NCBI GenBank assembly: GCA_017468055.1
Contig: JAFUJU010000025.1
Coordinates: 1 to 64,000 of the forward strand
From: Elusimicrobiaceae bacterium
GTDB lineage: Bacteria; Elusimicrobiota; Elusimicrobia; Elusimicrobiales; Elusimicrobiaceae
Direction of reading: 5' to 3'
DNA length: 64,000 nucleotides
Part shown: positions 1 to 64,000 of the stretch, in pieces
How the letters are laid out: each line of letters begins with the position of its first letter
How positions within the stretch are numbered: the stretch's first letter is position 1
Program-made: the position numbers and the translations under genes
The notes under the pieces: model-generated
The model's input: only the letters and a program-made list of their open reading frames with translations
What the model was told of the DNA's origin: nothing
The model's database searches: none

Positions 1-36
1 CTTGGCCGGGTAGCCAAACTGTTTTTTCAAGTTCAT
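1..36 (-). CDS. 5' end of an unidentified gene, probably pilin-like
   Basis: Only the first 12 codons lie in the window, running off its left edge; they read MNLKKQFGYPAK. A clear AAGGAG ribosome binding site sits about eight bases before the ATG. The promoter upstream (146-172) is nearly identical to those of the pilin genes at 13.5, 37, 44 and 52 kb, so a pilin with a longer, basic leader peptide is the best guess. The hydrophobic pilin segment that would prove it lies outside the window. The 5' untranslated region is about 110 bases from the -10, longer than the roughly 74 of the pilin genes with this promoter type. Confidence 0.45.
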   Translation of the reverse strand, partial: MNLKKQFGYPAK

Positions 37-145
37 ATTTATTCTCCTTGCGATCCTCATTTATGTTCTACCTTAAATGAGCGTAAAAGGCCACTCAACA
101 GCTTAAAACAACAAAAATGACTTTTTACTTAGGAAACGCAGGAAA

Positions 146-172
146 ATTGTAGCAAAAAAAAAAACGTGTCAA
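146..172 (-). promoter_or_regulatory. Poly-T-spacer promoter of the partial gene at 1-36
   Basis: Read on the minus strand: TTGACA (-35), CG, eleven T, GC, TACAAT (-10). The spacer is 15 bases and the -10 is preceded by TGC (extended -10). It matches the pilin promoters elsewhere in the window, but with one T fewer than the most common form. Similarity to the 14.0 kb locus continues upstream of the -35 for about 100 bases. Confidence 0.75.
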
Positions 173-180
173 GAGGTAGC

Positions 181-300
181 GCCTTTTCCATCGATAAAAG
201 TTTTTCTTTTTTTCATTAGCAAAAAAAGCAAAAAGAAATCAAACAATTAAAAACCTATTAAAAAGAATTTAAATTTGCAATATATTAGTGCATATAAACA
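181..300. other. AT-rich intergenic stretch without a gene
   Basis: Between the promoter of the partial gene and the terminator of the TPR gene I find no coding or RNA gene. The stretch is A/T-rich and its A-runs resemble the region upstream of the 14.0 kb pilin promoter (about 14080-14150), as if both derive from a common intergenic repeat. Confidence 0.5.
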
Positions 301-333
301 ACACAGGAGAAAACTTTACGTTTTCTCCTGTGT
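301..333 (-). terminator. Strong hairpin after the TPR gene
   Basis: Perfect 14-bp stem (301-314 with 320-333) and a 5-base loop, 32 bases past the stop codon of the TPR gene. The T-tract beyond it is weak (TGTTTA), so termination efficiency is uncertain. Confidence 0.65.
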
Positions 334-364
334 ATGCAAATCTAAGAAACCGAAATAATCGTTA

Positions 365-1612
365 TTATTTCTCCAAACGGCTTATGCGGCCCTGCGCCCG
401 CGAAGCATAATGATCCGTCGGATAATTAATAATCAATCTTTTATAAGTAGCTACAGCTTGACTATTTTTACCTTGTTTTTCCAAAGCATATCCCAAATCA
501 TACATCACTTCCGGTGCGGTACGCGTTTGCGGATAAACCAGTAAGATTTTATCCAAAGCGGCTGCTTGTTGGGCCGGATCTTTCAAACGGCGGTTAGCCG
601 TTTCGGCCGCCGCAGTCAAAGCGGAAACATATTTCTCTTCATTGGAAGCAAAAAGTTCAGCTGCCTTTACCTGCGTATCGTAGGCGGCTTGATACTCTTT
701 GTTTTTAATCAGCACATCGGCTTTACCGGTCCAAGCTTCATAAGCGGCAGGCTTAGCCCCTAACTCCGTGATAGCTCTTTGATAATAGGCCAAAGCTGCG
801 CCGTAATCTTTACGATTTTCTTCCATAACAGCCAAATGTTTATACACAATTCCTTTTTCCGCAGAATCAGGATACTGTTTTAAAACTTGGTTATATATGG
901 CAACGGCTGTTTCATAATCTTTTAAATCTCCGCCGTACACATCAGCAGCCATACGTAAGCTGGCGGCTTTATAAGGTGTCTGGGCAAAAAGCTCATTCAC
1001 CTTTTTGTATTCCAAAACAGCTGCATGATAGTTGCCGTTTTGACGGTGCCAATCTCCGTACAATAAGGTCAATTTATCGTTATCTGCATAGTCCGGATTG
1101 GCAACAAAAAATCTTTCAAACAAATCACACACCGGTTCGTAGATCTTGTTCAATTTCCCTTTCACCAAGGTTTCCAAGAGAACAGTTTGCTTTTGTTTTT
1201 CCGTCAAAGCAGAAGTATCCGTCGCTAACAGTTTCAAGGCTTGCGCTTTTTGGGAACGGTCCAACCCTTCCATAGCTTGCTCCACATTAGAAGAAAGCAA
1301 AGTTAAATCCTGCGCAGAAGGATAATAAAAACGCACCTGATACAAAGCCACCAAGGCTTTCGCTTCCTCGCGTGCACGCAGATAATAATCCGCCTGCATC
1401 AGCAAAGCCGTTTTTACTTCAGCATTTCCTTCGTGAGCGGCAATCCACAGCCCGGTATCCCGCGCCAAGGCAGAGGCAAAAGCACGGTCTTCACGGGAGG
1501 AATCCCCCTTCATTAAAGATTGTTTTTGATAAAAGCTCAACGTGGCATCTTCAGCCGCAAATACCGGCAAACATAGGCCACACAGAACAGCGGTAAAAAT
1601 AGTTTTTTTCAT
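365..1612 (-). CDS. Secreted tetratricopeptide-repeat protein
   Basis: A 415-residue protein with a signal peptide (basic MKK, hydrophobic core, likely cleavage after VFAA near residue 20), so it probably acts in the periplasm. The body is alpha-helical with TPR-like repeats, clearest at about 205-300 (A-x-YNQVLKQYPDS, ALAYYQRAI) and at the C-terminus (ALEKQGKNSQAVATYKRLI followed by NYPTDHYASRA), like the TPR ends of YbgF/CpoB and BamD-type adaptors. It starts 9 bases after the yajQ stop and is probably co-transcribed. The partner is unknown; a scaffold in envelope assembly is an inference from fold and location. Confidence 0.75.
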   Translation of the reverse strand: MKKTIFTAVLCGLCLPVFAAEDATLSFYQKQSLMKGDSSREDRAFASALARDTGLWIAAHEGNAEVKTALLMQADYYLRAREEAKALVALYQVRFYYPSAQDLTLLSSNVEQAMEGLDRSQKAQALKLLATDTSALTEKQKQTVLLETLVKGKLNKIYEPVCDLFERFFVANPDYADNDKLTLLYGDWHRQNGNYHAAVLEYKKVNELFAQTPYKAASLRMAADVYGGDLKDYETAVAIYNQVLKQYPDSAEKGIVYKHLAVMEENRKDYGAALAYYQRAITELGAKPAAYEAWTGKADVLIKNKEYQAAYDTQVKAAELFASNEEKYVSALTAAAETANRRLKDPAQQAAALDKILLVYPQTRTAPEVMYDLGYALEKQGKNSQAVATYKRLIINYPTDHYASRAQGRISRLEK

Positions 1613-1620
1613 ACGAACTC

Positions 1621-2115
1621 CTATCTGTAATTGGTAAATTGCAAATCCAAACCAAAATCTTTTTCGCGCAATTTGGCCATGGTAGCCTGCAGTTCGTCCT
1701 TAGATTTAGAAGACACGCGCAATTGATCCCCTTGGATAGAAGCGGCTACTTTGAGTTTGGCATCTTTGATATATTTAGAAATTTCTTTGGCTTTATCAGA
1801 CGGAATACCTTGTTGGATTTTGATGCTCTGCTTGGCATTGCCGCCCAAAGCAGCCTCCACTTTACCTTGGGTTAAGTTTTTAAGTGCCACCCCGCGTTTG
1901 GCTAGACGCGTAAAAAGCACATCGCGCAAAGCGGCTACTTTATATTCGTCGCTGGAGTGGAGCTTTAATTCATTGTCTTTTTCATTGAGTTCAATACTGG
2001 AATTGGTGCCTTTAAAATCGTAGCGGTTGGCAATTTCTTTATCCGCGGCGGTAACAGCCTCGGAAATAACATTTAAATCTACTTTGCTTACTACATCAAA
2101 ACTGTAATCTGCCAT
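1621..2115 (-). CDS. yajQ: YajQ-family nucleotide-binding protein
   Basis: About 164 residues, the usual YajQ length, beginning MADYSFDVVSK, a family hallmark. The chosen ATG has a strong AGGAGG site about six bases upstream; an in-frame ATG 21 bases earlier would add seven unusual residues. YajQ proteins consist of two RNP-like ferredoxin folds; some bind cyclic di-GMP and others have been linked to RNA or nucleotide binding, so the ligand here cannot be assigned. First gene of a likely two-gene unit with the TPR protein. Two GGDEF-type proteins are also encoded in this window. Confidence 0.9.
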   Translation of the reverse strand: MADYSFDVVSKVDLNVISEAVTAADKEIANRYDFKGTNSSIELNEKDNELKLHSSDEYKVAALRDVLFTRLAKRGVALKNLTQGKVEAALGGNAKQSIKIQQGIPSDKAKEISKYIKDAKLKVAASIQGDQLRVSSKSKDELQATMAKLREKDFGLDLQFTNYR

Positions 2116-2267
2116 GTTTTTCCTCCTAAGTCCCAAACGGACGTTTATGTGTTACACATATTATATATTTTTTGTACAATAGGTTTTGTAAGATGATGTA
2201 TGCCGTACCCGCCTTAAATCTGACAAAATTCAGGGAGACAGTAACTCGTTACAGTCGTAAAATGCTT

Positions 2268-3587
2268 ATGAACATGAAACTTCGCCTCATCATCATGAAC
2301 TTCCTCCAGTTTGCCGTCTGGGGTGCTTATTTAACCTCCATGGGTGCTTTCTTAGCAAACGTGGGGCTGGCCCAATACATTGGTTTGTTTTATGCCACAC
2401 AGGGCTTTGTGTCTATCTTCATGCCGGCCATTATCGGTATTTTGGCCGACCGTTGGCTGCCTGCCCAAAAGATGTTGGGCGTGTGCCACTTTTTAGCTGC
2501 TATTTTTATGGCTGGGGCGGCGTACTTTGGCTCTCAAGCTGAGGTGAGCTTCAAAGCCATTTACACCTGCTACACGTTAAGTGTGGCTTTTTATATGCCT
2601 ACGCTCGGCGTGTCCAACTCTGTGGCTTACACCAGCTTGCATAAAGTTAATTTAGACCCGGTTACTGCTTTCCCGCCTATTCGCATTTGGGGAACGATCG
2701 GTTTTATTTGTACGATGCTCGCCTCTAACTTTACGGGTTTCCAAAACACCTTTGCCCAATGGTATCTGTCTGCGGCACTGAGCATTGTATTAGCTATCTA
2801 CAGCTTTACCTTGCCGGATTGTCCGACTGCCAAGGGAGAGAAAAAATCTTTTGCCGAAGCAATGGGCCTCAAGGCTTTTGCCTTGTTTAAAGACAAGAAA
2901 ATGGCTATTTTCTTTATCTTCTCCATTTTGCTCGGAAGCTGCCTGCAAATTACCAACGGCTATGCCAATCCCTTTATCCACAGCTATAACAGCTTGGCCG
3001 GTTTGGCCGGATCTTGGGGGGCCAGCAATGCCAACGCATTGATTTCGCTCTCTCAGATTTCCGAAACATTTTGTATTTTGTTAATTCCGTTCTTCTTAAA
3101 ACGCTACGGCATCAAAAAAGTAATGCTCATCAGTATGTTTGCATGGGTATTACGCTTCGGTTTGTTCGGACTTGGAAATCCGGTCAGCTTTGGCGGAATT
3201 ACCCTGCTCGTCTTATCCATGATTGTGTACGGGGTGGCGTTTGACTTCTTTAACGTATCCGGTTCTTTGTTCGTAGAAAAAGAAACCGACGAATCTATCC
3301 GTTCCAGCGCACAAGGGTTATTCATCTTAATGACTAACGGTGTGGGGGCCACAATCGGCATGTTAGGCGCGCAGGAAATTGTGGATAAATTTGTCAACAA
3401 CACTATCACTGCCTATGTGGAAGTGAACGGACCTTTGGCCGCCGGAGAAGTTTATCCGGTAGATGTATCTCAAGCCATTGCCTCCGGCTGGTCTCACTCT
3501 TGGTTTATCTTCGCCGCGTATGCATTGATAGTGGCTATTGCGTTTGCGTTTATCTTTAAATATAAACACAACCCGCAAGCCAATTAA
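2268..3587 (+). CDS. Nucleoside:H+ symporter (NupG-like MFS)
   Basis: About 439 residues with roughly 12 hydrophobic segments. The N-terminus MNMKLRLIIMNFLQFAVWGAY is typical of the NupG/XapB nucleoside symporter family, and GILADRW is the MFS loop 2-3 motif. It should import purine or pyrimidine nucleosides across the inner membrane. The frame is open back to about 2172 through TTG and ATG codons, but family alignment favours 2268. No ribosome binding site is visible; a GAGACA/17/TAAAAT promoter (2235-2263) ends four bases before the ATG, so the mRNA may be nearly leaderless. Ends at a terminator shared with the convergent pilin. Confidence 0.82.
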   Translation: MNMKLRLIIMNFLQFAVWGAYLTSMGAFLANVGLAQYIGLFYATQGFVSIFMPAIIGILADRWLPAQKMLGVCHFLAAIFMAGAAYFGSQAEVSFKAIYTCYTLSVAFYMPTLGVSNSVAYTSLHKVNLDPVTAFPPIRIWGTIGFICTMLASNFTGFQNTFAQWYLSAALSIVLAIYSFTLPDCPTAKGEKKSFAEAMGLKAFALFKDKKMAIFFIFSILLGSCLQITNGYANPFIHSYNSLAGLAGSWGASNANALISLSQISETFCILLIPFFLKRYGIKKVMLISMFAWVLRFGLFGLGNPVSFGGITLLVLSMIVYGVAFDFFNVSGSLFVEKETDESIRSSAQGLFILMTNGVGATIGMLGAQEIVDKFVNNTITAYVEVNGPLAAGEVYPVDVSQAIASGWSHSWFIFAAYALIVAIAFAFIFKYKHNPQAN

Positions 3588-3602
3588 GTTTTATGAATAC
3601 AA

Positions 3603-3633
3603 AATCCCCCGCCAAACTTGGCGGGGGATTTTT
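3603..3633. terminator. Bidirectional terminator between the nucleoside symporter and pilin
   Basis: A GC-rich stem (AATCCCCCGCCAA with its complement) flanked by A-run and T-run. It serves the rightward transporter and the leftward pilin. Confidence 0.85.
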
Positions 3634-3645
3634 AATAGCTAATGT

Positions 3646-4116
3646 TTAAGGAACTACAAAAGATTTACAAAAACTCTCTCCTTTATCCGTATGTCCCTGA
3701 CATCTTATGCTACTCATTCCGTCTGAGCGGTTCATTTGAATATGATAATCAATCCCGCTATTCGGATAAAAAGTAACCCCTGCCTGACAAGTGCCCGGAT
3801 AAGCCGTATTTAATACCAATCCCGTTTGATAACAAAAATATTTGCCCTGCCTTTGTGTGGCATTGAGAAAACCCGCCGATGCCTCAGCCAAATTGTCTAA
3901 ATCTTCAAACAATCTCCCATCAATAGCACAATCTTGAATAGCATCTGCCAACTCAATCATTTTATAGTTATCCGTAATTTTACGAAATACCGTAAAAACT
4001 TCCGTGGTTTTCGCTTTTTCTACGGATTTAGTATATTGCGGCAAAGCTACTGCAGACAAAATGCCGATAATTAACACAACAACTAATAGTTCTATCAACG
4101 TAAACCCTCTTTTCAT
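3646..4116 (-). CDS. Type IV pilin-like protein (short leader)
   Basis: 156 residues. Prepilin signal MKRG before [17 protein letters not shown], then [16 protein letters not shown]. Cleavage after Gly4 by a PilD-type peptidase would leave Phe1 and the assembly residue Glu5. The globular part has a C-terminal cysteine pattern of the C-x(8)-CKS kind ([16 protein letters not shown]), plus earlier cysteines. It could be a pilus subunit, a minor pilin or a pseudopilin; no assembly genes are nearby. It is a stand-alone gene, and the only complete pilin here whose promoter lacks the poly-T spacer. Confidence 0.88.
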
Positions 4117-4184
4117 TTGTTCTTCTCCTATAGTATTTAAGACATATTAAATAATCTTTAAGACTTGTGTCTGTACGACATAAA

Positions 4185-4213
4185 ATTATAACAAACAGAC
4201 AGCACTCTTTCCA
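4185..4213 (-). promoter_or_regulatory. Pilin promoter without homopolymer spacer, with conserved leader
   Basis: Minus strand: weak TGGAAA, 17-base mixed spacer, perfect TATAAT (4185-4190). The downstream leader (about 4130-4185) aligns without gaps to the leaders of the pilins at 13.5, 37, 44 and 52 kb, so this is the same leader fused to a promoter of a different kind. Confidence 0.6.
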
Positions 4214-4231
4214 ATAAAAAAACCAAAATAA

Positions 4232-4262
4232 CACCGCATAAAACTCTATATTTTATGCGGTG
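4232..4262 (-). terminator. Terminator after the cysteine desulfidase-like gene
   Basis: Perfect 12-bp stem (CACCGCATAAAA with its complement), 7-base loop, followed on the minus strand by a T-rich run. Confidence 0.8.
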
Positions 4263-4301
4263 CAAAAAAGATAAACAATCGTAAAAGCCTTTATTACAAA
4301 A

Positions 4302-5585
4302 CTATTTCATTTTCTCCTGCATAATGCCTACGATCATCGGATCCACGGCCCTCATTCCAACGGTAGAAATATTGCCCAAATTTTGGATCGTTTCTTCTGC
4401 ACTGCGGCCCACAAATCCTTCCACTTCCGTAATGCCATAGTCATTAATACCCATAAACGCACTGCGGATAGCCGCATCGGCAGAGCTAACCACCTTAAGT
4501 GCACAACCGCTTTTGGCTCCGTCACACAGCATACCGCCGATATCGCTGATGATATTATTGATCGCCAAAGTCATTGCCGGCACATTACCACCGCGCTGTT
4601 GATACACAATGGCCGCCGTAGCCCCCACTCCCGCGGCAATGGCACAACCGCATATAGGGGCCAATTCTCCCGTAAAAACTTTTACATATCCGTTTAATAA
4701 ATGGGAAAGCGCAATACTGCGCAAAATTTTCTCCTCCGACACATCCATTTCTTTACCCACTTTCCACGGCACTAAAATAGTCACCACCCCTTGATTGCCG
4801 GATTCCCCGCTACTCATAACCGGTACGGCTTGCCCATCCATACGGGCATCGGCAGCGCAGGCAGTTAAGATTTTAGTGGAAGTAATCAAATCCATGTGCA
4901 ACAGTTTTTTGCGCACCAGTTCTTTGATATAAAAGCCTACCTTCTGCAAAGCTTGCCCCATTTCAGCCGCTTTTAAATTCATTTCCACGCCTTTTTTGAT
5001 ATAGGTCAAATCTTCGCCATCGGCATTGTCGGCCCACGTTATTAAATCTGCCAAAGTGGCTTTTTTCAAGGCTTCTTTGAAAGCATGACAATCCGTCTTT
5101 TCTTCATGGATTTTACTATCTTTTAAAACTGTCTGGTTTTTGGACAAATAAGTTACATTTGTATGGCTGCCCGAAATCACACATATTGTTTTGTTCCCAT
5201 TTTTATCTTGTAGGGTCGCTTCAATATAAAATCCTTGCTGTTCAGGAGCCACTTCTAAACATACCTTTTTCTGCGCCACCAATTCTTTGGCCCGTTGCAA
5301 CAGTTCGGCGTCTGCTCCGGAAAGAATTTCCATTTGCAAATCAGGTTTTGCAATCAACATACCCATCGCCGCGGCCAACAAATTGCCTTTTTCTCCGTCC
5401 GTATTGGGGATACGCACCCCACAACCGTTTTTATAAGTCCCCGGATCTAAACGAAAATGTCCCTGCACCGCTGTTTCTTCTAGTTCTGCCGCCGCATAAG
5501 CGGCACACAAAGCCACAGATACCGGCTCCGTACAGCCCATGGCCGGATAAACTTGATGTTTTAATACTTCCTTTAATATGTTCAT
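4302..5585 (-). CDS. UPF0597 / L-cysteine desulfidase-like protein
   Basis: 427 residues. Resembles the UPF0597 (YhaM/CyuA) family, related to the alpha chain of iron-sulfur L-serine dehydratases and to archaeal L-cysteine desulfidase. The N-terminal PAMGCTEPVSVALCAAYAA carries the conserved Cys, and later cysteines in APICGCAIAAGVGAT and GGMLCDGAKSGCALKV fit [4Fe-4S] ligation. The expected reaction is breakdown of L-cysteine (or L-serine) to pyruvate, with ammonia and, for cysteine, sulfide; the substrate is not settled by sequence. The start overlaps the radC stop by four bases, so the two genes form an operon. Confidence 0.8.
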   Translation of the reverse strand: MNILKEVLKHQVYPAMGCTEPVSVALCAAYAAAELEETAVQGHFRLDPGTYKNGCGVRIPNTDGEKGNLLAAAMGMLIAKPDLQMEILSGADAELLQRAKELVAQKKVCLEVAPEQQGFYIEATLQDKNGNKTICVISGSHTNVTYLSKNQTVLKDSKIHEEKTDCHAFKEALKKATLADLITWADNADGEDLTYIKKGVEMNLKAAEMGQALQKVGFYIKELVRKKLLHMDLITSTKILTACAADARMDGQAVPVMSSGESGNQGVVTILVPWKVGKEMDVSEEKILRSIALSHLLNGYVKVFTGELAPICGCAIAAGVGATAAIVYQQRGGNVPAMTLAINNIISDIGGMLCDGAKSGCALKVVSSADAAIRSAFMGINDYGITEVEGFVGRSAEETIQNLGNISTVGMRAVDPMIVGIMQEKMK

Positions 5586-6271
5586 GCGATTTTCCCGTTT
5601 GATTTTAAACTATAATGTGCGCCTTTTCCCACAATAATATGATCGTGTACGGCTATGCCCAAAAGCGCGGCTGAACGAATAATTTCTTTTGTCAAAACAA
5701 TATCTTCTATGGAAGGAGTCGGATCTCCCGAAGGGTGATTATGTACCAAAATCACAGCAGCCGCCTTTGCGGCCAAAGCACATTCCACCACCTTACGCGG
5801 AGAGACACTTACGCGGTCCAAACTTCCGCTGGCAATAATCTCCGTTTTAATGACCGTATTTCTAATGGACAGGTAAATCAGTTCCACGCACTCTTCGCTG
5901 TTACCGGCCAAAGAGGCCTTACAATATTCTATCACTTGCTCCGGCGTACGAATCGTAATTTTTTCTTTCACTTCATCTAAAGAGTATTTTTTAAACACAG
6001 AGCGAATAAGTTTTAAGTATAAAGCACTTTGCCTTCCTATTCCTTTCACGGCACATAACTCTTCTACGGACGCATCTAATACCGCAGACAAACTGCCAAA
6101 ACGTTTCAGTAAGGCCCATGCCAAGGGTTTAGTATCTTTGCGGGATATACAATAGGTAAGCAAAAGCTCCAACGTTTCATGATCCAAAAAAGAGTCTAAT
6201 CCGGCAGAGGCAAACTTCTCGCGGATTCTTTCCCTATGTCCCAAATAAGAAGGCTTTGATTTTAAAGACAT
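5582..6271 (-). CDS. radC: RadC-family JAB/MPN protein
   Basis: 229 residues. N-terminal UPF0758 region with a helix-hairpin-helix (CAVKGIGRQSALYLKL) and a C-terminal MPN domain with the JAMM zinc signature HNHPSGDPTPS, followed by the usual AVHDHIIVG. Despite its name the family has no proven repair role; it may be a metalloprotease or DNA-associated enzyme. No Shine-Dalgarno sequence precedes the ATG, and TATAAT (6278-6283) ends six bases upstream, so a leaderless transcript is likely. Transcribed divergently from lpdA. Confidence 0.9.
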   Translation of the reverse strand: MSLKSKPSYLGHRERIREKFASAGLDSFLDHETLELLLTYCISRKDTKPLAWALLKRFGSLSAVLDASVEELCAVKGIGRQSALYLKLIRSVFKKYSLDEVKEKITIRTPEQVIEYCKASLAGNSEECVELIYLSIRNTVIKTEIIASGSLDRVSVSPRKVVECALAAKAAAVILVHNHPSGDPTPSIEDIVLTKEIIRSAALLGIAVHDHIIVGKGAHYSLKSNGKIA

Positions 6272-6354
6272 AATTTAATTATATGTTTTTTCTGGCATTT
6301 TTTAATGCTAGAATACAAGAAAGTTTCTTTTTGGGTGTTCACGGGAGAGAAAAA

Positions 6355-7728
6355 ATGTCTATAAAATTAGTCGTCATCGGGGCCGGCCCTGCCGGATATC
6401 CGGCCGCATTAACCGCCGCCAAATTGGGGGCTGAAGTAACCGTTATTGAAAAAGCACATGCCGGAGGGGTATGTTTGCACAGCGGGTGTATTCCTTCCAA
6501 ATCTTTGTTAGATGCCGCACATAGGTTTGACGTGATTAAAAATATCTCTTCTTTGTGTGATGAGCCGGCTTCTGCCAGCGCCCAAACCCTTTTACAACAA
6601 ATCTCTTGGCCCAAAATCCAATCCCGCCAACAGGCAGTTACCCAAAAATTAACTTTGGGAATTACCGGCTTATTCCGTCAGGCAAAAGTGAATGTGGTAA
6701 GCGGCATCGCTTCTTTTAAAGATAAAAACACTCTTCTTGTCAAAACCGGACAGGAAGAGCTAGAAATTCCCTTTGACTATGCCATTGTATGCAGCGGAAG
6801 TACCGCTTTCGTGCCGCCCCCGTTTGATAAAATCAGAGAGCATATTTATGACAACAGCAATATTTTTACCCTGCCTAAATTACCCAAAACTTTAACCATT
6901 GTAGGCGGGGGTGTTATCGGTTGTGAGTTTGCTACGCTGATGTCCTCTTTGGGGGTTAAAGTGTCTGTCATAGAAATGCAACCGCGCCTTTTACCCACGT
7001 TGGATGAAAGTTTAAGCCGGGTCATTCAGCCCAATCTGCAAAAACGCGGCGTTACATTGCTCTTAGGTAAAAAAGCAGTAGATGCCCGTGTAGAAAACAA
7101 TCAGAAAATTTTAACTTTAGATGATGGTAGTGAAGTGATGTCTGATGAAGTGTTGGCCGCTATTGGCCGGAGTTGTGATTTGAGCGAATTGAAAGCGGAA
7201 AATGCCGGACTCTCTTGGGATAGAAAGGGTCTGAAAAACGTAAATCCGCACACTTTGCAAGTGACCGAAAATATTTACGCAGCAGGCGACGTAACCGGTC
7301 TGTCTCTTTTGGCTCATGCAGCCACCCGCCAAGGCATCACTGCCGCCAGTAATATTTGCGGAAAAACATCCGTCTATCATAATGAACTGGTTCCCAATGC
7401 CGTTTATACCTCACCGGAGTTAGCCAGTGTAGGCCTAAGCAAACAGCAAGCCTTAACGCAGGGAATAGAAACAAAAACTTATAAATACTTTATGCTTGCT
7501 AACGGCCGTGCTTTAACCATGGACGCGGCGGAAGGTTTTGTAGAAATTGTCGCCGATAAAAATTCAGACAAAATTTTAGGGGCCGTCATGGCCGCACCAA
7601 ATGCCTCGGAAATTATCAGCACGGTGACGGTTGCCTTAGAGGCGGACCTGACGGTGGAACAGCTGAAAAAGGTTATTTTCCCCCATCCGACGGTATGTGA
7701 ATCTATCGGAGATGCTTTAGCCAAATGA
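6355..7728 (+). CDS. lpdA: Dihydrolipoyl dehydrogenase (E3)
   Basis: About 457 residues. FAD-binding VVIGAGPAG at the N-terminus, redox-active pair in GGVCLHSGCIPSK, NAD-binding IVGGGVIGCEFA, second FAD motif AAGDVTG and C-terminal IFPHPTVCESI, where lipoamide dehydrogenases usually have HAHPT. The start follows GGGAGAG; the longer frame would add 24 residues with no family counterpart. It should reoxidise dihydrolipoamide with NAD+. No E1/E2 genes are adjacent, but buk and ptb follow closely, a grouping like the bkd operon of Bacillus. An extended -10 (TGCTAGAAT) lies near 6305-6313. Confidence 0.92.
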   Translation: MSIKLVVIGAGPAGYPAALTAAKLGAEVTVIEKAHAGGVCLHSGCIPSKSLLDAAHRFDVIKNISSLCDEPASASAQTLLQQISWPKIQSRQQAVTQKLTLGITGLFRQAKVNVVSGIASFKDKNTLLVKTGQEELEIPFDYAIVCSGSTAFVPPPFDKIREHIYDNSNIFTLPKLPKTLTIVGGGVIGCEFATLMSSLGVKVSVIEMQPRLLPTLDESLSRVIQPNLQKRGVTLLLGKKAVDARVENNQKILTLDDGSEVMSDEVLAAIGRSCDLSELKAENAGLSWDRKGLKNVNPHTLQVTENIYAAGDVTGLSLLAHAATRQGITAASNICGKTSVYHNELVPNAVYTSPELASVGLSKQQALTQGIETKTYKYFMLANGRALTMDAAEGFVEIVADKNSDKILGAVMAAPNASEIISTVTVALEADLTVEQLKKVIFPHPTVCESIGDALAK

Positions 7729-8435
7729 AAAAATCTTTTGTAATTGTTTTGGTCCGCCCCAGAGATCCCAACAACATCGGTGCCGCTGCCAGAGCCATGG
7801 CCAATTTCGGGTTGAGTGAACTGCGCGTAGTGGAGCCTTATTTGCCCACGTGGCAAATAGCCGTCAGTGCCGTCGGAGCACAAGATATTTTGCAAAATGC
7901 CCGACTTTTTTCTTCTTTGCCGCAAGCATTGGAAGATTGCCATTTAAGCATTGCCACCACTGCTCTTAAAAACCGCCAACTTAATGAGCAAATTGTAGCC
8001 TTACCGCAACTGCCCTCTTGGCTCAGTCAGCAAAATGCCGACAAAATAGCCTTGGTTTTTGGTAATGAAAAAACAGGGCTTTCTAACGAAGATATTGAGC
8101 TTTGCACCGCTGCCATGCATATTCCCACTACAGCCAAACAGCCTTCTGTTAATCTGGCCCAAGCCGTTATTTTGACTTGTTATGAGTTAGCGCGCGCCGG
8201 CTGTGACCAAAGCCCCAAGGGGCCCAAACTTCCCACTTTCCAGCAAACGGAATTAGTCATCGCTTCTTTAGAGCGTTTAATGACGGCAGCCCAATTTAAA
8301 CAAGATTTTTCCGCCAAACAACGTCAAAATTTGGCTCGCACCTTGTTCCACAAAACCCGTTTATCCGGCAATGATCTCTTTTTTATCAAAAAACTATCGG
8401 ATCAGTTGTCCGTCCTTTTAGAAAAAAAACGGTAA
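7725..8435 (+). CDS. trmJ: tRNA (cytidine/uridine-2'-O)-methyltransferase, TrmJ-like
   Basis: 236 residues of the SPOUT superfamily. Motif 1 VLVRPRDPNNIGAAARAMANFG, motif 2 ALVFGNEKTGLSNEDI and motif 3 IPTTAKQPSVNLAQAV form the knotted SAM site. The C-terminal helical extension is typical of TrmJ, which methylates ribose 32 of several tRNAs; other TrmH-type targets cannot be excluded. The start overlaps the lpdA stop by four bases. Confidence 0.85.
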   Translation: MKKSFVIVLVRPRDPNNIGAAARAMANFGLSELRVVEPYLPTWQIAVSAVGAQDILQNARLFSSLPQALEDCHLSIATTALKNRQLNEQIVALPQLPSWLSQQNADKIALVFGNEKTGLSNEDIELCTAAMHIPTTAKQPSVNLAQAVILTCYELARAGCDQSPKGPKLPTFQQTELVIASLERLMTAAQFKQDFSAKQRQNLARTLFHKTRLSGNDLFFIKKLSDQLSVLLEKKR

Positions 8436-8531
8436 ACTTTTTGCTAGAATAGGGGAAGATTCCACGTGCCTTCTTCTGTCAGCAAGGCACATAAAATGTT
8501 AGAATATACGCGTAGTCTAAGCGGAGAATTT

Positions 8532-9644
8532 ATGCCATATAATATCTTAGTCATTAATCCCGGTTCCACCTCTGACGATATCGGTTATTACCGTGGAGAT
8601 CAGGCCGTATTTGAAGTAACGGTGCGTTATTCCATCACTGATTTGGAACCCTATGAAGGCAAAAATGTAACCGAACAGCTACCCCTGCGCAGAAAACTAA
8701 TCTTAGACTATTTACTGGACCACAATGTCCCTTTAAAGGAAATTGATGCCGTTATCGGACGCGGCGGATTTATCCGTTCCGTGGAAGGTGGCGTATATGC
8801 CGTTAATGACCAAATGGTTTCTGACTTAGAGACCGGACGTTATGGCGGCATTCACCCCTGTAATTTGGGGGGTATTTTGGCCAAAGAAATCGCCCAATAT
8901 GCAGATTGCCCTTGCTTTATCGCCAATCCGGTAGTCATAGATGAAATGCAGCCTTTGGCCCGCTATAGCGGCATGCCGGAAAATCCGCGTTTATCCATTT
9001 TTCATGCTCTAAACCAAAAACGTGTAGCTCGTTTGATTTCAGAAGAAATGGGCCTGCGTTATGAAGAAGTAAACTGTATTGTTTGCCATGGCGGAGGAGG
9101 CGTATCCATTGGGGCACACAAGCACGGCAAAGTGATAGACGTCAGCAACGGGTATGAGGGGGACGGCCCCATGACTCCGCAGCGCAGTGGCTCTGTGCCG
9201 GGAGCTTGCTTGGCTGATATGTGCTACAGCGGCAAATACACCCGCAAAGACATTCACCTTAAAATGCGTGGCAAAGGCGGTTTAGTGGCCTATACCGGAA
9301 CCTCTGACGTAAAAGATTTAGAAGAATTTATTGCCCATGGCGAAAAACGCCCCGGCTCTTTGATTAATTGCACCCCGCAGAAAGCCAAAGAAGCCCTAGA
9401 TGCCATGATTTACCAAATCTCTAAGGAAATCGGCGCACAGGCGGTGGTGCTGGAAGGAAAAGTAGATTTTATTATTCTGACGGGCGGACTGATGTTTAGC
9501 AAATACATTCCGCAGGAAATAGAACGGCAGGTAGGCTGGATCGCCCCGATTCACATTTTCCCCGGAAGTGAAGAAAAAGACGCCCTGTGTGATGCGGCCC
9601 GCCGCGCACTGGAAAACCCCTCTATAATTAAACATTATTCTTAA
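8532..9644 (+). CDS. buk: Butyrate kinase
   Basis: About 370 residues of the acetate/butyrate kinase (ASKHA) family. Begins MPYNILVINPGSTSDDIGYY, where the family has VINPGSTSTK; later GRGGFIRSVEGGVYAVND, NCIVCHGGGGVSIGAH and ILTGGLMFSKY match butyrate kinase. It transfers phosphate from butyryl-phosphate (or a branched-chain acyl-phosphate) to ADP, giving ATP. The ATG after GCGGAGAATTT is preferred over an in-frame upstream start. TGCTAGAAT (about 8441-8449) and TGTTAGAAT (about 8499-8507) are possible promoters. Followed 11 bases later by ptb. Confidence 0.92.
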   Translation: MPYNILVINPGSTSDDIGYYRGDQAVFEVTVRYSITDLEPYEGKNVTEQLPLRRKLILDYLLDHNVPLKEIDAVIGRGGFIRSVEGGVYAVNDQMVSDLETGRYGGIHPCNLGGILAKEIAQYADCPCFIANPVVIDEMQPLARYSGMPENPRLSIFHALNQKRVARLISEEMGLRYEEVNCIVCHGGGGVSIGAHKHGKVIDVSNGYEGDGPMTPQRSGSVPGACLADMCYSGKYTRKDIHLKMRGKGGLVAYTGTSDVKDLEEFIAHGEKRPGSLINCTPQKAKEALDAMIYQISKEIGAQAVVLEGKVDFIILTGGLMFSKYIPQEIERQVGWIAPIHIFPGSEEKDALCDAARRALENPSIIKHYS

Positions 9645-9655
9645 GGAGTAAAAAA

Positions 9656-10573
9656 ATGAAATTCAATAGTTTTCAAGACCTCATCAACCAGGTCAAAGGC
9701 AAATCCAACCGTGTCGTAGTACCGGGTGCGAACAATGCCGAAGCGTTGGAAGCCATTAAAATGGCTGACGAAAACGGACTGATCTCCCACGGTATTTTGA
9801 TTGGCCCCATCGCCCAAGTCAAGGAAATGGTAAAAGCTGCCGGACTCAACGAAGATAAATTTGAATTTATTGATTGTGAAGATGTTCCCACCATGTGTAA
9901 ATTGGCCGTAGATCAAATCTTGGCCGGAAAAGGCGATTTCTTGATTAAAGGCTTGGTAGATACCAAATACTACATGAAAGCGATCTTGAACAAAGATGCC
10001 CATCTGGTACCGGAAGGAGCTTTGCTCTCTCACTTTGTTTTATACAGCACCCCCAGATATAATAAGCCTTTCGCTGTAACTGATTCTGCAGTGGTCATTG
10101 CTCCGACCTTGGAACAAAAAGCTAAAATCATTCAAAACGCCGTCAACACGATGCATAAATTGGGCTTGGATAACCCGAAAGTATCCTGCGTATGCCCCGT
10201 GGAAAAAGTGAATGAAAAAATCCCCTCCACCGTGGATGCGGCCGCCTTGGCACAAATGAATGCCGACGGTAAAATTACCGGCTGTGTAGTGGAAGGACCG
10301 TATGATTTATACATCTCTATGTCTGCTCAAAAAGCGGCCGAAAAAGGCATCACCGGCAAACAAGTAGCCGGCAATGCCGATATTTTAATGTTGCCGGATT
10401 TGGACGCCGCCAATCCGCTTTACAAAGCTTTGGCTTTCTTTGGCGAACAAATGGAAGCGGCTGCTATCTTGGTCGGGCCCAAAATTCCCGTCATCTTGCC
10501 GTCCCGCGCTGATGACCCGAAAGTAAAACTCAATGCCATTGCATTGTGCTCTTTCTTGAAAGACCAAAAATAA
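9656..10573 (+). CDS. ptb: Phosphate butyryltransferase
   Basis: 305 residues of the phosphotransacetylase/phosphotransbutyrylase family; AAKAAEKGI- and NADILMLPDLDAANPLYKAL-type motifs are characteristic (here SAQKAAEKGITGKQVAGNAD). It converts butyryl-CoA plus phosphate to butyryl-phosphate and CoA, the step before Buk. Strong AAGGAG site, same operon as buk. The pair gives substrate-level ATP. With lpdA nearby, the source of the acyl-CoA may be branched 2-oxo acids rather than butyrate synthesis, for which no genes lie in the window. Confidence 0.92.
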   Translation: MKFNSFQDLINQVKGKSNRVVVPGANNAEALEAIKMADENGLISHGILIGPIAQVKEMVKAAGLNEDKFEFIDCEDVPTMCKLAVDQILAGKGDFLIKGLVDTKYYMKAILNKDAHLVPEGALLSHFVLYSTPRYNKPFAVTDSAVVIAPTLEQKAKIIQNAVNTMHKLGLDNPKVSCVCPVEKVNEKIPSTVDAAALAQMNADGKITGCVVEGPYDLYISMSAQKAAEKGITGKQVAGNADILMLPDLDAANPLYKALAFFGEQMEAAAILVGPKIPVILPSRADDPKVKLNAIALCSFLKDQK

Positions 10574-10587
10574 TCTAAATACAAAAA

Positions 10588-10612
10588 GGCGGCCGGAAAA
10601 ACTCCGGCCGCC
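10588..10612. other. Perfect hairpin just before the M23 peptidase gene
   Basis: A 9-bp all-GC stem (GGCGGCCGG with its complement) and a 7-base loop. An A-run precedes it and no T-run follows on the plus strand, so it is not a normal terminator for ptb; on the minus strand it would be followed by T5. It ends about 11 bases before the M23 ATG and would occupy the place of a ribosome binding site. Confidence 0.6.
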
Positions 10613-10623
10613 ACCTTGTGCCC

Positions 10624-11904
10624 ATGTACCAAAAACTGATTTCTTTTTTAAACCAGCATTACCGGCGTTATCATGATTGGATGTTTTATATTTTAACTCT
10701 CCTCGTGATTGCGTTGGCTACCGGTTTGGCCATTCACATTACCCGTGATAAAAATGAGCAGGAACTCATCAATTCCCGGGAAAAAGAAATCTACGTTTCC
10801 GAATTTACAGTAAAACAAAAACCTATCTACGTAGCACTACAAGAGGCCGGATTGGAAAACAGAGAAGTATCTGCCATTGTAGACAAATTAAACTCCGTGA
10901 CAGATACGCGCAAATTACAGAACCAAGACCAATATTCCATTTCCACCACTACGGACGGTAAATTTGCCATGCTGTTACTGCATAAAGATTTGGCCCATTA
11001 CTTCGTGGCCGATGCTGGCGGAAAACTGATAGCCGGCATCTCTGAAGTGGAAATAAAAACCCGTATCAAAAGTACTGCCGGCAAGATAGAAGGATCTTTA
11101 TTTAATTCCATGCTCAAAGACGGCATTACCGTACCTTTGGTGGTAGATTTGACGGATGCTTTCTCTTGGACCATTGACTTTAATACCGAAACCCGCAACG
11201 GCGATGAGTTTGCCGCCGTCTGGGAAGAACATTATACAACTGACGGAAAAATTACGGGCCAAGATCTGGTGGCTGCTGTATACAAAGGGCAAGTAACCGG
11301 CGAAAATTATGCTTTTTATTACAATGATGAGTTCTTTGACGAAACCGGAAAAATCAGCAAAAAAATGTTCTTAAAATCCCCCATCAGTTTCCGCGGAGTA
11401 CGCATTACGTCGCGTTTTAATCCGCGCCGCCTACACCCCATTTTACGCATTCGCCGCCCCCACTTGGGCATAGATTACGCCGCCCCCACTGGAACCCCCG
11501 TTCAAACAGTAGCGGACGGAACGGTCACTTTTGTAGGCAATAAAGGCGGCTACGGAAAATACGTAGAAATCCGCCATGCCAACGGATACCTCACCACCTA
11601 CGGGCATTTAAGCCGCTACGCAGGAAAAACCAAAAAAGGCGCCAAAGTAAAACAAGGCGACACCATTGCCTACGTCGGAAATACAGGGCTTTCCACAGGG
11701 CCGCACTTAGATTTCCGCATCAAAGAGGGCAATAAATTTGTAGACTTTCTAAAGATGAAAAACAGAAACTCTGCGCTACGTTCCGTTCCGAAAGAACAGC
11801 GCAAAGATTTTGAAGAAATGAAAACGCTTTACTTGAAAGCCTTAAATGAGGCGCGGGCCGCAAACCAATCCCGCCCTTCAACCGTAGCAGAAGCGGAGGA
11901 GTAA
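10624..11904 (+). CDS. M23 (LytM-type) peptidase with N-terminal membrane anchor
   Basis: About 426 residues. A membrane segment at about 20-38, a long periplasmic region that looks like the OapA/NlpD-type accessory domains of large M23 proteins, then a LytM domain (about 255-370). Zinc ligands His and Asp of HLGID are present, but the final HxH is GPHLDFRI, so the second His is Asp. Such Asp variants occur in other M23 proteins; Asp might still bind zinc, or the protein may be a regulator of other hydrolases. GTG at 10618 is an alternative start; neither has a ribosome binding site. It leads the cluster with the two P-loop genes. Confidence 0.82.
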   Translation: MYQKLISFLNQHYRRYHDWMFYILTLLVIALATGLAIHITRDKNEQELINSREKEIYVSEFTVKQKPIYVALQEAGLENREVSAIVDKLNSVTDTRKLQNQDQYSISTTTDGKFAMLLLHKDLAHYFVADAGGKLIAGISEVEIKTRIKSTAGKIEGSLFNSMLKDGITVPLVVDLTDAFSWTIDFNTETRNGDEFAAVWEEHYTTDGKITGQDLVAAVYKGQVTGENYAFYYNDEFFDETGKISKKMFLKSPISFRGVRITSRFNPRRLHPILRIRRPHLGIDYAAPTGTPVQTVADGTVTFVGNKGGYGKYVEIRHANGYLTTYGHLSRYAGKTKKGAKVKQGDTIAYVGNTGLSTGPHLDFRIKEGNKFVDFLKMKNRNSALRSVPKEQRKDFEEMKTLYLKALNEARAANQSRPSTVAEAEE

Positions 11905-11906
11905 AC

Positions 11907-12482
11907 ATGAAACGAATTGCCTTTACCGGCGGACCGAACGGCGGAAAAACCACTGCCTTGTCCGTACTGAAAGAAACTTTTGGCAACCGCATTGAGTTAG
12001 TACCCGAAGCGGCCACCATGATCTTTAGCGGCGGGTTTCCGCGTAAAGACGGCAGCCCCGAGCATGTGCGCACGGCACAACGCATTATTTTTTATGCGAC
12101 CCAACAAATGGAAGATTTAATGTTGGAAACCTCTACGGCTGACCTGATTGTGTGTGACCGCGGCACGGTGGATGCCGCTGTTTATTGGCCGGAAGGAATA
12201 GATGATTTTTTTGCCCACATGGGTACTACGCTAGAGAAAGAGCTGGCCCGCTACGATGCGGTAATTCACCTCTCGCCTCCGTTGACCGCAGAGTTCTATC
12301 AATCTACCCGCGTGCGCACGGAAACGCTGGAGGAAGCTTCCAGCATTGACCGCAAAATTTTAAAAATCTGGGAACGCCACCCCAACCGGATGGTGCTTCC
12401 TTCCATGAACCACTTTTTCCAAAAAGCGGGCATCATCAAAGATTTTATTGAAACTTTACTCCCTCAGGAGAAAACAAAATGA
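11907..12482 (+). CDS. P-loop NTPase, AAA_28/NadR-like (first of tandem pair)
   Basis: 191 residues. Walker A is GGPNGGKTT at residues 7-15; a conserved VPEAATMIFSGGFPR and an LIVCDRGTVDAAVYWP segment (probable Walker B/DRG) follow. This pattern matches the small ATP-binding proteins annotated as AAA_28 or NadR-like kinases, whose substrate is unknown. It starts 2 bases after the M23 stop and overlaps the next gene by four bases (ATGA). Confidence 0.7.
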   Translation: MKRIAFTGGPNGGKTTALSVLKETFGNRIELVPEAATMIFSGGFPRKDGSPEHVRTAQRIIFYATQQMEDLMLETSTADLIVCDRGTVDAAVYWPEGIDDFFAHMGTTLEKELARYDAVIHLSPPLTAEFYQSTRVRTETLEEASSIDRKILKIWERHPNRMVLPSMNHFFQKAGIIKDFIETLLPQEKTK

Positions 12483-13042
12483 AAAAGAAAATTGTTCTGA
12501 CCGGCGGCCCCAGCGGCGGCAAAACGACTGCTTTATCTATTTTGAAAGAAACTTTTGGCGGACAAATTGAAATCGTGCAAGAGGCTGCCACGTTAATCTA
12601 CAGCGGCGGTTTTCCGCGCAAAGACAATAGTCCCAAACATATTGAACATGCACAGCATATCATTTTTTATACCGTGCACCAGTTGGAACACTTGGCTGAA
12701 GTGACCTCCGATGCCAAAATCATTGTCTGTGACCGCGGATCTATTGACGGGGCCGGATATTGGCCCAACGGACCGGAAGATTTCTTTAAGGCCATGGGCA
12801 CCACGTTAGAGGCGGAGCTTGCGCGTTACGATGCTGTTTTGCATTTGTCCCCCCCGCTTAAGAAGGATTTTTACCAATCCAGCAATGTCCGCACCGAAAC
12901 CTTGGAACAAGCCGTTGCTTTGGACCAAAAAATCTTGGACTTGTGGGAAAAGCACCCCAACCGCTTGGTAGTGCCCGGAAAAGACCACTACTTTGAAAAG
13001 GCGGAAATTATCAAAAATTTCGTGGAGAATTTACTTCACTAA
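12479..13042 (+). CDS. P-loop NTPase, AAA_28/NadR-like (second of tandem pair)
   Basis: 187 residues, clearly a paralogue of the preceding gene over its whole length: Walker A GGPSGGKTT, VQEAATLIYSGGFPRKD, IIVCDRGSIDGAGYWP, and the same ending pattern (HPNRLVVPGKDHYFEKA). The two proteins are similar but well diverged, so the duplication is old and both copies look intact. They may form a hetero-oligomer or act on related substrates; the sequence does not show which. Confidence 0.7.
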   Translation: MKKKIVLTGGPSGGKTTALSILKETFGGQIEIVQEAATLIYSGGFPRKDNSPKHIEHAQHIIFYTVHQLEHLAEVTSDAKIIVCDRGSIDGAGYWPNGPEDFFKAMGTTLEAELARYDAVLHLSPPLKKDFYQSSNVRTETLEQAVALDQKILDLWEKHPNRLVVPGKDHYFEKAEIIKNFVENLLH

Positions 13043-13068
13043 TTTATCATTAAGGAGTTGTATTGATT

Positions 13069-13467
13069 ATGTGGAACCCATTTAAAAAGAAAACTGCCCC
13101 TGAGACAGCAGAAACTGTTGCCCCAAAAGCAGAAAAACCCAATAAAAAAGAAAGCATAGAAGAGCGTATTGAGCGCGAAATTGAATCTTTGCCGGGTATG
13201 ATTAAAAATAAACTCAAAGACCCGCAAATTAAACAACGTTTTGTTGATATTGCCAAACGTATGGAAAAAGACGGAGTAGATTTCAAAAGTATCCGCCAAA
13301 TGAAAAAATGGATGAAAGAGCATGAGGCCGAACTCAGAGCCGAAAATGCCACCGGCGTGCAAAAAGTGGAAACTGTCGTGCACGACGGACCGCGCATTGG
13401 CCGCAACGATCCCTGCCCGTGCGGCAGCGGTAAAAAATACAAAAAATGCTGCGGCGCAGATAAATAA
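13069..13467 (+). CDS. SEC-C zinc-motif protein
   Basis: About 132 residues. Lysine/glutamate-rich, probably helical N-terminal part, then a C-terminal SEC-C motif: [19 protein letters not shown], as in the zinc tail of SecA and many small proteins. The zinc site (CxC...CC) is complete. The ATG after AAGGAG is preferred over a TTG six bases earlier. Function unknown; SEC-C motifs often mediate contact with SecB, ribosomes or nucleic acid. Confidence 0.75.
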
Positions 13468-13474
13468 GTTTAAT

Positions 13475-13503
13475 AAAAACCCCCGCTTATCGCGGGGGTT
13501 TTT
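13475..13503. terminator. Bidirectional terminator between SEC-C gene and pilin
   Basis: Perfect 12-bp stem (AAAAACCCCCGC with its complement), 5-base loop; A-run and T-run on the two sides. Confidence 0.88.
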
Positions 13504-13965
13504 CTATTTAAACACATAATAATTAACAGAATTTTGTACAAAGCTGGGGGTTGCAGACCCACTCATAGATTTACAAATAGTTTCTGCCATCGTATTTGAA
13601 CCGCCACAATACACATTTCGTGTATTTGTATGAACGAATAAACCATCGGCATCATCTAAATAAGCAGTAAAATTTTCACCGACATGCTGTATCATAAACT
13701 TATCGTAAATAAATTGCTCCGTTTCTCCGAAAGATTGGTTATTCTCCAAAGAATACCCAAAGCCCATATCCTCTAATTTAGCACATGTTCCCCCCGCCAA
13801 CTTATCCATTTCGCAAATATCTTTGAAGTGTTTAACAAGCACATGAAGCTGTGATGCTTTGGCTTTAAGTACTGCTTTGCGATATTGCGGCAGCGCCACC
13901 GCAGACAAAATGCCGATGATTAACACCACTACCAACAGTTCTATCAACGTAAAACCTTTTTTCAT
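13504..13965 (-). CDS. Type IV pilin-like protein (short leader)
   Basis: 153 residues. Leader MKKG, then [17 protein letters not shown] and AVALPQYRKAVLKAKASQL, with Glu5 present. The variable part has CEMDKLAGGTC and ends in the pattern C-x(8)-CKSM (YCGGSNTMAETICKSMSG), shared with four other pilins here. Strong AAAAGGAG-type site. Solitary gene, convergent with the SEC-C gene, with its own poly-T-spacer promoter 74 bases upstream. Confidence 0.9.
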   Translation of the reverse strand: MKKGFTLIELLVVVLIIGILSAVALPQYRKAVLKAKASQLHVLVKHFKDICEMDKLAGGTCAKLEDMGFGYSLENNQSFGETEQFIYDKFMIQHVGENFTAYLDDADGLFVHTNTRNVYCGGSNTMAETICKSMSGSATPSFVQNSVNYYVFK

Positions 13966-14038
13966 TTTTCGCTCCTTTTATACGTATTTATGGGCAATCA
14001 AACAGCCTTGAAAACTTGGGCCTGCCCATAACCCCGAA

Positions 14039-14066
14039 ATTGTAGCAAAAAAAAAAAACGTGTCAA
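14039..14066 (-). promoter_or_regulatory. Poly-T-spacer pilin promoter
   Basis: Minus strand: TTGACA, CG, twelve T, GC, TACAAT; 16-base spacer; extended -10 (TGC). The leader from here to the pilin ATG aligns without gaps to those at 37, 44 and 52 kb. In this copy it can form a TTATGGGCA/TGCCCATAA stem (13988-13996 with 14023-14031). Upstream, AAAAGTGC lies just before the CTACCTC that abuts the -35. Confidence 0.85.
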
Positions 14067-14162
14067 GAGGTAGTGCACTTTTCCGACGAAAGAGCGTTAC
14101 TTTTTTATTGCCAAAAAAGGATTCAAAAAGGATAGCCAAACAACCGAAGAACCCGTTAACAC

Positions 14163-14765
14163 CTACAAATAATCCTTAATTTCTTGATATATTTTCTCCG
14201 CGATCATTTCATATCCCTGTGCATTGGGGTGTATTTGATCACTCATCAAATCTTTTTTTCCAAATACTCCGTCCAAAATCCCTTCCACAAATACAGCTTC
14301 TTTCTCTTCGGCAATTTTTTTATAAGCCTTGCTATATTTTTTCATTCCGTAGTAGCCGCCCGTATCCACCACCACAGCCACCGCTCCGGCAGCTTGCACT
14401 TTGTCTACCATGTCCGAAACGGCTTGCACGGTTTGATCAAAATTTACTCCGCGCATAAAATCGTTCCCGCCGAACTCTATCAACACCATATACGGGTTTT
14501 CTTCCAAGGCCTCCTCTATGCGCCTTACGGCTCCGATGGCCGTTTCTCCATTGCGGCCTAAATTGATTATGCTTCTGTTGGTTTTTTTCGCCAACAAATC
14601 AGGATAACTCTTCCCCCGCGGGGCACCGTATCCGTAGGAAAGGCTGTCGCCAAAAATCACAATGCTCTGTCCCGCATTGTCTAAATTTTTGATTTCCGCT
14701 TTTCTTTTTCCCGTCATAAAGAAAACCAAGCATACCGCCAGTAAAATAAGAATTATTTTTTTCAT
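14163..14765 (-). CDS. SGNH/GDSL hydrolase, TesA-like
   Basis: 200 residues with an N-terminal hydrophobic segment (signal or anchor, residues 3-18). The four SGNH blocks are visible: IVIFGDSLSYGYGA (Ser), INLGRNGETA (Gly), IEFGGNDFMRG (Asn) and DQIHPNAQGYEMIAEKI (Asp/His). The family includes lysophospholipase/arylesterase TesA; the natural ester is unknown. No Shine-Dalgarno site; TGCTACAAT ends five bases before the ATG, so the mRNA may be leaderless. Confidence 0.87.
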   Translation of the reverse strand: MKKIILILLAVCLVFFMTGKRKAEIKNLDNAGQSIVIFGDSLSYGYGAPRGKSYPDLLAKKTNRSIINLGRNGETAIGAVRRIEEALEENPYMVLIEFGGNDFMRGVNFDQTVQAVSDMVDKVQAAGAVAVVVDTGGYYGMKKYSKAYKKIAEEKEAVFVEGILDGVFGKKDLMSDQIHPNAQGYEMIAEKIYQEIKDYL

Positions 14766-14861
14766 GCTTTATTGTAGCAAAAGAGTGCTCTGATGGACTT
14801 TTAATAGTTTATAGTATTTTTTTCTGCTTGACTTTTCCGTCTAGAAAGTTAAAATAAAAGT

Positions 14862-15296
14862 ATGACTGTAAAACTGACGAAAGAAATTATTGAAGCCTTG
14901 GCCGATGCTGCCGTGGCGGTGAAAAAAAATTCATACTCGCCCTATTCTCACTTCAAAGTGGGCGCTGCTGTTTTAACCGATAACGGCCAAATTTATTCCG
15001 GTACCAATATTGAAAATTCTTCTTACGGCCTGACTATTTGTGCGGAACGTAATGCTATTTTCAAGGCTGTCTGCGCCGGCCACCGTCGCTTTGCGGCTTT
15101 GGCTTTGTGCACCGATGAAGTAAAAGGCTCTGATTTTGGCACCCCGTGCGGTGCGTGTCGCAAAGTAATGACGGAATTTATGGAGCAGGAAATGCCTCTT
15201 TTCCTAATTTCTGCCCCCAAAAAAGGAGCGCGTAAAATTTTTAAAAAGAAGCTAAAAGATTTTATGCCCTACCCGTTTCCTAAAATTTGCGATTAA
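14862..15296 (+). CDS. cdd: Cytidine deaminase
   Basis: 144 residues, typical of the small tetrameric CDA class. Substrate loop YSPYSHFKVGAAVL, catalytic CAERNAI (Glu and first zinc Cys) and TPCGACRKVM (two zinc Cys). Converts cytidine and deoxycytidine to uridine forms in pyrimidine salvage. TTGACT/16/TAAAAT (14828-14855) ends six bases before the ATG and there is no ribosome binding site, which is one of the clearest leaderless-promoter cases in the window. Confidence 0.95.
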   Translation: MTVKLTKEIIEALADAAVAVKKNSYSPYSHFKVGAAVLTDNGQIYSGTNIENSSYGLTICAERNAIFKAVCAGHRRFAALALCTDEVKGSDFGTPCGACRKVMTEFMEQEMPLFLISAPKKGARKIFKKKLKDFMPYPFPKICD

Positions 15297-15301
15297 CAGT
15301 T

Positions 15302-15331
15302 AAAAACGCGGCTTTTACAGCCGCGTTTTTT
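15302..15331 (+). terminator. Terminator after cdd
   Basis: AAAAACGCGGC with its complement and a T8 run. Confidence 0.85.
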
Positions 15332-15390
15332 TTATAAAAATACTTTTCTATCTTCTTAGAAAGTGTTATGATAGCAGGTAGAGAGGCTAT

Positions 15391-16341
15391 ATGAAAAAAA
15401 TACAATTCAAAGGACTTCCCGCCCTACAACTGGAAAACGAATTTATCTCTCTGATCTTTTTGCCGGATTATGCCTGTAAAATGGTCAGTTTTTATAAAAA
15501 AGATACCGCACGCGAGTTTCTCTTTCAAGCCAAAGAAGATACCCTCACCCCGCCTCCTTACGGGGCCTCTTTTTCCGCCTATGACAGTAGCGGTTTTGAT
15601 GAAGTCTTGCCCTCTATCGATGCCTGTCCTTATCCGTGTGGACAGCACAAAGGAACCCTTATTCCCGATCACGGCGAAGTATGGGCCTTAAAATGGGAGC
15701 ATTTTGTCCACCCGTCCGGTAACGGTATCACTGCTTGGGTGCAGAGCCCCAGACTTCCTTATAAATTTGTGCGGGAACTGACTTTGCATGAGCGTCAGGT
15801 GCACATTCATTACACTTTGGAAAATTTATCTGAGGAACCTTTTGAATTTATCTGGACGCCGCACTCTCTGCTCAACTGCTCCACTTCCACCGTACTTCTC
15901 ACACCGGAAAATTTAAGCGAAGTGGTGACCGTGGAACATTCCACTAAAAATTTAGGTCCGTGGGGCACACGCCACAGCTATCCGCTCACCATCAGCACCA
16001 ACGGAGAAAATATAGACCTTTCCGCCACACAACCTGTTACGGACCAATCTTGTGAAAAATTTTATTTTACCGCCCCCAATACGCGCGGTTGGTGTGGTAT
16101 CTATCATGCCGATAACGGCGACAGTTTAACCTATCATTATGACGCCGATAAAGTGCCTTATCTAGGCGTTTGGAAAACGCAAGGCGGTTACCGTGGCGAT
16201 TACAACATTGCCCTAGAGCCTTGCACCGGCATTTATGACGATTTGTACGTAGCGCACAAAATTCGCCGTGCAGCCGTATGTGAAGCGAAAGGAAAATACG
16301 AGTGGAATTTCACCATGAGCATCGGACAGGAGAAACTATGA
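15391..16341 (+). CDS. galM: Aldose 1-epimerase family protein
   Basis: 316 residues. Galactose mutarotase fold: the catalytic His is likely in WTPHSLLN and the Glu in NIALEPCTGIYDDL. It interconverts alpha and beta anomers of galactose or a related sugar. Leads galM-galK-galE-galT; its stop overlaps the galK start (ATGA). A TATGAT (15367-15372) lies 19 bases before the ATG, preceded by an imperfect inverted repeat around CTTTTCTA/TAGAAAG that could be an operator. Confidence 0.85.
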   Translation: MKKIQFKGLPALQLENEFISLIFLPDYACKMVSFYKKDTAREFLFQAKEDTLTPPPYGASFSAYDSSGFDEVLPSIDACPYPCGQHKGTLIPDHGEVWALKWEHFVHPSGNGITAWVQSPRLPYKFVRELTLHERQVHIHYTLENLSEEPFEFIWTPHSLLNCSTSTVLLTPENLSEVVTVEHSTKNLGPWGTRHSYPLTISTNGENIDLSATQPVTDQSCEKFYFTAPNTRGWCGIYHADNGDSLTYHYDADKVPYLGVWKTQGGYRGDYNIALEPCTGIYDDLYVAHKIRRAAVCEAKGKYEWNFTMSIGQEKL

Positions 16342-17507
16342 ACATAAATGAATTAAAACAAAAATTTACGGAAGTTTTCGGCACGGAAAATACCCCCCGC
16401 CTTTTTGCTGCCCCCGGACGGGTTAATTTAATCGGCGAACATACCGATTACAATGGCGGACATGTTTTTCCTTGTGCCTTGTCTTTTAACACCTATGTTT
16501 TGATAAACAAACGCTCCGACAATAAAGTCCGTTTATATTCTGCCAATTTTGAAAACAAATCAGTAATAGAAGCAGATTTGCACCACATCGTTTATGATAA
16601 AAAACAAGATTGGGCCAATTATCCGCTGGGAGTGTTGGCGGTATTGCTCAAGCGTGAATATCCTATCACTACGGGTTTTGATGTACTGTTTTGGGGGGAT
16701 ATTCCGCAAGGGGCGGGGCTTTCATCTTCAGCTTCTATAGAGGTAGCCACCGCTTTTGCTTTAAGCTGTGTATTTGATTTGCGTATTCCGAATTTTGAAA
16801 TTTCCAAAATCGGGCAGGAAGCGGAAAATAAATTTGTGGGCATGAACTGCGGCATCATGGACCAGTTTGCCTCTGCTATGGGAAAAGAAAATCATGCCAT
16901 TTTGCTGGATTGCAATACACTCAATTACCGTTATGCTCCGCTGGATCTGAACGGCATTTCCATTCTTTTGTGTAACACCAACAAACCTCACAATCTGATT
17001 GAATCCAAATACAACGAACGCCGTGCCCAATGTGAGCATGCTTTGCAACAATTACAAAGTCAGCTTTCCATTCATGCCTTGGGAGAACTGACAGAAAAAA
17101 CTTTTGAAGCTCATCAGGAAATAATCACCGATCCGGTAGAAAGAAAACGTGCCAAACATGCCGTTTATGAAAATCAACGGGCTTTACTGGCTGTGCAAAA
17201 ATTACAAGAAGGAAATTTGGAAGATTTTGGAAAACTCATGAACGCGTCCCATGTTTCTTTGCGGGACGATTATGAAGTCACCGGTCCTGAATTAGATGCC
17301 ATGGCCTCTGCCGCTTGGGAACAGCAAGGTGTTTTGGGCGCACGTATGACCGGCGGCGGTTTTGGCGGGTGTGTGGTGGCACTGGTAAAGAACGAACATC
17401 TGGAAACTTTCAAAAACAACGTAGCACGCATTTATCAGGCAAAGACCGGATACAAGCCGGACTTTTATGTGGCTTCCGCTGGTGCGGGTGCCAGAGAAAT
17501 CAAATAG
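16338..17507 (+). CDS. galK: Galactokinase
   Basis: About 389 residues of the GHMP kinase family. Galactokinase signature GRVNLIGEHTDYNGGHVFP at the N-terminus, ATP loop GDIPQGAGLSSSASIEVA, catalytic Asp region MNCGIMDQFASAMG and motif 3 GARMTGGGFGGCVVAL. Phosphorylates galactose at C1 using ATP. Second gene of the Leloir operon; start set by overlap with galM and AGGAG upstream. Confidence 0.96.
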   Translation: MNINELKQKFTEVFGTENTPRLFAAPGRVNLIGEHTDYNGGHVFPCALSFNTYVLINKRSDNKVRLYSANFENKSVIEADLHHIVYDKKQDWANYPLGVLAVLLKREYPITTGFDVLFWGDIPQGAGLSSSASIEVATAFALSCVFDLRIPNFEISKIGQEAENKFVGMNCGIMDQFASAMGKENHAILLDCNTLNYRYAPLDLNGISILLCNTNKPHNLIESKYNERRAQCEHALQQLQSQLSIHALGELTEKTFEAHQEIITDPVERKRAKHAVYENQRALLAVQKLQEGNLEDFGKLMNASHVSLRDDYEVTGPELDAMASAAWEQQGVLGARMTGGGFGGCVVALVKNEHLETFKNNVARIYQAKTGYKPDFYVASAGAGAREIK

Positions 17508-17521
17508 GAAAGGATTTTAAA

Positions 17522-18496
17522 ATGAAAAATATTTTAGTAGTGGGCGGGGCCGGATATATAGGCTCCCATACCGTCAAGATGTTAGCCTCGCGGGGATATA
17601 ACCCTGTTGTGTATGATAATCTGTCCAAAGGCCACCGCCAAGCAGTAGAAGGGTTACCCTTTGAAGAAGGTGATTTAGGAGACAAAACCCGTTTAAAAGA
17701 GGTTTTTCAACAATATCAAATAGAAGCTGTTATGCACTTTGCCGCTTTTATTGAAGTCGGAGAAAGTGTAAAAGAGCCTTCCAAATACTATCACAACAAT
17801 GTAGCCAGCGTACTCAATTTATTAGACGCCATGCAAGAAAGCGGTGTAAAGTATTTTGTTTTCTCCTCAACGGCTGCCACTTTCGGGGAGCCTGTCCAAC
17901 CGCAAATCAACGAATCTCACCCCCAACAGCCTATTAATCCATACGGAAACACCAAATTAATGGTAGAAAAAATGTTGGAAGATTTTGACCGTGCTTATGG
18001 TTTAAAATCGGTTGCTTTGCGTTATTTCAATGCCAGTGGGGCCGATGATAGCGGCTGTATCGGAGAGTCGCACACCCCTGAAACACATTTAATTCCGCTT
18101 GTTTTGCAGGCAGCGGCCGGAAAACGTCCGTCTATTAAAGTGTTCGGAAGTGATTATCCCACACCGGACGGCACTTGCGTGCGTGACTACGTACACGTTA
18201 ATGACTTGGCCCGCGCCCATATCCTAGCTTTGGAAAAGATGGAAAAAGAAAACAAAAGTCTGCGCTATAATTTGGGCAGCGGAAGCGGTTTTTCCGTTGC
18301 GGAACTGATTCAAGAAGCTAAAGCCGTAACGGGTGTAGATTTTAAGGTGGAGTATGAGGCCCGCCGAGCCGGTGATCCGGCCGTTCTGGTGGCAGACCCG
18401 TCCAAAGCGCAAGCAGAACTGGGATGGAAGCCCATGTATAACTTAAAGCAAATTATCACCACGGCTTGGAATTGGGAAAAGAACCGGAGATTTTAA
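17522..18496 (+). CDS. galE: UDP-glucose 4-epimerase
   Basis: 324 residues. Short-chain dehydrogenase type: NAD motif GGAGYIGSH; catalytic region with FSSTAATFG and NPYGNTKLMVEKML (YxxxK); LRYFNASGAD is typical of GalE. Interconverts UDP-galactose and UDP-glucose. The ATG follows AGGAAAGGATTTTAAA, 14 bases after galK. Confidence 0.96.
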   Translation: MKNILVVGGAGYIGSHTVKMLASRGYNPVVYDNLSKGHRQAVEGLPFEEGDLGDKTRLKEVFQQYQIEAVMHFAAFIEVGESVKEPSKYYHNNVASVLNLLDAMQESGVKYFVFSSTAATFGEPVQPQINESHPQQPINPYGNTKLMVEKMLEDFDRAYGLKSVALRYFNASGADDSGCIGESHTPETHLIPLVLQAAAGKRPSIKVFGSDYPTPDGTCVRDYVHVNDLARAHILALEKMEKENKSLRYNLGSGSGFSVAELIQEAKAVTGVDFKVEYEARRAGDPAVLVADPSKAQAELGWKPMYNLKQIITTAWNWEKNRRF

Positions 18497-18498
18497 TA

Positions 18499-20004
18499 AT
18501 GAATATCCATGTATTAATTGACCAACTCGTTGCCTATGCATTGGCCCAAGGACTGATAGAGCAACAAGATAAAATTTGGGCCATTAATGAGATTTTAGCT
18601 GTTTTGGAACTGAGGGATTACCAACCGTCCGGCAAAGTCAAAACACCCAAAACAGCAGCTGAAATTTTAAATCCCATTTGTGATTGGGCCGCCGAAAAAG
18701 GACTTATTTCCCCCAATACCGTTACCCAAAGAGATTTATTTGACACCAAACTCATGAATGTTTTTGCGGCCAGACCGAGTGAGATTATTTCGGAATTTGC
18801 CGTTTTATATAAAACCAAAAATCCGCAGGCCGCTACGGATAAATTTTATCATGATGCCCAAGCCTTAAATTATATCCGCACAGACCGCGTAGCTAAAAAC
18901 ATAGTATGGAAATCCGCTACTCCCTACGGAGAAATGGATATTACAATCAATATGTCCAAGCCGGAAAAAGACCCGAAAGATATTGCCGCGGCTCTTCAGG
19001 TCAAATCTTCCGGATACCCTCAGTGCCTCTTGTGCAAAGAGAATGAAGGTTATGCCGGTCATGCGGCGCATCCGGCGCGTCAAAATTTGCGTCTGATTCC
19101 CTTGGACCTGTTAAAAGACGGCAAAAAATGGTATTTGCAATATTCGCCTTACGTCTATTACAACGAACATTGCATTCTGTTATCCGGCTGCCACGAGCCC
19201 ATGAAAATCACCAAAAACACTTTTGCCCGTTTACTGGGATTTGTGGATATTTTACCGCATTATTTCATCGGTTCCAATGCAGACTTGCCGATTGTGGGCG
19301 GCTCTATACTTACACATGACCATTTCCAAGGAGGACGATACTCTTTTGCGATGGAAAAAGCACCGGTGGAAACTAAATTTACTATTAAAAAATTCCCCAA
19401 AGTAAAAGCCGGCATCGTACGCTGGCCCATGAGTGTACTTCGCTTGAGCGGAAGTAAGCAAGACCTGATCAATGCAGCCGATTATATTCTTAAAAAATGG
19501 CGCCATTACAGCGATCCGAAGGAAGACATTTTGGCTTACACTCAAGATACGCCTCACAACACCATTACCCCTATTGCCCGCCGCAGAGGAAAAGCCTTTG
19601 AGCTGGATTTGGTACTGCGCAATAACCGCACTACGTCCCAGTTTCCTATGGGCATTTTCCACCCCCATGAAGAAGTGCATCACATTAAAAAAGAAAACAT
19701 CGGCCTAATTGAAGTTATGGGGTTGGCAGTACTACCGGCGCGTTTGGCAACAGAGCTGAAATCTTTAGAAAAACATTTGCTGAAAGCAGATTTGAAGGCT
19801 ATTGAAAAAGATGTCTCTCTATCCAAACACGCCGCGTGGGTTAAAGAACTGTTGACTAAGTATAAATTCACCTCCAAAAATACTTCCAAAATATTGCAAA
19901 AAGAAGTAGGCGCCGTATTTGCCAAAGTCTTGGAATATGCAGGAGTCTTCAAAAGGACGCCCGATGGGCAAGAAGCTTTTGGCAGGTTTATACAAAAACT
20001 CTAA
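18499..20004 (+). CDS. galT: Galactose-1-phosphate uridylyltransferase, class II (GalT2)
   Basis: About 501 residues, the length of the Firmicutes-type class II enzyme rather than the 350-residue E. coli type. The catalytic segment is GGSILTHDHFQGG, and EHCILLSGCHEPMKI and FPHYFIGSNADLPI-like blocks are typical. Swaps UMP between UDP-glucose and galactose-1-phosphate. Starts 2 bases after galE. The class II form in this operon suggests transfer from or shared history with gut Firmicutes (inference). Confidence 0.93.
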   Translation: MNIHVLIDQLVAYALAQGLIEQQDKIWAINEILAVLELRDYQPSGKVKTPKTAAEILNPICDWAAEKGLISPNTVTQRDLFDTKLMNVFAARPSEIISEFAVLYKTKNPQAATDKFYHDAQALNYIRTDRVAKNIVWKSATPYGEMDITINMSKPEKDPKDIAAALQVKSSGYPQCLLCKENEGYAGHAAHPARQNLRLIPLDLLKDGKKWYLQYSPYVYYNEHCILLSGCHEPMKITKNTFARLLGFVDILPHYFIGSNADLPIVGGSILTHDHFQGGRYSFAMEKAPVETKFTIKKFPKVKAGIVRWPMSVLRLSGSKQDLINAADYILKKWRHYSDPKEDILAYTQDTPHNTITPIARRRGKAFELDLVLRNNRTTSQFPMGIFHPHEEVHHIKKENIGLIEVMGLAVLPARLATELKSLEKHLLKADLKAIEKDVSLSKHAAWVKELLTKYKFTSKNTSKILQKEVGAVFAKVLEYAGVFKRTPDGQEAFGRFIQKL

Positions 20005-20022
20005 ACCAAAACCTAAATAAAT

Positions 20023-20049
20023 ACCCCCCGCTCAATGCGGGGGTTTTTA
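20023..20049 (+). terminator. Terminator of the gal operon
   Basis: ACCCCCGC with its complement, 5-base loop, T5. Confidence 0.85.
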
Positions 20050-20058
20050 ATCAGAGAC

Positions 20059-20125
20059 ATAGAACTTTTATCAAATATATTTACAAATCCACACAAAAAA
20101 TGATAGAACAAAGTATAGAACTTTT
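20059..20125 (+). promoter_or_regulatory. Three direct ATAGAAC repeats upstream of the LexA-like gene
   Basis: ATAGAAC occurs at 20059-20065, 20103-20109 and 20115-20121; the first and third extend to ATAGAACTTTT. The last two are spaced 12 bases apart, about one helical turn. GAAC half-sites in direct repeat resemble the direct-repeat LexA operators of some other phyla (there GTTC-N7-GTTC), so these are candidate autoregulatory sites. Confidence 0.45.
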
Positions 20126-20142
20126 TAAAAAGGTAAAAAAAC

Positions 20143-20745
20143 ATGAAACAACTTCACCCCAAACAAGAAGAGCTGTTGGAAATTTTAAAAAGCAATATTT
20201 CTGACCCTTTAACCTTGGAAGAATTGGCCCAACGCTTAGGTGTCAGCGGAAAAAGTGTGGCTTTTCATCACATTAAACAATTAGAAAAAAAGGGATACCT
20301 CAAACGAAACCCCGAAAACCCGCGTGATTATATTATTCTAAAAGATCCAGAAAGAAACGTCGTCTATCTGCCTATGTACGGCTGCGCCAAATGCGGCCCC
20401 GAGGGTACCCTGCTCAGCGGTACGCCTACACGCGTAGTGCCGGTAGATCCGTCTATGATTTATTTTCCTGCTTGTAAGGGATTTATGGTAGAAGCAAAAG
20501 GAGACTCTATGGAAAACATCATAGCTCCGCGCGATTGGCTGATTGTGGAGAGAAATAACCAACCTCAAAATAGAGATATCGTAGTATGTGTCAATCAAGG
20601 TGAAGTAATGGTTAAACGTTTCAGCCAGGACGGAAGGAATGTGATTTTGGAATCCCAAAACAAAAAATATTCCCCCATCGTGGCAGACCGCCACAGCTTT
20701 CACGTAGAGGGAATTGTAAGAAGCATTATTAAACGTAATTTTTAA
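20143..20745 (+). CDS. lexA: LexA-type repressor with S24 autoprotease domain
   Basis: 200 residues. N-terminal winged helix (about 1-65: LEELAQRLGVSGKSVAFHHIKQLEKKGYLKR) and C-terminal S24 domain with Ser122 (GDSMENI) and Lys158 (GEVMVKRF) as the catalytic pair. The expected self-cleavage bond is Cys84-Gly85 (GCAKCGPEG), where E. coli LexA has Ala84-Gly85; UmuD uses Cys-Gly. It probably controls a DNA-damage response. It is not a phage repressor by context; no other SOS gene is adjacent. Confidence 0.85.
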   Translation: MKQLHPKQEELLEILKSNISDPLTLEELAQRLGVSGKSVAFHHIKQLEKKGYLKRNPENPRDYIILKDPERNVVYLPMYGCAKCGPEGTLLSGTPTRVVPVDPSMIYFPACKGFMVEAKGDSMENIIAPRDWLIVERNNQPQNRDIVVCVNQGEVMVKRFSQDGRNVILESQNKKYSPIVADRHSFHVEGIVRSIIKRNF

Positions 20746-20779
20746 CCGGATTGTTTTTAGACAACCGTTTATAACCTCA

Positions 20780-20806
20780 AAAACGGGGCCTTGAAGGCCC
20801 CGTTTT
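20780..20806. terminator. Bidirectional terminator between lexA and the DtxR-type gene
   Basis: AAAACGGGGCC with its complement, flanked by A- and T-runs. Confidence 0.85.
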
Positions 20807-21185
20807 ATTTTGCTTGCTTTTTCAAAAATTCATGCAGTTTACTCAGGGTTTCTTTACTAATGGTATGTTCCATTTTACAAGCATCTATATTGGCCGTTTT
20901 AGAACTCACGCCAATTACCTCTTTCAGAAAATGGCTCAAAACGGAATGCCGTTCTTTCACATCTTCCGCCGCACGCTGGCCCTTGGCCGTCAGCATGACT
21001 CCTTTATATGGCTCATGCTTTAAGTATCCCGCTTCCGAGAGCACTTTCAAGGCACCTGTCACACTGGGTGTTTTCACTCCCATCAAATCCCGTATATCCG
21101 TCACACGGGCACAACCCTCTTCGTTGCTAGCAAGAGAAATTGCTTCTAAATAGTCTTCCATATTGGCACTTAAACGCTTGGCCAT
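20805..21185 (-). CDS. DtxR/MntR-family metal-dependent regulator
   Basis: 126 residues. Begins with the DtxR pattern NMEDYLEAISLA, a winged helix (VTDIRDLMGVKTPSVTGALKVLSEAGYLKHEPYKGVMLT) and the metal-binding/dimer domain with RHSVLSHFL and CKMEHTISKETLSKL, which carries typical Cys/Glu/His ligands. No SH3-like third domain, so it is of the short MntR type. The metal (Mn or Fe) cannot be told; the targets are unknown. Divergent from gdhA. Confidence 0.88.
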   Translation of the reverse strand: MAKRLSANMEDYLEAISLASNEEGCARVTDIRDLMGVKTPSVTGALKVLSEAGYLKHEPYKGVMLTAKGQRAAEDVKERHSVLSHFLKEVIGVSSKTANIDACKMEHTISKETLSKLHEFLKKQAK

Positions 21186-21274
21186 ACATACCCCTTTTTA
21201 GAAAAACTAACTTTTATATATATCATAACATTTTGACGGAATTTTGCAACTAAATTTTCGTCGGAAAAATTCGC

Positions 21275-21302
21275 TTGCTTTCGCCAAATTTGTTGCTATA
21301 AT
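21275..21302 (+). promoter_or_regulatory. gdhA promoter
   Basis: TTGCTT, 16-base spacer, TATAAT with an upstream TGC (extended -10), then AAAGGAGAAAAT before the gdhA ATG. Confidence 0.7.
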
Positions 21303-21332
21303 AAAGGGAGAAGTACTTCTAAAGGAGAAAAT

Positions 21333-22682
21333 ATGGATATTCAAAAATACACTGCTGATTTTTTGGACCGTTTGTCCAAACGCGACCCAGGGCAAAAAGT
21401 GTTCCAACAAGCCGTAAAAGAAGTGGTAGGAAGCTTAGCCCCCGTATTAGAACAAAACCCGAAGTACATTAAAGAAAAAATTTTGGACCGCATGGCCGAG
21501 CCGGAACGTGTGATCATCTTCCGCGTACCTTGGAAAGATGACAAAGGGGAAATCCACGTCAACCGTGGCTTTCGCATTCAGTACAATAGTGCCTTGGGTC
21601 CCTACAAGGGCGGTATCCGCTTTCATGAGTCTGTCACTCAAGATTCTTTAAAATTTTTAGCCTTTGAACAAACTTTCAAAAATTCCTTAACCACCCTTCC
21701 TTTAGGCGGTGGTAAAGGCGGTAGCGACTTTGATGCCCGCGGCAAAAGCGATGACGAAGTGATGCGTTTCTGCCATTCTTTTATGAATGAACTTTACCGT
21801 CACATCGGATATCATACCGACGTCCCCGCCGGAGACTTGGGTTGCGGTGCGCGCGAAATCGGCTACATGTACGGACAATACAAAAAATTGGTCGATAATT
21901 TCACAGGTGCATTTACCGGCAAAAAACCGGCTTGGGGCGGCAGTTTGCTCCGTCCGGAGGCCACCGGATACGGTGTAGCTTACTTTGCACAAAATATGTT
22001 GGCCACACGCTCAGACAGCTTAAAAGGTAAGACCGCCATTATTTCCGGTACCGGAAACGTGGGCATTTTTGCCATTGAAAAGCTGACCCAATTGGGAGCA
22101 AAAGTAGTAGGATTTATGGACTATGACGGCAGCATTTACGATAAAGACGGCGTAGATGCCGAAAAATTGGCTTTCTTAAAAGACTTAGTCTTTGTCCGTC
22201 GAGGAAGCCTGAAAGAATACGTTGCCAAATTCCCTGCCGCGCAATTCCGCGCCGGAAAGAAGACGTGGGATATCCCTTGCCAAGTGGCCTGCCCCACAGC
22301 TTGTGAAAATGAACTTCATAAAGAAGATGCCGAAACTCTGGTTAAAAATGGTTGCATCTGCGTGACGGAAGGCTCTAATATGCCCTGCACGCCTGAGGCC
22401 ATTGAAATTATCCAAAAAGCCGGCCTTCTATATTCCCCCGGCAAGGCATCTAACGCAGGCGGTGTAGCCGTCTCCGGTTTGGAAATGACCCAAAACAGCA
22501 TGCGCCTGTATTGGACACGCGAAGAAGTGGACCAATATCTCCAACGCATCATGCATAGCATTCATGACAATTGTTTGGCTGCCGCTGAGCATTTCGGCAT
22601 GAAGGGCGACTATATGGCCGGGGCCAATATTGCCGGATTCTTAAAAGTAGCCGATGCAATGATTGACCAAGGAATTGTATAG
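21333..22682 (+). CDS. gdhA: Glutamate dehydrogenase (NADP-type hexamer)
   Basis: 449 residues, the length of bacterial GdhA. Substrate region YKGGIRFHESVTQDSLKFLAFEQ, catalytic lysine in PLGGGKGGSDFD, dinucleotide site ISGTGNVGIFAIEKL and the C-terminal SNAGGVAVSGLEMTQNS. Makes glutamate from 2-oxoglutarate and ammonia, the main ammonia assimilation route where GOGAT is missing, or runs in reverse during amino acid fermentation. Single gene with its own promoter and terminator. Confidence 0.95.
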   Translation: MDIQKYTADFLDRLSKRDPGQKVFQQAVKEVVGSLAPVLEQNPKYIKEKILDRMAEPERVIIFRVPWKDDKGEIHVNRGFRIQYNSALGPYKGGIRFHESVTQDSLKFLAFEQTFKNSLTTLPLGGGKGGSDFDARGKSDDEVMRFCHSFMNELYRHIGYHTDVPAGDLGCGAREIGYMYGQYKKLVDNFTGAFTGKKPAWGGSLLRPEATGYGVAYFAQNMLATRSDSLKGKTAIISGTGNVGIFAIEKLTQLGAKVVGFMDYDGSIYDKDGVDAEKLAFLKDLVFVRRGSLKEYVAKFPAAQFRAGKKTWDIPCQVACPTACENELHKEDAETLVKNGCICVTEGSNMPCTPEAIEIIQKAGLLYSPGKASNAGGVAVSGLEMTQNSMRLYWTREEVDQYLQRIMHSIHDNCLAAAEHFGMKGDYMAGANIAGFLKVADAMIDQGIV

Positions 22683-22698
22683 TTTCGTTTCACATATC

Positions 22699-22728
22699 AA
22701 AAAACCTCCGCTTTAGCGGAGGTTTTTT
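22699..22728. terminator. Bidirectional terminator between gdhA and the symporter
   Basis: Perfect 14-bp stem (AAAAAACCTCCGCT with its complement). Confidence 0.9.
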
Positions 22729-22742
22729 ATTCAAAAGAGCAA

Positions 22743-23909
22743 TTATTTTTTGCGGTAAATTTTGTCCACAATAACGGAAATAGCTCCATCTCCCGTCACG
22801 TTACAAGCCGTACCAAAAGAATCCATCGCTATATACAGCGCTATCATCAGTCCCAACATTTGCTCATTAAAACCAAGCATTTTTTGTAACACACCCAAAG
22901 AGGCCATTATCGCACCGCCCGGCACCCCCGGTCCGGCTACAATAGAAATCCCCAACATACAAATAAAACCTACAAATTGCCAAAGGTTCAGCTCTGCGCC
23001 CGTAATCATCAAAATAGCAACAGCACAAGCAGTGATTTTGATCGTACTGCCGGACATGTGAATATTGGCACACAAAGGCACCGTAAAACTGGCAATTTCT
23101 TCCCGCACTCCCAATGTTTGCACTTGTTTATAGGTCACAGGAATCGTAGCTGCAGAAGAAGCCGTACCTAACGCCGTAAAGTAGGCCGGCAGCATAGCTT
23201 TGAGCATTTTAAACGGATTCTTACGGTCCACCACACCGGCAATCGCAAATTCTGCCAGCAATACCACCAGAGTAATCAGAAAAATAAAAATAATAATTTT
23301 AGAAAATACGGATATTACGGCAGCTGCTTGTCCGTTCACCGTCATATTCAGAAAAATACCAAAAATGTACAGCGGTAATAATGGAATAATTAAAGAGGCA
23401 ATCACTTTATTGATGATGTCGCGGAAATCATACATCAATTTTTTCAAACTATCGCCTTTAATTAGTGCCATGCCCATCCCCAACATAAAAGCCAAAACCA
23501 AAGAGGTGGTAACGTCCATCACAGGCGGAATAGGTAAAGTAAAATAGGGGGCCAACTCATGTTGCACAGAAAAAGCCTCTAATGACGAAATAGTATTTAG
23601 CAAAAACGGATAGGCTATTTCTGCCGTAGCAAAAGTAAAAAATCCGGCAAACAGTGTAAACCCATATGATAATAACACCGTAAACAATAACAGTTTTCCG
23701 GCCCCTTTTCCTAAATCAGCAATACCGGGAGCAATCAAACCCGGAATTAATAAGGGCACAATAAAGCCTAAAAATTGTCCAAACAGACCATTAAATGTCA
23801 AAAAAACCCGTACTAACCAATCCGGAAAAATAAGTCCGGCTCCAATTCCCAAACCGATGGCCGTAATTACCAAAGGCAACAACCCAAATTTTGCAAGTTT
23901 TTTAAACAT
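22743..23909 (-). CDS. Dicarboxylate/amino acid:cation symporter (DAACS)
   Basis: 388 residues with about eight membrane segments. Family marks are FTALGTASSAATIPVT (the serine-rich hairpin), SFTVPLCANIHMSG, and DSFGTACNVTGDGAISVIVDKI at the C-terminus. Imports glutamate, aspartate, serine/threonine or dicarboxylates with Na+ or H+. Lying next to gdhA, glutamate is a reasonable but unproven substrate. GAGGAGG site before the ATG. Confidence 0.88.
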   Translation of the reverse strand: MFKKLAKFGLLPLVITAIGLGIGAGLIFPDWLVRVFLTFNGLFGQFLGFIVPLLIPGLIAPGIADLGKGAGKLLLFTVLLSYGFTLFAGFFTFATAEIAYPFLLNTISSLEAFSVQHELAPYFTLPIPPVMDVTTSLVLAFMLGMGMALIKGDSLKKLMYDFRDIINKVIASLIIPLLPLYIFGIFLNMTVNGQAAAVISVFSKIIIFIFLITLVVLLAEFAIAGVVDRKNPFKMLKAMLPAYFTALGTASSAATIPVTYKQVQTLGVREEIASFTVPLCANIHMSGSTIKITACAVAILMITGAELNLWQFVGFICMLGISIVAGPGVPGGAIMASLGVLQKMLGFNEQMLGLMIALYIAMDSFGTACNVTGDGAISVIVDKIYRKK

Positions 23910-23974
23910 ATCCGCCTCCTCTCTTGCTCTTATTATAGCAAGTACAAGGCCCGATATTTGCTAAAATAATGATT

Positions 23975-24544
23975 ATGCGCGTAACAATCAATATAGACGG
24001 CGGCAGCCGCGGAAATCCCGGCATTGGAGCTTCGGCCTATGTAATCAAGGACGAAAGCGGAAAGATTTTGTCCCAAGAGGGGCATTTTATCGCCCATTGT
24101 ACTAATAACCAAGCTGAGTACACAGCCCTGCGCTTGGCATTAATCAAATCTTCCGAATTGGGGGCAACGCAGCTGGATATTATTTCAGACTCTTTGCTCT
24201 TGGTCAAACAATACTTGGGCGAATATAAAATTAAAAATCCGGACCTAGCCGAAAGAATGGTTGAAATCCGCCAGCTGGCACAGCCTTTTCACATTCAAAT
24301 CCGCCACGTATTGCGCCATTTGAACAAAGAGCCGGACGCCTTGGCTAACAAAGCCATGGATTTAAAACAATCGGTCGGCTTTAACCCGATTAAAAACTTA
24401 CATCCCGCCCCGATGCCGGCTTCTAAACCGCAGGATAATACGATCAACGGCGTAGCGGTGGAAGTGATAGAACGCGATGATAAGGGAACGGCCAAAAAGA
24501 AAAAGCCCTCCCAACAGCAACCTTCTTTATTTGACGGATTTTAA
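23975..24544 (+). CDS. Ribonuclease HI with C-terminal extension
   Basis: About 189 residues. RNase H fold with DGGSRGNPG (first Asp), NNQAEYTAL (Glu), DIISDSLLL (Asp) and NKEPDALANKAM (last Asp). The last 60 residues are a low-complexity tail rich in Pro, Lys and Gln. The ATG at 23975 gives the canonical MRVTINIDGGSRG start and lies seven bases after TGCTAAAAT with no ribosome binding site, so it may be leaderless; an in-frame ATG at 23969 is less likely. Confidence 0.88.
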   Translation: MRVTINIDGGSRGNPGIGASAYVIKDESGKILSQEGHFIAHCTNNQAEYTALRLALIKSSELGATQLDIISDSLLLVKQYLGEYKIKNPDLAERMVEIRQLAQPFHIQIRHVLRHLNKEPDALANKAMDLKQSVGFNPIKNLHPAPMPASKPQDNTINGVAVEVIERDDKGTAKKKKPSQQQPSLFDGF

Positions 24545-24547
24545 AAT

Positions 24548-24877
24548 TTGACGGTCCAGAGAGCCGCCTTTAGTTATACTAGGGGAGGAACTTCCGGACT
24601 CCACAGGGAAGCGCGCCAACCGAAAGGTTGGGACGAACGGGGCAACAGCCGTTCGGACGGAAAGTGCCACAGAAAACAAACCGCCTTCGGGCAAGGGTGA
24701 AAAGGTGCGGTAAGAGCGCACCGCGCACAAGGCAACGCGTGCGGCACGGCAAACCCCGCGAGGAGCAAGGCCAAATATGCCCATACGTGTCCCGCGTGAG
24801 AGGCAGAGTAGGCCGCTTAGAGTAATGGTTCTCACGGGCAGCAATGCCTGACAAAATCTGGGGTATGGGCCGTCAAA
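24548..24877 (+). ncRNA. rnpB: RNase P RNA (bacterial type A)
   Basis: P1 is formed by TTGACGGTCC and GGGCCGTCAA at the two ends. Conserved blocks include CCACAGAAAACAAACCGCC, AAGGGTGAAAAGGTGCGGTAAGAG, GCACCGCG and GAGCAAGGCCAAATA. The P4 5' strand reads GAGGAACTTCCGGACTCC instead of the near-universal GAGGAAAGTCCGGGCTCC, and the 3' strand reads ACAAAATCTGGGGTAT instead of the usual ACAGAAnCCGGCTTA. The changes look compensatory. Long ORFs over this region are coincidental. Confidence 0.95.
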
Positions 24878-24882
24878 CAATT

Positions 24883-24913
24883 AAAAACCCGCATCTTTTA
24901 AGTGCGGGTTTTT
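24883..24913. terminator. Bidirectional terminator between rnpB and pilin
   Basis: AAAAACCCGCA with its complement, loop of nine bases. Confidence 0.85.
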
Positions 24914-24917
24914 AATA

Positions 24918-25418
24918 TTAATTATCACTTCCGATTCCAATATCACTTCCGCTTCCAATACCGTTAAGATAACAATAAGCTCCATAAGATCCACTTCCTA
25001 TTCCTAAGCACGGAAGCATATTCATACAATCTCCGATAGGCCCGATACAATGAATGCGTCTGTCTCCATTAGAAATAGATATGTCATAAGCAAAACCTGC
25101 CATAGAATTTTTGCCAAATAACTTAAGGGGGCCACTTGGTAAATAAGACGAATTTAATGTCCAATTTTTAGGTTCTGTAAGTTCTATATCTAACTGATCC
25201 AAACTAGCAGCATATTCGTTATTTGCCAGATAATACACATCTTGCGCGTCCCAGTATGCTTTAGCAATCGTAAAAACTTCTGCACTACGCGCTTTACGCA
25301 CGGTTTTAGTATATTGCGGCAAAGCTACCGAAGACAAGATACCGATGATAAGCACTACTACCAATAATTCAATCAGCGTAAAACCGCCGTTACGGCCCTT
25401 AGAAATATTTTTTTTCAT
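24918..25418 (-). CDS. Type IV pilin-like protein (long leader)
   Basis: 166 residues. The leader is longer than in the 13.5 kb copy (MKKNISKGRNGG) before [17 protein letters not shown] and [19 protein letters not shown]. The C-terminal pattern is IHCIGPIGDCMNMLPC, then a Gly/Ser-rich stretch with YC, related to the pilins at 43.6 and 63.8 kb. The last 15 residues are a GIGSGSD-type repeat. The ATG after AAAGAGGTTGAT is preferred over one 21 bases upstream. Convergent with rnpB. Confidence 0.9.
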   Translation of the reverse strand: MKKNISKGRNGGFTLIELLVVVLIIGILSSVALPQYTKTVRKARSAEVFTIAKAYWDAQDVYYLANNEYAASLDQLDIELTEPKNWTLNSSYLPSGPLKLFGKNSMAGFAYDISISNGDRRIHCIGPIGDCMNMLPCLGIGSGSYGAYCYLNGIGSGSDIGIGSDN

Positions 25419-25454
25419 ATCAACCTCTTTTTGGTCCAATTTTTACTACGAAAA

Positions 25455-25482
25455 ATTGTACCAAAAAAAAAAAACAAGTCAA
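25455..25482 (-). promoter_or_regulatory. Poly-T-spacer pilin promoter, second type
   Basis: Minus strand: TTGACT, TG, twelve T, GG, TACAAT. The flanks differ from the CG/GC type. The short region between -10 and ATG (36 bases) holds an inverted repeat (CAATTTTT and AAAAATTG) that starts inside the -10, and lacks the conserved leader of the other type. Confidence 0.82.
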
Positions 25483-25540
25483 CCCCAGCGCACTTTTCCG
25501 ACGAGAAACGACCAAAAAGAAAAAGCCTTCATTAAGCATA

Positions 25541-25578
25541 AAAAAACCGCCCTGCTAAAAAAGCAGAGCGGTTTTTTG
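25541..25578 (-). terminator. Terminator of the envelope operon
   Basis: 16-bp stem with one mismatch (AAAAAACCGCCCTGCT and AGCAGAGCGGTTTTTT). Confidence 0.8.
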
Positions 25579-25591
25579 TGTTATTTTCAAC

Positions 25592-27121
25592 CTAAATTAC
25601 TTTCTTTTCTTGCAGCATCTCTTTGACGGTTTTAAATACATCATCTACCGTAATCAAGCGCATACATTTAAAATGCCCTTTCGGACATTTCTTACCGCCG
25701 TGCAGCGCACAGGGGCGGCAATCTAAGCCTTTCACTTCAATCACACGACTGTCAGATCCGTACGGGAAGAAGCCCAGCTCACGGGTGGTAGGACCAAATA
25801 TACCCAGAGTCGGCACACCAAAGGCCGTGGCAATGTGCATCGGGCCGGAATCATTGGTGATGAAAAGTTTAAAATGTCCCATCAAGGCCATCAAATCAGA
25901 CAAGCTGGTCTTGCCACACAAACTGGCACAATGGCCATTGGAAAGCTGGCAAATCTTTTCACCCAGATCTGCATCGCTTCTTCCGCCGACGATTACCGCC
26001 TGCAGTTTCAGTTCTGTCTGAATCCGACTGATCAGCTCCACATAATTTTCAGCCGGCCAGCATTTCGTCGCCCAAGCAGACCCCGGATGAATCCCGATCA
26101 GGGTTTTTCCTTCCAGATTAAAGTCTTTCATCAGGCGCGCCACATTTTCTTCGGCGCTGGGGGCATAGCGCATATTCAATTTTTCGGCTTTGAAGTTTTC
26201 TTTTACAATACCATGTAACAAAGATAAGTTGCGCTCCACATCATGCACCATCCAGTTAAACGGAACGGTTTTGGTGTACAAAAACCACCCTTCACTGGAA
26301 GTAAACCCGATACGTATGGGCACCCCGCTGAGCCAAGCAATTAATGCACTGCGGAAACTGCGGTGCGGCACGAGCAAAATATCCACTCCGGCTTTTTTAA
26401 TGGCTTGGGCCGTTTTCCACACACCGGCAATTTTATTCCAACCTTTTTTATCGTTTAAAATAATTTCGTCCACTTCTTTCATCGGGCGGAAAATATCGTC
26501 CGTTTGCGGGCGGGTAATGACCAAAATTTTAGCATCGGGGAACAGCTTAGCAGTTTTTTGCACGAGCGGAGTTGTCAGAACGCTGTCTCCGATAAAAGAA
26601 GTTTGGAAAATGGCAATTTTATTAATTTTTTTGCCGTCCAAATTTGCATTTTTATACGCCCAATCGCTCAGTTCCGGTTTTTTGTGCACTATCGGCACGT
26701 CCCATTGTTTCAAGACTTCCAAATACCGCTCCAAGGTATGTTTTTCCAACACTGGAGAATTCTTTTTAAAACGCACATACATGCGGCGAGCGACGGGATT
26801 TTTGCAATAACGCAATTTATTGGGAATATGACTAAACAGGCCGATTAAAATGCTTTTTAAATTGGCATGCAAATCTAAGAAATGGGTAAAATGACCGGCG
26901 CGCACTTGGCGGATATTTCCCCAAAGGTTTTTCTTAGCCACCATAATTTCATCAATATCGGGGTGACCGGCCAATACTTGGGCAAACTGAGGTTTGACAA
27001 GCAGTGTAATATGGCTGTTAGGCCATTTGGCTTTCAGGTTCTTGTACACCGGAGAGGACAACACAATATCCCCTAAGGAGGACAGACGAACCACTAATAT
27101 TTTAGGTTGTTTTTCGTTCAT
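25592..27121 (-). CDS. Heptosyltransferase (GT9) fused to an extra N-terminal GT9 half
   Basis: 509 residues, against about 350 for one GT9 enzyme. Residues 1-165 look like the N-terminal Rossmann half of a heptosyltransferase (KILVVRLSSLGDIVLSSPVYKNL). A complete second enzyme follows from about 168 (IAIFQTSFIGDSVLTTPLVQ), with the donor-site half GIHPGSAWATKCWP, FITNDSGPMHIATAFGVPTLGIFGP and a cysteine-rich end (CRPCALHGGKKCPKGHFKCM). Probably adds heptose to the lipid A-Kdo core. Overlaps waaA by 20 bases. Confidence 0.85.
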   Translation of the reverse strand: MNEKQPKILVVRLSSLGDIVLSSPVYKNLKAKWPNSHITLLVKPQFAQVLAGHPDIDEIMVAKKNLWGNIRQVRAGHFTHFLDLHANLKSILIGLFSHIPNKLRYCKNPVARRMYVRFKKNSPVLEKHTLERYLEVLKQWDVPIVHKKPELSDWAYKNANLDGKKINKIAIFQTSFIGDSVLTTPLVQKTAKLFPDAKILVITRPQTDDIFRPMKEVDEIILNDKKGWNKIAGVWKTAQAIKKAGVDILLVPHRSFRSALIAWLSGVPIRIGFTSSEGWFLYTKTVPFNWMVHDVERNLSLLHGIVKENFKAEKLNMRYAPSAEENVARLMKDFNLEGKTLIGIHPGSAWATKCWPAENYVELISRIQTELKLQAVIVGGRSDADLGEKICQLSNGHCASLCGKTSLSDLMALMGHFKLFITNDSGPMHIATAFGVPTLGIFGPTTRELGFFPYGSDSRVIEVKGLDCRPCALHGGKKCPKGHFKCMRLITVDDVFKTVKEMLQEKKVI

Positions 27122-28382
27122 AATCTTTTACAGCTCCCATAATGTTTTGGGTGGCTCCTTTAAAACTCAGAGCCGTTTGCCGCGCTTTGGCGGCCATGTT
27201 TTCCAGCCCGGCCGAATCCTTACACAAACGCAGTACCGTGGCTTTCAAATTGGTTGCATCTACTAATACCCCACCGCCGGAAGCAAGCAAAGCATGGGCC
27301 GTGTCCGGCGTATTATAAAAACTCTTTCCAAATAAAACTGTTTTGCCCAAAATGGCCGGCTCCAGTAAATTATGCGCCCCACGCGGAGCAATACTTCCGC
27401 CCACAAAAGACAAAGCAGCACAAGCATACAAAGATTGCAGAAAGCCCATTGTATCGGCACACAAAAGGACCGTATTTTTAGGAAATTTCTTTTCACTGAG
27501 TAAGGCAAAAGGCAATTTTTGATGTTGCAAATTCGCTTTAATTTCTTCTTTTCTTTCCAGATGACGGGGCGCAAAAATAACTTTAATGCCGGCATCTGCC
27601 CAAACGGGAGCCGCTTTCAAAATCAGTTCTTCTTCCACCGGATGTGTACTTCCGCAAACCAGAATAAGATTATCCTGCCAACCCAATTTTTTTATCAAAG
27701 CGTTCACTTCTTTTAATTTGGCGGGACGGTCATTGAGTGTGTCGTATTTTACGTTCCCGCAGACCGCAATATTTTCCCTGGCCAGCCCCAAGCTGGCATA
27801 ACGTTTGGCGGCATCTTCATCCTGCATGGCGCCCAAAGCAATCTGCTTAAACAGCATATTAAAAAGCGGTTTTACCCAAAGATAGGCCCGCGTACTCTTT
27901 TGAGAAATACGGGCATTGACCAACATCACAGGCACCCCCGCCTTTTGCGCGGCATAAAGCATATTGGGCCATATTTCCCGCTCCACCACAAACAAGCGGT
28001 GAGGGGCGGCCACGTGTACAAAACGGCGGCTAAACGGATAAAAATCCAGCGGGGCCAATAAGGCTTTTTTAATGTCGGCATTTTTGGCAGCCTCGGCACG
28101 GCCTGCCACTGTGCTGGTGGTGACAATCACTTCTTTTTGATAAAAGGATTTAAGTTGCTTGATGAGTGTTTGGACAGATTTCACTTCTCCCACACTGGCA
28201 CAATGGATCCATAAAGCCCCCTGTGGAACTTCGCCTTGTTTCTCCAAAGCAAAACGCTCTTGCAGTTCTTGCCACAGGGTCTTAAGTACACGTCTGCGTG
28301 CCGAAAACACAAACCCCAGCAACACACCCAGTGCGGCAAACGGAAAAGCCAAGTTGGTTAAAAGCAATAAAAATTTGCCCAT
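27102..28382 (-). CDS. waaA: 3-deoxy-D-manno-octulosonic acid transferase
   Basis: 426 residues. N-terminal membrane anchor, then a GT30 domain with WIHCASVGEVKSV (acceptor site), VEREIWPNML, PVMLVNARIS, VCGNVKYD and the C-terminal GGSIAPRGAHNLLEPAILGK. Transfers Kdo to lipid A precursors at the inner membrane. TATAAT (28390-28395) ends seven bases before the ATG and no ribosome binding site is visible, so it may also have its own leaderless start inside the operon. Confidence 0.93.
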   Translation of the reverse strand: MGKFLLLLTNLAFPFAALGVLLGFVFSARRRVLKTLWQELQERFALEKQGEVPQGALWIHCASVGEVKSVQTLIKQLKSFYQKEVIVTTSTVAGRAEAAKNADIKKALLAPLDFYPFSRRFVHVAAPHRLFVVEREIWPNMLYAAQKAGVPVMLVNARISQKSTRAYLWVKPLFNMLFKQIALGAMQDEDAAKRYASLGLARENIAVCGNVKYDTLNDRPAKLKEVNALIKKLGWQDNLILVCGSTHPVEEELILKAAPVWADAGIKVIFAPRHLERKEEIKANLQHQKLPFALLSEKKFPKNTVLLCADTMGFLQSLYACAALSFVGGSIAPRGAHNLLEPAILGKTVLFGKSFYNTPDTAHALLASGGGVLVDATNLKATVLRLCKDSAGLENMAAKARQTALSFKGATQNIMGAVKDYERKTT

Positions 28383-28427
28383 ATATTCTATTATATTATT
28401 TTTGCCTGCCTACGCGGGGCTTTTATC

Positions 28428-29174
28428 CTATATTTCACGGGCCAAAGTATATGCCATCACTTTTTTGGCTCCCGCTTTTTTTAAGGCTTCGGCACAACCT
28501 TCCAACGTAGCCCCCGTAGTGGCCACATCATCTATTAATAAAATAATTTTTCCTTTCACCTCTTTTGGCAACACACACTCAAAAGCACCGCTCATATTTT
28601 TCAGTCTCCCTTCCCGTCCGAAACGGGTTTGGCTGGGTGTATTTCTTACCCTGCGCAACAACTGCGTGTTGACGGGTAAATTTCTTTTTTCAGCCAGCGC
28701 CACTGCCAAAAGCTCCGCTTGATTGTAACCGCGTTTTCTTAATTTTTTACGATGCAACGGAACCGGCACTAAGATTTGGCTTTCTGCCAATTCCGGATAA
28801 ATGGCCCAATAGCGGGCCATAAGTGTTGCCAAGAAATTAGCCAAATAAGATTGGTCCGCGTATTTAAAAGCATGGACTAAAGACCTTATCTGCGGACCGA
28901 AAACAACAGAAGAGCGAATAATTTTACATTTAAAAATTTTTCCTTTTGTACCGCGGCATTGGTAACAATGTGCTCCGCCATCCGGCAGAGGTTTTCCGCA
29001 ACGTTGGCAATATAAAGGCCCAACGTCCTTAATGGCCTTCAAACAAGAAGTGCACAAAGGTTCTGTTGTCTCCGGTGATAAATCACGCCGGCAGCTGTAG
29101 CAAGTATTTGGGAAAAATACATGCCATAATATTTTTTTGAGTTTGGAAAAAAAATTAGAATTGAACCGTAACAT
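28428..29174 (-). CDS. comF: ComF-family phosphoribosyltransferase-like protein
   Basis: 248 residues. N-terminal zinc ribbon (CYSCRRDL, CTSC, CQRCGKPL, CYQC) and a C-terminal PRTase domain with the PRPP loop IILLIDDVATTGATL. Named after a Bacillus competence protein; widely found in transformable and other bacteria. Its first 20 bases overlap the end of the SprA-like gene. Possible link to DNA uptake through type IV pili, given the many pilins here, is an inference. Confidence 0.88.
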   Translation of the reverse strand: MLRFNSNFFSKLKKILWHVFFPNTCYSCRRDLSPETTEPLCTSCLKAIKDVGPLYCQRCGKPLPDGGAHCYQCRGTKGKIFKCKIIRSSVVFGPQIRSLVHAFKYADQSYLANFLATLMARYWAIYPELAESQILVPVPLHRKKLRKRGYNQAELLAVALAEKRNLPVNTQLLRRVRNTPSQTRFGREGRLKNMSGAFECVLPKEVKGKIILLIDDVATTGATLEGCAEALKKAGAKKVMAYTLAREI

Positions 29175-32100
29175 TGGCTGCCAAATTATATGCCATATAG
29201 TCTTCCGTGGCTACATACGCATGGTTAAGCCACGTTACCCCGCCCGCCACATTTAAGCGCAAGTTTTGGGAGAGTTCATAATCCAAAGAAGAAATAATGT
29301 CCAACTTATCGTAATTATCTTTTACTTCTACCGGAGATTCCTTTTGTGTATAAGACAATGTCGTATTCCAAATCACACGGTTGGTGGCATTGTACATACG
29401 GTTGATAAAAGGCAGTTTTACACCGCGTGGCAAGTTAAAGTCCAAACGGATATTCAAACTGGGAGTAAATTCCGTACTGCTTTGGCTCAGCTGCCCGCGT
29501 ACCAGCCGTTTTTCATATTTCCCATATAAAACCTTAGGGGTAAAACGCCAGTTACCCAGATAAAAAGAAGTTTGTGCAGAGAAATCCTCTCCGTTTATTT
29601 CTTCCAAGCTTTCTCCCGCCTTCAAATCCTCTTTCCAACTGTCCTGCTTGTCATACATTAACACCGTATCAAAAAAGTTAAAAAGCAAGAAGCGCAAATC
29701 TCCGCCATACTTGCGTTCCATTTTTTCATCACTGCCAAGCGTACGGTTTTCCACTTTGCTATAGCGCAGTTTTAAGTTAGTGGAGTTCACCCAACGCCCT
29801 CCGTAAAAGAATTTTTCCAAATCGGAAATGGAAATCACCGCATCAGGCAAGGTCATACTCTTGGTTTCATACTCGGTGCCTGTTTGGTTGTTTTGCTGGG
29901 TACTGTGGGTAAAGTTGTTCAAAAAGGATATCGTTTTTAAGGGGGCCAATTGTCCGCCCAAATCATAGGCAGCTAGCGGCGTCCAACGTTGAGAAGAAGT
30001 AATAGTATCGCGCAAAATCAAACTTTGCCGACTGGAATATTTACCGGTACCGGACAGGGAAGAGCGGATCCACAATTCCTTTTTGGCATCAAAGTCTTCA
30101 TCTACGTAATTCCAAGAGTCCGCGTCCTGCATACGATAACTGGAAGAGATAACAAAGTTTTTAAACAGTTTGCTCTTGGGCATGATTTCATTGCCGTTTA
30201 ATGTCAAAGAAATACCGCCGTCAGCATTACGGTTCAAGCTTTTTAGTTCTCCCGCTTCAAAGGTTGTTTCATCGGTCTTTCCTTTGTTAAATACCTTGGC
30301 TACCAAATTATTAGTTTCTGTAGTAGCAATACTATAACTAAGGGAAGGAGCTAACCATTTGGCAATGCGCCACGTACTGTTAAAGCCCGCATTTTGATTC
30401 ATTCCTTTGGGATAGTGGCGGTGATAAATGTCAGCAGAATCGTTATGTTGAGTGCGCTCTTCTTTACTTTGCGTCAAACTATAAGAAGGGGTAAAGTTAA
30501 AATTTTTGTGTGGCTCATAGGTCATTTTCAAGTTCATGCGCTGGGTTTGCTCTTGGGTATTATAGTTACTCTCCGAATGCATTTCTTGCGCGTAATCAAT
30601 CTTGGTATCCGTAAAAGAATAGCCGGCATTGATATTTTTGAAGGCACCTTTTGTCTCATGGGTTAAGGTAACAGCATAGGTTTGGGCCTTGTCTTTACGT
30701 TTCATCAAATCATAATCTACCTGATCCATGGTGTACTGCAAACCGATTTTCGGTAAATTGTTTTTGATAAAATCACCGCGCACCAAAGCCTGTTGCCGCT
30801 CCACAGATCCTTTATCCAACGTGCTAATCGTGTTATAATCAGTCGTGTCGGCAATGTTGGGGGTAACGGTGGTACTGCGATTAAACGTAGCCTCCATGGG
30901 GAAATGTTTAAATTTATCTACTTTCAAGAAATATTCTTCTTCCGTTATTTCTTGGTCTTTAGACACGGTTAACGGTGTTTCAAAATCTCCGTCCATATAT
31001 TTATATTTAGCCCCGGCACTCCCCCAACCGTTCAGGCGCACGGCCCCGTCTACCTTGTAGGCAGTTCCTTCGGTGGTAATAGCTTCTGCCAAGTGAATCA
31101 CATTAAGCCACACGGACCCGCTTCCTCCCCCGTTATATGTTTCTTCGCCGGTTCCTTCGTCCATTTGTGAAGTGGCAGAAATACCGGCCATAATCATACT
31201 GACCTTTTTGAAATTCATCACCCCGCCGCTTTGACGCACATTACGTACTTCCACACCATAATCAGCCGGAGAAGCATTTTCAAATGCATCGGTAATACCG
31301 TCTCCGTTTTTATCCACCATTTTTAAGGTAATCAGGCGCCAAGTACCTTTGCCTTGCCCCAAAGGAACAATAATTTTGTCATAGTTTTGGTCCGTACCTA
31401 CTTTTAAGAAAAATTCCGCACCGGCATTTTCTTCGTTATTATGCAGTAAGAAACGGAACTCTTTGTGTTGGGTAAAGTCCATAGTTTTGAAGTTACGGTT
31501 GGCAAACAAGGTATCCCTATCCCCGACGGTAATATCTTTGTAAGTCAGGTTTAAAGATTGGTCCATGACGTTAGCGCTGTCACTTTGTTTTTTGTAATTA
31601 GCCACTGAGCCATACAACTCATTAAACACTTGTAAACCGTCTCCGGTGTTAGGGCTGAAAATGGGCACATAGTTGGTATTATCTACATTATTGATACCGG
31701 AAACAGCAAATTTGTTAGGGTCGGTGTCTTCTTGCGGATTCCAGGCCGTACCTGCCAAAGCCACATTAGCGATTTTAACCGTACCTTTCAGTTTACCCTC
31801 CGCTTTCATTTCATTGGTTAATTTCAGTGTAATACGCAAGTGACGCACCGCATTCCAACGACTTTTATCATCCACGGTAAGCGGCGTGCTGAATGTTCTC
31901 CAACCGTCATAAGAAAGAGCATTATCCGGCATACCGTTAATTGCCACTCCTCCGTAACCGAAATGCCCGCCAACGCTTCCGTCTTCTTCATCATATTTTC
32001 CGTTGTGGTTTAGATCTTGACTGTCAATACGCCCGTTGGGCTGCCGTTCGGGATTGTAGATATTTCTGGTAAAAGGGTCAAAACGTTGCAATGTTTTATC

Positions 32101-34557
32101 CGGGTTGGTAAACCACCACCCGCGGTCTTCATTGGGGGATAAAGTTTCCAGACAGTTCACATCTTCGGTTTTGGGAGAAGAAGTATCCGGATTACAAGCC
32201 GTGTACATACCGTAAGAATTGGAAACCAAACCGGATGGAACATCTATCGGGTTGGCCGAATCAGAATATTCACTGATATTCCCAAAAGTAACGTCCAATT
32301 GCGGGGCCGCCACACCGCTTCCTTCTCCCAAAGCGGTTAATTCAAAGGATGTTTTATCCGACAAGTCCACCCCACTATCACTCAACGGGTAAACAATGGA
32401 AATTTCATCATGGTCCGTAAAGCTGCCCATATTAGTCGTTTGAGGCTTGGTAAAATCATAATTAATGACTAATACCTGTTGTTTTTCATTATACGTACCG
32501 ATTGCATTGGGATTAATTTCCAGCATGGGAAGTTCCTGCGTGTCCCAAGAAACGGAGTCTAAGAAAGAGGGCTTTCCATTGGGGTTGGCGGCGATGTTCC
32601 AATCATAAAATACACGGCTTCCGCCCACTTGGACATTGGCATCGTTCATGCTGTCTATCATTGCGTAGCCATATACGTTTTCATTCTTTTTACTCTTGGC
32701 TACTTCTGCACCAAAATCCACCGCCAAATTGTTGGTTACTTGGATATCTTTGGCGTTAATATCTGCTCCGTAGACGAGCAAATCTTTGGCATAGTTGCCC
32801 ACTTGCGGTACTGTTTGGGGTTTATCCCACCCTTCTTTTAATACTGTCGTTCCTAATTTCACTTTGTCAAACAGTTTATAGTCCAAACGGCCCCCGATGA
32901 GGGAGTTATTGGAGTCAGATCCGTTGGTGGTATCATAGGATATGTCAATAACGGCATTTTCAGTAATCATATCCCCTTTATAAAAAGTAATAAAGCCGGA
33001 GGTATAGTCAATATAATAGTCATTATTGCGCTGTAACTGACGGCCGTTAAGTTTTACAGATTCGGACTCCACCACCATGTCTGCTTCCACAAAATAGGTT
33101 TTGACGGTGGAGGTATATTCCACCTTAAAGGTGCGGTTTTTGGAGGAAACAGGCGTGGTATTATACAGCCCGCGGTCATCAGTCATACGGCTTTGCAGTT
33201 CAAAAATACCTCTGTCAAAATCCATATCTATGGTAGTGGGATAAATTTGTTTGGGGTTGGCCCTGCTGCCTACTTCCTGACCGTTGGCATCCAACAAGGT
33301 AAGAATAAAGTTTCCTTTCCCGTTATCGCGCGTAATCTGTTGTGCGCCCACGGAATAAAAAGTTTTCATTTCCAGCTGATACCCTGCTTCCGTATTTAGC
33401 GCAATCGGTTTTTCGTTTTCGGTTTTAATGATATAGGGTTCGTTTTGATTGGGGCTAAGCCATTTACCTGCCGCATTTTGATAGTTCACCGCTATCACAC
33501 TGGCGGCGGTTTGAGCTTTGGCAAAGCGAATGATACCACGGCTATAATCTACCGTATAATCTACACCGCGCTGTAAAAGCTTAAATTTGGCCGGATAAGT
33601 AACCGTCGGCTCTTTATAGTCGCGCGCCGTTAGGGATATAGGCACATAATCGCCGTCTGTCGTGTTGGTGTACAAATACACTTCTTCGGTTCCGGGGGAA
33701 ATATTGCCCATATCGCTTCCCCAAGCGGAGTCCACACCCACGTTTGTACCAAAAGTTAAATCATAGTACGTGCGCCGGATGTAATCAATATCCGCAATAG
33801 ATACAATTTCAAATACACTGCTTCCTACGAATTGCTTTTGTTTGCTGGAACCCTTGGTTTGGCTGCCGATGATGCGCAAATCCAAATCTTTGTGTTGCAA
33901 ATGCACTTTTGCACCGAAAAGCTGCTTTTGATAGGCGATAAATTCCGTCTGAGGCAAAGACAAATTAATATCCCCGAACTCCGCTAACTGCACTAATTCG
34001 CCTGTTTTACCGCGGTAGGCCACTGACAATGTTTTTTCTTCTTCACGCTTATCATCATAGTCAATATCCACAAAAATGCGGTCCAAAATTTTACCTTGCA
34101 TTTTAATTTGCATTTCCTGTTGCATTTCAAAATTGCGGATATTTCTTTCTTCTATATCATTGTTGGCATCTTCCATGTAACGTTTGGCGTCCATTTTCAC
34201 CCCTACGACGTAGCGGCCGGTTAACGCAATATTCGTGCCGTAAATAGGCAAGGAAAGGGTGGGGTTTAACAGGGTTAAGTCCGGTATCGGCTCCGGCTCT
34301 TTGTCCAAGGCATAATCCCCTTCCACCGCTGTTACTGCCTGACGCCAAAATTCATTGGTGTATTTAAGCAGTTGGGCATCATCGGGGGCTTCTTTGATAA
34401 TCAGTTCCTCTTCCGCTTGGGCTTTGCGCTCGTCTTCAAAAATGTCATAGCGGTCCCGATCCACCAACGTGTAAGGCAGCGTTTCGGCCTGCAAATACGA
34501 GCCGAAAACCAGATGGGGGATTAAAAAAAGACATAACAGCAACCGTGCGGTTTTCAT
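29155..34557 (-). CDS. Giant outer-membrane protein, SprA-like
   Basis: 1800 residues with a signal peptide (cleavage near residue 24). Residues about 90-230 (PIYGTNIALTGRY, MQGKILDRIFVDIDYD, LVQLAEFGDINLSLP, QLFGAKVHLQHKDLDLRIIGSQ) match in order the features I recall for the N-terminal domain of SprA, the type 9 secretion translocon of Bacteroidota. Many beta-strand repeats follow, and the end is aromatic (AANVTVQF), as in barrel proteins. At 1800 residues it is shorter than SprA (about 2400). The product is likely a large outer-membrane channel. First gene of an operon with comF, waaA and the heptosyltransferase. Confidence 0.7.
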   Translation of the reverse strand: MKTARLLLCLFLIPHLVFGSYLQAETLPYTLVDRDRYDIFEDERKAQAEEELIIKEAPDDAQLLKYTNEFWRQAVTAVEGDYALDKEPEPIPDLTLLNPTLSLPIYGTNIALTGRYVVGVKMDAKRYMEDANNDIEERNIRNFEMQQEMQIKMQGKILDRIFVDIDYDDKREEEKTLSVAYRGKTGELVQLAEFGDINLSLPQTEFIAYQKQLFGAKVHLQHKDLDLRIIGSQTKGSSKQKQFVGSSVFEIVSIADIDYIRRTYYDLTFGTNVGVDSAWGSDMGNISPGTEEVYLYTNTTDGDYVPISLTARDYKEPTVTYPAKFKLLQRGVDYTVDYSRGIIRFAKAQTAASVIAVNYQNAAGKWLSPNQNEPYIIKTENEKPIALNTEAGYQLEMKTFYSVGAQQITRDNGKGNFILTLLDANGQEVGSRANPKQIYPTTIDMDFDRGIFELQSRMTDDRGLYNTTPVSSKNRTFKVEYTSTVKTYFVEADMVVESESVKLNGRQLQRNNDYYIDYTSGFITFYKGDMITENAVIDISYDTTNGSDSNNSLIGGRLDYKLFDKVKLGTTVLKEGWDKPQTVPQVGNYAKDLLVYGADINAKDIQVTNNLAVDFGAEVAKSKKNENVYGYAMIDSMNDANVQVGGSRVFYDWNIAANPNGKPSFLDSVSWDTQELPMLEINPNAIGTYNEKQQVLVINYDFTKPQTTNMGSFTDHDEISIVYPLSDSGVDLSDKTSFELTALGEGSGVAAPQLDVTFGNISEYSDSANPIDVPSGLVSNSYGMYTACNPDTSSPKTEDVNCLETLSPNEDRGWWFTNPDKTLQRFDPFTRNIYNPERQPNGRIDSQDLNHNGKYDEEDGSVGGHFGYGGVAINGMPDNALSYDGWRTFSTPLTVDDKSRWNAVRHLRITLKLTNEMKAEGKLKGTVKIANVALAGTAWNPQEDTDPNKFAVSGINNVDNTNYVPIFSPNTGDGLQVFNELYGSVANYKKQSDSANVMDQSLNLTYKDITVGDRDTLFANRNFKTMDFTQHKEFRFLLHNNEENAGAEFFLKVGTDQNYDKIIVPLGQGKGTWRLITLKMVDKNGDGITDAFENASPADYGVEVRNVRQSGGVMNFKKVSMIMAGISATSQMDEGTGEETYNGGGSGSVWLNVIHLAEAITTEGTAYKVDGAVRLNGWGSAGAKYKYMDGDFETPLTVSKDQEITEEEYFLKVDKFKHFPMEATFNRSTTVTPNIADTTDYNTISTLDKGSVERQQALVRGDFIKNNLPKIGLQYTMDQVDYDLMKRKDKAQTYAVTLTHETKGAFKNINAGYSFTDTKIDYAQEMHSESNYNTQEQTQRMNLKMTYEPHKNFNFTPSYSLTQSKEERTQHNDSADIYHRHYPKGMNQNAGFNSTWRIAKWLAPSLSYSIATTETNNLVAKVFNKGKTDETTFEAGELKSLNRNADGGISLTLNGNEIMPKSKLFKNFVISSSYRMQDADSWNYVDEDFDAKKELWIRSSLSGTGKYSSRQSLILRDTITSSQRWTPLAAYDLGGQLAPLKTISFLNNFTHSTQQNNQTGTEYETKSMTLPDAVISISDLEKFFYGGRWVNSTNLKLRYSKVENRTLGSDEKMERKYGGDLRFLLFNFFDTVLMYDKQDSWKEDLKAGESLEEINGEDFSAQTSFYLGNWRFTPKVLYGKYEKRLVRGQLSQSSTEFTPSLNIRLDFNLPRGVKLPFINRMYNATNRVIWNTTLSYTQKESPVEVKDNYDKLDIISSLDYELSQNLRLNVAGGVTWLNHAYVATEDYMAYNLAANVTVQF

Positions 34558-34709
34558 AAGACGGTAAAAAACCTCATTCTTTCATTGTATAATATTTGCC
34601 TGCTTGTCCACGGTAATATGGGGTTATTTTTCAAATGCTTAAAAAAGAGTAGTTCCGTTTGATATTTTTGCCCGCCCTCAGGCTGATATTTGTTAGAATA
34701 AAACTATCT

Positions 34710-35813
34710 ATGAATTTTGTACGTTCCGGTATTTTTACGCGTTACATTGCCAAAACACTGCTGACCTTTTTTATCGGGGTGGTGGGGATTTTGATGTTTG
34801 TCATTTTCATGAACCATTTTATCCGCATTATGGAAATGGCCATGAACTATGGCACCAGTTGGTGGTGGATTGCATCTTCTTTACTTAGCGTATTGCCCAA
34901 TGTTTTCACGATGGCCGCACCGATGGCGTTTCAAATTGCAGTCCTCTTAACGCTAACCAGCATGAGCGAACAAGGGGAGCTGATTGCGTTGCGGGCGGCC
35001 GGATTTTCCTTTAAAGAAATTGTCAAACCGATGCTTTTTTGTGCCATTGGCTTGGTGGTGGTGCTTTTTTTCTCTTCCAACTGGCTGACACCGCGCAGTT
35101 ACCAACGTATGCTAAACTTGCGTGAAGAAGCCAGACAAAAAATTACTAAAGTAACCCTAGAGCCCAAAACGTTTTTGAATTTAGGCGAATGGGACTTGTA
35201 CTTGGAAGATTTAGACGAAGTAACTGATTTGGCCAAGCAAATTCATTTAATCCGCAAAAACGACGATGATGCGTTAAGCACAAAAGTAAATGCCAGCTCC
35301 GGAAAGGTTATTTTGACAGATAAAGCCATCGGCCTGCAGCTGCAAAACGGTCAAATGCAACGCATTGATTCCAAAGACCCCACCGCCATTATTGCCGCCA
35401 ATTTTGATAATTACACCATGCATATTTCCCTCACCAGAGACCATAAACGCAGCCAGCGCGTAGCGGAGCGAACCACAACCAAAATTTTCCGCATGATCCG
35501 CCAAGGACGCATGACCCCGGAGGAAAAAGCAGAATACCGCACCGAGGTCAGCACCCGCAATGTAATGGCTTTTGCACCGATTATTCTGCTATTTGTCAGC
35601 TGTCCGCTGGGGTTTTCTTTAGGAAAGCGTTCCAACAAAGGGTGGGGCATGCTTTTTAGTGTAATCATTATTTTTGTATTTTACTTACTGATGACCCTGG
35701 GGCTAAGCTTGGGGGAAAAGTATGCATGGCTGTCTTATCCGGGGCCGTGGTTGCCGATGTTTATCGGAGCGGGGGCCGCGTGGTATCTATGGAAAAAGAG
35801 GTTGAACATTTAA
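34710..35813 (+). CDS. lptF: LPS export permease LptF
   Basis: About 367 residues of the YjgP/YjgQ family: two membrane segments near the N-terminus, a periplasmic beta-jellyroll (about 130-265) and more membrane segments at the end. Together with LptG and an LptB ATPase (not in the window) it extracts LPS from the inner membrane. The ATG at 34710 (MNFVRSGIFTRYIAKTLL) is preferred to an upstream TTG. TAGAAT lies ten bases before it and there is no clear ribosome binding site. Assignment as F rather than G follows gene order. Confidence 0.88.
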   Translation: MNFVRSGIFTRYIAKTLLTFFIGVVGILMFVIFMNHFIRIMEMAMNYGTSWWWIASSLLSVLPNVFTMAAPMAFQIAVLLTLTSMSEQGELIALRAAGFSFKEIVKPMLFCAIGLVVVLFFSSNWLTPRSYQRMLNLREEARQKITKVTLEPKTFLNLGEWDLYLEDLDEVTDLAKQIHLIRKNDDDALSTKVNASSGKVILTDKAIGLQLQNGQMQRIDSKDPTAIIAANFDNYTMHISLTRDHKRSQRVAERTTTKIFRMIRQGRMTPEEKAEYRTEVSTRNVMAFAPIILLFVSCPLGFSLGKRSNKGWGMLFSVIIIFVFYLLMTLGLSLGEKYAWLSYPGPWLPMFIGAGAAWYLWKKRLNI

Positions 35814-36898
35814 TGAACCGCTTGTCTTTTTACATTTCCAAAAAATTCTGGGGCCCTTTCTTTTTTGCATTAGGGGTATTTGCCGCTTTGGTTGTTTTGG
35901 GCGATACTTTTGAAAAATTAAAGACCCTCAGCAACGGTCATTCCACGTTGGGGGCTATTTTAACTTATTCCATGCTCACGTTTCCCAGTTGGCTGACCAC
36001 CGTCATGCCGGTGGCGTGTTTGCTGGGGGCTATTTCCGTCGTATCGGAAATGGTAGCTAACGGAGAATGGACAGCCCGTGTGGCCAGCGGTTTTGCCCCG
36101 CGCCAACTTTTTAAACCGGTGTTAGGCTGTATTTTATTAGTGGCCGCCATCACCATGCTGATACAAGAGTTTGTCGTTCCCCCCTTCAACATCAAGGCAG
36201 AAACCGTATATTACACCCGAATTAAATATCGGGAAAATTTTAACTTGAATACCGAAGCCGATGTAGCCATGAAAATAGGCAATAACCAAATGCTTTATGC
36301 CAAACTGGTAGATTTGGAAAAGGGAGAAATGAAAGACGTCTCTTTGGACACGTATGATGCCAACTGGAACATTGCTTCTCAAGTGGTAGCCAAACGTATG
36401 GTGTGGAATGAGGAAAAAGGGGAATGGATCTTTGAAGAAGGAACAAAAAGAACATTCGTAGATGCCTTAGATACGAAAGATAAGCCCTTTACGCAAGAAA
36501 TTTCTTCCTTTCAAATCCCGCCGCAAGAAATGTCTGTGAGTAAAACGGAAAACAAACTTTTAAGCATTCGGGATTTAACCAAACGCATCAACTTTTTTCA
36601 AAGAATGGGCCTCGCCCATTATTCTGCTGAAACCGAACGCCAAGCCAAATTGGCTGCCCCTTTTGTGACGCTGATCATGTGTCTTTTAGGTATGCCGTTT
36701 GCTATCAGCATGCGCAGAAAAAGCAAGATCCTAAATATTATCGCCTCCATGGTCATTGCCTTTACTTTTTGGTGGCTCATTAGCATGATTACCTCTATCG
36801 GAGAAAACGGCTACATTAATCCGTTTCTGGCAGGGTGGGGGCCGGTAATTGTGTTTAGTATTGTGGTTTTCTTTGAATATAAGTGGCTGAAATTATAA
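35813..36898 (+). CDS. lptG: LPS export permease LptG
   Basis: About 361 residues, same fold as LptF (MNRLSFYISKKFWGPFFFALG, periplasmic domain, C-terminal ISMRRKSKIL and membrane helices). Its ATG overlaps the lptF stop (TAATG), with GAGG about nine bases upstream, so the two are translationally coupled. Longer in-frame starts inside lptF are unlikely. Confidence 0.9.
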   Translation: MNRLSFYISKKFWGPFFFALGVFAALVVLGDTFEKLKTLSNGHSTLGAILTYSMLTFPSWLTTVMPVACLLGAISVVSEMVANGEWTARVASGFAPRQLFKPVLGCILLVAAITMLIQEFVVPPFNIKAETVYYTRIKYRENFNLNTEADVAMKIGNNQMLYAKLVDLEKGEMKDVSLDTYDANWNIASQVVAKRMVWNEEKGEWIFEEGTKRTFVDALDTKDKPFTQEISSFQIPPQEMSVSKTENKLLSIRDLTKRINFFQRMGLAHYSAETERQAKLAAPFVTLIMCLLGMPFAISMRRKSKILNIIASMVIAFTFWWLISMITSIGENGYINPFLAGWGPVIVFSIVVFFEYKWLKL

Positions 36899-36916
36899 AA
36901 CTTTAGATTTACCCCA

Positions 36917-36949
36917 AAAAACACCCCGCCAAACCGGCGGGGTGTTTTT
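36917..36949. terminator. Bidirectional terminator between lptG and pilin
   Basis: Perfect 14-bp stem (AAAAACACCCCGCC with its complement). Confidence 0.9.
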
Positions 36950-37388
36950 ATTTCGGATCATATACTTTATAGTATTTAGTATTTTCTCTAATTTCTGAAG
37001 GTTCTTTTTCACCAACAGATTTACAAACATATTGTGCCAAATCACTACTATTAGAAGCGACACACCACAAAGAAACCCTTCCCGTATTATATTCTCTAAC
37101 CTCAAAATATATTCCTTCTATTTTCGGCCTATAAGCCCATACATAACCACTCCAAACCCATTTATCACTTAGTCCTATATCCAAATTATCTATATCTGTG
37201 GTATTCGCTTCTCCGCTTTCCAACTGGTATCTCTGTATGGCATCAACCAAAGCTCTACCTTGTATAACACCTTCCATAGCACGGCTTTTTGCCAGCGCTT
37301 TTTGATAATTAGGTAAAGCCACTGCCGACAATATACCAATGATTAACACGACTACTAACACTTCTATCAAAGTAAAACCTCTTTTCAT
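36948..37388 (-). CDS. Type IV pilin-like protein (short leader)
   Basis: 146 residues. MKRG leader, [17 protein letters not shown] (Val replaces Leu at mature position 6), then AVALPNYQKALAKSRAMEG. Variable part rich in Trp and Tyr (SDKWVWSGYVWAYR). C-terminal pattern C-x(10)-CKSV (WCVASNSSDLAQYVCKSVGE). AAAAGGAG site. Convergent with lptG. Confidence 0.9.
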   Translation of the reverse strand: MKRGFTLIEVLVVVLIIGILSAVALPNYQKALAKSRAMEGVIQGRALVDAIQRYQLESGEANTTDIDNLDIGLSDKWVWSGYVWAYRPKIEGIYFEVREYNTGRVSLWCVASNSSDLAQYVCKSVGEKEPSEIRENTKYYKVYDPK

Positions 37389-37461
37389 TTTTTTCTCCTT
37401 TTATACGGCTTTAAGGTCCGACAAACAACACTCAAGACTTAGGTCTGAATACAATGCTGAA

Positions 37462-37489
37462 ATTGTAGCAAAAAAAAAAAACGTGTCAA
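37462..37489 (-). promoter_or_regulatory. Poly-T-spacer pilin promoter
   Basis: Minus strand: TTGACA, CG, twelve T, GC, TACAAT, 74 bases before the ATG, with the conserved leader in between. Confidence 0.85.
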
Positions 37490-37529
37490 GAGGTGGGGCA
37501 CTTTCACAACGAAAAAAGATAAACATAAC

Positions 37530-37560
37530 AAAACACCCCGCCGATCTGGCGGGGTGTTTT
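37530..37560 (-). terminator. Terminator after the 401-residue secreted protein
   Basis: AAAACACCCCGCC with its complement, nearly the same stem as the terminator at 36917. Confidence 0.8.
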
Positions 37561-37574
37561 GATTTTAAAACTAT

Positions 37575-38780
37575 TTAGCTTAAAGAGGCTTGCACTTGCG
37601 CAGTAACTACCGCCTGTTGCTCTACTTCCAGCAATACATCTCTTTCAGCCGTTCCTTCCTTTTGGCTTTCCAAAGCAAAGGAGGCATACTCCAACATAGC
37701 CGCCATAAGGTTTTCTTTGGCGGATACATTTTCATATTGATTCAAAATATACTCTTTATCTTGAACGGGCAACCACAACCCCATTTCCGGCGTTTGAGAT
37801 ACAGCACTCAACATGTTTTGGCGTGCTTGCATAGATTGCGCAATCATGCTGGCAGAGCCCGCATTATCTTCATTCATGGCACAATCCAACCGGTCTACCA
37901 ATATTTCTAAACAACCCAATCCACCCACAACGGCCACAGAAAACATGCCTTTGTAAAAGAAACCGCGAAATCTCAGAATACTTTTCATTTTCTGACTTTT
38001 CGCCATGATTTTTTCGGCGCTGTTTTTCCACTCAATTTTAGCTCTGCGGGCTTGGTCAATTTTATACGAGGACGGGCGCATACCGCCGGCACGTTCAATA
38101 CCTATTTCCGCCGTTCTCATTCTATAGGTATCATTGGCTACCAACATTTTGCGTGCTTCTTCATTGAGTACCGGATCAAACATATTGTTGTTAAATTTTA
38201 TTTCCAGCTGTCTGCGCATGGAAGACATACCAAACGTTCTTTCCATATTACTTACCAAGCCTTGATGAGAAAGAAACGGTTTGTTTCCTACAACAAAACG
38301 AACATTTTCATGCGCATAGTGGCGGGTAAATTCTTCCAAGGATACCCAACGGTTATTCCAAAAAACCATACCTTTTTCAATAATCTTACCACCGGCCGCT
38401 ACCCCATGTACGGGAGCCATCGGCACTTCCACAATCGTGCGGGGTTTGAAAGCAGCTCTACCGCCGTCGGCTACGTATCTTACTTCATTTTCAGGCACTA
38501 CATAAGAACCATGGCCCACATAATAGGGTTCTCCGGCACCTAAACGCTGAAAACGATCCACATTAAATTCACTGGCTCTTATTTCTTCCACCTTTACGGT
38601 AGGCAACATTTCTTTGGCAATTTTGTCATAATTGGCCATATATTCCTGACGGGCCGCTTGCGTTACTTCGTTAATCATATCCCGACTCATCACTTTCGGC
38701 AATTCATCTGCCATAGCAAAAGACGGGACTAATAATGCGGCCGCACAGAACAAGCTAACTGCATTCTTCATTCTTTGCAT
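37575..38780 (-). CDS. Secreted protein of unknown function
   Basis: 401 residues that I do not recognise. Signal peptide MQRMKNAVSLFCAAALLVPSFAMA, so exported. The body is charged and probably helical, with a YVGHGSYVVPENEVRYV segment, a VDRLDCAMNEDN region and one hydrophobic stretch at about 285-305 (FSVAVVGGLGCLEIL) that could span the membrane. AGGAGAAAAAAGAAC precedes the ATG. Monocistronic, between a pilin promoter and a GGDEF/EAL gene; no context clue to its role. Confidence 0.65.
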   Translation of the reverse strand: MQRMKNAVSLFCAAALLVPSFAMADELPKVMSRDMINEVTQAARQEYMANYDKIAKEMLPTVKVEEIRASEFNVDRFQRLGAGEPYYVGHGSYVVPENEVRYVADGGRAAFKPRTIVEVPMAPVHGVAAGGKIIEKGMVFWNNRWVSLEEFTRHYAHENVRFVVGNKPFLSHQGLVSNMERTFGMSSMRRQLEIKFNNNMFDPVLNEEARKMLVANDTYRMRTAEIGIERAGGMRPSSYKIDQARRAKIEWKNSAEKIMAKSQKMKSILRFRGFFYKGMFSVAVVGGLGCLEILVDRLDCAMNEDNAGSASMIAQSMQARQNMLSAVSQTPEMGLWLPVQDKEYILNQYENVSAKENLMAAMLEYASFALESQKEGTAERDVLLEVEQQAVVTAQVQASLS

Positions 38781-39012
38781 GTTCTTTTTTCTCCTAATTT
38801 TTATCTTGATATATAAATTTTATAATTTTGCCTTTTCCTTCCCAAGGGTCAAAAGCCCCAAAAAGACCTAGGTCTTTGGACCCACAAAATTCTTTCATCT
38901 GCCAAACTATATGATAAACTCACCCTTCCAAAGATATTCTTATTCTAACCACTTTTTCTCCCTTTACGGAGTGTGATATAAAAAATAGGCTTTAGCTAAA
39001 TGGGGGTGGGGT

Positions 39013-40497
39013 ATGAAAACAAATTTTTTCTCAGCAATAAGCTTTTCCTTTTTTGCTTTCTTCATTTTAGCGTTTTACGCCGGAGCAAAGTATTACATGC
39101 AAGGCAAAGAAAGTGATGGGCTTTCTTTAGTTTTGATTTTATGTGCCGCAGGGCTGTGTGGGTTAGCTTTGTTTTTAATATATATTTTCCGGCAATATAA
39201 TTTCACCAGAAATTCCTTATATAAAGCCGCCTATACAGATCCGATTACCCAAGGTCCTACTTGGACCAAGGCCCGACAGGAAATACGGGAATTGTTGGCC
39301 AGAAATCCTCAAGAGAAATTTGCTTTTGTTATTTTTGATATTAATAAGTTTAAAGTGTTAAATGAAAGACTCGGGTATTTAAAAGCAAATGATATTCTGC
39401 GGCATATCGGCACGGTATTGGGTGAAAGTTTAGGCAAAGAAGAAATGTTTTGCAGGGTACAGGCAGATATTTTTCAATTATTACTAAAATACCAAACGCC
39501 CGAACAGCTCAAAAACAGATTGGAAATCTTAAATGAACAAATTGTCAACAGCGTACCGCTGGGACAAAACCCGTTCCAACTGATTTTATCTTTCGGGGTA
39601 TATTTTGTACCCGAACATGTTTCTTCCATCAATGATTTATTGGTAAAAGCTGCCATAGCCAGAGATCGTATAAAAGGAAAATATGACGATATTGTAGGCT
39701 TTTACAATGAAAAACTCCAAAGCCAATTTCTTTTGGAACAGGAAATTGAGAACAACATGGAGCAGGCTTTGCATCAGCAGGCCTTTCAGCTGCACTTGTC
39801 CGCCATACGTAATATGGACGGTACTTTATATGCAGCAGAAGCCTTCTTCCGATGGCAGTTACCTTCGTGCGGAGAAATACCGGAAAAACTATTCCGCAAA
39901 GTTTTCACAAAAAACGGGTTTATTTATCAAATGGATTTGTATGCCGCAGAAAAAGTTTGCCAATTTCAACGAGAACGTATTGACCTGAAAAAAGACTTAT
40001 TTCCGGTGTTTCTCAATTTATCTTCAGATACGCTGCGCAATCCGCAATTTGCTGCGGGTCTGGCGCGTCTGATGAAACGCTATCAGTTGGACAGCCGCCT
40101 GCTTGTACTGCAGGCTTCTCCGCAAAATGAAATCTCACAAACGGATACCATTGCCGCCATGGCAAACAGATTGCATGAGGAAGGATTTGTGTTAAGTTTA
40201 GATCAAGCCGGAAAAGGCTATAGCTCTTTAGAACTTTTAAAAATATTACCCCTTGAGGTAATAAAAATAGAAGACGAAGCTGTTTTTGATTTACAGGAAA
40301 ACGAACGGGCCCGCCGGTTGGCAGAATCTCTGATATACATGGCTAAGCAGTTAAAAATGAAAATTATTTTTGGCGGGGTGAAAACCGAAAAACAAAAAAA
40401 TATCCTTAAAAATCTAGGGGCGGATTTTATCGCAGGTCCGCTAATGGGGGAAGGAGTTGTTCCGGAAAAAACGGATCTCTTATTTCAAAAACTCTAA
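39013..40497 (+). CDS. Membrane protein with degenerate GGDEF and EAL domains
   Basis: 494 residues. Two membrane helices (about 8-26 and 38-59), then a GGDEF-like domain (about 75-220) where the signature GGDEF is replaced by QADIF, and an EAL-like domain (about 245-490) with AEAFFRW for EAL and SLDQAGKGYSSLELLK where active enzymes have a DDFGTGYSSL-type motif. Both active sites look lost, so it may be a cyclic di-GMP or protein receptor. GGGGTGGGG lies before the ATG. Confidence 0.8.
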   Translation: MKTNFFSAISFSFFAFFILAFYAGAKYYMQGKESDGLSLVLILCAAGLCGLALFLIYIFRQYNFTRNSLYKAAYTDPITQGPTWTKARQEIRELLARNPQEKFAFVIFDINKFKVLNERLGYLKANDILRHIGTVLGESLGKEEMFCRVQADIFQLLLKYQTPEQLKNRLEILNEQIVNSVPLGQNPFQLILSFGVYFVPEHVSSINDLLVKAAIARDRIKGKYDDIVGFYNEKLQSQFLLEQEIENNMEQALHQQAFQLHLSAIRNMDGTLYAAEAFFRWQLPSCGEIPEKLFRKVFTKNGFIYQMDLYAAEKVCQFQRERIDLKKDLFPVFLNLSSDTLRNPQFAAGLARLMKRYQLDSRLLVLQASPQNEISQTDTIAAMANRLHEEGFVLSLDQAGKGYSSLELLKILPLEVIKIEDEAVFDLQENERARRLAESLIYMAKQLKMKIIFGGVKTEKQKNILKNLGADFIAGPLMGEGVVPEKTDLLFQKL

Positions 40498-40600
40498 CGA
40501 GAATTTCATATTTTTCTCTTTTTTTTATCTTTTCTTCCAAAAAAAGATTCAAAATATAGTAAAATATTAATAAGCATAAGATTTCGCTTATAAATTTTTT

Positions 40601-40678
40601 GGTGGATGTAGCTCAGTTGGTTAGAGCGCCGGTCTGTGGAACCGGAGGTCGGGGGTTCAAGTCCCCTCATCCACCCCA
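40601..40678 (+). tRNA. tRNA-His (GTG)
   Basis: Cloverleaf with acceptor GTGGATG/CATCCAC, the extra G-1 typical of tRNA-His opposite C73, anticodon stem CCGGT/ACCGG around CTGTGGA (anticodon GTG), T-arm GGGGGTTCAAGTCCCC, and CCA encoded. Confidence 0.97.
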
Positions 40679-40692
40679 TACTGAACTATTAG

Positions 40693-40728
40693 AAAAACCC
40701 CTTCAGCTTTTTGTTGAAGGGGTTTTTT
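40693..40728. terminator. Bidirectional terminator between tRNA-His and the PTS gene
   Basis: AAAAACCCCTTCA with its complement. Confidence 0.85.
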
Positions 40729-40749
40729 ATCATAAACTTTTTATCTGTT

Positions 40750-42408
40750 TTAAGACTGACGTTTCAAGTCTACATAGCGTTGCAGTCTCGGTTTAATGGT
40801 ACTGACCGTCGGCCCAAATACCACTTGCACGGCGTTTCCATTCACAATGGTGCCTAAGCCGCCGGCCTGTTTGAGCAGGGCTTTATCAATCTTAGTTGTA
40901 TCCTGCACATTAAGGCGCAAGCGCGTAGCGCAACATTCAAGGCTTCCCATATTGTCCACACCGCCTAAACCCGCGATGATCTTTTCCAGCTGCTCATCTA
41001 CTTCAAAACCTTCCGGAGCAGATACATCTTCCTTCTTTTCCGTCTGTGCTTTTTTGGCTTGATAATCTGCTTTGGAATAGAGTTTGGTTTCTTGCGCATC
41101 TTCTTCTCTACCCGGAGTTTGCAAATTCCATTTCATAATTACCCAGCGGAACAGATAGTAGTAAATTACAAAGTAAATCACGAAAATAGGCAACAACAAT
41201 ACCCAGTTTGTCTTGGCATTACCTTGCAAAACACCATAAAGGATAAAATCAATCAAACCGCAAGAGAAAGTAGTACCTATCGTAATCTTTAACACGTGCA
41301 TCAATACAAACGACAAACCGGCAAATGCACAATGCACAATGTAAAGTAAGGGCGCCACAAACAGGAAGGTAAATTCAATCGGCTCGGTAATACCCGTCAA
41401 AAAGGATGTTAACGCCGCCGAAAGCAACAAGCCTCCCACCACTTTTTTCTTGGCCGGTTTAGCGGTAGTGTACATGGCCAAGGCCGCGCCTAACAATCCA
41501 CCCATCATAATAGCGTATTTACCGGTCATAAAACGGGCAGCTTCTATGGCAAAATGTTGCGTAGTCGGAGAAGCCAATTGCGCAAAGAAAATATTTTGCG
41601 CGCCATAATACATGGTGCCGTCAATGCTCATCGCACCGCCCAAGGCAGACTGCCAGAACGGCATATAGAACACATGGTGCAAGCCGAACGGAATCAATGC
41701 CCGTTCCATAAAACCGAAAATAAACGTGCCATATAAGCCGGATTTAACCACCAACTGTCCGCTGGCTAAAATCAGCTTCTGCACCGGCGGCCATACAAAG
41801 AAACAGGCAACGCCCAAGAGTAACGAGGCCAACGTACAAATAATCGGCACGAAGCGCACCCCGCCAAAGAACGAAAAAACGGTAGGAAGTTCCACTTTAT
41901 AAAAGCGGTTATGCAATACCGCCACCAACAATCCCACCAAAATACCGCCAAAAATACCCATCTCAAGCGTGGGCATACCCAACGTCGTACCGATCGTACC
42001 GGCAATCACCTGAGGGGCTGTTTCCCCATTAGGTAACACCTGACCGGAAAAGAGTAACAGTTCGGAAATTGTTTTATGTAATACAATAAACGAAAGTGCG
42101 GCCGACAATACAGCTACTGCTTTTTCCTCTTTAGCCATGCCCAAAGCCACAGCCAATGCAAACAATAACGGCAAATTGGCAAAGATTACGCTTCCCACCG
42201 CACTCATCAATAAAAATGCATGATGCAGTATGGTTCCGCTGCCCATAATTCCTTCTAAACCATATTGCTGCACAGTGGCTAGATTAGAAAAAGAAGCTCC
42301 GATTCCCAATAATAACCCGGCCACAGGTAAAATAGAAATCGGAAGAAAAAACGAACGTCCAATTGTTTGAATAATCGTCAATATACTAGACTTTTGAGAA
42401 CCTGCCAT
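40750..42408 (-). CDS. PTS EIICB, glucose/N-acetylglucosamine type
   Basis: About 552 residues. EIIC membrane domain (about 1-390; FFLPISILPVAGLLLGIG, and GITEPIEFTFLFVAPLLY with the substrate-site Glu), a linker, then an EIIB domain with the phosphorylation cysteine in LECCATRLRLNV and GGLGTIVNGNAVQVVFGP. There is no EIIA, which must come from another protein. Substrate glucose or GlcNAc/glucosamine. The ATG after AAGGAGATGGT is preferred over an upstream one. Confidence 0.92.
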   Translation of the reverse strand: MAGSQKSSILTIIQTIGRSFFLPISILPVAGLLLGIGASFSNLATVQQYGLEGIMGSGTILHHAFLLMSAVGSVIFANLPLLFALAVALGMAKEEKAVAVLSAALSFIVLHKTISELLLFSGQVLPNGETAPQVIAGTIGTTLGMPTLEMGIFGGILVGLLVAVLHNRFYKVELPTVFSFFGGVRFVPIICTLASLLLGVACFFVWPPVQKLILASGQLVVKSGLYGTFIFGFMERALIPFGLHHVFYMPFWQSALGGAMSIDGTMYYGAQNIFFAQLASPTTQHFAIEAARFMTGKYAIMMGGLLGAALAMYTTAKPAKKKVVGGLLLSAALTSFLTGITEPIEFTFLFVAPLLYIVHCAFAGLSFVLMHVLKITIGTTFSCGLIDFILYGVLQGNAKTNWVLLLPIFVIYFVIYYYLFRWVIMKWNLQTPGREEDAQETKLYSKADYQAKKAQTEKKEDVSAPEGFEVDEQLEKIIAGLGGVDNMGSLECCATRLRLNVQDTTKIDKALLKQAGGLGTIVNGNAVQVVFGPTVSTIKPRLQRYVDLKRQS

Positions 42409-42629
42409 ACCATCTCCTTGCTTCTTGGTTTGTGTACAACATATGTCCTTCCTTTGTATGGTACTTTTTTTATATCTTTTATTCAACACATCTCTGTCGT
42501 GCGCTGCCTTAGACTCATCTCAATTCTCCCTATTATCTAAGACACAGACTTCTACCACAAGAGGTTTGCTATTTTCTTCTTAAAATCGGATTTGATAGAA
42601 TGATCTTATACCATAAAATGAGGAAAGTT

Positions 42630-42887
42630 ATGCCTTTATACCGATATAATCCGTCCGGCGTTTGTTGTCAGGAAATTCAATTTGAAATAGACGAAGAAAA
42701 GAAAATCAAACAAGTGTTTTTCATTGGCGGTTGTCCGGGGAATTTGTCAGCTATCAGCAAATTGATTCAAGGGAAACCGGCGGCCGAAGTGGCAGAACTC
42801 TTATCCGGCAATGACTGCGCCGGAAAAGGCACCTCCTGTGCCGATCAGCTTGCCCAAGCCTTACAGCAAGCCCTTTGCCAACTTTAA
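42630..42887 (+). CDS. TSCPD-domain protein (TIGR03905-like)
   Basis: 85 residues. MPLYRYNPSGVCCQEIQFEI, FIGGCPGNLSAISKLIQGK and GKGTSCADQLAQAL match the small TSCPD proteins related to the C-terminal cysteine domain of vitamin B12-dependent ribonucleotide reductase. Function unknown; perhaps metal or redox regulation. GAGGAAAGTT precedes the ATG; TAGAAT lies near 42594. Confidence 0.8.
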   Translation: MPLYRYNPSGVCCQEIQFEIDEEKKIKQVFFIGGCPGNLSAISKLIQGKPAAEVAELLSGNDCAGKGTSCADQLAQALQQALCQL

Positions 42888-43555
42888 AATTTATCAAAAC
42901 CTAAATATATGCCGATGAAAAGCTCCTGCCGGAGGTGGCTTTTTTCTTCAAATGCAAAGTTCTTCCACAAGGAAACTGCATATTTCGCGCGGTATTCCGC
43001 ACCCAATCTCAGCATTTGATTTAAACGATACGTCCCACCCAGACTGACCGCCACATATTCCGTCCGTTGTTGCAAATCTTTCAGTGCAAAATCAAAACGA
43101 GCCTTATTCTCCAGCATACCCACGGAAAACAACATATATAAACGGGGCTCCGTTTCGGGAGTAAGAATCCACTGGACCACGGCCCCTATTTCTTCTTGCT
43201 TGATTTCTTTTAAGAAAGCACTCCGTTGGTCTTTGGCTTCATATTCCGCAAGTTCTACCCCCACACAAAGGCCTTCCCGTATCTCGTACATTCCGCGCAA
43301 ACGATACCCCACCATATAATCACTCAACACATCTTCCCTACCGTCTAGTAGTTGTCTGTTTGAAATACCGCTCCACGCAGATAAGGACAAAGAAGAGAGA
43401 ACAGGAATTTCTTTCGGAGTGTGATTATGAATCTGACGCGGAATGGGACGATATACACGATATGTTTGGCTGTATGCGGCGCTGGGCAAAAAACACGCCG
43501 CTATAAAAGCGGCGTTTATTAATAGATGAATTCTTATTCCCCACCCCTTACACAT
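42884..43555 (-). CDS. Predicted outer-membrane beta-barrel protein
   Basis: About 223 residues. Signal peptide (hydrophobic core LLINAAFIAACFLPSAAYS), then alternating strands (SLSLSAWSGIS, YMVGYRLRGMYEIREGLCVGVELAEY, RLYMLFSVGMLENKARFDF) ending in FIGIYLGFDKF with a terminal Phe. I do not know the family. It lies 84 bases downstream of the 43.6 kb pilin on the same strand with no clear terminator between, so the two could be co-transcribed. Ends four bases inside the TSCPD gene. Confidence 0.65.
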   Translation of the reverse strand: MCKGWGIRIHLLINAAFIAACFLPSAAYSQTYRVYRPIPRQIHNHTPKEIPVLSSLSLSAWSGISNRQLLDGREDVLSDYMVGYRLRGMYEIREGLCVGVELAEYEAKDQRSAFLKEIKQEEIGAVVQWILTPETEPRLYMLFSVGMLENKARFDFALKDLQQRTEYVAVSLGGTYRLNQMLRLGAEYRAKYAVSLWKNFAFEEKSHLRQELFIGIYLGFDKF

Positions 43556-43639
43556 GCGCTTATTGTATAAAAGAGGTTGCGGATCTTTATATAATCTTTT
43601 TTTGAAATAAAAATAACACAAAAATGTTAATATTTCAAT

Positions 43640-44089
43640 CTAAAAATTACAATAAGCAGACGTTCCTATAGTACCCAACAAGTTTTGGCACGGCATCATA
43701 CCATTACATTTTTTTCCGCTACAATGTATTTGTCTCAAATGGCCATTATACAAACTAAATCCAATATTGCTTATATCCTCTGCAGTTCCGCCTTTTCTAA
43801 TAAAAACAATTGAAAGATTGGAGGGATCACTACCGAAATCCATGACAACTTCTTCAAAATTATTAAGATCCCCAACCTCTATATCCAAACTATCCATATC
43901 TTCCGTATAGCTTCCATTCGCCATAAAATAAACATTTTGAGCATCTGACAAGGATTTTCCTATAGTTAACGCTTCCGACACACGCGTTTTAAGTACGGCT
44001 TTGGTATATTGCGGCAAAGCCACAGAAGACAAGATACCAATGATTAATACCACCACCAATAATTCTATCAGCGTAAAACCTTTTTTCAT
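43640..44089 (-). CDS. Type IV pilin-like protein (short leader)
   Basis: 149 residues. MKKG leader, [37 protein letters not shown]-terminal pattern IHCSGKKCNGMMPCQNLLG...YC, as in the pilins at 24.9 and 63.8 kb. Its 5' half is closer to the short-leader group, while its end belongs to the other cysteine group. Confidence 0.9.
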   Translation of the reverse strand: MKKGFTLIELLVVVLIIGILSSVALPQYTKAVLKTRVSEALTIGKSLSDAQNVYFMANGSYTEDMDSLDIEVGDLNNFEEVVMDFGSDPSNLSIVFIRKGGTAEDISNIGFSLYNGHLRQIHCSGKKCNGMMPCQNLLGTIGTSAYCNF

Positions 44090-44163
44090 TTTTCTCTCCT
44101 TTTATACAAGCTTTAAGGCCCAGCAAACAACACGCAAGATTTGAGTCTGACCACAACGCTGAA

Positions 44164-44191
44164 ATTGTAGCAAAAAAAAAAAACGTGTCAA
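44164..44191 (-). promoter_or_regulatory. Poly-T-spacer pilin promoter
   Basis: Minus strand: TTGACA, CG, twelve T, GC, TACAAT, 75 bases before the ATG, with the conserved leader. Confidence 0.85.
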
Positions 44192-44325
44192 GAGGTAGCA
44201 CAATTTGGCAACAGAAAGGACCCACAAAAACGGCTTCCCATTTTGTCATACCGCCACAAAATAAACCGAATGCAGAAAATCGTTTGTCCAAAATTACGTC
44301 ATAACTATAGAAGCCGTACAAAAAA

Positions 44326-44356
44326 CACCGCACAAAACGTAAAGTTTTGCGCGGTA
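44326..44356 (-). terminator. Probable terminator after the nucleoside phosphorylase
   Basis: ACCGCACAAAAC with a near-complement (one mismatch), T-rich on the minus side; similar stem to the terminator at 4232. Confidence 0.65.
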
Positions 44357-44387
44357 TAGACAAGACAAACCCATGAAAAGCTATTTC

Positions 44388-45140
44388 TTATTTTCCGGTT
44401 AGCATTTTAACAGCCGTATGATACAAAGCATGCAAATGCTGGAAAATCGGTTTTTCACCAAAGTGCGGCTCCCATTTTAAACGGTACAGCTCGTCACTAA
44501 TCACACAAGCAGCAGCGGCCTTTACCTTTTTCTGTTCGCAGATGGCAAAGAAGGCAGAGGCTTCCATTTCTACCGTTAAAACATTCTTTTTCTGATAATA
44601 AGCCACTTCTTCAGCGGTTTCACGGAAAATGGCATCAGTGGTCCACGTCGGCCCTACATGATAATCCAGCTTTTCTTTCTTCAAAGCGGCACCTAATCTT
44701 TTCATCAAAGAGGCAGAGGGCAACAATTTTTCTTTCGGCACATAATGTTTGGAAATTCCTTCATCAGCCAAAGCACCATCGCACAATACCAAATCCGCCG
44801 CTACGGCCTCAGGCTGCAAAGATCCGGCAATGCCCATCAGCACCAGTTCCTTTACTCCCAGAGCAATCAACACCTCCAACGCCATAGCCATGGCGGGGGC
44901 TCCCACGCCAAATCCTGTTACATAGCAGTAGCCTTTCTTCTCATCTACGTAAATATCGGCCTCGCAGTTATAATGCTTAAAGTTAGCTTGGCTTAAGGCA
45001 AATTTTGTTAAAGAGGACAACGGACAAACAATCGCCTTAGAAGGAAGTTTAATATCACATTTCAAATGTTTCAAATAGGTTTTTGCGCCGGAAAGTTCTT
45101 TTAGTTTAACCTTATTTTTTTTAGAAAAAAGAATACTCAT
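44388..45140 (-). CDS. Nucleoside phosphorylase family protein
   Basis: 250 residues of the PNP/UDP phosphorylase fold: GFGVGAPAMAMALEVLIALGVKELVLMGIAGSL (phosphate and base binding) and VEMEASAFFAICEQKKVKAAAACVISDEL (ribose-binding Met-Glu and catalytic Asp). The pattern is nearest to uridine phosphorylase, but purine activity is possible. Works in nucleoside salvage with the transporter at 2.3 kb and Cdd at 14.9 kb (inference). Confidence 0.87.
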   Translation of the reverse strand: MSILFSKKNKVKLKELSGAKTYLKHLKCDIKLPSKAIVCPLSSLTKFALSQANFKHYNCEADIYVDEKKGYCYVTGFGVGAPAMAMALEVLIALGVKELVLMGIAGSLQPEAVAADLVLCDGALADEGISKHYVPKEKLLPSASLMKRLGAALKKEKLDYHVGPTWTTDAIFRETAEEVAYYQKKNVLTVEMEASAFFAICEQKKVKAAAACVISDELYRLKWEPHFGEKPIFQHLHALYHTAVKMLTGK

Positions 45141-45272
45141 AATCAGCCCTCATATTTAAAATATACTTATACTATAGCAAATCCGCACCCTGCGCTCCGA
45201 ATAAGAAAAAACTTTACAATCCGCCCCCGAGGTGTTATCATATAAAAAGAAACTTTTTTAAGCGGGTGTTAT

Positions 45273-46187
45273 ATGCTGACAAAATATAATATTATGGACC
45301 GCAAACTGTGCGTAACCGATGATGAAAAAGCACAGGTGTATGTGTTTACCAATCCAACCGTTGAAGAGCAGCGTTTTTTGGTAAGTGATTTTCAAATAGA
45401 CGAACACACCTTAGCCTCTTCCTTAGACCCGGATGAATTACCCCGTTTGGAATTTGAACCGGAACATACGGTTATGATTTATAAACGTCCCAAAAATTAT
45501 TCCGGCAAAGATCAACTGGAGTTTAAGGTAGCTTCCGTAGGTGCTTTTTTATTTGCGGATAAACTGGTGGTCGTTTTGGCGGAGGATATTCCGTTATTTG
45601 TCGGCAAACGTTTCCAAAAAGCGGATTCTATTAAAAATGTTTTCTTAAAATTGGTTTATAATTCTATTTCACATTACATTGAGCACTTGCGTATTATTCA
45701 TTTGATTTCGGAAGAAATTGAAGACAAAATGAATGAGTCTATGGATAATACTTATTTACTCAATTTATTCAGCTTAGAAAAGAGCTTGGTGTATTATGCA
45801 GAGGCTATTACCGCCAATGGCTTTGTGTTTGAAAAAATGCGCACCTTGGCCTCTCGCTTTGGCTTTGATGAAAACGATGCGGAAATGTTGGACGATATTA
45901 TCGTTGAAAACCTACAGTGCAAAACACAAGCAGATATTCATTCCAACATTTTAGCCCAGATGTTGGGCGCGCGGGCCAGCATTGTCAGCAACAACTTAAA
46001 CTTGCTGATTAAAAAGCTCAATATTATCACCATTTCGCTCATGGTGCCCACTCTAATTGCCAGTATTTATGGCATGAATGTGGCTCTTCCGTTGGAGCAC
46101 CACCCCGATGCATTCTGGATGTTAATGGGGCTGGGTTTAGTGTCCGTATGGTTGGTCATGATATATTGGCGGCACAAAAATTGGTAA
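45273..46187 (+). CDS. corA: CorA-family divalent metal ion transporter
   Basis: 304 residues. Long cytoplasmic N-terminal domain, then two C-terminal membrane helices separated by the pore signature YGMN (IYGMNVALPLEHHPDAFW). Transports Mg2+ and perhaps Co2+ or Ni2+. Monocistronic, with a TATAAA-like -10 near 45240. Confidence 0.92.
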   Translation: MLTKYNIMDRKLCVTDDEKAQVYVFTNPTVEEQRFLVSDFQIDEHTLASSLDPDELPRLEFEPEHTVMIYKRPKNYSGKDQLEFKVASVGAFLFADKLVVVLAEDIPLFVGKRFQKADSIKNVFLKLVYNSISHYIEHLRIIHLISEEIEDKMNESMDNTYLLNLFSLEKSLVYYAEAITANGFVFEKMRTLASRFGFDENDAEMLDDIIVENLQCKTQADIHSNILAQMLGARASIVSNNLNLLIKKLNIITISLMVPTLIASIYGMNVALPLEHHPDAFWMLMGLGLVSVWLVMIYWRHKNW

Positions 46188-46198
46188 TTTTAAAAAAT

Positions 46199-46227
46199 AA
46201 ACCCCCTGCTTTTAGGCAGGGGGTTTT
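46199..46227. terminator. Bidirectional terminator between corA and the kinase gene
   Basis: ACCCCCTGC with its complement and T4. Confidence 0.8.
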
Positions 46228-46230
46228 GAA

Positions 46231-47721
46231 TTAATAATGCGTTTTTTCCAAATTTTCTTCAGGTAGCGGCTTGATAGCATTTAAGCGGGACCAAAACTCA
46301 TCAATACTTTGGATTCTTTCTTTAGGGTCTTCCCGCAGGGCATCTTCCAACAATCTGTCCACTTCCGCCGGAATACCGGGGGCCAAACGGGAAGGCGGAT
46401 ACACCCGCTTGGTAGCAATATCAAAGCCTTTTACGCTCCAAGGCACTTGCCCCACCAAAGCCTCATACAAACACAAAGCCAACGAATACACGTCGGACTG
46501 TTTGCGCATAAATCCTTTTTGTTGTTCGGGGGCCATATAGGCCGGTGTACCGGCCACCGTACGGGCACCGGTATCCCCTTCCATAGATTTTTTAGCTACC
46601 CCAAAATCCATGACCTTGGCAGATCCGTCTTCGCGGATCATGATATTACCCGGTTTTAAATCGCAGTGAATAATATCTTGCGCATGGGCATAATGCAAAC
46701 CGCGGCATACATAATCAAAAATTTGTTTCGCTTCGGAAAAAGGAACACGCCCGTCAATATCCAACCGTGTTTCCAAGGTCTGCCCGTCCACATATTCAAA
46801 TACCAAATACAAACTGCTTTCTGACTCAATCACCGTATAAATTTCCACAATACAAGGGTGACGAAGCAACGCCACCATGCGCGCCTCTGCCAAAAATTGC
46901 TCCCGTATGTAAGCACTGCGCACAAGCTCCGGACGAACACGCTTGATGGCCACTTTGCGCTTGAGTACTTTATCATAAGCCTCATACACCTTTCCCATGC
47001 CACCTTCCCCAATCTGGCGCAAAAAGTCGTATTGTTCTTTTACTTCCACTTCGCGGCGGCTGTATGCTGTCTTGGGGCCTCGGCGGAACAAATCTTCATA
47101 GCGCAAATACACAAAGACCACAATAGCTACAGCGATAGCAATAAAATACACTACTAACCAATGAGGTGCCGGTGCAGAGCGCTTTTGCGTAGAAGCGGCT
47201 AAGGCGGATTTTGCCTTTGTTTTCTCATCCAGATCCTGTTTTATCTTCAAAGCCATTTGGGATTTAGGATTCAAACGTAAAGCTTTTTCCACATCAATGC
47301 GGCAGCGTTCATAATCTTTTTGCTGCAGATAAGCCTGCGCCCGCAACGTATACCCCCGAGGGTCCTGAGGAGCAACGGCTATTGCTTCTCCGGCGGAGTA
47401 AATTACATCTTCATACTGTTTTAAGCCGTCATAGGCAATCGCCAAAAGCAAATAAAAGCGTTTATCCAAGAAATTCTTGGATACCAATTCATTAATCCGC
47501 TTGGTAACCCCTATATAACCCTTATTTTTCAGACGTTCATTCAGTCTGGCTATTTCGGCATCACGGGCATTTTGGTCAAAAATAACACGACGGGAAGTAT
47601 TTGTATTTTGAGAAAAGTTCCCCCCCACCAATAAAGGTGCAGGGTCTTGTTTGGCCGGCGCGGAAAAAGATGCCGCCGCCAATGCTAAAAATAAAAAAGA
47701 AAGCAAAGTCTTTTTTAACAT
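46231..47721 (-). CDS. Ser/Thr protein kinase with N-terminal TPR domain
   Basis: About 496 residues. Signal-like N-terminus, TPR-like region (about 85-175), a membrane helix (HWLVVYFIAIAVAIVVFVYL, about 195-215), then a Hanks-type kinase (about 235-480): GEGGMGKVYEA, AIKRV, HCDLKPGNIM and DFGVAK. The usual HRD is HCD, so it is a non-RD kinase. The order is reversed compared with most bacterial PknB-like kinases. TGCTAGAAT ends six bases before the second in-frame ATG, which I chose; the first ATG directly abuts the -10. Confidence 0.88.
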   Translation of the reverse strand: MLKKTLLSFLFLALAAASFSAPAKQDPAPLLVGGNFSQNTNTSRRVIFDQNARDAEIARLNERLKNKGYIGVTKRINELVSKNFLDKRFYLLLAIAYDGLKQYEDVIYSAGEAIAVAPQDPRGYTLRAQAYLQQKDYERCRIDVEKALRLNPKSQMALKIKQDLDEKTKAKSALAASTQKRSAPAPHWLVVYFIAIAVAIVVFVYLRYEDLFRRGPKTAYSRREVEVKEQYDFLRQIGEGGMGKVYEAYDKVLKRKVAIKRVRPELVRSAYIREQFLAEARMVALLRHPCIVEIYTVIESESSLYLVFEYVDGQTLETRLDIDGRVPFSEAKQIFDYVCRGLHYAHAQDIIHCDLKPGNIMIREDGSAKVMDFGVAKKSMEGDTGARTVAGTPAYMAPEQQKGFMRKQSDVYSLALCLYEALVGQVPWSVKGFDIATKRVYPPSRLAPGIPAEVDRLLEDALREDPKERIQSIDEFWSRLNAIKPLPEENLEKTHY

Positions 47722-47799
47722 ATTCATATTCTAGCACAAACTACCCCCCGTTTGTCACTTCCCGTTCGTAGCGTGCGGCAGATTTACTATAATAAAAGT

Positions 47800-48597
47800 A
47801 TGAACACAAGACCCATTGGCATTTTTGATTCCGGTTTAGGAGGGCTTACGATCTTAAAAACCCTCACGCGGGTGTTGCCCAAAGAAAAATACATTTATTT
47901 CGGGGATACGGCCAATACCCCCTATGGGTCTAAATCCAAAAATACGGTTACCCGCTTTTCTTTGGATATTGCCCGTTTTTTAGAAAGCCAAAAAGTAAAA
48001 CTTATCGTCGTTGCCTGCAATACCGCCTCTGCCTTGGCCTTAGCTGATTTACAAAAGCAAATTTCCGTGCCGGTAATCGGCGTGATTAAACCCGGAGCAT
48101 TAAAAGCCGTGCAAAGCAGCCACAACGGAAAAGTAGCCGTTATTGCCACAGAAGCCACCGTGCAGAGCAAAGCCTATCCCAAAGAATTGTTGCGCTTGGA
48201 CAAACGTTTAAAAGTAACGCAACAAGCTTGCCCGCTTTTTGTACCGCTGATTGAAGAAGGCTGGCTACATAAAGAGGGCGGTGAAGCCATTATTGCAGAT
48301 TATTTATCTGCGGTTATCAAAAGCGGAGCCGATACTGTAATATTGGGGTGCACCCATTATCCGGTCATAAAAAATAAGATTTCCAAAAAACTCGGCAAAA
48401 CTGTCCGCTTAGTGGATTCTGCCGAAGTGTTGGCCGAAGAAGTAAAAATCCGTCTGAGCGGTACCCGACAGTTAAATACCAAAGGCCGCGGCGGACTGAA
48501 AATCTACGCCAGCGATGCGCCGGCCCGTTTCAAACGTTTGGCCAAACACATTTTGGGCCGAGAGCTCAAACAAGTGTATCTGAAAAAATTAAATTAA
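47800..48597 (+). CDS. murI: Glutamate racemase
   Basis: About 265 residues. IGIFDSGLGGLTI, the two catalytic cysteines in VVACNTASALA and ILGCTHYPVIKN. Supplies D-glutamate for peptidoglycan. TATAAT (47788-47793) ends six bases before the ATG and no ribosome binding site is seen, so the transcript is likely leaderless; it diverges from the kinase gene, which shows the same arrangement. Confidence 0.95.
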   Translation: MNTRPIGIFDSGLGGLTILKTLTRVLPKEKYIYFGDTANTPYGSKSKNTVTRFSLDIARFLESQKVKLIVVACNTASALALADLQKQISVPVIGVIKPGALKAVQSSHNGKVAVIATEATVQSKAYPKELLRLDKRLKVTQQACPLFVPLIEEGWLHKEGGEAIIADYLSAVIKSGADTVILGCTHYPVIKNKISKKLGKTVRLVDSAEVLAEEVKIRLSGTRQLNTKGRGGLKIYASDAPARFKRLAKHILGRELKQVYLKKLN

Positions 48598-48599
48598 CC

Positions 48600-49289
48600 A
48601 TGAAACTATATTCTGATCCCCGTCTTCTCTCTTTAGGTGTAGTACACGGCACTACAGACCGCGCCTTGGGCAATATGCGCTTATCCGAAAGTACCCGCGC
48701 TTTGTTTGAGCGTTTGGATATTTGTGAAGAAAACATTTTGCGCTTTAAGCAAATTCATTCCGACGTTTTAATTTCGGTCTCCTCCAAAGAAGAAATGGAA
48801 CAAATCCAATCTTCCCCCTTAGCGGAAGCGGACGGTTGGGTCTTAAAAGGATCAGGATTTGGGGCCGCTATTTTAACGGCAGATTGTGTACCTTTGATTT
48901 TGTGGGACGAAAAAGCGGAAGTGTTGGGTCTTTCCCATTGCGGTTGGCGTGGAGTAGCGGCCGGGCTACCGTCTAAAACCGTTCAAAAAATGAAAGAAAT
49001 GGGTGCAAAAGGCAAGATCTCTGCTTGGGCCGGCCCTCATATTCAAAGCTGTTGCTTTGAAGTACAAGAGGACGTGGCAAATCAATTTCCGGAAAGTGTG
49101 ATTCACAAAGAAGGGAAACTGTTTGTAGATTTAAGTAAGGCCATTACCCGTCAGCTTCTGGCTGTCGGACTGAATCCGAAAGATATTCAGCTGCCACATT
49201 TATGCACCTGCGGAGATAAACTAAAGTTTTTCTCCTACCGCAGAGATCACACCAAAGACGCTTTGCTTACTTTTGTATATCGTCCGTAG
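48600..49289 (+). CDS. pgeF: YfiH/PgeF laccase-domain protein
   Basis: 229 residues. Metal/catalytic residues in KQIHSDVL, LTADCVPLILWD and LSHCGWRGVAAGL. The family hydrolyses wrongly built peptidoglycan precursors or acts on purine nucleosides; which applies here is open. Starts 2 bases after murI, which fits a cell-wall link. Confidence 0.88.
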   Translation: MKLYSDPRLLSLGVVHGTTDRALGNMRLSESTRALFERLDICEENILRFKQIHSDVLISVSSKEEMEQIQSSPLAEADGWVLKGSGFGAAILTADCVPLILWDEKAEVLGLSHCGWRGVAAGLPSKTVQKMKEMGAKGKISAWAGPHIQSCCFEVQEDVANQFPESVIHKEGKLFVDLSKAITRQLLAVGLNPKDIQLPHLCTCGDKLKFFSYRRDHTKDALLTFVYRP

Positions 49290-50559
49290 CGTTTGTATCT
49301 TCCGGCAAAGATTCGGCAGGAAGTATTTCTTCGTTTTTCTTATGCCGATAGAAAAAGCTTTCCCCTATCCAGCGAAGTCCGCCTTTTTCTATTCTAAAAG
49401 ACATCAAGCTGGAAAGCATCACACTAAAGAAAATTACGGAATAAATAACATCTTGTATCACGCGTCCGTTTTCAGGCAACTGTTGGGCAATCATGGCAGC
49501 CAACACAGCACTGACCAATCCATTAGGACACATGGCTAAAATAACGGAGCAGTCGCTACGGGTAATTTTTTTGCTTACACACCAATTTACGCAAGGAGTA
49601 CGCACCAAGAGCTTGGCTAATGCCAAAAACAAGCCCAAGGCCAATAAGTGTATTTCGCCGATACGCATAGAAATACCCATATAGACAAAAAATAAAGTTT
49701 TAAAAATAAATTCCACTTCTTCAAAAAAGCTCTTCTCCCCATCATTAAGAGTCAAAGCATTAAAACTTACTTTTTTGAGCCACAAGCGCCGTATCAAACG
49801 CATATTTCCAGCTACTGCACCAAAGGTCAATGTAGCAATCGCACCGTCTCCACCGGCCAACTCACTCAACGCATACACCAATAATACAAAAGCAAACGTC
49901 AAAGAAACCGCATTTTCCAAACTACGTACTCTGTTTAAAATACGCATCCAAAAAAGGCCCGCCACTATGCTCATTACTAATCCAACACCAAAAGATTTTA
50001 AAATTTCCAGCCCGATTCCCTGTGCTGAAAGTCTGCCTCCTTGTACCGCCACCCCCAACAAAGCCAAAGCCAACACAATAGAATAAACTCCCGTCAAATT
50101 GGCCTCTAAAAATAAAACAGCCCTTGTTTGGGAAGTGATTTTTAATTTGTCCAATAGCGGAGTAACCACAGCGGTAGAATTATCAGCCACAATAGCGCCG
50201 ATAATAAAAGCATATATTTGTGGCACACGCAAGGTAATACTGGCCAGCCATGCCAAGACCACAGTCAACACACTAAAGGTTACCGTCGTCAATAGAAACC
50301 CTTGCGTCATTGCTCCGCGCAAAGATAAAATCTTGAGTTCTATACCGCTCTGGAAAAGCACTACAATCAGCGCCAGTGTGGTAAAAATTTCTCCGGCGCG
50401 GCCAAAATCGGCAGGGCTCACTAAACCGGTCACCGGCCCCATAATCATGCCCAAAATCATTAGTGGCAGTACATCAGGCAGGCGCGTTTTCTCAAACAAA
50501 GAAGAAAACACTTGCCCCAAAAAAAGCACTACCCCGATAAATAAAATAGCTGATGTCAT
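49267..50559 (-). CDS. Cation:proton antiporter, CPA2 (KefB-like)
   Basis: 430 residues with about 12 membrane segments. LPDVLPLMILGMIMGPVTGLV, IGAIVADNSTAVVTPLLDKL (the ion-binding ND/DD region appears as AD) and MCPNGLVSAVLAAMI fit the Na+/H+ or K+/H+ exchanger fold. No KTN/TrkA domain at the C-terminus. Its last bases overlap the end of pgeF on the other strand. Confidence 0.85.
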   Translation of the reverse strand: MTSAILFIGVVLFLGQVFSSLFEKTRLPDVLPLMILGMIMGPVTGLVSPADFGRAGEIFTTLALIVVLFQSGIELKILSLRGAMTQGFLLTTVTFSVLTVVLAWLASITLRVPQIYAFIIGAIVADNSTAVVTPLLDKLKITSQTRAVLFLEANLTGVYSIVLALALLGVAVQGGRLSAQGIGLEILKSFGVGLVMSIVAGLFWMRILNRVRSLENAVSLTFAFVLLVYALSELAGGDGAIATLTFGAVAGNMRLIRRLWLKKVSFNALTLNDGEKSFFEEVEFIFKTLFFVYMGISMRIGEIHLLALGLFLALAKLLVRTPCVNWCVSKKITRSDCSVILAMCPNGLVSAVLAAMIAQQLPENGRVIQDVIYSVIFFSVMLSSLMSFRIEKGGLRWIGESFFYRHKKNEEILPAESLPEDTNATDDIQK

Positions 50560-50647
50560 GCTTGTTATTATATGAAACTGCTTTACGGGACGTCAGTTTT
50601 TTCTTTTCGCTTGCATAGCCGGTCCGGATTTTATTTAATGACTAATT

Positions 50648-51574
50648 ATGGAACACAAAGCAAAAATTTTACTCGCAGATGATAATGCCGCTATCCGTAT
50701 GCTGGTGTCTGAAATTTTGACTGATGCCGGATTTACGGTTGTAACGGCAGAAGACGGCCAAGACGCCTTGGACAAAATTTATAAAGAAAATCCGGATTTG
50801 CTGATTCTGGATTATGAAATGCCGCGCAAAAACGGATTTGAAGTAGTACAGGATGTGCGCAGCCATACCGGATATTTACAAACTCCCATTATCATTTTTA
50901 CCGCGGTAACGGATAAAGAAACTAAGTTACAGGGCTTGGGGCTAGATATTGACGATTACCTTACCAAACCTGCCGATGCCGATGAAGTAGTGGCCCGCGT
51001 AAAACTTTTGCTCAAACGAAACAAACAAAAAATGGACTCCAACCCTTTAACCAAACTACCGGGGAACCCGTCTATTCAAGCGCGCATTGAGCAAGAAATT
51101 AAATCCGGCCGAAAATTTGCCGTGTTATATTGTGATTTAAATAATTTCAAAGCCTTTAATGATAAATACGGTTTTGGAGAAGGGGATAAAGTGTTGCTCT
51201 GTACCGCCCAAATACTGGTGCAATCCGCCCAACAAGATCCCACTTCTTTTGTGGGTAATATTGGCGGAGATGACTTTATTGTAGTATGCGGGCTGGAACA
51301 CGCGGAAAACATTGCCAAAGAGATTGTGGAAAAAATGAGCGAAGTAGCCCCTACTTTTTACAATGAAGATGATAAAAGCCAAGGCTATATGGTTTCCGTG
51401 AACCGACGGGGAGAAACGGAAAAGTTTAATTTCCTTTCTATCGGTATCGGCATTGTGCATAACTCTTTAAAAGAGCTGACCTCTTTTGCCCAAGTCAGCA
51501 ACATAGGCAGTGAGCTGAAGTGTCTGGCCAAAAAGCACGAAAGCAGTTATTACGCCATAGACAGAAGAAGTTAA
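50648..51574 (+). CDS. Response regulator with GGDEF domain
   Basis: 308 residues. REC domain with acidic pair DDN, phosphoacceptor Asp in LLILDYEMP and Lys in YLTKPAD. Then a GGDEF domain with GGDDF in NIGGDDFIVVCG and a preceding YCDLNNFKAFNDKYGF metal site, so diguanylate cyclase activity is plausible. No inhibitory-site RxxD is obvious. No kinase adjacent. It may make the cyclic di-GMP that the degenerate EAL protein or YajQ senses. Confidence 0.88.
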   Translation: MEHKAKILLADDNAAIRMLVSEILTDAGFTVVTAEDGQDALDKIYKENPDLLILDYEMPRKNGFEVVQDVRSHTGYLQTPIIIFTAVTDKETKLQGLGLDIDDYLTKPADADEVVARVKLLLKRNKQKMDSNPLTKLPGNPSIQARIEQEIKSGRKFAVLYCDLNNFKAFNDKYGFGEGDKVLLCTAQILVQSAQQDPTSFVGNIGGDDFIVVCGLEHAENIAKEIVEKMSEVAPTFYNEDDKSQGYMVSVNRRGETEKFNFLSIGIGIVHNSLKELTSFAQVSNIGSELKCLAKKHESSYYAIDRRS

Positions 51575-51592
51575 GTAGGATTTATCAAACTA

Positions 51593-51618
51593 AGACCCCC
51601 GCAAAAGCGGGGGTTTTT
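51593..51618 (+). terminator. Terminator after the GGDEF regulator
   Basis: ACCCCCGC with its complement, 4-base loop, T5; weak in the other direction. Confidence 0.8.
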
Positions 51619-52105
51619 ATAAAACATAAAAATCAAACGCATCATTAGAAAAAATCTTTTTTCCACCCATAGATAAACATACTTTTTTCTCTACTTCACT
51701 ACCTATCATATGCGCACAAAGTAAAGCTCCTTTGGGCTGTCCGTAACCTCCGTCTTGAACGTTCTTTAAAAAACGAAGAGAATGTTTTTTATTGCGGCAA
51801 AAGACCCAAGCATCTTCAAAGTCAAAACCACAAACATTTCCGTTTTTCATCACAACATTTCCGGGATCGCTTGCAGAAGTCGTTCCCGTCAAATGGATAG
51901 AAAGATCTGCCAAAGCAGTAGGAAGAGCACCTGTTTCCATTCGGTATAATTCCACCGCATCCGCTAAAGATTTTACATTTACCATTAATTCAGTAGCTCT
52001 ACTTTTTTCTACCGCAACTCTATACTGCGGCAAGGCTACCGCTGACAAAATACCGATGATTAATACAACGACTAAGAGTTCTATCAAAGTAAAACCTTTT
52101 TTCAT
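51617..52105 (-). CDS. Type IV pilin-like protein (short leader)
   Basis: 162 residues. MKKG leader, [36 protein letters not shown]. Variable part with an MKNGNVCGFDFEDAWVFC loop and C-terminal pattern LLCAHMIGSEVEKKVCLSMGG. Convergent with the REC-GGDEF gene. Confidence 0.9.
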   Translation of the reverse strand: MKKGFTLIELLVVVLIIGILSAVALPQYRVAVEKSRATELMVNVKSLADAVELYRMETGALPTALADLSIHLTGTTSASDPGNVVMKNGNVCGFDFEDAWVFCRNKKHSLRFLKNVQDGGYGQPKGALLCAHMIGSEVEKKVCLSMGGKKIFSNDAFDFYVL

Positions 52106-52178
52106 TTTTCTCTCCTTTTCAACCTATTTAAGACCCATTAAACAACCTTTGAGATTTGGGTCTGACTGCAACGCTGAA

Positions 52179-52206
52179 ATTGTAGCAAAAAAAAAAAACG
52201 TGTCAA
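52179..52206 (-). promoter_or_regulatory. Poly-T-spacer pilin promoter
   Basis: Minus strand: TTGACA, CG, twelve T, GC, TACAAT. In this leader AGACCCA (52157-52163) and TGGGTCT (52131-52137) can pair. The block upstream of the -35 is less like the others here. Confidence 0.85.
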
Positions 52207-52253
52207 GCCTTTCCGTCCCCCAATGAAAAACAGCTTACAAAAAGACAACAAAA

Positions 52254-52284
52254 AAACGGAGCAAAGAACCGTCTTGCTCCGTTT
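52254..52284 (-). terminator. Terminator after phosphoglucomutase
   Basis: AAACGGAGCAA with its complement and T-run on the minus side. Confidence 0.8.
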
Positions 52285-52310
52285 GTCACCAACTACTAAA
52301 TAAAGTCTAA

Positions 52311-53858
52311 TTATACACCAAAATATTTGCGGCCTTCTTCAATAATTCGGTGCAGGTGTTCTTCGCTCACAAACGTTTCGGCATAGAACTTCAGAATATT
52401 CTCCGTTCCGCTCGGGCGCACCAAAAACCAAGAGTTCTCTAAATATACTTTAATGCCGTCCGTATCCCGCACGCCCGTCACTTTTTCGCCGGCTACTTCG
52501 GTCAGATCTTTCAAATCCTCTTTCTTAAAAGACTGCACACGTTTTTTGGCCTCTTCTTCAGTCGGCACATCTACACGGGTATAATAAGGCAGGCCGTATT
52601 TCTCGGTTAGTCCTTTATATAAGGCGGCGATATCGCCTTTTTTAGAGGCAATTTCCAATAGCAGACATACCGCCAAAATGCCGTCTTTTTCCGGGGTCCA
52701 ACCACTCATGCTCATACCGGCACTTTCTTCGCCGGCTACGATATAGCGCCCACCTACAATGCCGTCCACAAAATGTTTAAAGCCTACATTTTGCTCATCA
52801 AGACCATATCCTTTGGCGGAGGCAATACGGTCTAATAAAGAAGTGGTACCTAACGTCCGCCCGATTTGTTTATCTTTCGTCGGTTGATTTTTTTCAATTA
52901 AATAATCAGCCATGACACACAAGGCATGATTGGGCGAAATGAGCCCCCCTTCTTTCGTCGCACAGCCAAAGCGGTCTGCATCAGGGTCACTGGCGCCGGC
53001 CACGTCGTATTTACCGGACGAAACAATATCAATCAAGGGTTTCATCGGATAAACGGAGGAGGGGTCCATACGAATTTTACCATCGTGATCAATGGGAATA
53101 AAGTAAAAAGAGGGGTCTTGTTCCTCACTGACAATATGCAAATTGTCCAACCGATACATTTCTTTAATCGCACGGTAATAAGCCAAACTGCTACCACCCA
53201 ACGGGTGAATAGCAATTTTGAGTCCTGCTTTTCTAATGGCTTCAAAATCTACTTTTTCACCCAACGCTTTTACATACGGGGTCAGCAAATCCGCCTTGAG
53301 CAAAAGACCTTTTTCTTTGGCTTCTTCTAAAGAAATTCTTTTGATTAAAGACGGGTTTTGCAAATATTCATTAGCATATTTGGCAATACGGCCCGTCAGT
53401 TCTGCTCCGGCAGGGCCACCGTTGGAAGGGTTGTATTTTAGCCCCATATCCTGCGGCGGGTTATGGCTGGCTGTACCGTTTAAACAGGCACTGGCGCGGC
53501 CTTGGATAATTTCAAAAGAAAATACCGGTGTAGGCAAAGCACCGTCAGGCAAAATTACCTTTAGCCCGTTTCCTGCCAGCACTTGCGCGCATAACTCTGC
53601 CGTAGCGTGTGACATCAGGCGCGTATCGCCACCGCACAAAACCGGCCCTTCAATTTTATCTTCCAAATGAATTTTCGCCACCGCTTGCGCAATAGCCAAA
53701 GCATGCGCCGCACAAAATCCGCTACCCAACTGACCGCGATGGCCGGAGGTGCCAAATTTTACAGGGGCTATTTCCCCTTCCGGCTGCCAAAATAATTGAC
53801 GTAATTTTTCTACATCGATGCGTTCTTTTGTCAAAGTTCCTGCCAACGGACTTACCAT
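52311..53858 (-). CDS. pgm: Phosphoglucomutase (alpha-D-glucose specific)
   Basis: 515 residues. FGTSGHRGQLGSGF at the N-terminus, catalytic phosphoserine loop TASHNPPQDMGLKYN (as TASHN), metal loop DPDADRFG, sugar loop GEESAGMS and phosphate loop RPSGTENILKFY. Interconverts glucose-1- and glucose-6-phosphate, linking the Leloir pathway to glycolysis. TGGAGG site. Monocistronic. Confidence 0.94.
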   Translation of the reverse strand: MVSPLAGTLTKERIDVEKLRQLFWQPEGEIAPVKFGTSGHRGQLGSGFCAAHALAIAQAVAKIHLEDKIEGPVLCGGDTRLMSHATAELCAQVLAGNGLKVILPDGALPTPVFSFEIIQGRASACLNGTASHNPPQDMGLKYNPSNGGPAGAELTGRIAKYANEYLQNPSLIKRISLEEAKEKGLLLKADLLTPYVKALGEKVDFEAIRKAGLKIAIHPLGGSSLAYYRAIKEMYRLDNLHIVSEEQDPSFYFIPIDHDGKIRMDPSSVYPMKPLIDIVSSGKYDVAGASDPDADRFGCATKEGGLISPNHALCVMADYLIEKNQPTKDKQIGRTLGTTSLLDRIASAKGYGLDEQNVGFKHFVDGIVGGRYIVAGEESAGMSMSGWTPEKDGILAVCLLLEIASKKGDIAALYKGLTEKYGLPYYTRVDVPTEEEAKKRVQSFKKEDLKDLTEVAGEKVTGVRDTDGIKVYLENSWFLVRPSGTENILKFYAETFVSEEHLHRIIEEGRKYFGV

Positions 53859-53896
53859 AAACTTCCTCCAAAAAATGAAATTTTATATTTTCCGTC

Positions 53897-53925
53897 TTGC
53901 GAAAAAAGCTCTCTTTTTCTATGAT
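53897..53925 (+). promoter_or_regulatory. Promoter of the 54 kb barrel protein
   Basis: TTGCGA, 17-base spacer, TATGAT; AAGGAG lies before the ATG at 53962. Confidence 0.65.
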
Positions 53926-53961
53926 ATGATATGTAGGAAAATTTATCAACAAGGAGATTCT

Positions 53962-54645
53962 ATGAAGAAAATTCTACTGGCCGTATTTTTCAGTCTTTCT
54001 CTCTGTGTGCCTGCCTTAGCCGGCATGAATAGTGATTTCAAAGATCATTTTAATACTTCCGGTTTCGCTGCTTATAACCAAGATATTTCCACCATGATCG
54101 GCATGGCAGACTTTCACACCGGAAAAGGCACTTCTTTCCCGGGGTTTGACGTCGGTGCTACGGTTTCTGCCGTTAAAACGTCTGATGACAGCTTTTCTAA
54201 AGAAGATTACCAATATATTCCTTTCATCACCGCCGAAACCCAGATCCCCATTTTGGGCATTGGTGTGGCGGCCCGTGGCACCAGCTATAACGATTTTGAA
54301 TCTATCGGCGGCGGTTTGAAATGGAACGGTAACATTGCACTGATCCATTTATCTGCGGCAGCTTTCTATGACCGCTACAAAACCGACTATTACCAAGGCA
54401 ATCACTACTCTGCCTCTGCGTCCGCCTCCGTCAATGTATTGTTCTTTACCCCGTATGTAGGTATCGGTTACGACTACAGTGATATGGAAACCAAAAATAT
54501 GGTTCACCATTCTACTGATGACGATGCCGTACGTTACACAGCCGGTGTTAATTTCCATCCGTTACCGCTCTTATATGTTTATGGAGCCTATACCTACACC
54601 AAAAACAACCAAGGTTTTCAAGGTGGCGTAGGCATTCACTTCTAA
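53962..54645 (+). CDS. Predicted outer-membrane beta-barrel protein
   Basis: 227 residues. Signal peptide MKKILLAVFFSLSLCVPALAG. Alternating strands, for example FDVGATVSAVKTS, YSASASASVNVLFFTPYVGIGYDY and the end QGGVGIHF with a terminal Phe, fit an eight-to-ten-strand barrel. The family is unknown to me. The murB gene follows 8 bases later, so they are likely co-transcribed. Confidence 0.7.
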   Translation: MKKILLAVFFSLSLCVPALAGMNSDFKDHFNTSGFAAYNQDISTMIGMADFHTGKGTSFPGFDVGATVSAVKTSDDSFSKEDYQYIPFITAETQIPILGIGVAARGTSYNDFESIGGGLKWNGNIALIHLSAAAFYDRYKTDYYQGNHYSASASASVNVLFFTPYVGIGYDYSDMETKNMVHHSTDDDAVRYTAGVNFHPLPLLYVYGAYTYTKNNQGFQGGVGIHF

Positions 54646-54653
54646 GGTCAGAC

Positions 54654-55556
54654 ATGGATTTTAAACAAGAACTTTCCTCTTACTTCAAAGAGAACTGCCT
54701 TTTGAATGAACCGATGGGCCGCCACACCACTTATTTAACAGGCGGCCCGGCGGAAGCATACGTATATCCGGCTACCAGCGAGGAATGGAGTTTTGTGCTC
54801 AAGTTGGCACGTACGGAAAATGTTCCACTGCGTATCATCGGGTTTGGCTCTAATATTCTGGTAGGTGGTAAAGGCGTTGGCGGTATTGTTTGCTCCACCA
54901 AACATATGAATCATGTTGCTGTCAAAAGCAACCGCGTTACCGCTCAGGCCGGAGTAGCACTGGACAAAGTGTGCGAATTAGCCTCCCGCGCCGGACTAGC
55001 CGGTATGGAAAAATTATCCGGCATTCCCGGCAGTGTAGGTGGTGCGGTATACATGAATGCAGGTGCCTTTGGGCAAGAAACGTTTGACTGTTTGGAATAT
55101 GTGGAAGTCATTGATTACGACGGCCGCCCCGCCACCTTACTCAAAGAAGATCTACCCCATTCCTACCGTCATGTAGAGGGAATAGAAAACTATATTGTAT
55201 TGGGGGCCGGATTTTCTTTGGAAAAGAAAGATTTTGCCTCTTTAGTAGAAACACGCAACGCGGTTTTGCACAAACGCATTGAAAAACAACCTTTAGACTT
55301 TCCGTCCGCCGGAAGCGTGTTTAAACGTCCGGTGGGAGATTATGCCTCCCGCTTAATTGATGAAGCCGGCCTAAGAGGGCTAAGCATCGGCGGTGCAAAA
55401 GTCTCTGAGAAGCATGCCGGATTTATCATTAATTTCAACCACGCTACGCCGGAAGATATTAAAAATCTGATGGATGAAGTGAAACGCCAAGTGAAAGAAA
55501 AAAGCGGTGTTGAACTAGAGCTGGAGCAAATTCTGTGGGGCGAGTTTGGACGTTAA
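54654..55556 (+). CDS. murB: UDP-N-acetylenolpyruvoylglucosamine reductase
   Basis: 300 residues. FAD site LRIIGFGSNILVGGKGVGGIV and LSGIPGSVGGAVYMNAGAFG, catalytic Ser in FPSAGSVFKRP and C-terminal GGAKVSEKHAGFIIN. Type II (short) MurB. Reduces the enolpyruvyl group to give UDP-MurNAc in peptidoglycan synthesis. Confidence 0.95.
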   Translation: MDFKQELSSYFKENCLLNEPMGRHTTYLTGGPAEAYVYPATSEEWSFVLKLARTENVPLRIIGFGSNILVGGKGVGGIVCSTKHMNHVAVKSNRVTAQAGVALDKVCELASRAGLAGMEKLSGIPGSVGGAVYMNAGAFGQETFDCLEYVEVIDYDGRPATLLKEDLPHSYRHVEGIENYIVLGAGFSLEKKDFASLVETRNAVLHKRIEKQPLDFPSAGSVFKRPVGDYASRLIDEAGLRGLSIGGAKVSEKHAGFIINFNHATPEDIKNLMDEVKRQVKEKSGVELELEQILWGEFGR

Positions 55557-55635
55557 TCTCTCTCGTAAAATGAAAAATAATTGACGCGCGCCTCACAAGT
55601 TGCTACAATATATGTACGAAAGAATTTGAGTCGTT

Positions 55636-55711
55636 GGAGTCGTGGTGTAGCCTGGCCTAACACGCTGCCCTGTCAAGGCAGAGACCGCGGGTTCGAATCC
55701 CGTCGACTCCG
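55636..55711 (+). tRNA. tRNA-Asp (GTC)
   Basis: Acceptor GGAGTCG/CGACTCC with G73, anticodon stem CTGCC/GGCAG around CTGTCAA (anticodon GTC), T-arm GCGGGTTCGAATCCCGT. The terminal CCA is not encoded, unlike the tRNA-His here. Confidence 0.96.
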
Positions 55712-55721
55712 TAGAATTTGA

Positions 55722-55745
55722 AACCCTCGCTTACGCGAGGGTTTT
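55722..55745 (+). terminator. Terminator after tRNA-Asp
   Basis: AACCCTCGC with its complement and T4. Confidence 0.8.
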
Positions 55746-55807
55746 ATCTTTCATGCTAATTATTTTTTCAGTTGCCTTATAAGAGTAAACTATAATATTC
55801 TATTTTT

Positions 55808-57100
55808 ATGAAAAAAATTTTAATTTTTTTATTTCTCTTTTTTCCTTTTTTCCTTAACGCCGAAGAATTGACGGTTCGTCACATTTCAGTAAAAACCACA
55901 CGCATAAACCCTAATATTGTAAAAAATAAATTCCCGTTAAAATCAGGAGATGTTTTTTCATGGCAATCCTATGAACAGGCGCAAAATAAACTCCATGATA
56001 TGCGTTTGTTCAAAAAACTAGATTTTTCCGCACATCAAGATAAAAATGAAGTGGATCTTCATATCCAAGCTGAAGACGGATATTATTTCTTTCCTTTAGG
56101 TTTTTTTTCATCGGGAGATAAGGATGTCTTCTTTTTATCCTTATTTGAAGGGAATTTTTTTAAACAAGGCGAAAATCTATTTGCTACAGCCGGTTTTAGT
56201 GATGATGGCTACACCCTTTCAAGCGGATTATCCTTAGAAGATAATTTTCTGAACATCTCTTTTACCAAATTAGATACCGAACTTCGCTTTTACCATGAAT
56301 ATTGGTCTAATACTTATGGAGTGATGAATGTCAGTAATGATGAAAACAAGTTTGGCTCTCCCATCAACCAACTCAATATGCGCGATTACAGCTTACGCAT
56401 ATTGTATGCCCGTCAACTGCAAGATTGGAGCGTTTTTATTGCACCGGAGTTTAAACACAACTCCTATTCGCAACCGTTAGATGCGGGCAACCACAACCAA
56501 ATCTCCGCAGGTTTTGCTTACCGCCATAATATACGTACTTCATCGGGAATGGGGGCATTATTTGGATTCGGACTTTCTGACAAACAAAAAATGTTGGATG
56601 ATTTACCTTCTGCCCGTTATGCCTATGCGGGAGATATATCTTTTGCAAAAGGAGGCTCTTGGAGCGGAGCTGATTATAACATCACTCAACTTTCAGCCAA
56701 CCTTTTATGGCAACGCGAATCAACAAAACGGCACACCTTTTCACTTCAAATTAAAGGGAAAAATGCCTATAATTCTCCCTTCTCCGATCAAATTTTATCC
56801 ACGGATTTACTGGGAAAACAAGGCAAATACCGTCGTCTTATCCGTGGTCAACGCGGAGCAGGCTTTACCGCTTCTTTCATGTATTATTTACGGCGTAACC
56901 AAAACGGCCTTTTGGCCCTTACTCCCTTCTATGAATTGGCTTATATATACACGGACCGCGCTTACCGAGATCACAGTGGCACCGGGGCTACCTTATCTTA
57001 TAAATTCTGGCGTTTTCCATTTCCAATGGGCTTAAATTATACCCACAATTTAAGCGATCACAGCAATGTCATCAGCTTTGTTTTAGGGGGACAATTCTAG
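55808..57100 (+). CDS. Small Omp85-like outer-membrane protein
   Basis: 430 residues. Signal peptide (MKKILIFLFLFFPFFLNA), one POTRA-like domain (about 20-95: VRHISVKTTRINPNIVKNKFPLKSGDVFS and LHDMRLFKKLDF), then a barrel of about 330 residues ending in ISFVLGGQF with a terminal Phe. A LIRGQRG segment may correspond to the lid-loop motif VRGF/Y of BamA. With one POTRA it is much smaller than BamA (about 800 residues). TATAAT lies about 11 bases before the ATG. Confidence 0.75.
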   Translation: MKKILIFLFLFFPFFLNAEELTVRHISVKTTRINPNIVKNKFPLKSGDVFSWQSYEQAQNKLHDMRLFKKLDFSAHQDKNEVDLHIQAEDGYYFFPLGFFSSGDKDVFFLSLFEGNFFKQGENLFATAGFSDDGYTLSSGLSLEDNFLNISFTKLDTELRFYHEYWSNTYGVMNVSNDENKFGSPINQLNMRDYSLRILYARQLQDWSVFIAPEFKHNSYSQPLDAGNHNQISAGFAYRHNIRTSSGMGALFGFGLSDKQKMLDDLPSARYAYAGDISFAKGGSWSGADYNITQLSANLLWQRESTKRHTFSLQIKGKNAYNSPFSDQILSTDLLGKQGKYRRLIRGQRGAGFTASFMYYLRRNQNGLLALTPFYELAYIYTDRAYRDHSGTGATLSYKFWRFPFPMGLNYTHNLSDHSNVISFVLGGQF

Positions 57101-57134
57101 TTTTTCAATCCGAAATATAACCTTTTTTTGGACC

Positions 57135-57162
57135 TTGCGTGAGAAATCTGCGTTTATATAAT
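57135..57162 (+). promoter_or_regulatory. Promoter of the ferritin-like gene
   Basis: TTGCGT, 16-base spacer, TATAAT, then AGGGGG before the ATG at 57210. Confidence 0.65.
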
Positions 57163-57209
57163 AAAAGTACGAAGGCAGATTTGCCACATAGGAAAAAGGG
57201 GGTAGTGTT

Positions 57210-57725
57210 ATGGGTTGGAAAGGAAGAGAACTTGTAGAAAAAGCAGGACTGGATGTTGAGGAAGTTTTGCACTTATTAAACAAGGCCTATTGTGATGAAT
57301 GGCTGGCCTACTATCAATATTGGATCGGAGCCAAAATTGTAGTGGGATTTCCGCGGGAGCATTTACAGGCAGAGCTGATTGAACATGCCAATGAAGAGTT
57401 GGACCACGCCAACCGCTTGGCAGAGCGCATCATTCAATTAGGTGGCACACCGGTCATTGATCCAAAAAGGTGGTTTGAGCTCAGTTCCTGCGGTTATTTG
57501 GTACCCAAAGATCCGGGGGTGGATGCCCTTTTAGACCAAAACATCAAGGGCGAACGCTGCGCAATTTCCGTTTATAAAAAATTATTGGATTTTGTAAAAG
57601 GAAAAGATATGATTACCGGACATTTAATCCGTCACATCTTGGAAGAAGAGATAGAACATGAGCAAGATTTAGAAGATATCCAAAACGATATCGCTCATTT
57701 TAGAGACGGGTGCGGCAAAAAATAA
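57210..57725 (+). CDS. Ferritin-like diiron protein
   Basis: 171 residues in a four-helix pattern with carboxylate/His ligands: CDEWLAYYQYW (Glu), EHANEELDHANRLAERI (ExxH), NIKGERCAISVYKKLL (Glu) and EEEIEHEQDLEDI (ExxH). Fits a bacterioferritin/Dps-like iron store or peroxidase. No heme Met is evident. Not a rubrerythrin, as there is no rubredoxin tail. Likely helps an anaerobe handle iron and oxygen stress. Confidence 0.8.
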   Translation: MGWKGRELVEKAGLDVEEVLHLLNKAYCDEWLAYYQYWIGAKIVVGFPREHLQAELIEHANEELDHANRLAERIIQLGGTPVIDPKRWFELSSCGYLVPKDPGVDALLDQNIKGERCAISVYKKLLDFVKGKDMITGHLIRHILEEEIEHEQDLEDIQNDIAHFRDGCGKK

Positions 57726-57742
57726 GAGATCCGCACGTATCT

Positions 57743-57769
57743 AAAAAGCCCCGCTTAGTCGGGGCTTTT
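57743..57769. terminator. Bidirectional terminator between ferritin-like gene and 405-residue gene
   Basis: AAAAGCCCCG with its complement, T-runs both ways. Confidence 0.85.
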
Positions 57770-57772
57770 AAT

Positions 57773-58990
57773 TTATTCTGCCTCATACACCGGATAAGGC
57801 GCATACGTAATCCCGTTCACTTTAACGGATTTTCCTTGCCGTAAGGCATCCATTTGATCCGCAGGAAGGCGGATAAATTGCTTTTCCGTGCGCTCTTTTC
57901 TTTGAAAAGGCAAAGCATCAAAATACGTTTGCGCTTCTGCAAACTTTTCCGCCCACACAGCCAGCGGTACCGGATCCTTAAACAAGAACGTATCTTGCAC
58001 CATCAGCGTATATTGCCCCTCTTTTTTCAAGCGAAATAAAGCAGCGGCATGATAATTCCAAGGGGCATATTTTTGACCATTTACAGATAAAAAGTGCGTT
58101 CCCGATGATGGCGTTAAAAATTCTTTTTGGACGGGGCGGGCATAAATCCGGTACAAAGCATCCACTTTCCACCCCGCATAATCCTGTTGCGGCCTCAGGC
58201 AAGCCGTTTTGCAAAAAGTATACGCACAAGCATCACATTCTTGACTGGCCGGACGGTAATAATAATCTTTACGAGCGGTACCGCTTTTGCGGTCCATCAT
58301 ATCAAACACATCTATTTGCTCATATGTACAAATAGAAGCCCCATCCATGCAGTTGGCAAAAGATGTTTGCAAGGCCTTTTTCACTTCTTCCGCCTCCTGC
58401 CGGGCAAAGGGAGTGTTTCCTTTTACGTAATGTGCCTTTTTGGAAGAGAAAGAACTGTTTGCCAAAACCCGTAAAAATTCTTCTTCCCGTTGGTCGTTTT
58501 GCTTATTTTGCAAATGATAGACAAGACCTAATTTGTTTTTAAACAAACGGGCCAAATAGTTTTTTACCTTTTCTTTTTCATCAAAATACAAATCTCGGAT
58601 TTCTTTTGTTTCATATCCGCCTTCGATATTTTCCAACGGATCTAAGACTCCGGTAAAATTTAAATCCAATTTTTGCGGCACATAGCCTTGCGCCGCGGAA
58701 AACACATACATATTAAATAAATAACCGGCCAAGGCTTCTGTTTCTTTTTCTTCTTGACTACCCGAAATCCAACCCCACGTAATATCCCACAGTCCGCGTT
58801 CTTGTTTCAGTTCACTGCTCACGGGTACACGCCACATCAGGCGGCTCTGCCAAGAAATTTTGTTATTTGCGGACAAACCTGCCACTTTTTTATTCAGCAG
58901 CACAGCCATTCCTTCCGTTTGGGCAAACAGCCCCACGGATAAACACAGCCCCAATGCCGTCAGGAATATTTTTTTCATTCTATTCTTCAT
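57773..58990 (-). CDS. Secreted protein of unknown function
   Basis: 405 residues that I do not recognise. Signal peptide (MKKIFLTALGLCLSVGLFAQ after four extra residues). Contains a cysteine cluster (ECDACAYTFCKTACLRPQ) at about 255-270, two YAPW/YAPYP repeats (GQKYAPWNY and GITYAPYP) and a C-terminal lysine-rich region. Lies 60 bases past the 59 kb pilin on the same strand, so it may be co-transcribed with it. No good ribosome binding site for the first ATG; the second (MKKIFL) is possible. Confidence 0.6.
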   Translation of the reverse strand: MKNRMKKIFLTALGLCLSVGLFAQTEGMAVLLNKKVAGLSANNKISWQSRLMWRVPVSSELKQERGLWDITWGWISGSQEEKETEALAGYLFNMYVFSAAQGYVPQKLDLNFTGVLDPLENIEGGYETKEIRDLYFDEKEKVKNYLARLFKNKLGLVYHLQNKQNDQREEEFLRVLANSSFSSKKAHYVKGNTPFARQEAEEVKKALQTSFANCMDGASICTYEQIDVFDMMDRKSGTARKDYYYRPASQECDACAYTFCKTACLRPQQDYAGWKVDALYRIYARPVQKEFLTPSSGTHFLSVNGQKYAPWNYHAAALFRLKKEGQYTLMVQDTFLFKDPVPLAVWAEKFAEAQTYFDALPFQRKERTEKQFIRLPADQMDALRQGKSVKVNGITYAPYPVYEAE

Positions 58991-59050
58991 ATATTAAAGA
59001 ATAATAAACCTGTTGCATTCTTTCAAGGGCCAAAAGACCTATTTCTAAAT

Positions 59051-59539
59051 TCACTTAAAGGTATAATCCGTATAACCCGTTCCGGAGGAGTCTAACACAC
59101 CCCCATAGGTAAGACAAAACTTTTTCCCTTCATCGCTAATGGCTCTGCATTTGGGTTGGTAGCTGTCTCTGGGAACATATATAACAATTTGAGCCCCTAT
59201 CTCTGGAAGAAGAACACAGAGAAATTCTTTGGTTCCATTATTAAACCTGCATGAATATTTTTCGTTTCCAATACTATCTTTATTTTCTGATATTTCCCCA
59301 GCAGGCAAAACATCCAACACATCCAACGTGGTGGCATATTCGCCATTAGCCATATAATAACGCTTCTGGGCATCATATAAAGTGCGAGTGGCCAGTTGCA
59401 ACTGTACAAAACGGCTTTTTTGCACACTTTTTGTATATTGCGGCAAAGCCACTGCTGACAAAATACCAATAATCAGTACCACAACCAACAATTCAATCAA
59501 CGTAAAACCGCCAAGATTACGGCCAGAATCCTTTTTCAT
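59051..59539 (-). CDS. Type IV pilin-like protein (long leader)
   Basis: 162 residues. Longer leader (MKKDSGRNLGG), [37 protein letters not shown]-terminal pattern KCRAISDEGKKFCLTYGG, like the short-leader pilins at 3.6, 13.5, 37 and 52 kb, but with the long-leader 5' cassette. AAGGAG-type site before the ATG. Confidence 0.9.
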   Translation of the reverse strand: MKKDSGRNLGGFTLIELLVVVLIIGILSAVALPQYTKSVQKSRFVQLQLATRTLYDAQKRYYMANGEYATTLDVLDVLPAGEISENKDSIGNEKYSCRFNNGTKEFLCVLLPEIGAQIVIYVPRDSYQPKCRAISDEGKKFCLTYGGVLDSSGTGYTDYTFK

Positions 59540-59581
59540 TCCCTTTTCTCCTTTTTTACTTCAATTTTTACTAACGCAAAA

Positions 59582-59608
59582 ATTGTAACAAAAAAAAAAA
59601 CAAGTCAA
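59582..59608 (-). promoter_or_regulatory. Poly-T-spacer pilin promoter, second type
   Basis: Minus strand: TTGACT, TG, eleven T, GT, TACAAT; 15-base spacer. As at 25.5 kb, the next bases form a CAATTTTT/AAAAATTG inverted repeat beginning in the -10, and the 5' region to the ATG is only about 42 bases. Confidence 0.82.
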
Positions 59609-59655
59609 GGCTCAGCACATTTTTCTGACCAAAAGTTCCTCAAAAATTTATTTTC

Positions 59656-60021
59656 CTACGGGCATTTATAGACTAACGCACTGTACTGAATATCATTGAT
59701 GTAAAAATCTTGGTAATAATCTGTTGATTCGTCGGGTTTTCCCATATAAGCACTGCGCAAATATACCACATTTCCTCCCAAACGGGCGGCATTGTTTTGC
59801 AGATGTTCGCGCATTTCTTGGGTTACTTTTTCCATCCAAATGAAATGTCCGGGGGCTCCACCGTCTTGATCTCCCAAAATACCGGCTACAAACTGACAAC
59901 CCTGCGGTTTGACTCCCACAATTTTTACACTTTGTACACCTGCATTATCTGGCTGAGGCAATGTGGGCAGCAAACTACATCCCAACCCCACTAATCCAAG
60001 TATCCCTATTATTTTTCTCAT
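59656..60021 (-). CDS. DUF4156-like putative lipoprotein
   Basis: 121 residues. MRKIIGILGLVGLGC is a possible lipoprotein signal, though the residue at -3 is Gly, not the usual Leu. VKIVGVKPQGCQFVAGILG followed by AARLGGNVVYLRSAY fits DUF4156, small periplasmic lipoproteins of unknown function. AAGGGGGATGGT precedes the chosen ATG. Confidence 0.7.
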   Translation of the reverse strand: MRKIIGILGLVGLGCSLLPTLPQPDNAGVQSVKIVGVKPQGCQFVAGILGDQDGGAPGHFIWMEKVTQEMREHLQNNAARLGGNVVYLRSAYMGKPDESTDYYQDFYINDIQYSALVYKCP

Positions 60022-60143
60022 ACCATCCCCCTTTGAGGAAGTATAAGACTCTCGGAAGCAAAACAAAGACTTTTTTTTACATTAATCCCTTTTTGAAGGC
60101 GGACGGACGGCATGATGCTCTCTTAATTTTCTATAATGTAAAT

Positions 60144-61832
60144 ATGGATAAAGAACAAGGCATCACCGTTGCCAAATCTGCTGGCTTTTGTCCGGGCGTA
60201 AAAGGTGCTATAGATAAAGTGCTGGAGCTGGAAGCTTCCGGCAAAAAACCGATCTATACCCTAGGCCCGCTTATTCACAATAAACAAGTGACCGACATGT
60301 TGGCCGCCAAACAAATTTCTTCCGTAGATAAACCGGACCAAGCACAGGATAAGTCCGGCGTGCTTGTTATTCGTGCCCACGGCATTACCCCCGCTTTCCG
60401 CGCAGAAGTAATGCAAAGCGGCATGGAAGTAGTGGATGCTACTTGCCCGCTGGTCAAACACGCACATGACGTTATTTCAAAATATGCCAAGGAAGGTTAT
60501 TACACCGTCATTGTGGGGGACGGCGGCCATGCGGAGGTCATCGGATTATTGGGATGTACCGAGGGAAAAGGCGTGGTGATCTCCGGCCCGCAAGAAGCCG
60601 AAAAATTACCACATTTTGATAAAGTAAATGTCGTTTCTCAGACTACCCAAAAAGAAAGTGTGTTTTTGGCCACGGCAGAAATTATTAAAAACAAGGCAGA
60701 CATCTGCCAAATATCCAATACTATTTGCCACCCTACAAAGTTGCGCCAAAGCGAAACCATGCAGATGGCCAAAAATGCGGATTTAGTCATTGTAGTGGGC
60801 GGCAAGCACAGTGCCAATACGGCGCGTTTGGCTTTGTTGTGCAGTGAGCTGGCACCGCGGGTACTGCATATTGAGACGGAGGCTGAACTAACCCCCGACC
60901 AAGTATTAAATGCACAAAATATTTTCATCACAGCAGGGGCATCCACTCCAAACTGGGTAATCAACCAAGTGGCCGAATGGGTACGCCAAACCCGTAAAAA
61001 ACGGGGCCGTTCTTTAAGTGGAATTTTGCAGCGTTTTTGGACTAAATTTGTCTCCCATTCCGTTTATACCGCTTTTGCCGCAGCGGCACTGACGTATGTT
61101 TGTATGAAACTGGAAGGATTGCACTTCCAATACAAACCGATTCTTTTTTCTTTCTTCTTTGTTTTTAGCCTAACCACGGTCAACCGCGCTATGGAGGACA
61201 AAACCAGACCGGCAGGTAAACTGCCCGCTATTTTTGGTTATACTGCCGCCGGACTGGGGCTATTGGTAGCGGCCTTAATGGGCGTGAAAACGTTGGTTTT
61301 ATGTGCTTTAATTATTGGGTTAGGTTTGTTGTATCCGTTCCGTCATATATTAAAGTCCAAGTTGCTTTCCCTGCCGGGGACAAAAGATTTCTTAACGGCT
61401 ATCGGCTGGGGCTATGCCTGTGCCTTTTTGCCGGCGTTCTCCAATGATTTGTTGTTAAGAAGATCCTCTTATTTAGCTTTCTTTTATGCTGTTCTTTTGG
61501 TATTTATGCGCTCGGTTACCTTGGGCTTTACTTCCGCCAATAAAGACTTGATGATCGGTAAGGAAAGCTTTTACAAAGCATTCGGCATCGGCAAAACTAA
61601 ACTGGCCGTTATGGGTATGTTGGCCGCTTTAACGGCGGTGCTGGCGGTGTTGCTCACCATTACATGGCGGCCTGCCTTGGTAGCGATGTTGCTCATCGGA
61701 AACTTGTACACCATTTTTGTAGTAATATACTATTATAGTCATTCCGCTTCGCGCGGCATTAAAGAAGAAACTTTAATTGATGCACAGTTTTTTGTGCTTT
61801 GGATTTTGGCGTGGCTTTCACGCTTTATCTAA
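60144..61832 (+). CDS. ispH: IspH fused to a UbiA-like membrane domain
   Basis: 562 residues. Residues 1-282 are complete IspH: cluster cysteines Cys16 (GFCPGVKGA), Cys101 (DATCPLVKHAH) and Cys195 (SNTICHPTKLRQSE), substrate residues in LIHNK and GGHAEVIG. IspH makes IPP and DMAPP in the MEP pathway. Residues about 300-562 form seven to nine membrane helices; NRAMEDKTRPAGKLPAIFGY and LLYPFRHILKSKLL resemble UbiA prenyltransferases, but the Asp-rich motif is incomplete. TATAAT ends six bases before the ATG (leaderless). Confidence 0.88.
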   Translation: MDKEQGITVAKSAGFCPGVKGAIDKVLELEASGKKPIYTLGPLIHNKQVTDMLAAKQISSVDKPDQAQDKSGVLVIRAHGITPAFRAEVMQSGMEVVDATCPLVKHAHDVISKYAKEGYYTVIVGDGGHAEVIGLLGCTEGKGVVISGPQEAEKLPHFDKVNVVSQTTQKESVFLATAEIIKNKADICQISNTICHPTKLRQSETMQMAKNADLVIVVGGKHSANTARLALLCSELAPRVLHIETEAELTPDQVLNAQNIFITAGASTPNWVINQVAEWVRQTRKKRGRSLSGILQRFWTKFVSHSVYTAFAAAALTYVCMKLEGLHFQYKPILFSFFFVFSLTTVNRAMEDKTRPAGKLPAIFGYTAAGLGLLVAALMGVKTLVLCALIIGLGLLYPFRHILKSKLLSLPGTKDFLTAIGWGYACAFLPAFSNDLLLRRSSYLAFFYAVLLVFMRSVTLGFTSANKDLMIGKESFYKAFGIGKTKLAVMGMLAALTAVLAVLLTITWRPALVAMLLIGNLYTIFVVIYYYSHSASRGIKEETLIDAQFFVLWILAWLSRFI

Positions 61833-61844
61833 GGGAGAGAAAAT

Positions 61845-62945
61845 ATGGCCATTCGGAAAATTGGTATTTTAACGGCCGGCGGAGATTGCCCCGGCTTGAA
61901 CGCAGTCGTACGTGCCGTGAGCAAAAACGCTTTACGCCAAGGGGTAGAGGTAATTGGGTTTAAAAATGGATTTGACGGGGTCGTGCGCAATGAATTTATC
62001 AAAATTACCGCTGAAACCGTATCCGGCATTTTAACTTTGGGCGGTACTATTTTAGGTACCAGCAATATTGCGAATCCCTTTAAATACACCTTACCCCCCT
62101 TCGGCACGCCGGAAAATCCGTGTGATTTGTCTGCGGTGGCTTTGCACAATTTCCATGCCAATCAATTAGATGCCTTGATTACTATCGGCGGAGATGGCAC
62201 CTTAACCATGTCTCAAAAATTTGTAGATTTAGGTATGCCGATTGTGGCAGTACCCAAAACTATTGATAACGACCTTTCCGCCACGGACCAAACTTTCGGT
62301 TTTGATTCCGCCTTAAACGTAGCTACAGAAGCCATTGACCGCATTCATACCACGGCCCAAAGTCATCACCGTGTGATGATTATTGAAACCATGGGCCGCT
62401 ATGCCGGTTGGATTGCTTTACGTTCTGCCATTGCCGGCGGCGGGGACATCGTGTTAATTCCGGAAATTCCGTACAATGATGATGTGATCGTAGAGTATTT
62501 ATCCAAACGCAGAAGCCAAGGAAAAAATTTCAGCATCGTCGTAGCAGCAGAAGGAGCCAAAAACGAACAAGGCGAACAAGCCATCACCCGTACCGTGGCA
62601 GCCAGCACGGACCCAATCCGCTTGGGCGGCATTGCTTATAAACTCAGCGACATGATTGAAAAACGCGCCAACATTGAGTCCCGCGCCTGTGTGCTGGGCC
62701 ACATGCAACGTGGCGGCACACCGACGGCCTTTGACCGTTGGCTTTCCACCCTCTACGGGGCCAAGGCATTTGACATGGTCATGGAAGGAAAATTCGGCTA
62801 TATGGCTGCTTTCCGCAATTTTGGTATTACGGAAGTAAAAATTGCCGATGCGATCAGCAAACTTAAATTAGTAGATCCCACCGGAGAAGAGGTCCGTTCC
62901 GCCTTGGAAGTAGGCATGAGTTTCGGTTCGGCCCAAATCGGCTAA
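61845..62945 (+). CDS. pfkA: 6-phosphofructokinase
   Basis: 366 residues. GILTAGGDCPGLNAVVRAV, GGDGT at residues 115-119, PKTIDNDLSATDQTFGFD, MGRYAGWIAL and HMQRGGTPTAFDR. The Gly after GGD (where PPi-dependent enzymes have Asp) suggests ATP as donor, whereas Lys138 in PKTIDND is the residue seen in PPi and mixed types. Phosphorylates fructose-6-phosphate in glycolysis. AAGGGAGAG site; 12 bases after ispH. Confidence 0.92.
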   Translation: MAIRKIGILTAGGDCPGLNAVVRAVSKNALRQGVEVIGFKNGFDGVVRNEFIKITAETVSGILTLGGTILGTSNIANPFKYTLPPFGTPENPCDLSAVALHNFHANQLDALITIGGDGTLTMSQKFVDLGMPIVAVPKTIDNDLSATDQTFGFDSALNVATEAIDRIHTTAQSHHRVMIIETMGRYAGWIALRSAIAGGGDIVLIPEIPYNDDVIVEYLSKRRSQGKNFSIVVAAEGAKNEQGEQAITRTVAASTDPIRLGGIAYKLSDMIEKRANIESRACVLGHMQRGGTPTAFDRWLSTLYGAKAFDMVMEGKFGYMAAFRNFGITEVKIADAISKLKLVDPTGEEVRSALEVGMSFGSAQIG

Positions 62946-62958
62946 GAAGGAGAAAAAA

Positions 62959-63708
62959 ATGAGCGAAAATTTGGATATTCTTTACGGCATTCATGCCGTT
63001 ATGGAAGCATTGAAAAGTAAAAAAAGAAATGTGGTACAGTTGTACGTGGCTGACAATAAGGCCGGTCACCGCGCCGTAGAAGAAATTATCCGTTTGGCCA
63101 AACGCAACAATGTAAAAATTGACCGCATGGATTTAAAAGTCATGGAACGCTTGACCAAAGGGGCCAATCACCAAGGGGTCATGGCCAAAGCCCAACCTGT
63201 ACGCTTGATGAAGCTTTCCACCGCTATGTACGAAGCGGACGGAAACAAGAAAGATTTGTGGTTGGCCGTAGATGAAATGACTGACCCGCAAAACTTGGGC
63301 GCCATTATCCGTAGTGCGGCCTGTTTGGGGTTTTCTACCATTATTTTGCCGCAACGCAGAACGGTAGGGCTGACTCCTGCCGTCTATAAAGTAGCTTGCG
63401 GAGCGGTGGAAAGTGTGAATATTGTAGAAGTGGCCAACTTATCTAACGCACTTTTAGATTTAAAAGAAGAAGGTTTCTGGATTTACGGGGCGGATATGGA
63501 CGGCCAATCTATTGCGGAAACGGATTATGCCTCTCCGGCGGTGCTTGTCATCGGATCGGAAGGAACGGGTATCCGTGAAAAAACGGCTGAAAACTGCGAC
63601 CAAATTATTTCTATCCCGCAAAAAGGCGGTGTGGAAAGTTTGAACGCATCTGCCGCCGCCAGCATTATCATGTATGATATGATGGCTAAAGTACAGCTGA
63701 AAAAATAA
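62959..63708 (+). CDS. rlmB: 23S rRNA 2'-O-methyltransferase, TrmH family
   Basis: 249 residues. N-terminal RNA-binding region (LYGIHAVMEALKSKKR; KGANHQGVMAK) and SPOUT domain with DPQNLGAIIRSAACLG, VIGSEGTGIREK and IPQKGGVESLNASAAASI. Fits RlmB, which methylates G2251 of 23S rRNA. Follows pfkA by 13 bases with AAGGAG. Confidence 0.9.
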   Translation: MSENLDILYGIHAVMEALKSKKRNVVQLYVADNKAGHRAVEEIIRLAKRNNVKIDRMDLKVMERLTKGANHQGVMAKAQPVRLMKLSTAMYEADGNKKDLWLAVDEMTDPQNLGAIIRSAACLGFSTIILPQRRTVGLTPAVYKVACGAVESVNIVEVANLSNALLDLKEEGFWIYGADMDGQSIAETDYASPAVLVIGSEGTGIREKTAENCDQIISIPQKGGVESLNASAAASIIMYDMMAKVQLKK

Positions 63709-63723
63709 GTTTTTTCCGATATA

Positions 63724-63753
63724 AAAACCGCGCCTTTTAAAGCGCGGTTTTTT
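63724..63753. terminator. Bidirectional terminator between rlmB and the last pilin
   Basis: AAAACCGCGC with its complement, A/T-runs both sides. Confidence 0.88.
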
Positions 63754-63770
63754 ATTTTATTTTAATCCAA

Positions 63771-64000
63771 TTAAGGCCAATCACAATGACCGTCAAAAGA
63801 TCCTCCAGATCCTATCATTAAGCACGGCATTAAATTTTTACACATCTTTCCATCATCTGAACGGCATTGAAGGAGTTTGTCACTATATTTATTTCCAAAT
63901 TTAATATCACTCATACTATTCTTACCCTGTATGGTAGTACCATAACCAGTTCCTTCTCCGCCGACATTAATAGTGATATCCCAATTATTCGTAGAAGAAC
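63771..64000 (-). CDS. 3' end of a type IV pilin-like gene
   Basis: The last 76 codons, running off the right edge. The frame ends in LQCRSDDGKMCKNLMPC, a GSGGS stretch and HCDWP, stop. The pattern C-x(6)-C-x(4)-PC-x(n)-HC matches the pilins at 24.9 and 43.6 kb, which makes the assignment fairly safe although the N-terminal pilin segment lies outside. Confidence 0.8.
   Translation of the reverse strand, partial: SSTNNWDITINVGGEGTGYGTTIQGKNSMSDIKFGNKYSDKLLQCRSDDGKMCKNLMPCLMIGSGGSFDGHCDWP

What the first reader, a model, noticed from the sequence alone, without database searches (positions are those of the whole stretch)
28428..34557. SprA-like giant outer-membrane protein outside Bacteroidota, in an operon with comF and LPS core genes
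The N-terminal region resembles the SprA domain of the type 9 secretion translocon. If the resemblance holds, Elusimicrobiota may have a related outer-membrane secretion or lipid/polysaccharide channel. Gene overlap with comF and waaA suggests co-production with the LPS core.
Basis: inference. Interest (0 to 1): 0.6.

Follow-up and report, generated by a model that had tools for sequence, protein, structure and literature searches.

The report
Type-9-like secretion pore in Elusimicrobiota
A giant outer-membrane protein in a gut Elusimicrobiota bacterium is a true relative of the protein-export pore SprA, known from Bacteroidota and close relatives, and most of the phylum carries it together with the matching carrier and cargo-tag proteins but without a motor that we could recognise.

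Summary
The 1800-aa ORF at 29155..34557(-) is a real, conserved gene and a genuine SprA homologue. NCBIfam's SprA model gives E=4e-38 (130 bits, below its 200-bit cut-off). A profile of 26 phylum members hits only SprA among PDB sequences (E=1.6e-37). Both AlphaFold halves match SprA structures best in Foldseek. The gene is in 162 of 198 Elusimicrobiota genomes and its tree follows taxonomy. It travels with T9SS partners: PorV-family carriers in 59 of 60 genomes and type A C-terminal sorting domains (CTDs) in 122 of 198. CTD genes sit directly before PorV genes (30 pairs; 0.36 expected). The window's own genome has one such pair with a diverged CTD. GldM and GldN models found nothing in 60 genomes, but no positive control was available. 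An LPS-channel role is disfavoured: a separate LptD is in 59 of 60 genomes, including ones where SprA was not found. Neighbouring lptF/lptG and comF are conserved; waaA adjacency is local. Best reading: a T9SS-type translocon outside the FCB group, energised by something unidentified; a new variant of a known kind.

The parts
29155..34557 (-). SprA-like giant outer-membrane translocon protein, 1800 aa
   Evidence: ORF; TIGR04189 E=4.2e-38; profile hits only SprA in PDB; fold
34486..34557 (-). N-terminal hydrophobic signal-peptide-like segment (about residues 1-24)
   Evidence: read from the translation; no signal-peptide predictor was run
33775..34347 (-). first SprA-family stretch (residues 71-261)
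31201..32610 (-). middle (cap-like) region, about residues 650-1119; overlaps the part of the profile that scores best against SprA
   Evidence: profile 813-1164 to SprA 1147-1570; strand pattern
29158..31203 (-). C-terminal region with 28 predicted strands of 9 or more residues, ending in an invariant Phe (outer-membrane barrel type end)
   Evidence: (invariant last residue)
28428..29174 (-). comF-family phosphoribosyltransferase; 20-nt overlap with the SprA-like gene
   Evidence: next to the SprA-like gene in 89 of 103 loci with room
27102..28382 (-). waaA (Kdo transferase)
   Evidence: near the SprA-like gene in 14 of 112 loci
25592..27121 (-). LPS heptosyltransferase
34704..35813 (+). lptF-type LPS export permease, divergent from the SprA-like gene
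35726..36898 (+). lptG-type LPS export permease (first ATG of the frame overlaps lptF; the real start may be later)

Best explanation
The gene encodes a SprA-family outer-membrane translocon: a very large beta-barrel with a cap through which Sec-exported proteins leave the periplasm. Cargo proteins carry a type A C-terminal sorting domain. A PorV-family barrel, often encoded directly after the cargo, would dock at the side of the pore, bind the CTD and carry the cargo out. Shown here: homology and fold of SprA, presence of PorV-family and CTD proteins, co-occurrence of SprA and CTD across genomes, and CTD-before-PorV gene order. Inferred from the Flavobacterium johnsoniae mechanism: the transport cycle itself. 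Open: what supplies energy, since GldM and GldN models found nothing, and whether CTDs are cleaved. In the window's own genus the repertoire seems small: one long cargo-PorV pair was found in the window's genome.
For: TIGR04189 E=4.2e-38. 26-member profile against PDB: only SprA sequences, E=1.6e-37, three significant stretches in the same order. AlphaFold models, mean pLDDT 78.7 and 82.9. Foldseek: the four SprA chains are ranks 1-4 for both halves, E=6.3e-42 and 7.1e-30, next hits 4.6e-5 and 3.0e-6. VIA-align: the N half aligns 937 residues with SprA 132-1546 at Z 16.7, rmsd 11.9. 35-38 strands of 9-11 or more residues outside the cap. Phylum: 162 of 198 genomes, gene tree congruent with taxonomy. 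PorV_fam in 59 of 60 genomes, 38 over cut-off. CTD TIGR04183 in 122 of 198, 120 over cut-off. CTD-PorV pairs: 30 of 150 listed CTDs, expected 0.36. SprA and CTD co-occurrence 115/47/7/29 in 198 genomes. Own genome: diverged CTD protein 15 nt before a PorV-family gene; PorV next to the CTD in 10 of 10 retrieved loci of the genus.
Against: No member reaches TIGR04189's 200-bit cut-off (0 of 198). Pfam SprA_N misses the window protein. GldM and GldN 0 of 60 each, without a positive control. All listed PorU hits cover only its C-terminal part. In VIA-align the C half scores no better with SprA (Z 14.1, 876 residues, rmsd 12.5) than with TonB-dependent receptors and porins over shorter lengths (up to Z 16.5). 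pTM is only 0.50-0.53 and the whole barrel was not modelled at once. TIGR04183 finds nothing in the 38 listed genomes of the window's own genus. CTD and FlgD-Ig domains are similar, and the CTD model also rings in a Deinobacterium control. 7 of 36 SprA-negative genomes have CTDs. No experiment.
Confidence: 0.8

Rival explanations
1. It is an LPS, lipid or polysaccharide channel working with LptF/LptG and the LPS core genes, for instance in place of LptD.
For: lptF/lptG next to it in 84 of 100 loci with room; waaA and a heptosyltransferase downstream in the window; Pfam LptD found in only 3 of 60 genomes at first.
Against: A profile from two phylum LptDs finds LptD in 59 of 60 genomes including the window's own, C86:84501-86456, E=3.1e-35. 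The four genomes among those 60 in which SprA was not found (G008, G017, G048, G050) keep LptD. waaA is near in only 14 of 112 loci. The fold is SprA, not LptD.
Confidence: 0.06
2. A full standard T9SS including the GldL/GldM motor and GldK/GldN ring is present, but these parts are too diverged for the models used. (This rival concerns the energy source; it shares the pore function with the best explanation.)
For: SprA itself falls below its family cut-off here, so other parts may be diverged too; no positive control was available for GldM or GldN.
Against: GldM 0 of 60 and GldN 0 of 60 at E<=0.001, although PorV and CTD models of the same library pass their own cut-offs in 38 of 60 and 41 of 60 of the same genomes.
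Confidence: 0.35
3. In the window's own lineage (gut Elusimicrobiaceae) the protein is a remnant or has another job, because almost no cargo is left.
For: TIGR04183 finds no CTD in the 38 listed genomes of the genus; only one PorV-family gene apart from a FadL-like one in the window's genome.
Against: The gene is intact and conserved in the genus (38 genomes listed with a match), and a diverged CTD protein found with a probe from the window's genome occurs in 12 of 16 genus genomes, with PorV directly after it in 10 of 10 retrieved loci.
Confidence: 0.12

Closest known systems
SprA/Sov, the T9SS translocon of Flavobacterium johnsoniae and Porphyromonas gingivalis (PDB 6h3i, 6h3j, 8gl6, 8gl8; NCBIfam TIGR04189)
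   Same: Best sequence-profile match and best Foldseek match; same order of conserved stretches; giant barrel with a middle cap-like region; co-occurs with PorV-family and CTD proteins.
   Different: 1800 aa against 2403 aa; 11-18% identity in structure alignments; below the family cut-off; gene lies between lptF/lptG and comF; not in Bacteroidota.
PorV/PorQ carriers (NCBIfam NF033709)
   Same: Phylum members pass the family cut-off in 38 of 60 genomes and often follow a CTD gene.
   Different: Many copies per genome in a number of members (up to about 30), as if each cargo had its own carrier; in the window's genome just under the cut-off (84 of 90 bits).
T9SS type A CTD (TIGR04183, PF18962)
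   Same: Typical motif order (YPNPF, hydrophobic strand with G, W..N..G, VA.GVY, Lys-rich last strand), ending at the stop codon in the examples read.
   Different: In the window's genus a long insertion lowers the score to E=0.04.

Membership tests
SprA/Sov translocon family | significant match to the SprA family model | tested here: met
   TIGR04189 E=4.2e-38, but 130 bits against a curated cut-off of 200; the equivalog rule is therefore not satisfied
SprA/Sov translocon family | Pfam SprA_N domain | tested here: inconclusive
   no match in the window protein or genome; 3 of 26 aligned members match, best E=1.2e-7
SprA/Sov translocon family | reverse profile match to solved SprA and no other solved protein | tested here: met
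SprA/Sov translocon family | SprA fold | tested here: met
   Foldseek ranks 1-4 for both halves; VIA-align rank 1 for the N half, tied with other barrels for the C half
SprA/Sov translocon family | 36-strand closed barrel | tested here: inconclusive
   35-38 strands of suitable length counted over two overlapping models; full barrel not modelled
Type 9 secretion system | PorV carrier | tested here: met
   59 of 60 genomes, 38 over cut-off; own genome 84 bits of 90
Type 9 secretion system | cargo with C-terminal sorting domain | tested here: met
   122 of 198 genomes; 30 CTD-PorV pairs; own genome only with a diverged CTD
Type 9 secretion system | GldL/GldM motor | tested here: inconclusive
   GldM 0 of 60, no positive control; GldL not searched
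Type 9 secretion system | GldK/GldN ring | tested here: inconclusive
   GldN 0 of 60, no positive control; GldK not searched
Type 9 secretion system | PorU sortase | tested here: inconclusive
   all listed NF033707 matches begin at model position 861 or later, i.e. its C-terminal part; 0 of 60 over cut-off
Type 9 secretion system | CTD-dependent secretion across the outer membrane | not testable with these tools
   needs an experiment
LptD-type LPS translocon | the SprA-like gene replaces an absent LptD | tested here: not met
   separate LptD in 59 of 60 genomes, own genome included

The most novel reading that the evidence does not exclude
Elusimicrobiota inherited from their common ancestor a type-9-type secretion pathway made of a SprA pore, many cargo-paired PorV carriers and CTD cargo, which works without the GldL/GldM rotary motor; either another envelope energiser drives it or the motor is a later addition in the Bacteroidota line.
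Probability: 0.35. Interest if true: 0.82.

Novelty: new variant of a known kind. Interest (0 to 1): 0.66.

Why it matters
A 2024 paper (PMC11285876, introduction passage seen) says T9SS genes are absent from phyla outside the FCB group, and a survey of 1,528 diderm genomes found the system only in Bacteroidetes (PMC4793230, passages seen). A phylum-wide SprA-PorV-CTD set in Elusimicrobiota contradicts that, moves the origin or spread of the translocon outside FCB, and offers a natural test of whether the rotary motor is needed. It would also give a route to the surface for many large secreted proteins of this little-cultured phylum.

Tried and rejected
Pfam SprA_N in the own genome and window protein: nothing. 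LptD replacement: looked possible after Pfam LptD gave 3 of 60, rejected after a phylum-specific profile gave 59 of 60. waaA/LPS-core co-production: waaA near in 14 of 112 loci only. The other PorV_fam hit in the window's genome (C35) is a FadL-type transporter by better scores and was set aside. Weak matches of the window protein to phage tail tube and distal tail models were not followed. PDB sequence search with the single window protein found nothing meaningful; only the profile did. PDB search with the own PorV-family protein: nothing. VIA-align lists of the C half are dominated by single-barrel receptors and porins; I do not read that as a relationship. Co-occurrence p-values (1.7e-8 for all 198 genomes; 1.3e-17 without the window's genus) ignore relatedness; the SprA-negative genomes that the table names are, but for one, of a single family, many of them small or fragmented.

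Literature: searches with Elusimicrobi plus SprA and type IX secretion (0 papers), T9SS (3 papers), type IX secretion (5 papers), Por secretion (1 paper) and sorting domain (2 papers) gave no paper reporting the system in this phylum. They list six distinct papers; I looked at passages of five, which were reference-list hits or other topics, and saw PMC8026616 only in the listing. The other searches were general; I saw listings and, for PMC10994853, PMC4793230, PMC11205867 and PMC11285876, passages. The library lacks most subscription journals.

Rows dropped: A1 holds the window plus 25 of the 32 loci L031-L062, chosen by me. For folding, 6 of 80 loci with frames under 1500 aa and 7 of 75 rows over 93% identical were left out. 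The 112 loci include some contigs fetched twice (for example L058 and L070), so they are not all independent. One search used the best 150 CTD and best 150 PorV places that the tool listed, not all matches.
Full report
What is there. The window contains an intact 1800-codon gene, 29155..34557 on the minus strand, overlapped by 20 nt by comF, followed after a 45-nt gap by waaA and then a heptosyltransferase, with lptF and lptG divergent on the other side. The N-terminus looks like a signal peptide and the last residue is an invariant Phe in all 26 and all 68 aligned members, as expected of an outer-membrane barrel (general knowledge).

It is a SprA homologue. NCBIfam TIGR04189 (SprA/Sov) matches at E=4.2e-38 with four stretches, below its 200-bit cut-off. 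Pfam shows nothing for the window protein, and SprA_N matches 3 of 26 aligned members. A profile of the 26 searched against PDB sequences hits only SprA (1.6e-37), with stretches at SprA 158-267, 700-779 and 1147-1570 in the same order. Two overlapping AlphaFold models (residues 24-1190 and 650-1800, 68 sequences each) have mean pLDDT 78.7 and 82.9 and pTM 0.53 and 0.50. Foldseek puts the four SprA chains first for both, far ahead of the rest (6.3e-42 against 4.6e-5; 7.1e-30 against 3.0e-6). VIA-align agrees for the N half (Z 16.7, 937 residues, rmsd 11.9); for the C half SprA (Z 14.1, 876 residues, rmsd 12.5) ties with ordinary barrels that match over shorter lengths. I count 35 to 38 strands of 9-11 or more residues outside the cap, in keeping with 36 but not a proof.

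It is a phylum trait. 162 of 198 genomes of the window's phylum match, 131 of 141 good ones, 57 of 64 genera. The 80 relatives found in named GTDB contigs are Elusimicrobiota where their titles name a group; some titles say only 'uncultured bacterium' or 'bacterium'. A tree of 26 sequences recovers the five families with two or more members and the window's class as clades (support 0.99-1.0; midpoint rooted), so descent is mainly vertical. Neighbours: lptF/lptG beside it in 84 of 100 loci with room (82 divergent, 2 co-directional), comF next in 89 of 103, waaA near in 14 of 112.

The partners are there. PorV-family proteins: 59 of 60 genomes, 38 over cut-off, up to about 30 per genome. CTDs: 42 of 60 and 122 of 198 genomes, up to 67 in one. 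Among the best 150 places of each, 30 CTDs have a PorV within 1.5 kb downstream on the same strand, 28 of the 30 within 412 nt; none upstream or on the opposite strand; 0.36 expected. In 5 of the 10 best PorV loci that were fetched, the upstream frame ends in a CTD-like C-terminus; of the others one is masked, one has another protein with no CTD-like end, one a short unrelated frame, and two none within range. SprA and CTD occur together: SprA+CTD+ 115, SprA+CTD- 47, SprA-CTD+ 7, SprA-CTD- 29; 38 of the 47 are the window's own genus, where the CTD is diverged.

In the window's genome. PorV_fam finds two places. One (C35) is a FadL-type protein. The other (C43, L164) lies 15 nt after a gene of at least 1011 codons cut by the contig end, with FlgD-Ig repeats and a CTD-like end carrying an insertion. 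A probe of that end finds it in 12 of 16 genus genomes and, more weakly, in 9 of 9 same-order genomes. In 10 of 10 retrieved loci (the window's own included) PorV follows it. Complete versions in three congeners are 1615, 1794 and 1759 aa with signal-peptide-like starts. They sit beside Tad-type pilus genes (by reading, names recalled).

What was not found. GldM and GldN: 0 of 60 each; listed PorU hits cover only its C-terminal part. The tool warned that no control rang for GldM and GldN, so absence is not shown. GldL, GldK, SprE and others were not searched.

Not an LPS pore. LptD, poorly seen by Pfam (3 of 60), is found in 59 of 60 with a profile from two phylum LptDs, in the window's genome too, and in the four genomes of that set where SprA was not found.

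How it most likely works. By analogy with F. johnsoniae, where PorV docks on the lateral opening of SprA, the CTD binds PorV loops in the pore and energy pulls PorV with its cargo away (PMC10994853, passages seen), the SprA-like protein here would be the pore and the cargo-paired PorV proteins the carriers. Homology, co-occurrence and gene order are shown; transport, energy source and fate of the CTD are inferred or unknown.

Novelty. The passages I saw restrict T9SS to Bacteroidota or FCB phyla. My literature searches found no report for Elusimicrobiota, within an open-access library. I rate it a new variant of a known kind: the core is clearly SprA-type, while the phylum, the lack of a detected motor and the expanded, cargo-paired PorV set differ.

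Noticed in passing
L164 1406-12771 (window genome contig C43): CTD cargo and PorV-family pair next to what look like Tad pilus genes (TadA/TadB/TadC, CpaB-like, secretin-like; names from reading, not from a call).
   Followed up: partly
G037:C6:90200-90490, G004:C3:110811-111176, G030:C6:189653-189958: Giant open frames of 17,343, 14,455 and 13,077 aa contain CTD-like matches in unnamed Elusimicrobiota genomes.
   Followed up: no
phylum, 60 genomes: Pfam LptD finds 3 of 60 genomes but a phylum-specific profile 59 of 60: LptD is easily called missing in this phylum.
   Followed up: yes
PMC3909097 (passage seen): Poribacteria were reported to have TIGR04183 domains but no Por structural genes; a relaxed SprA and PorV search may solve that puzzle in the same way.
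   Followed up: no
window 8466-10573: Butyrate kinase and phosphate butyryltransferase genes, as for a fermentative organism.
   Followed up: no
window 24918-25439 and 36948-37388: Two type IV pilin-like genes flank the region.
   Followed up: no
window 37575-38780: 401-aa protein with a signal-peptide-like start and no NCBIfam match at 1e-8.
   Followed up: no
window 29155-34557: Weak matches of the SprA-like protein to a phage tail tube model (3.2e-5) and of 6 of 26 aligned members to CBM_11; part of the cap region resembles carbohydrate-binding modules in fold.
   Followed up: no

What the first reader, a model, noticed from the sequence alone, without database searches (positions are those of the whole stretch)
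60144..61832. IspH joined to a UbiA-like membrane domain
A complete IspH is followed by about 260 residues of membrane helices resembling UbiA prenyltransferases but with incomplete Asp motifs. The fusion would couple IPP/DMAPP supply to a membrane prenyl-transfer or carrier step.
Basis: partly seen in the sequence, partly recalled or inferred. Interest (0 to 1): 0.6.

Follow-up and report, generated by a model that had tools for sequence, protein, structure and literature searches.

The report
IspH fused to an altered UbiA domain
A gut bacterium of the phylum Elusimicrobiota makes its last isoprenoid-precursor enzyme (IspH) joined to a UbiA-type membrane domain whose catalytic aspartates are mostly gone; such fusions were already described in sulfate-reducing bacteria, so the new points are this lineage's altered active site and the repeated clean loss of the domain.

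Summary
Real and conserved, but not a new architecture. Window 60144-61832 (+) encodes one 562-residue protein: a complete IspH (LYTB, 1e-83) and, from about residue 298, nine helices with the UbiA fold (predicted model, Z 19 to ApUbiA 4OD5/4OD4). The fusion is intact in many independent Elusimicrobiota assemblies; the domain occurs in 93 of 341 genomes of the phylum and is under purifying selection (dN/dS about 0.09). IspH-UbiA fusions were reported in 2015 (PMC4746011: 47 sequences, mainly Desulfobacterales, two DXXXD motifs kept, function unknown). Here both motifs are eroded in all 23 diverse members: the first keeps only its Asn, the second only its last Asp. A distinct conserved set (N347, K414-D415, R456, D468, E474, Y477-K478, E542, D546) remains. 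Fused IspHs form one clade; the domain was cleanly removed at least three times while IspH stayed intact. The genome has no other UbiA protein, and polyprenyl synthases are present with or without the domain. The domain is therefore a dispensable accessory, unlikely to be an ordinary Mg2+-dependent prenyltransferase. Best guess: a ligand-binding pseudoenzyme that holds IspH at the membrane. No function is shown. Descent from the Desulfobacterales fusions could not be tested.

The parts
60144..61832 (+). IspH-UbiA-like fusion gene, 562 aa
60144..61001 (+). IspH domain, residues 1-286; C16, C101, C195 (4Fe-4S ligands), H45, H129, E131, T167/T168, S223, N225, S267 conserved
   Evidence: LYTB 7-280, 1e-83; conservation; (IspH structures, Z 29-30)
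61002..61037 (+). short variable linker, residues 287-298; stand-alone IspHs of relatives stop here
61038..61829 (+). UbiA-fold membrane domain, residues 299-562, nine long helices
   Evidence: models; Z 19.1-19.2 to 4OD5/4OD4, 245 aligned, rmsd 3.1-3.2
61182..61208 (+). remnant of first Asp motif (NDxxDxxxD): N347 invariant; canonical Asp positions are R348, E351, R355
61383..61409 (+). conserved K414-D415...G421-W422 block before helix 5
61509..61586 (+). remnant of second Asp motif (DxxDxxGD...G): R456, G461, S464, D468, G472, E474, Y477, K478, G481; only the last Asp kept
61845..62945 (+). pfkA-type phosphofructokinase (name from sequence), 12 bases downstream; follows ispH whether or not the UbiA-like domain is present
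62959..63708 (+). RlmB-type rRNA methyltransferase (name from sequence), next in the conserved gene order

Best explanation
A working IspH is tethered to the membrane by a UbiA-superfamily domain that has lost the usual pair of Mg2+-binding Asp motifs. I think the domain still binds a phosphate-bearing isoprenoid through its conserved Asn/Lys/Arg/Asp/Glu set, and so holds IspH at the membrane where IPP/DMAPP are consumed or sensed (scaffold, channelling or feedback), rather than catalysing ordinary aromatic prenyl transfer. Shown: the fusion, UbiA fold (predicted model), motif loss, purifying selection, single origin of the fused clade within the sequences sampled, repeated clean loss. Inferred: membrane tethering, ligand binding, channelling or feedback.
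For: UbiA fold. Asp positions replaced in 23 of 23 diverse members (348: R/K/H; 351: E15/S5/Q2/G1; 461: G/S; 464: mostly S/A/Q/H), while N347, R456 and D468 are invariant and K414, D415, E474, Y477, K478, E542, D546 are at 91% or more. Purifying selection: median dN/dS 0.091 against 0.052 for IspH. IspH catalytic residues conserved. No other UbiA protein in the genome. Polyprenyl synthase and UppS present with and without the domain.
Against: An invariant cluster in the former active site could equally mark a changed catalytic activity. No ligand, localisation or activity data. No conserved neighbour gene hints at function. pLDDT is low (under 50) just at the second motif loop.
Confidence: 0.42

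Rival explanations
1. The domain is an active but retooled intramembrane transferase or isoprenoid-modifying enzyme with altered metal or phosphate binding, fed directly by IspH (the Rosetta-stone view of Rao et al. 2015).
For: Invariant charged residues sit at the former second Asp motif and before helix 5; the 2015 authors favour prenyl transfer for the Asp-bearing fusions; the fold also resembles the membrane PRTase 8J8J (Z 13, no better than unrelated rows).
Against: Asp motifs missing in all members examined; the domain is lost repeatedly while IspH and polyprenyl synthases stay.
Confidence: 0.27
2. Passive membrane anchor: a degenerating UbiA kept only to place IspH at the membrane, for example near an electron donor.
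For: Motif erosion, further erosion in genus g3 (L126, L127), three or more clean losses.
Against: Charged residues inside the helical bundle are invariant and dN/dS is about 0.09; a convincing RnfC was not found in the genus, so that membrane donor is unlikely.
Confidence: 0.18
3. The domain moves isoprenyl (di)phosphates within or across the membrane (carrier or flippase).
For: A large intramembrane cavity is usual for this fold (general knowledge); conserved basic residues.
Against: No convincing transporter family match.
Confidence: 0.06
4. Assembly or annotation artefact (chimeric contig or read-through of two genes).
For: The genome is a fragmented assembly in 89 contigs.
Against: Same open frame in many independent assemblies, including a 1.64 Mb single contig.
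Confidence: 0.01

Closest known systems
IspH-UbiA 'Rosetta stone' fusions of Desulfobacterales (Rao et al. 2015, PMC4746011)
   Same: UbiA-like domain fused to the C-terminus of IspH; anaerobes; function unknown.
   Different: There the two DXXXD motifs are reported as present; here both are eroded. Elusimicrobiota are not mentioned in that text. Whether the two sets share one fusion event was not testable.
UbiA superfamily intramembrane prenyltransferases (PF01040; ApUbiA 4OD5, AfUbiA 4TQ3)
   Same: Fold, nine helices, position of Asn and last Asp.
   Different: Metal-binding Asp pairs lost; Pfam score below the cut-off.
IspH-RPS1 fusions of Clostridia and Fusobacteria
   Same: C-terminal extension on IspH; deleting it did not affect IspH activity there (PMC4746011).
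   Different: Partner is ribosomal protein S1, not a membrane domain.
Decaprenyl-phosphate phosphoribosyltransferase-type membrane PRTase (8J8J/8J8K)
   Same: UbiA-like membrane fold (Z about 13).
   Different: Score no better than unrelated helical isoprenoid synthases; no membership claim.

Membership tests
IspH (LytB) | Full LYTB domain above cut-off | tested here: met
   PF02401 281 bits against 24.5; TIGR00216 258.5 against 187.85
IspH (LytB) | Three cluster cysteines and substrate residues | tested here: met
   C16, C101, C195, H45, H129, E131 conserved
IspH (LytB) | HMBPP reductase activity | not testable with these tools
   needs an assay; IspG present in the genome
UbiA superfamily (fold) | Nine-helix UbiA fold | tested here: met
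   Z 19.1-19.2, 245 aligned, rmsd 3.1-3.2 to 4OD5/4OD4, above unrelated rows at about 14; predicted model
UbiA superfamily (sequence) | PF01040 above gathering score | tested here: not met
   17-19 bits against 34.2; 13 of 23 relatives match at E up to 0.1, best 1.1e-6
UbiA prenyltransferase (enzyme) | First Asp motif NDxxDxxxD | tested here: not met
   Only Asn kept in 23 of 23; first Asp position R/K/H, second E/S/Q/G
UbiA prenyltransferase (enzyme) | Second Asp motif DxxDxxGD | tested here: not met
   Only the last Asp kept in 23 of 23
IspH-UbiA fusion type (Rao 2015) | UbiA-like domain at the C-terminus of IspH | tested here: met
IspH-UbiA fusion type (Rao 2015) | Two DXXXD motifs in the UbiA part | tested here: not met
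   against the description
IspH-UbiA fusion type (Rao 2015) | Common descent with the Desulfobacterales fusions | not testable with these tools
   no Desulfobacterota sequence was reachable; plasmid and viral searches gave none

The most novel reading that the evidence does not exclude
The domain is a UbiA-fold protein with a new, Asp-motif-independent active site that uses IspH's IPP/DMAPP (or a downstream polyprenyl phosphate) to make an unrecognised membrane isoprenoid in gut Elusimicrobiota that have no other UbiA enzyme.
Probability: 0.15. Interest if true: 0.65.

Novelty: new variant of a known kind. Interest (0 to 1): 0.33.

Why it matters
It extends a described but unexplained fusion to another phylum, in bacteria whose genome has no other UbiA protein, with the active site altered yet conserved. 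Near-identical gene neighbourhoods with and without the domain give a natural experiment for what the fused UbiA domain adds to IspH.

Tried and rejected
Frameshift or chimera: rejected. Other membrane family for the C-terminus: no convincing Pfam or NCBIfam competitor; sequence searches of the PDB gave nothing useful. Neighbourhood clues: only pfkA-rlmB order in the family, no shared neighbours in other families. Link to polyprenyl synthase or UppS: none. Rnf docking: only sub-cut-off or partial matches. Profile alignment to canonical UbiAs of the phylum failed because too few suitable templates were caught; the register of the second motif therefore rests on an ungapped hand comparison with two UbiA proteins of L185. 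Canonical UbiA proteins sampled in the phylum are not fused to IspH. Relatives on plasmids: IspH alone, no fusion. Viral contigs: none. The first tree labelled L126 and L133 as unfused; both are fused (L126 by its 549-aa frame, L133 split at a contig end), corrected.

Full report
Observation. The stretch 60144-61832 (+) encodes 562 residues without a stop. Residues 7-280 match LYTB at 1e-83; residues 363-535 match UbiA at 0.0036, below Pfam's cut-off. With the C-terminal part alone the match is 0.00086. The IspH cluster cysteines and substrate residues are conserved.

Not an artefact. The whole frame is found at 64-89% identity in many assemblies of the same genus and at 38-49% in the sister family; the C-terminal domain is detected in 93 of 341 genomes of the phylum, 17 of 100 genera. 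One carrier is a single contig of 1,643,562 bases, the size I recall for Elusimicrobium minutum Pei191 (memory, not checked). Named relatives are Elusimicrobiaceae from animal guts, among them Candidatus Avelusimicrobium.

Fold. AlphaFold2 models (pLDDT 84.3 for the full length, 81.7 for the domain) place nine long helices after the IspH domain. The domain matches ApUbiA (4OD5, 4OD4) at Z 19, 245 residues, rmsd 3.1-3.2, well above soluble isoprenoid synthases at about 14. Thirteen of 23 diverse members match PF01040 weakly, best 1.1e-6; several match NCBIfam prenyltransferase models weakly.

Altered active site. Over 23 diverse members (counted), the first Asp motif keeps only N347; its Asp positions hold R/K/H and E/S/Q/G. 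The second motif, compared by hand without gaps to two canonical UbiA proteins of the phylum, keeps only its last Asp (D468) and most glycines. Other conserved polar residues are K414, D415, R456, E474, Y477, K478, E542 and D546. The most divergent genus (L126, L127) has lost part of this set as well.

Selection and history. Median dN/dS in the genus is 0.091 for the domain and 0.052 for IspH; dS is near saturation, so the values are rough. Fused IspHs and the derived stand-alone ones form one clade (100/99), away from the IspHs of the rest of the phylum; one genome (G185) holds both kinds. Stand-alone IspHs arise at least three times inside the fused clade. In the genus the gene order ispH-pfkA-rlmB is unchanged and the domain is simply missing, with IspH ending near residue 290. 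The domain is not found elsewhere in those genomes, so it was lost, not split off.

Function. The window's genome has no other UbiA protein, at 86.6% completeness, and has IspG. Polyprenyl synthase and UppS are present in lineages with and without the domain, so the domain is not needed for the undecaprenyl route. Taken together: a dispensable, selected, membrane-embedded accessory of IspH with a changed ligand site. Pseudoenzyme tether or retooled transferase cannot be told apart here.

Known background. Rao et al. 2015 (PMC4746011) reported 47 IspH-UbiA proteins, mainly in Desulfobacterales, with both DXXXD motifs, proposed membrane localisation of IspH and coupling to prenyl transfer, and could not express a full-length active protein. 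A search for the term IspH-UbiA found only one other paper. The present case is a variant of that kind.

Noticed in passing
window 59051-59539 (-): Type IV pilin-like gene with a prepilin N-terminus ([25 protein letters not shown]); similar pilin-like genes lie near the fusion in many relatives.
   Followed up: partly
L117 and L204 (genome G185): One class-level relative carries both a stand-alone IspH of its own lineage and the fused IspH-UbiA-like gene, which suggests transfer of the fusion between families of the phylum.
   Followed up: partly
L126 and L127 (genus g3): Fused UbiA-like domain with further erosion: the GKE..YK..G part of the second motif is largely lost, while N, R, D and GW stay.
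   Followed up: partly
L124, L125, L126, L127: In some f2 genomes the fusion follows a gene of about 400 aa that looks by eye like a 2-amino-3-ketobutyrate CoA ligase / oxononanoate synthase relative.
   Followed up: no
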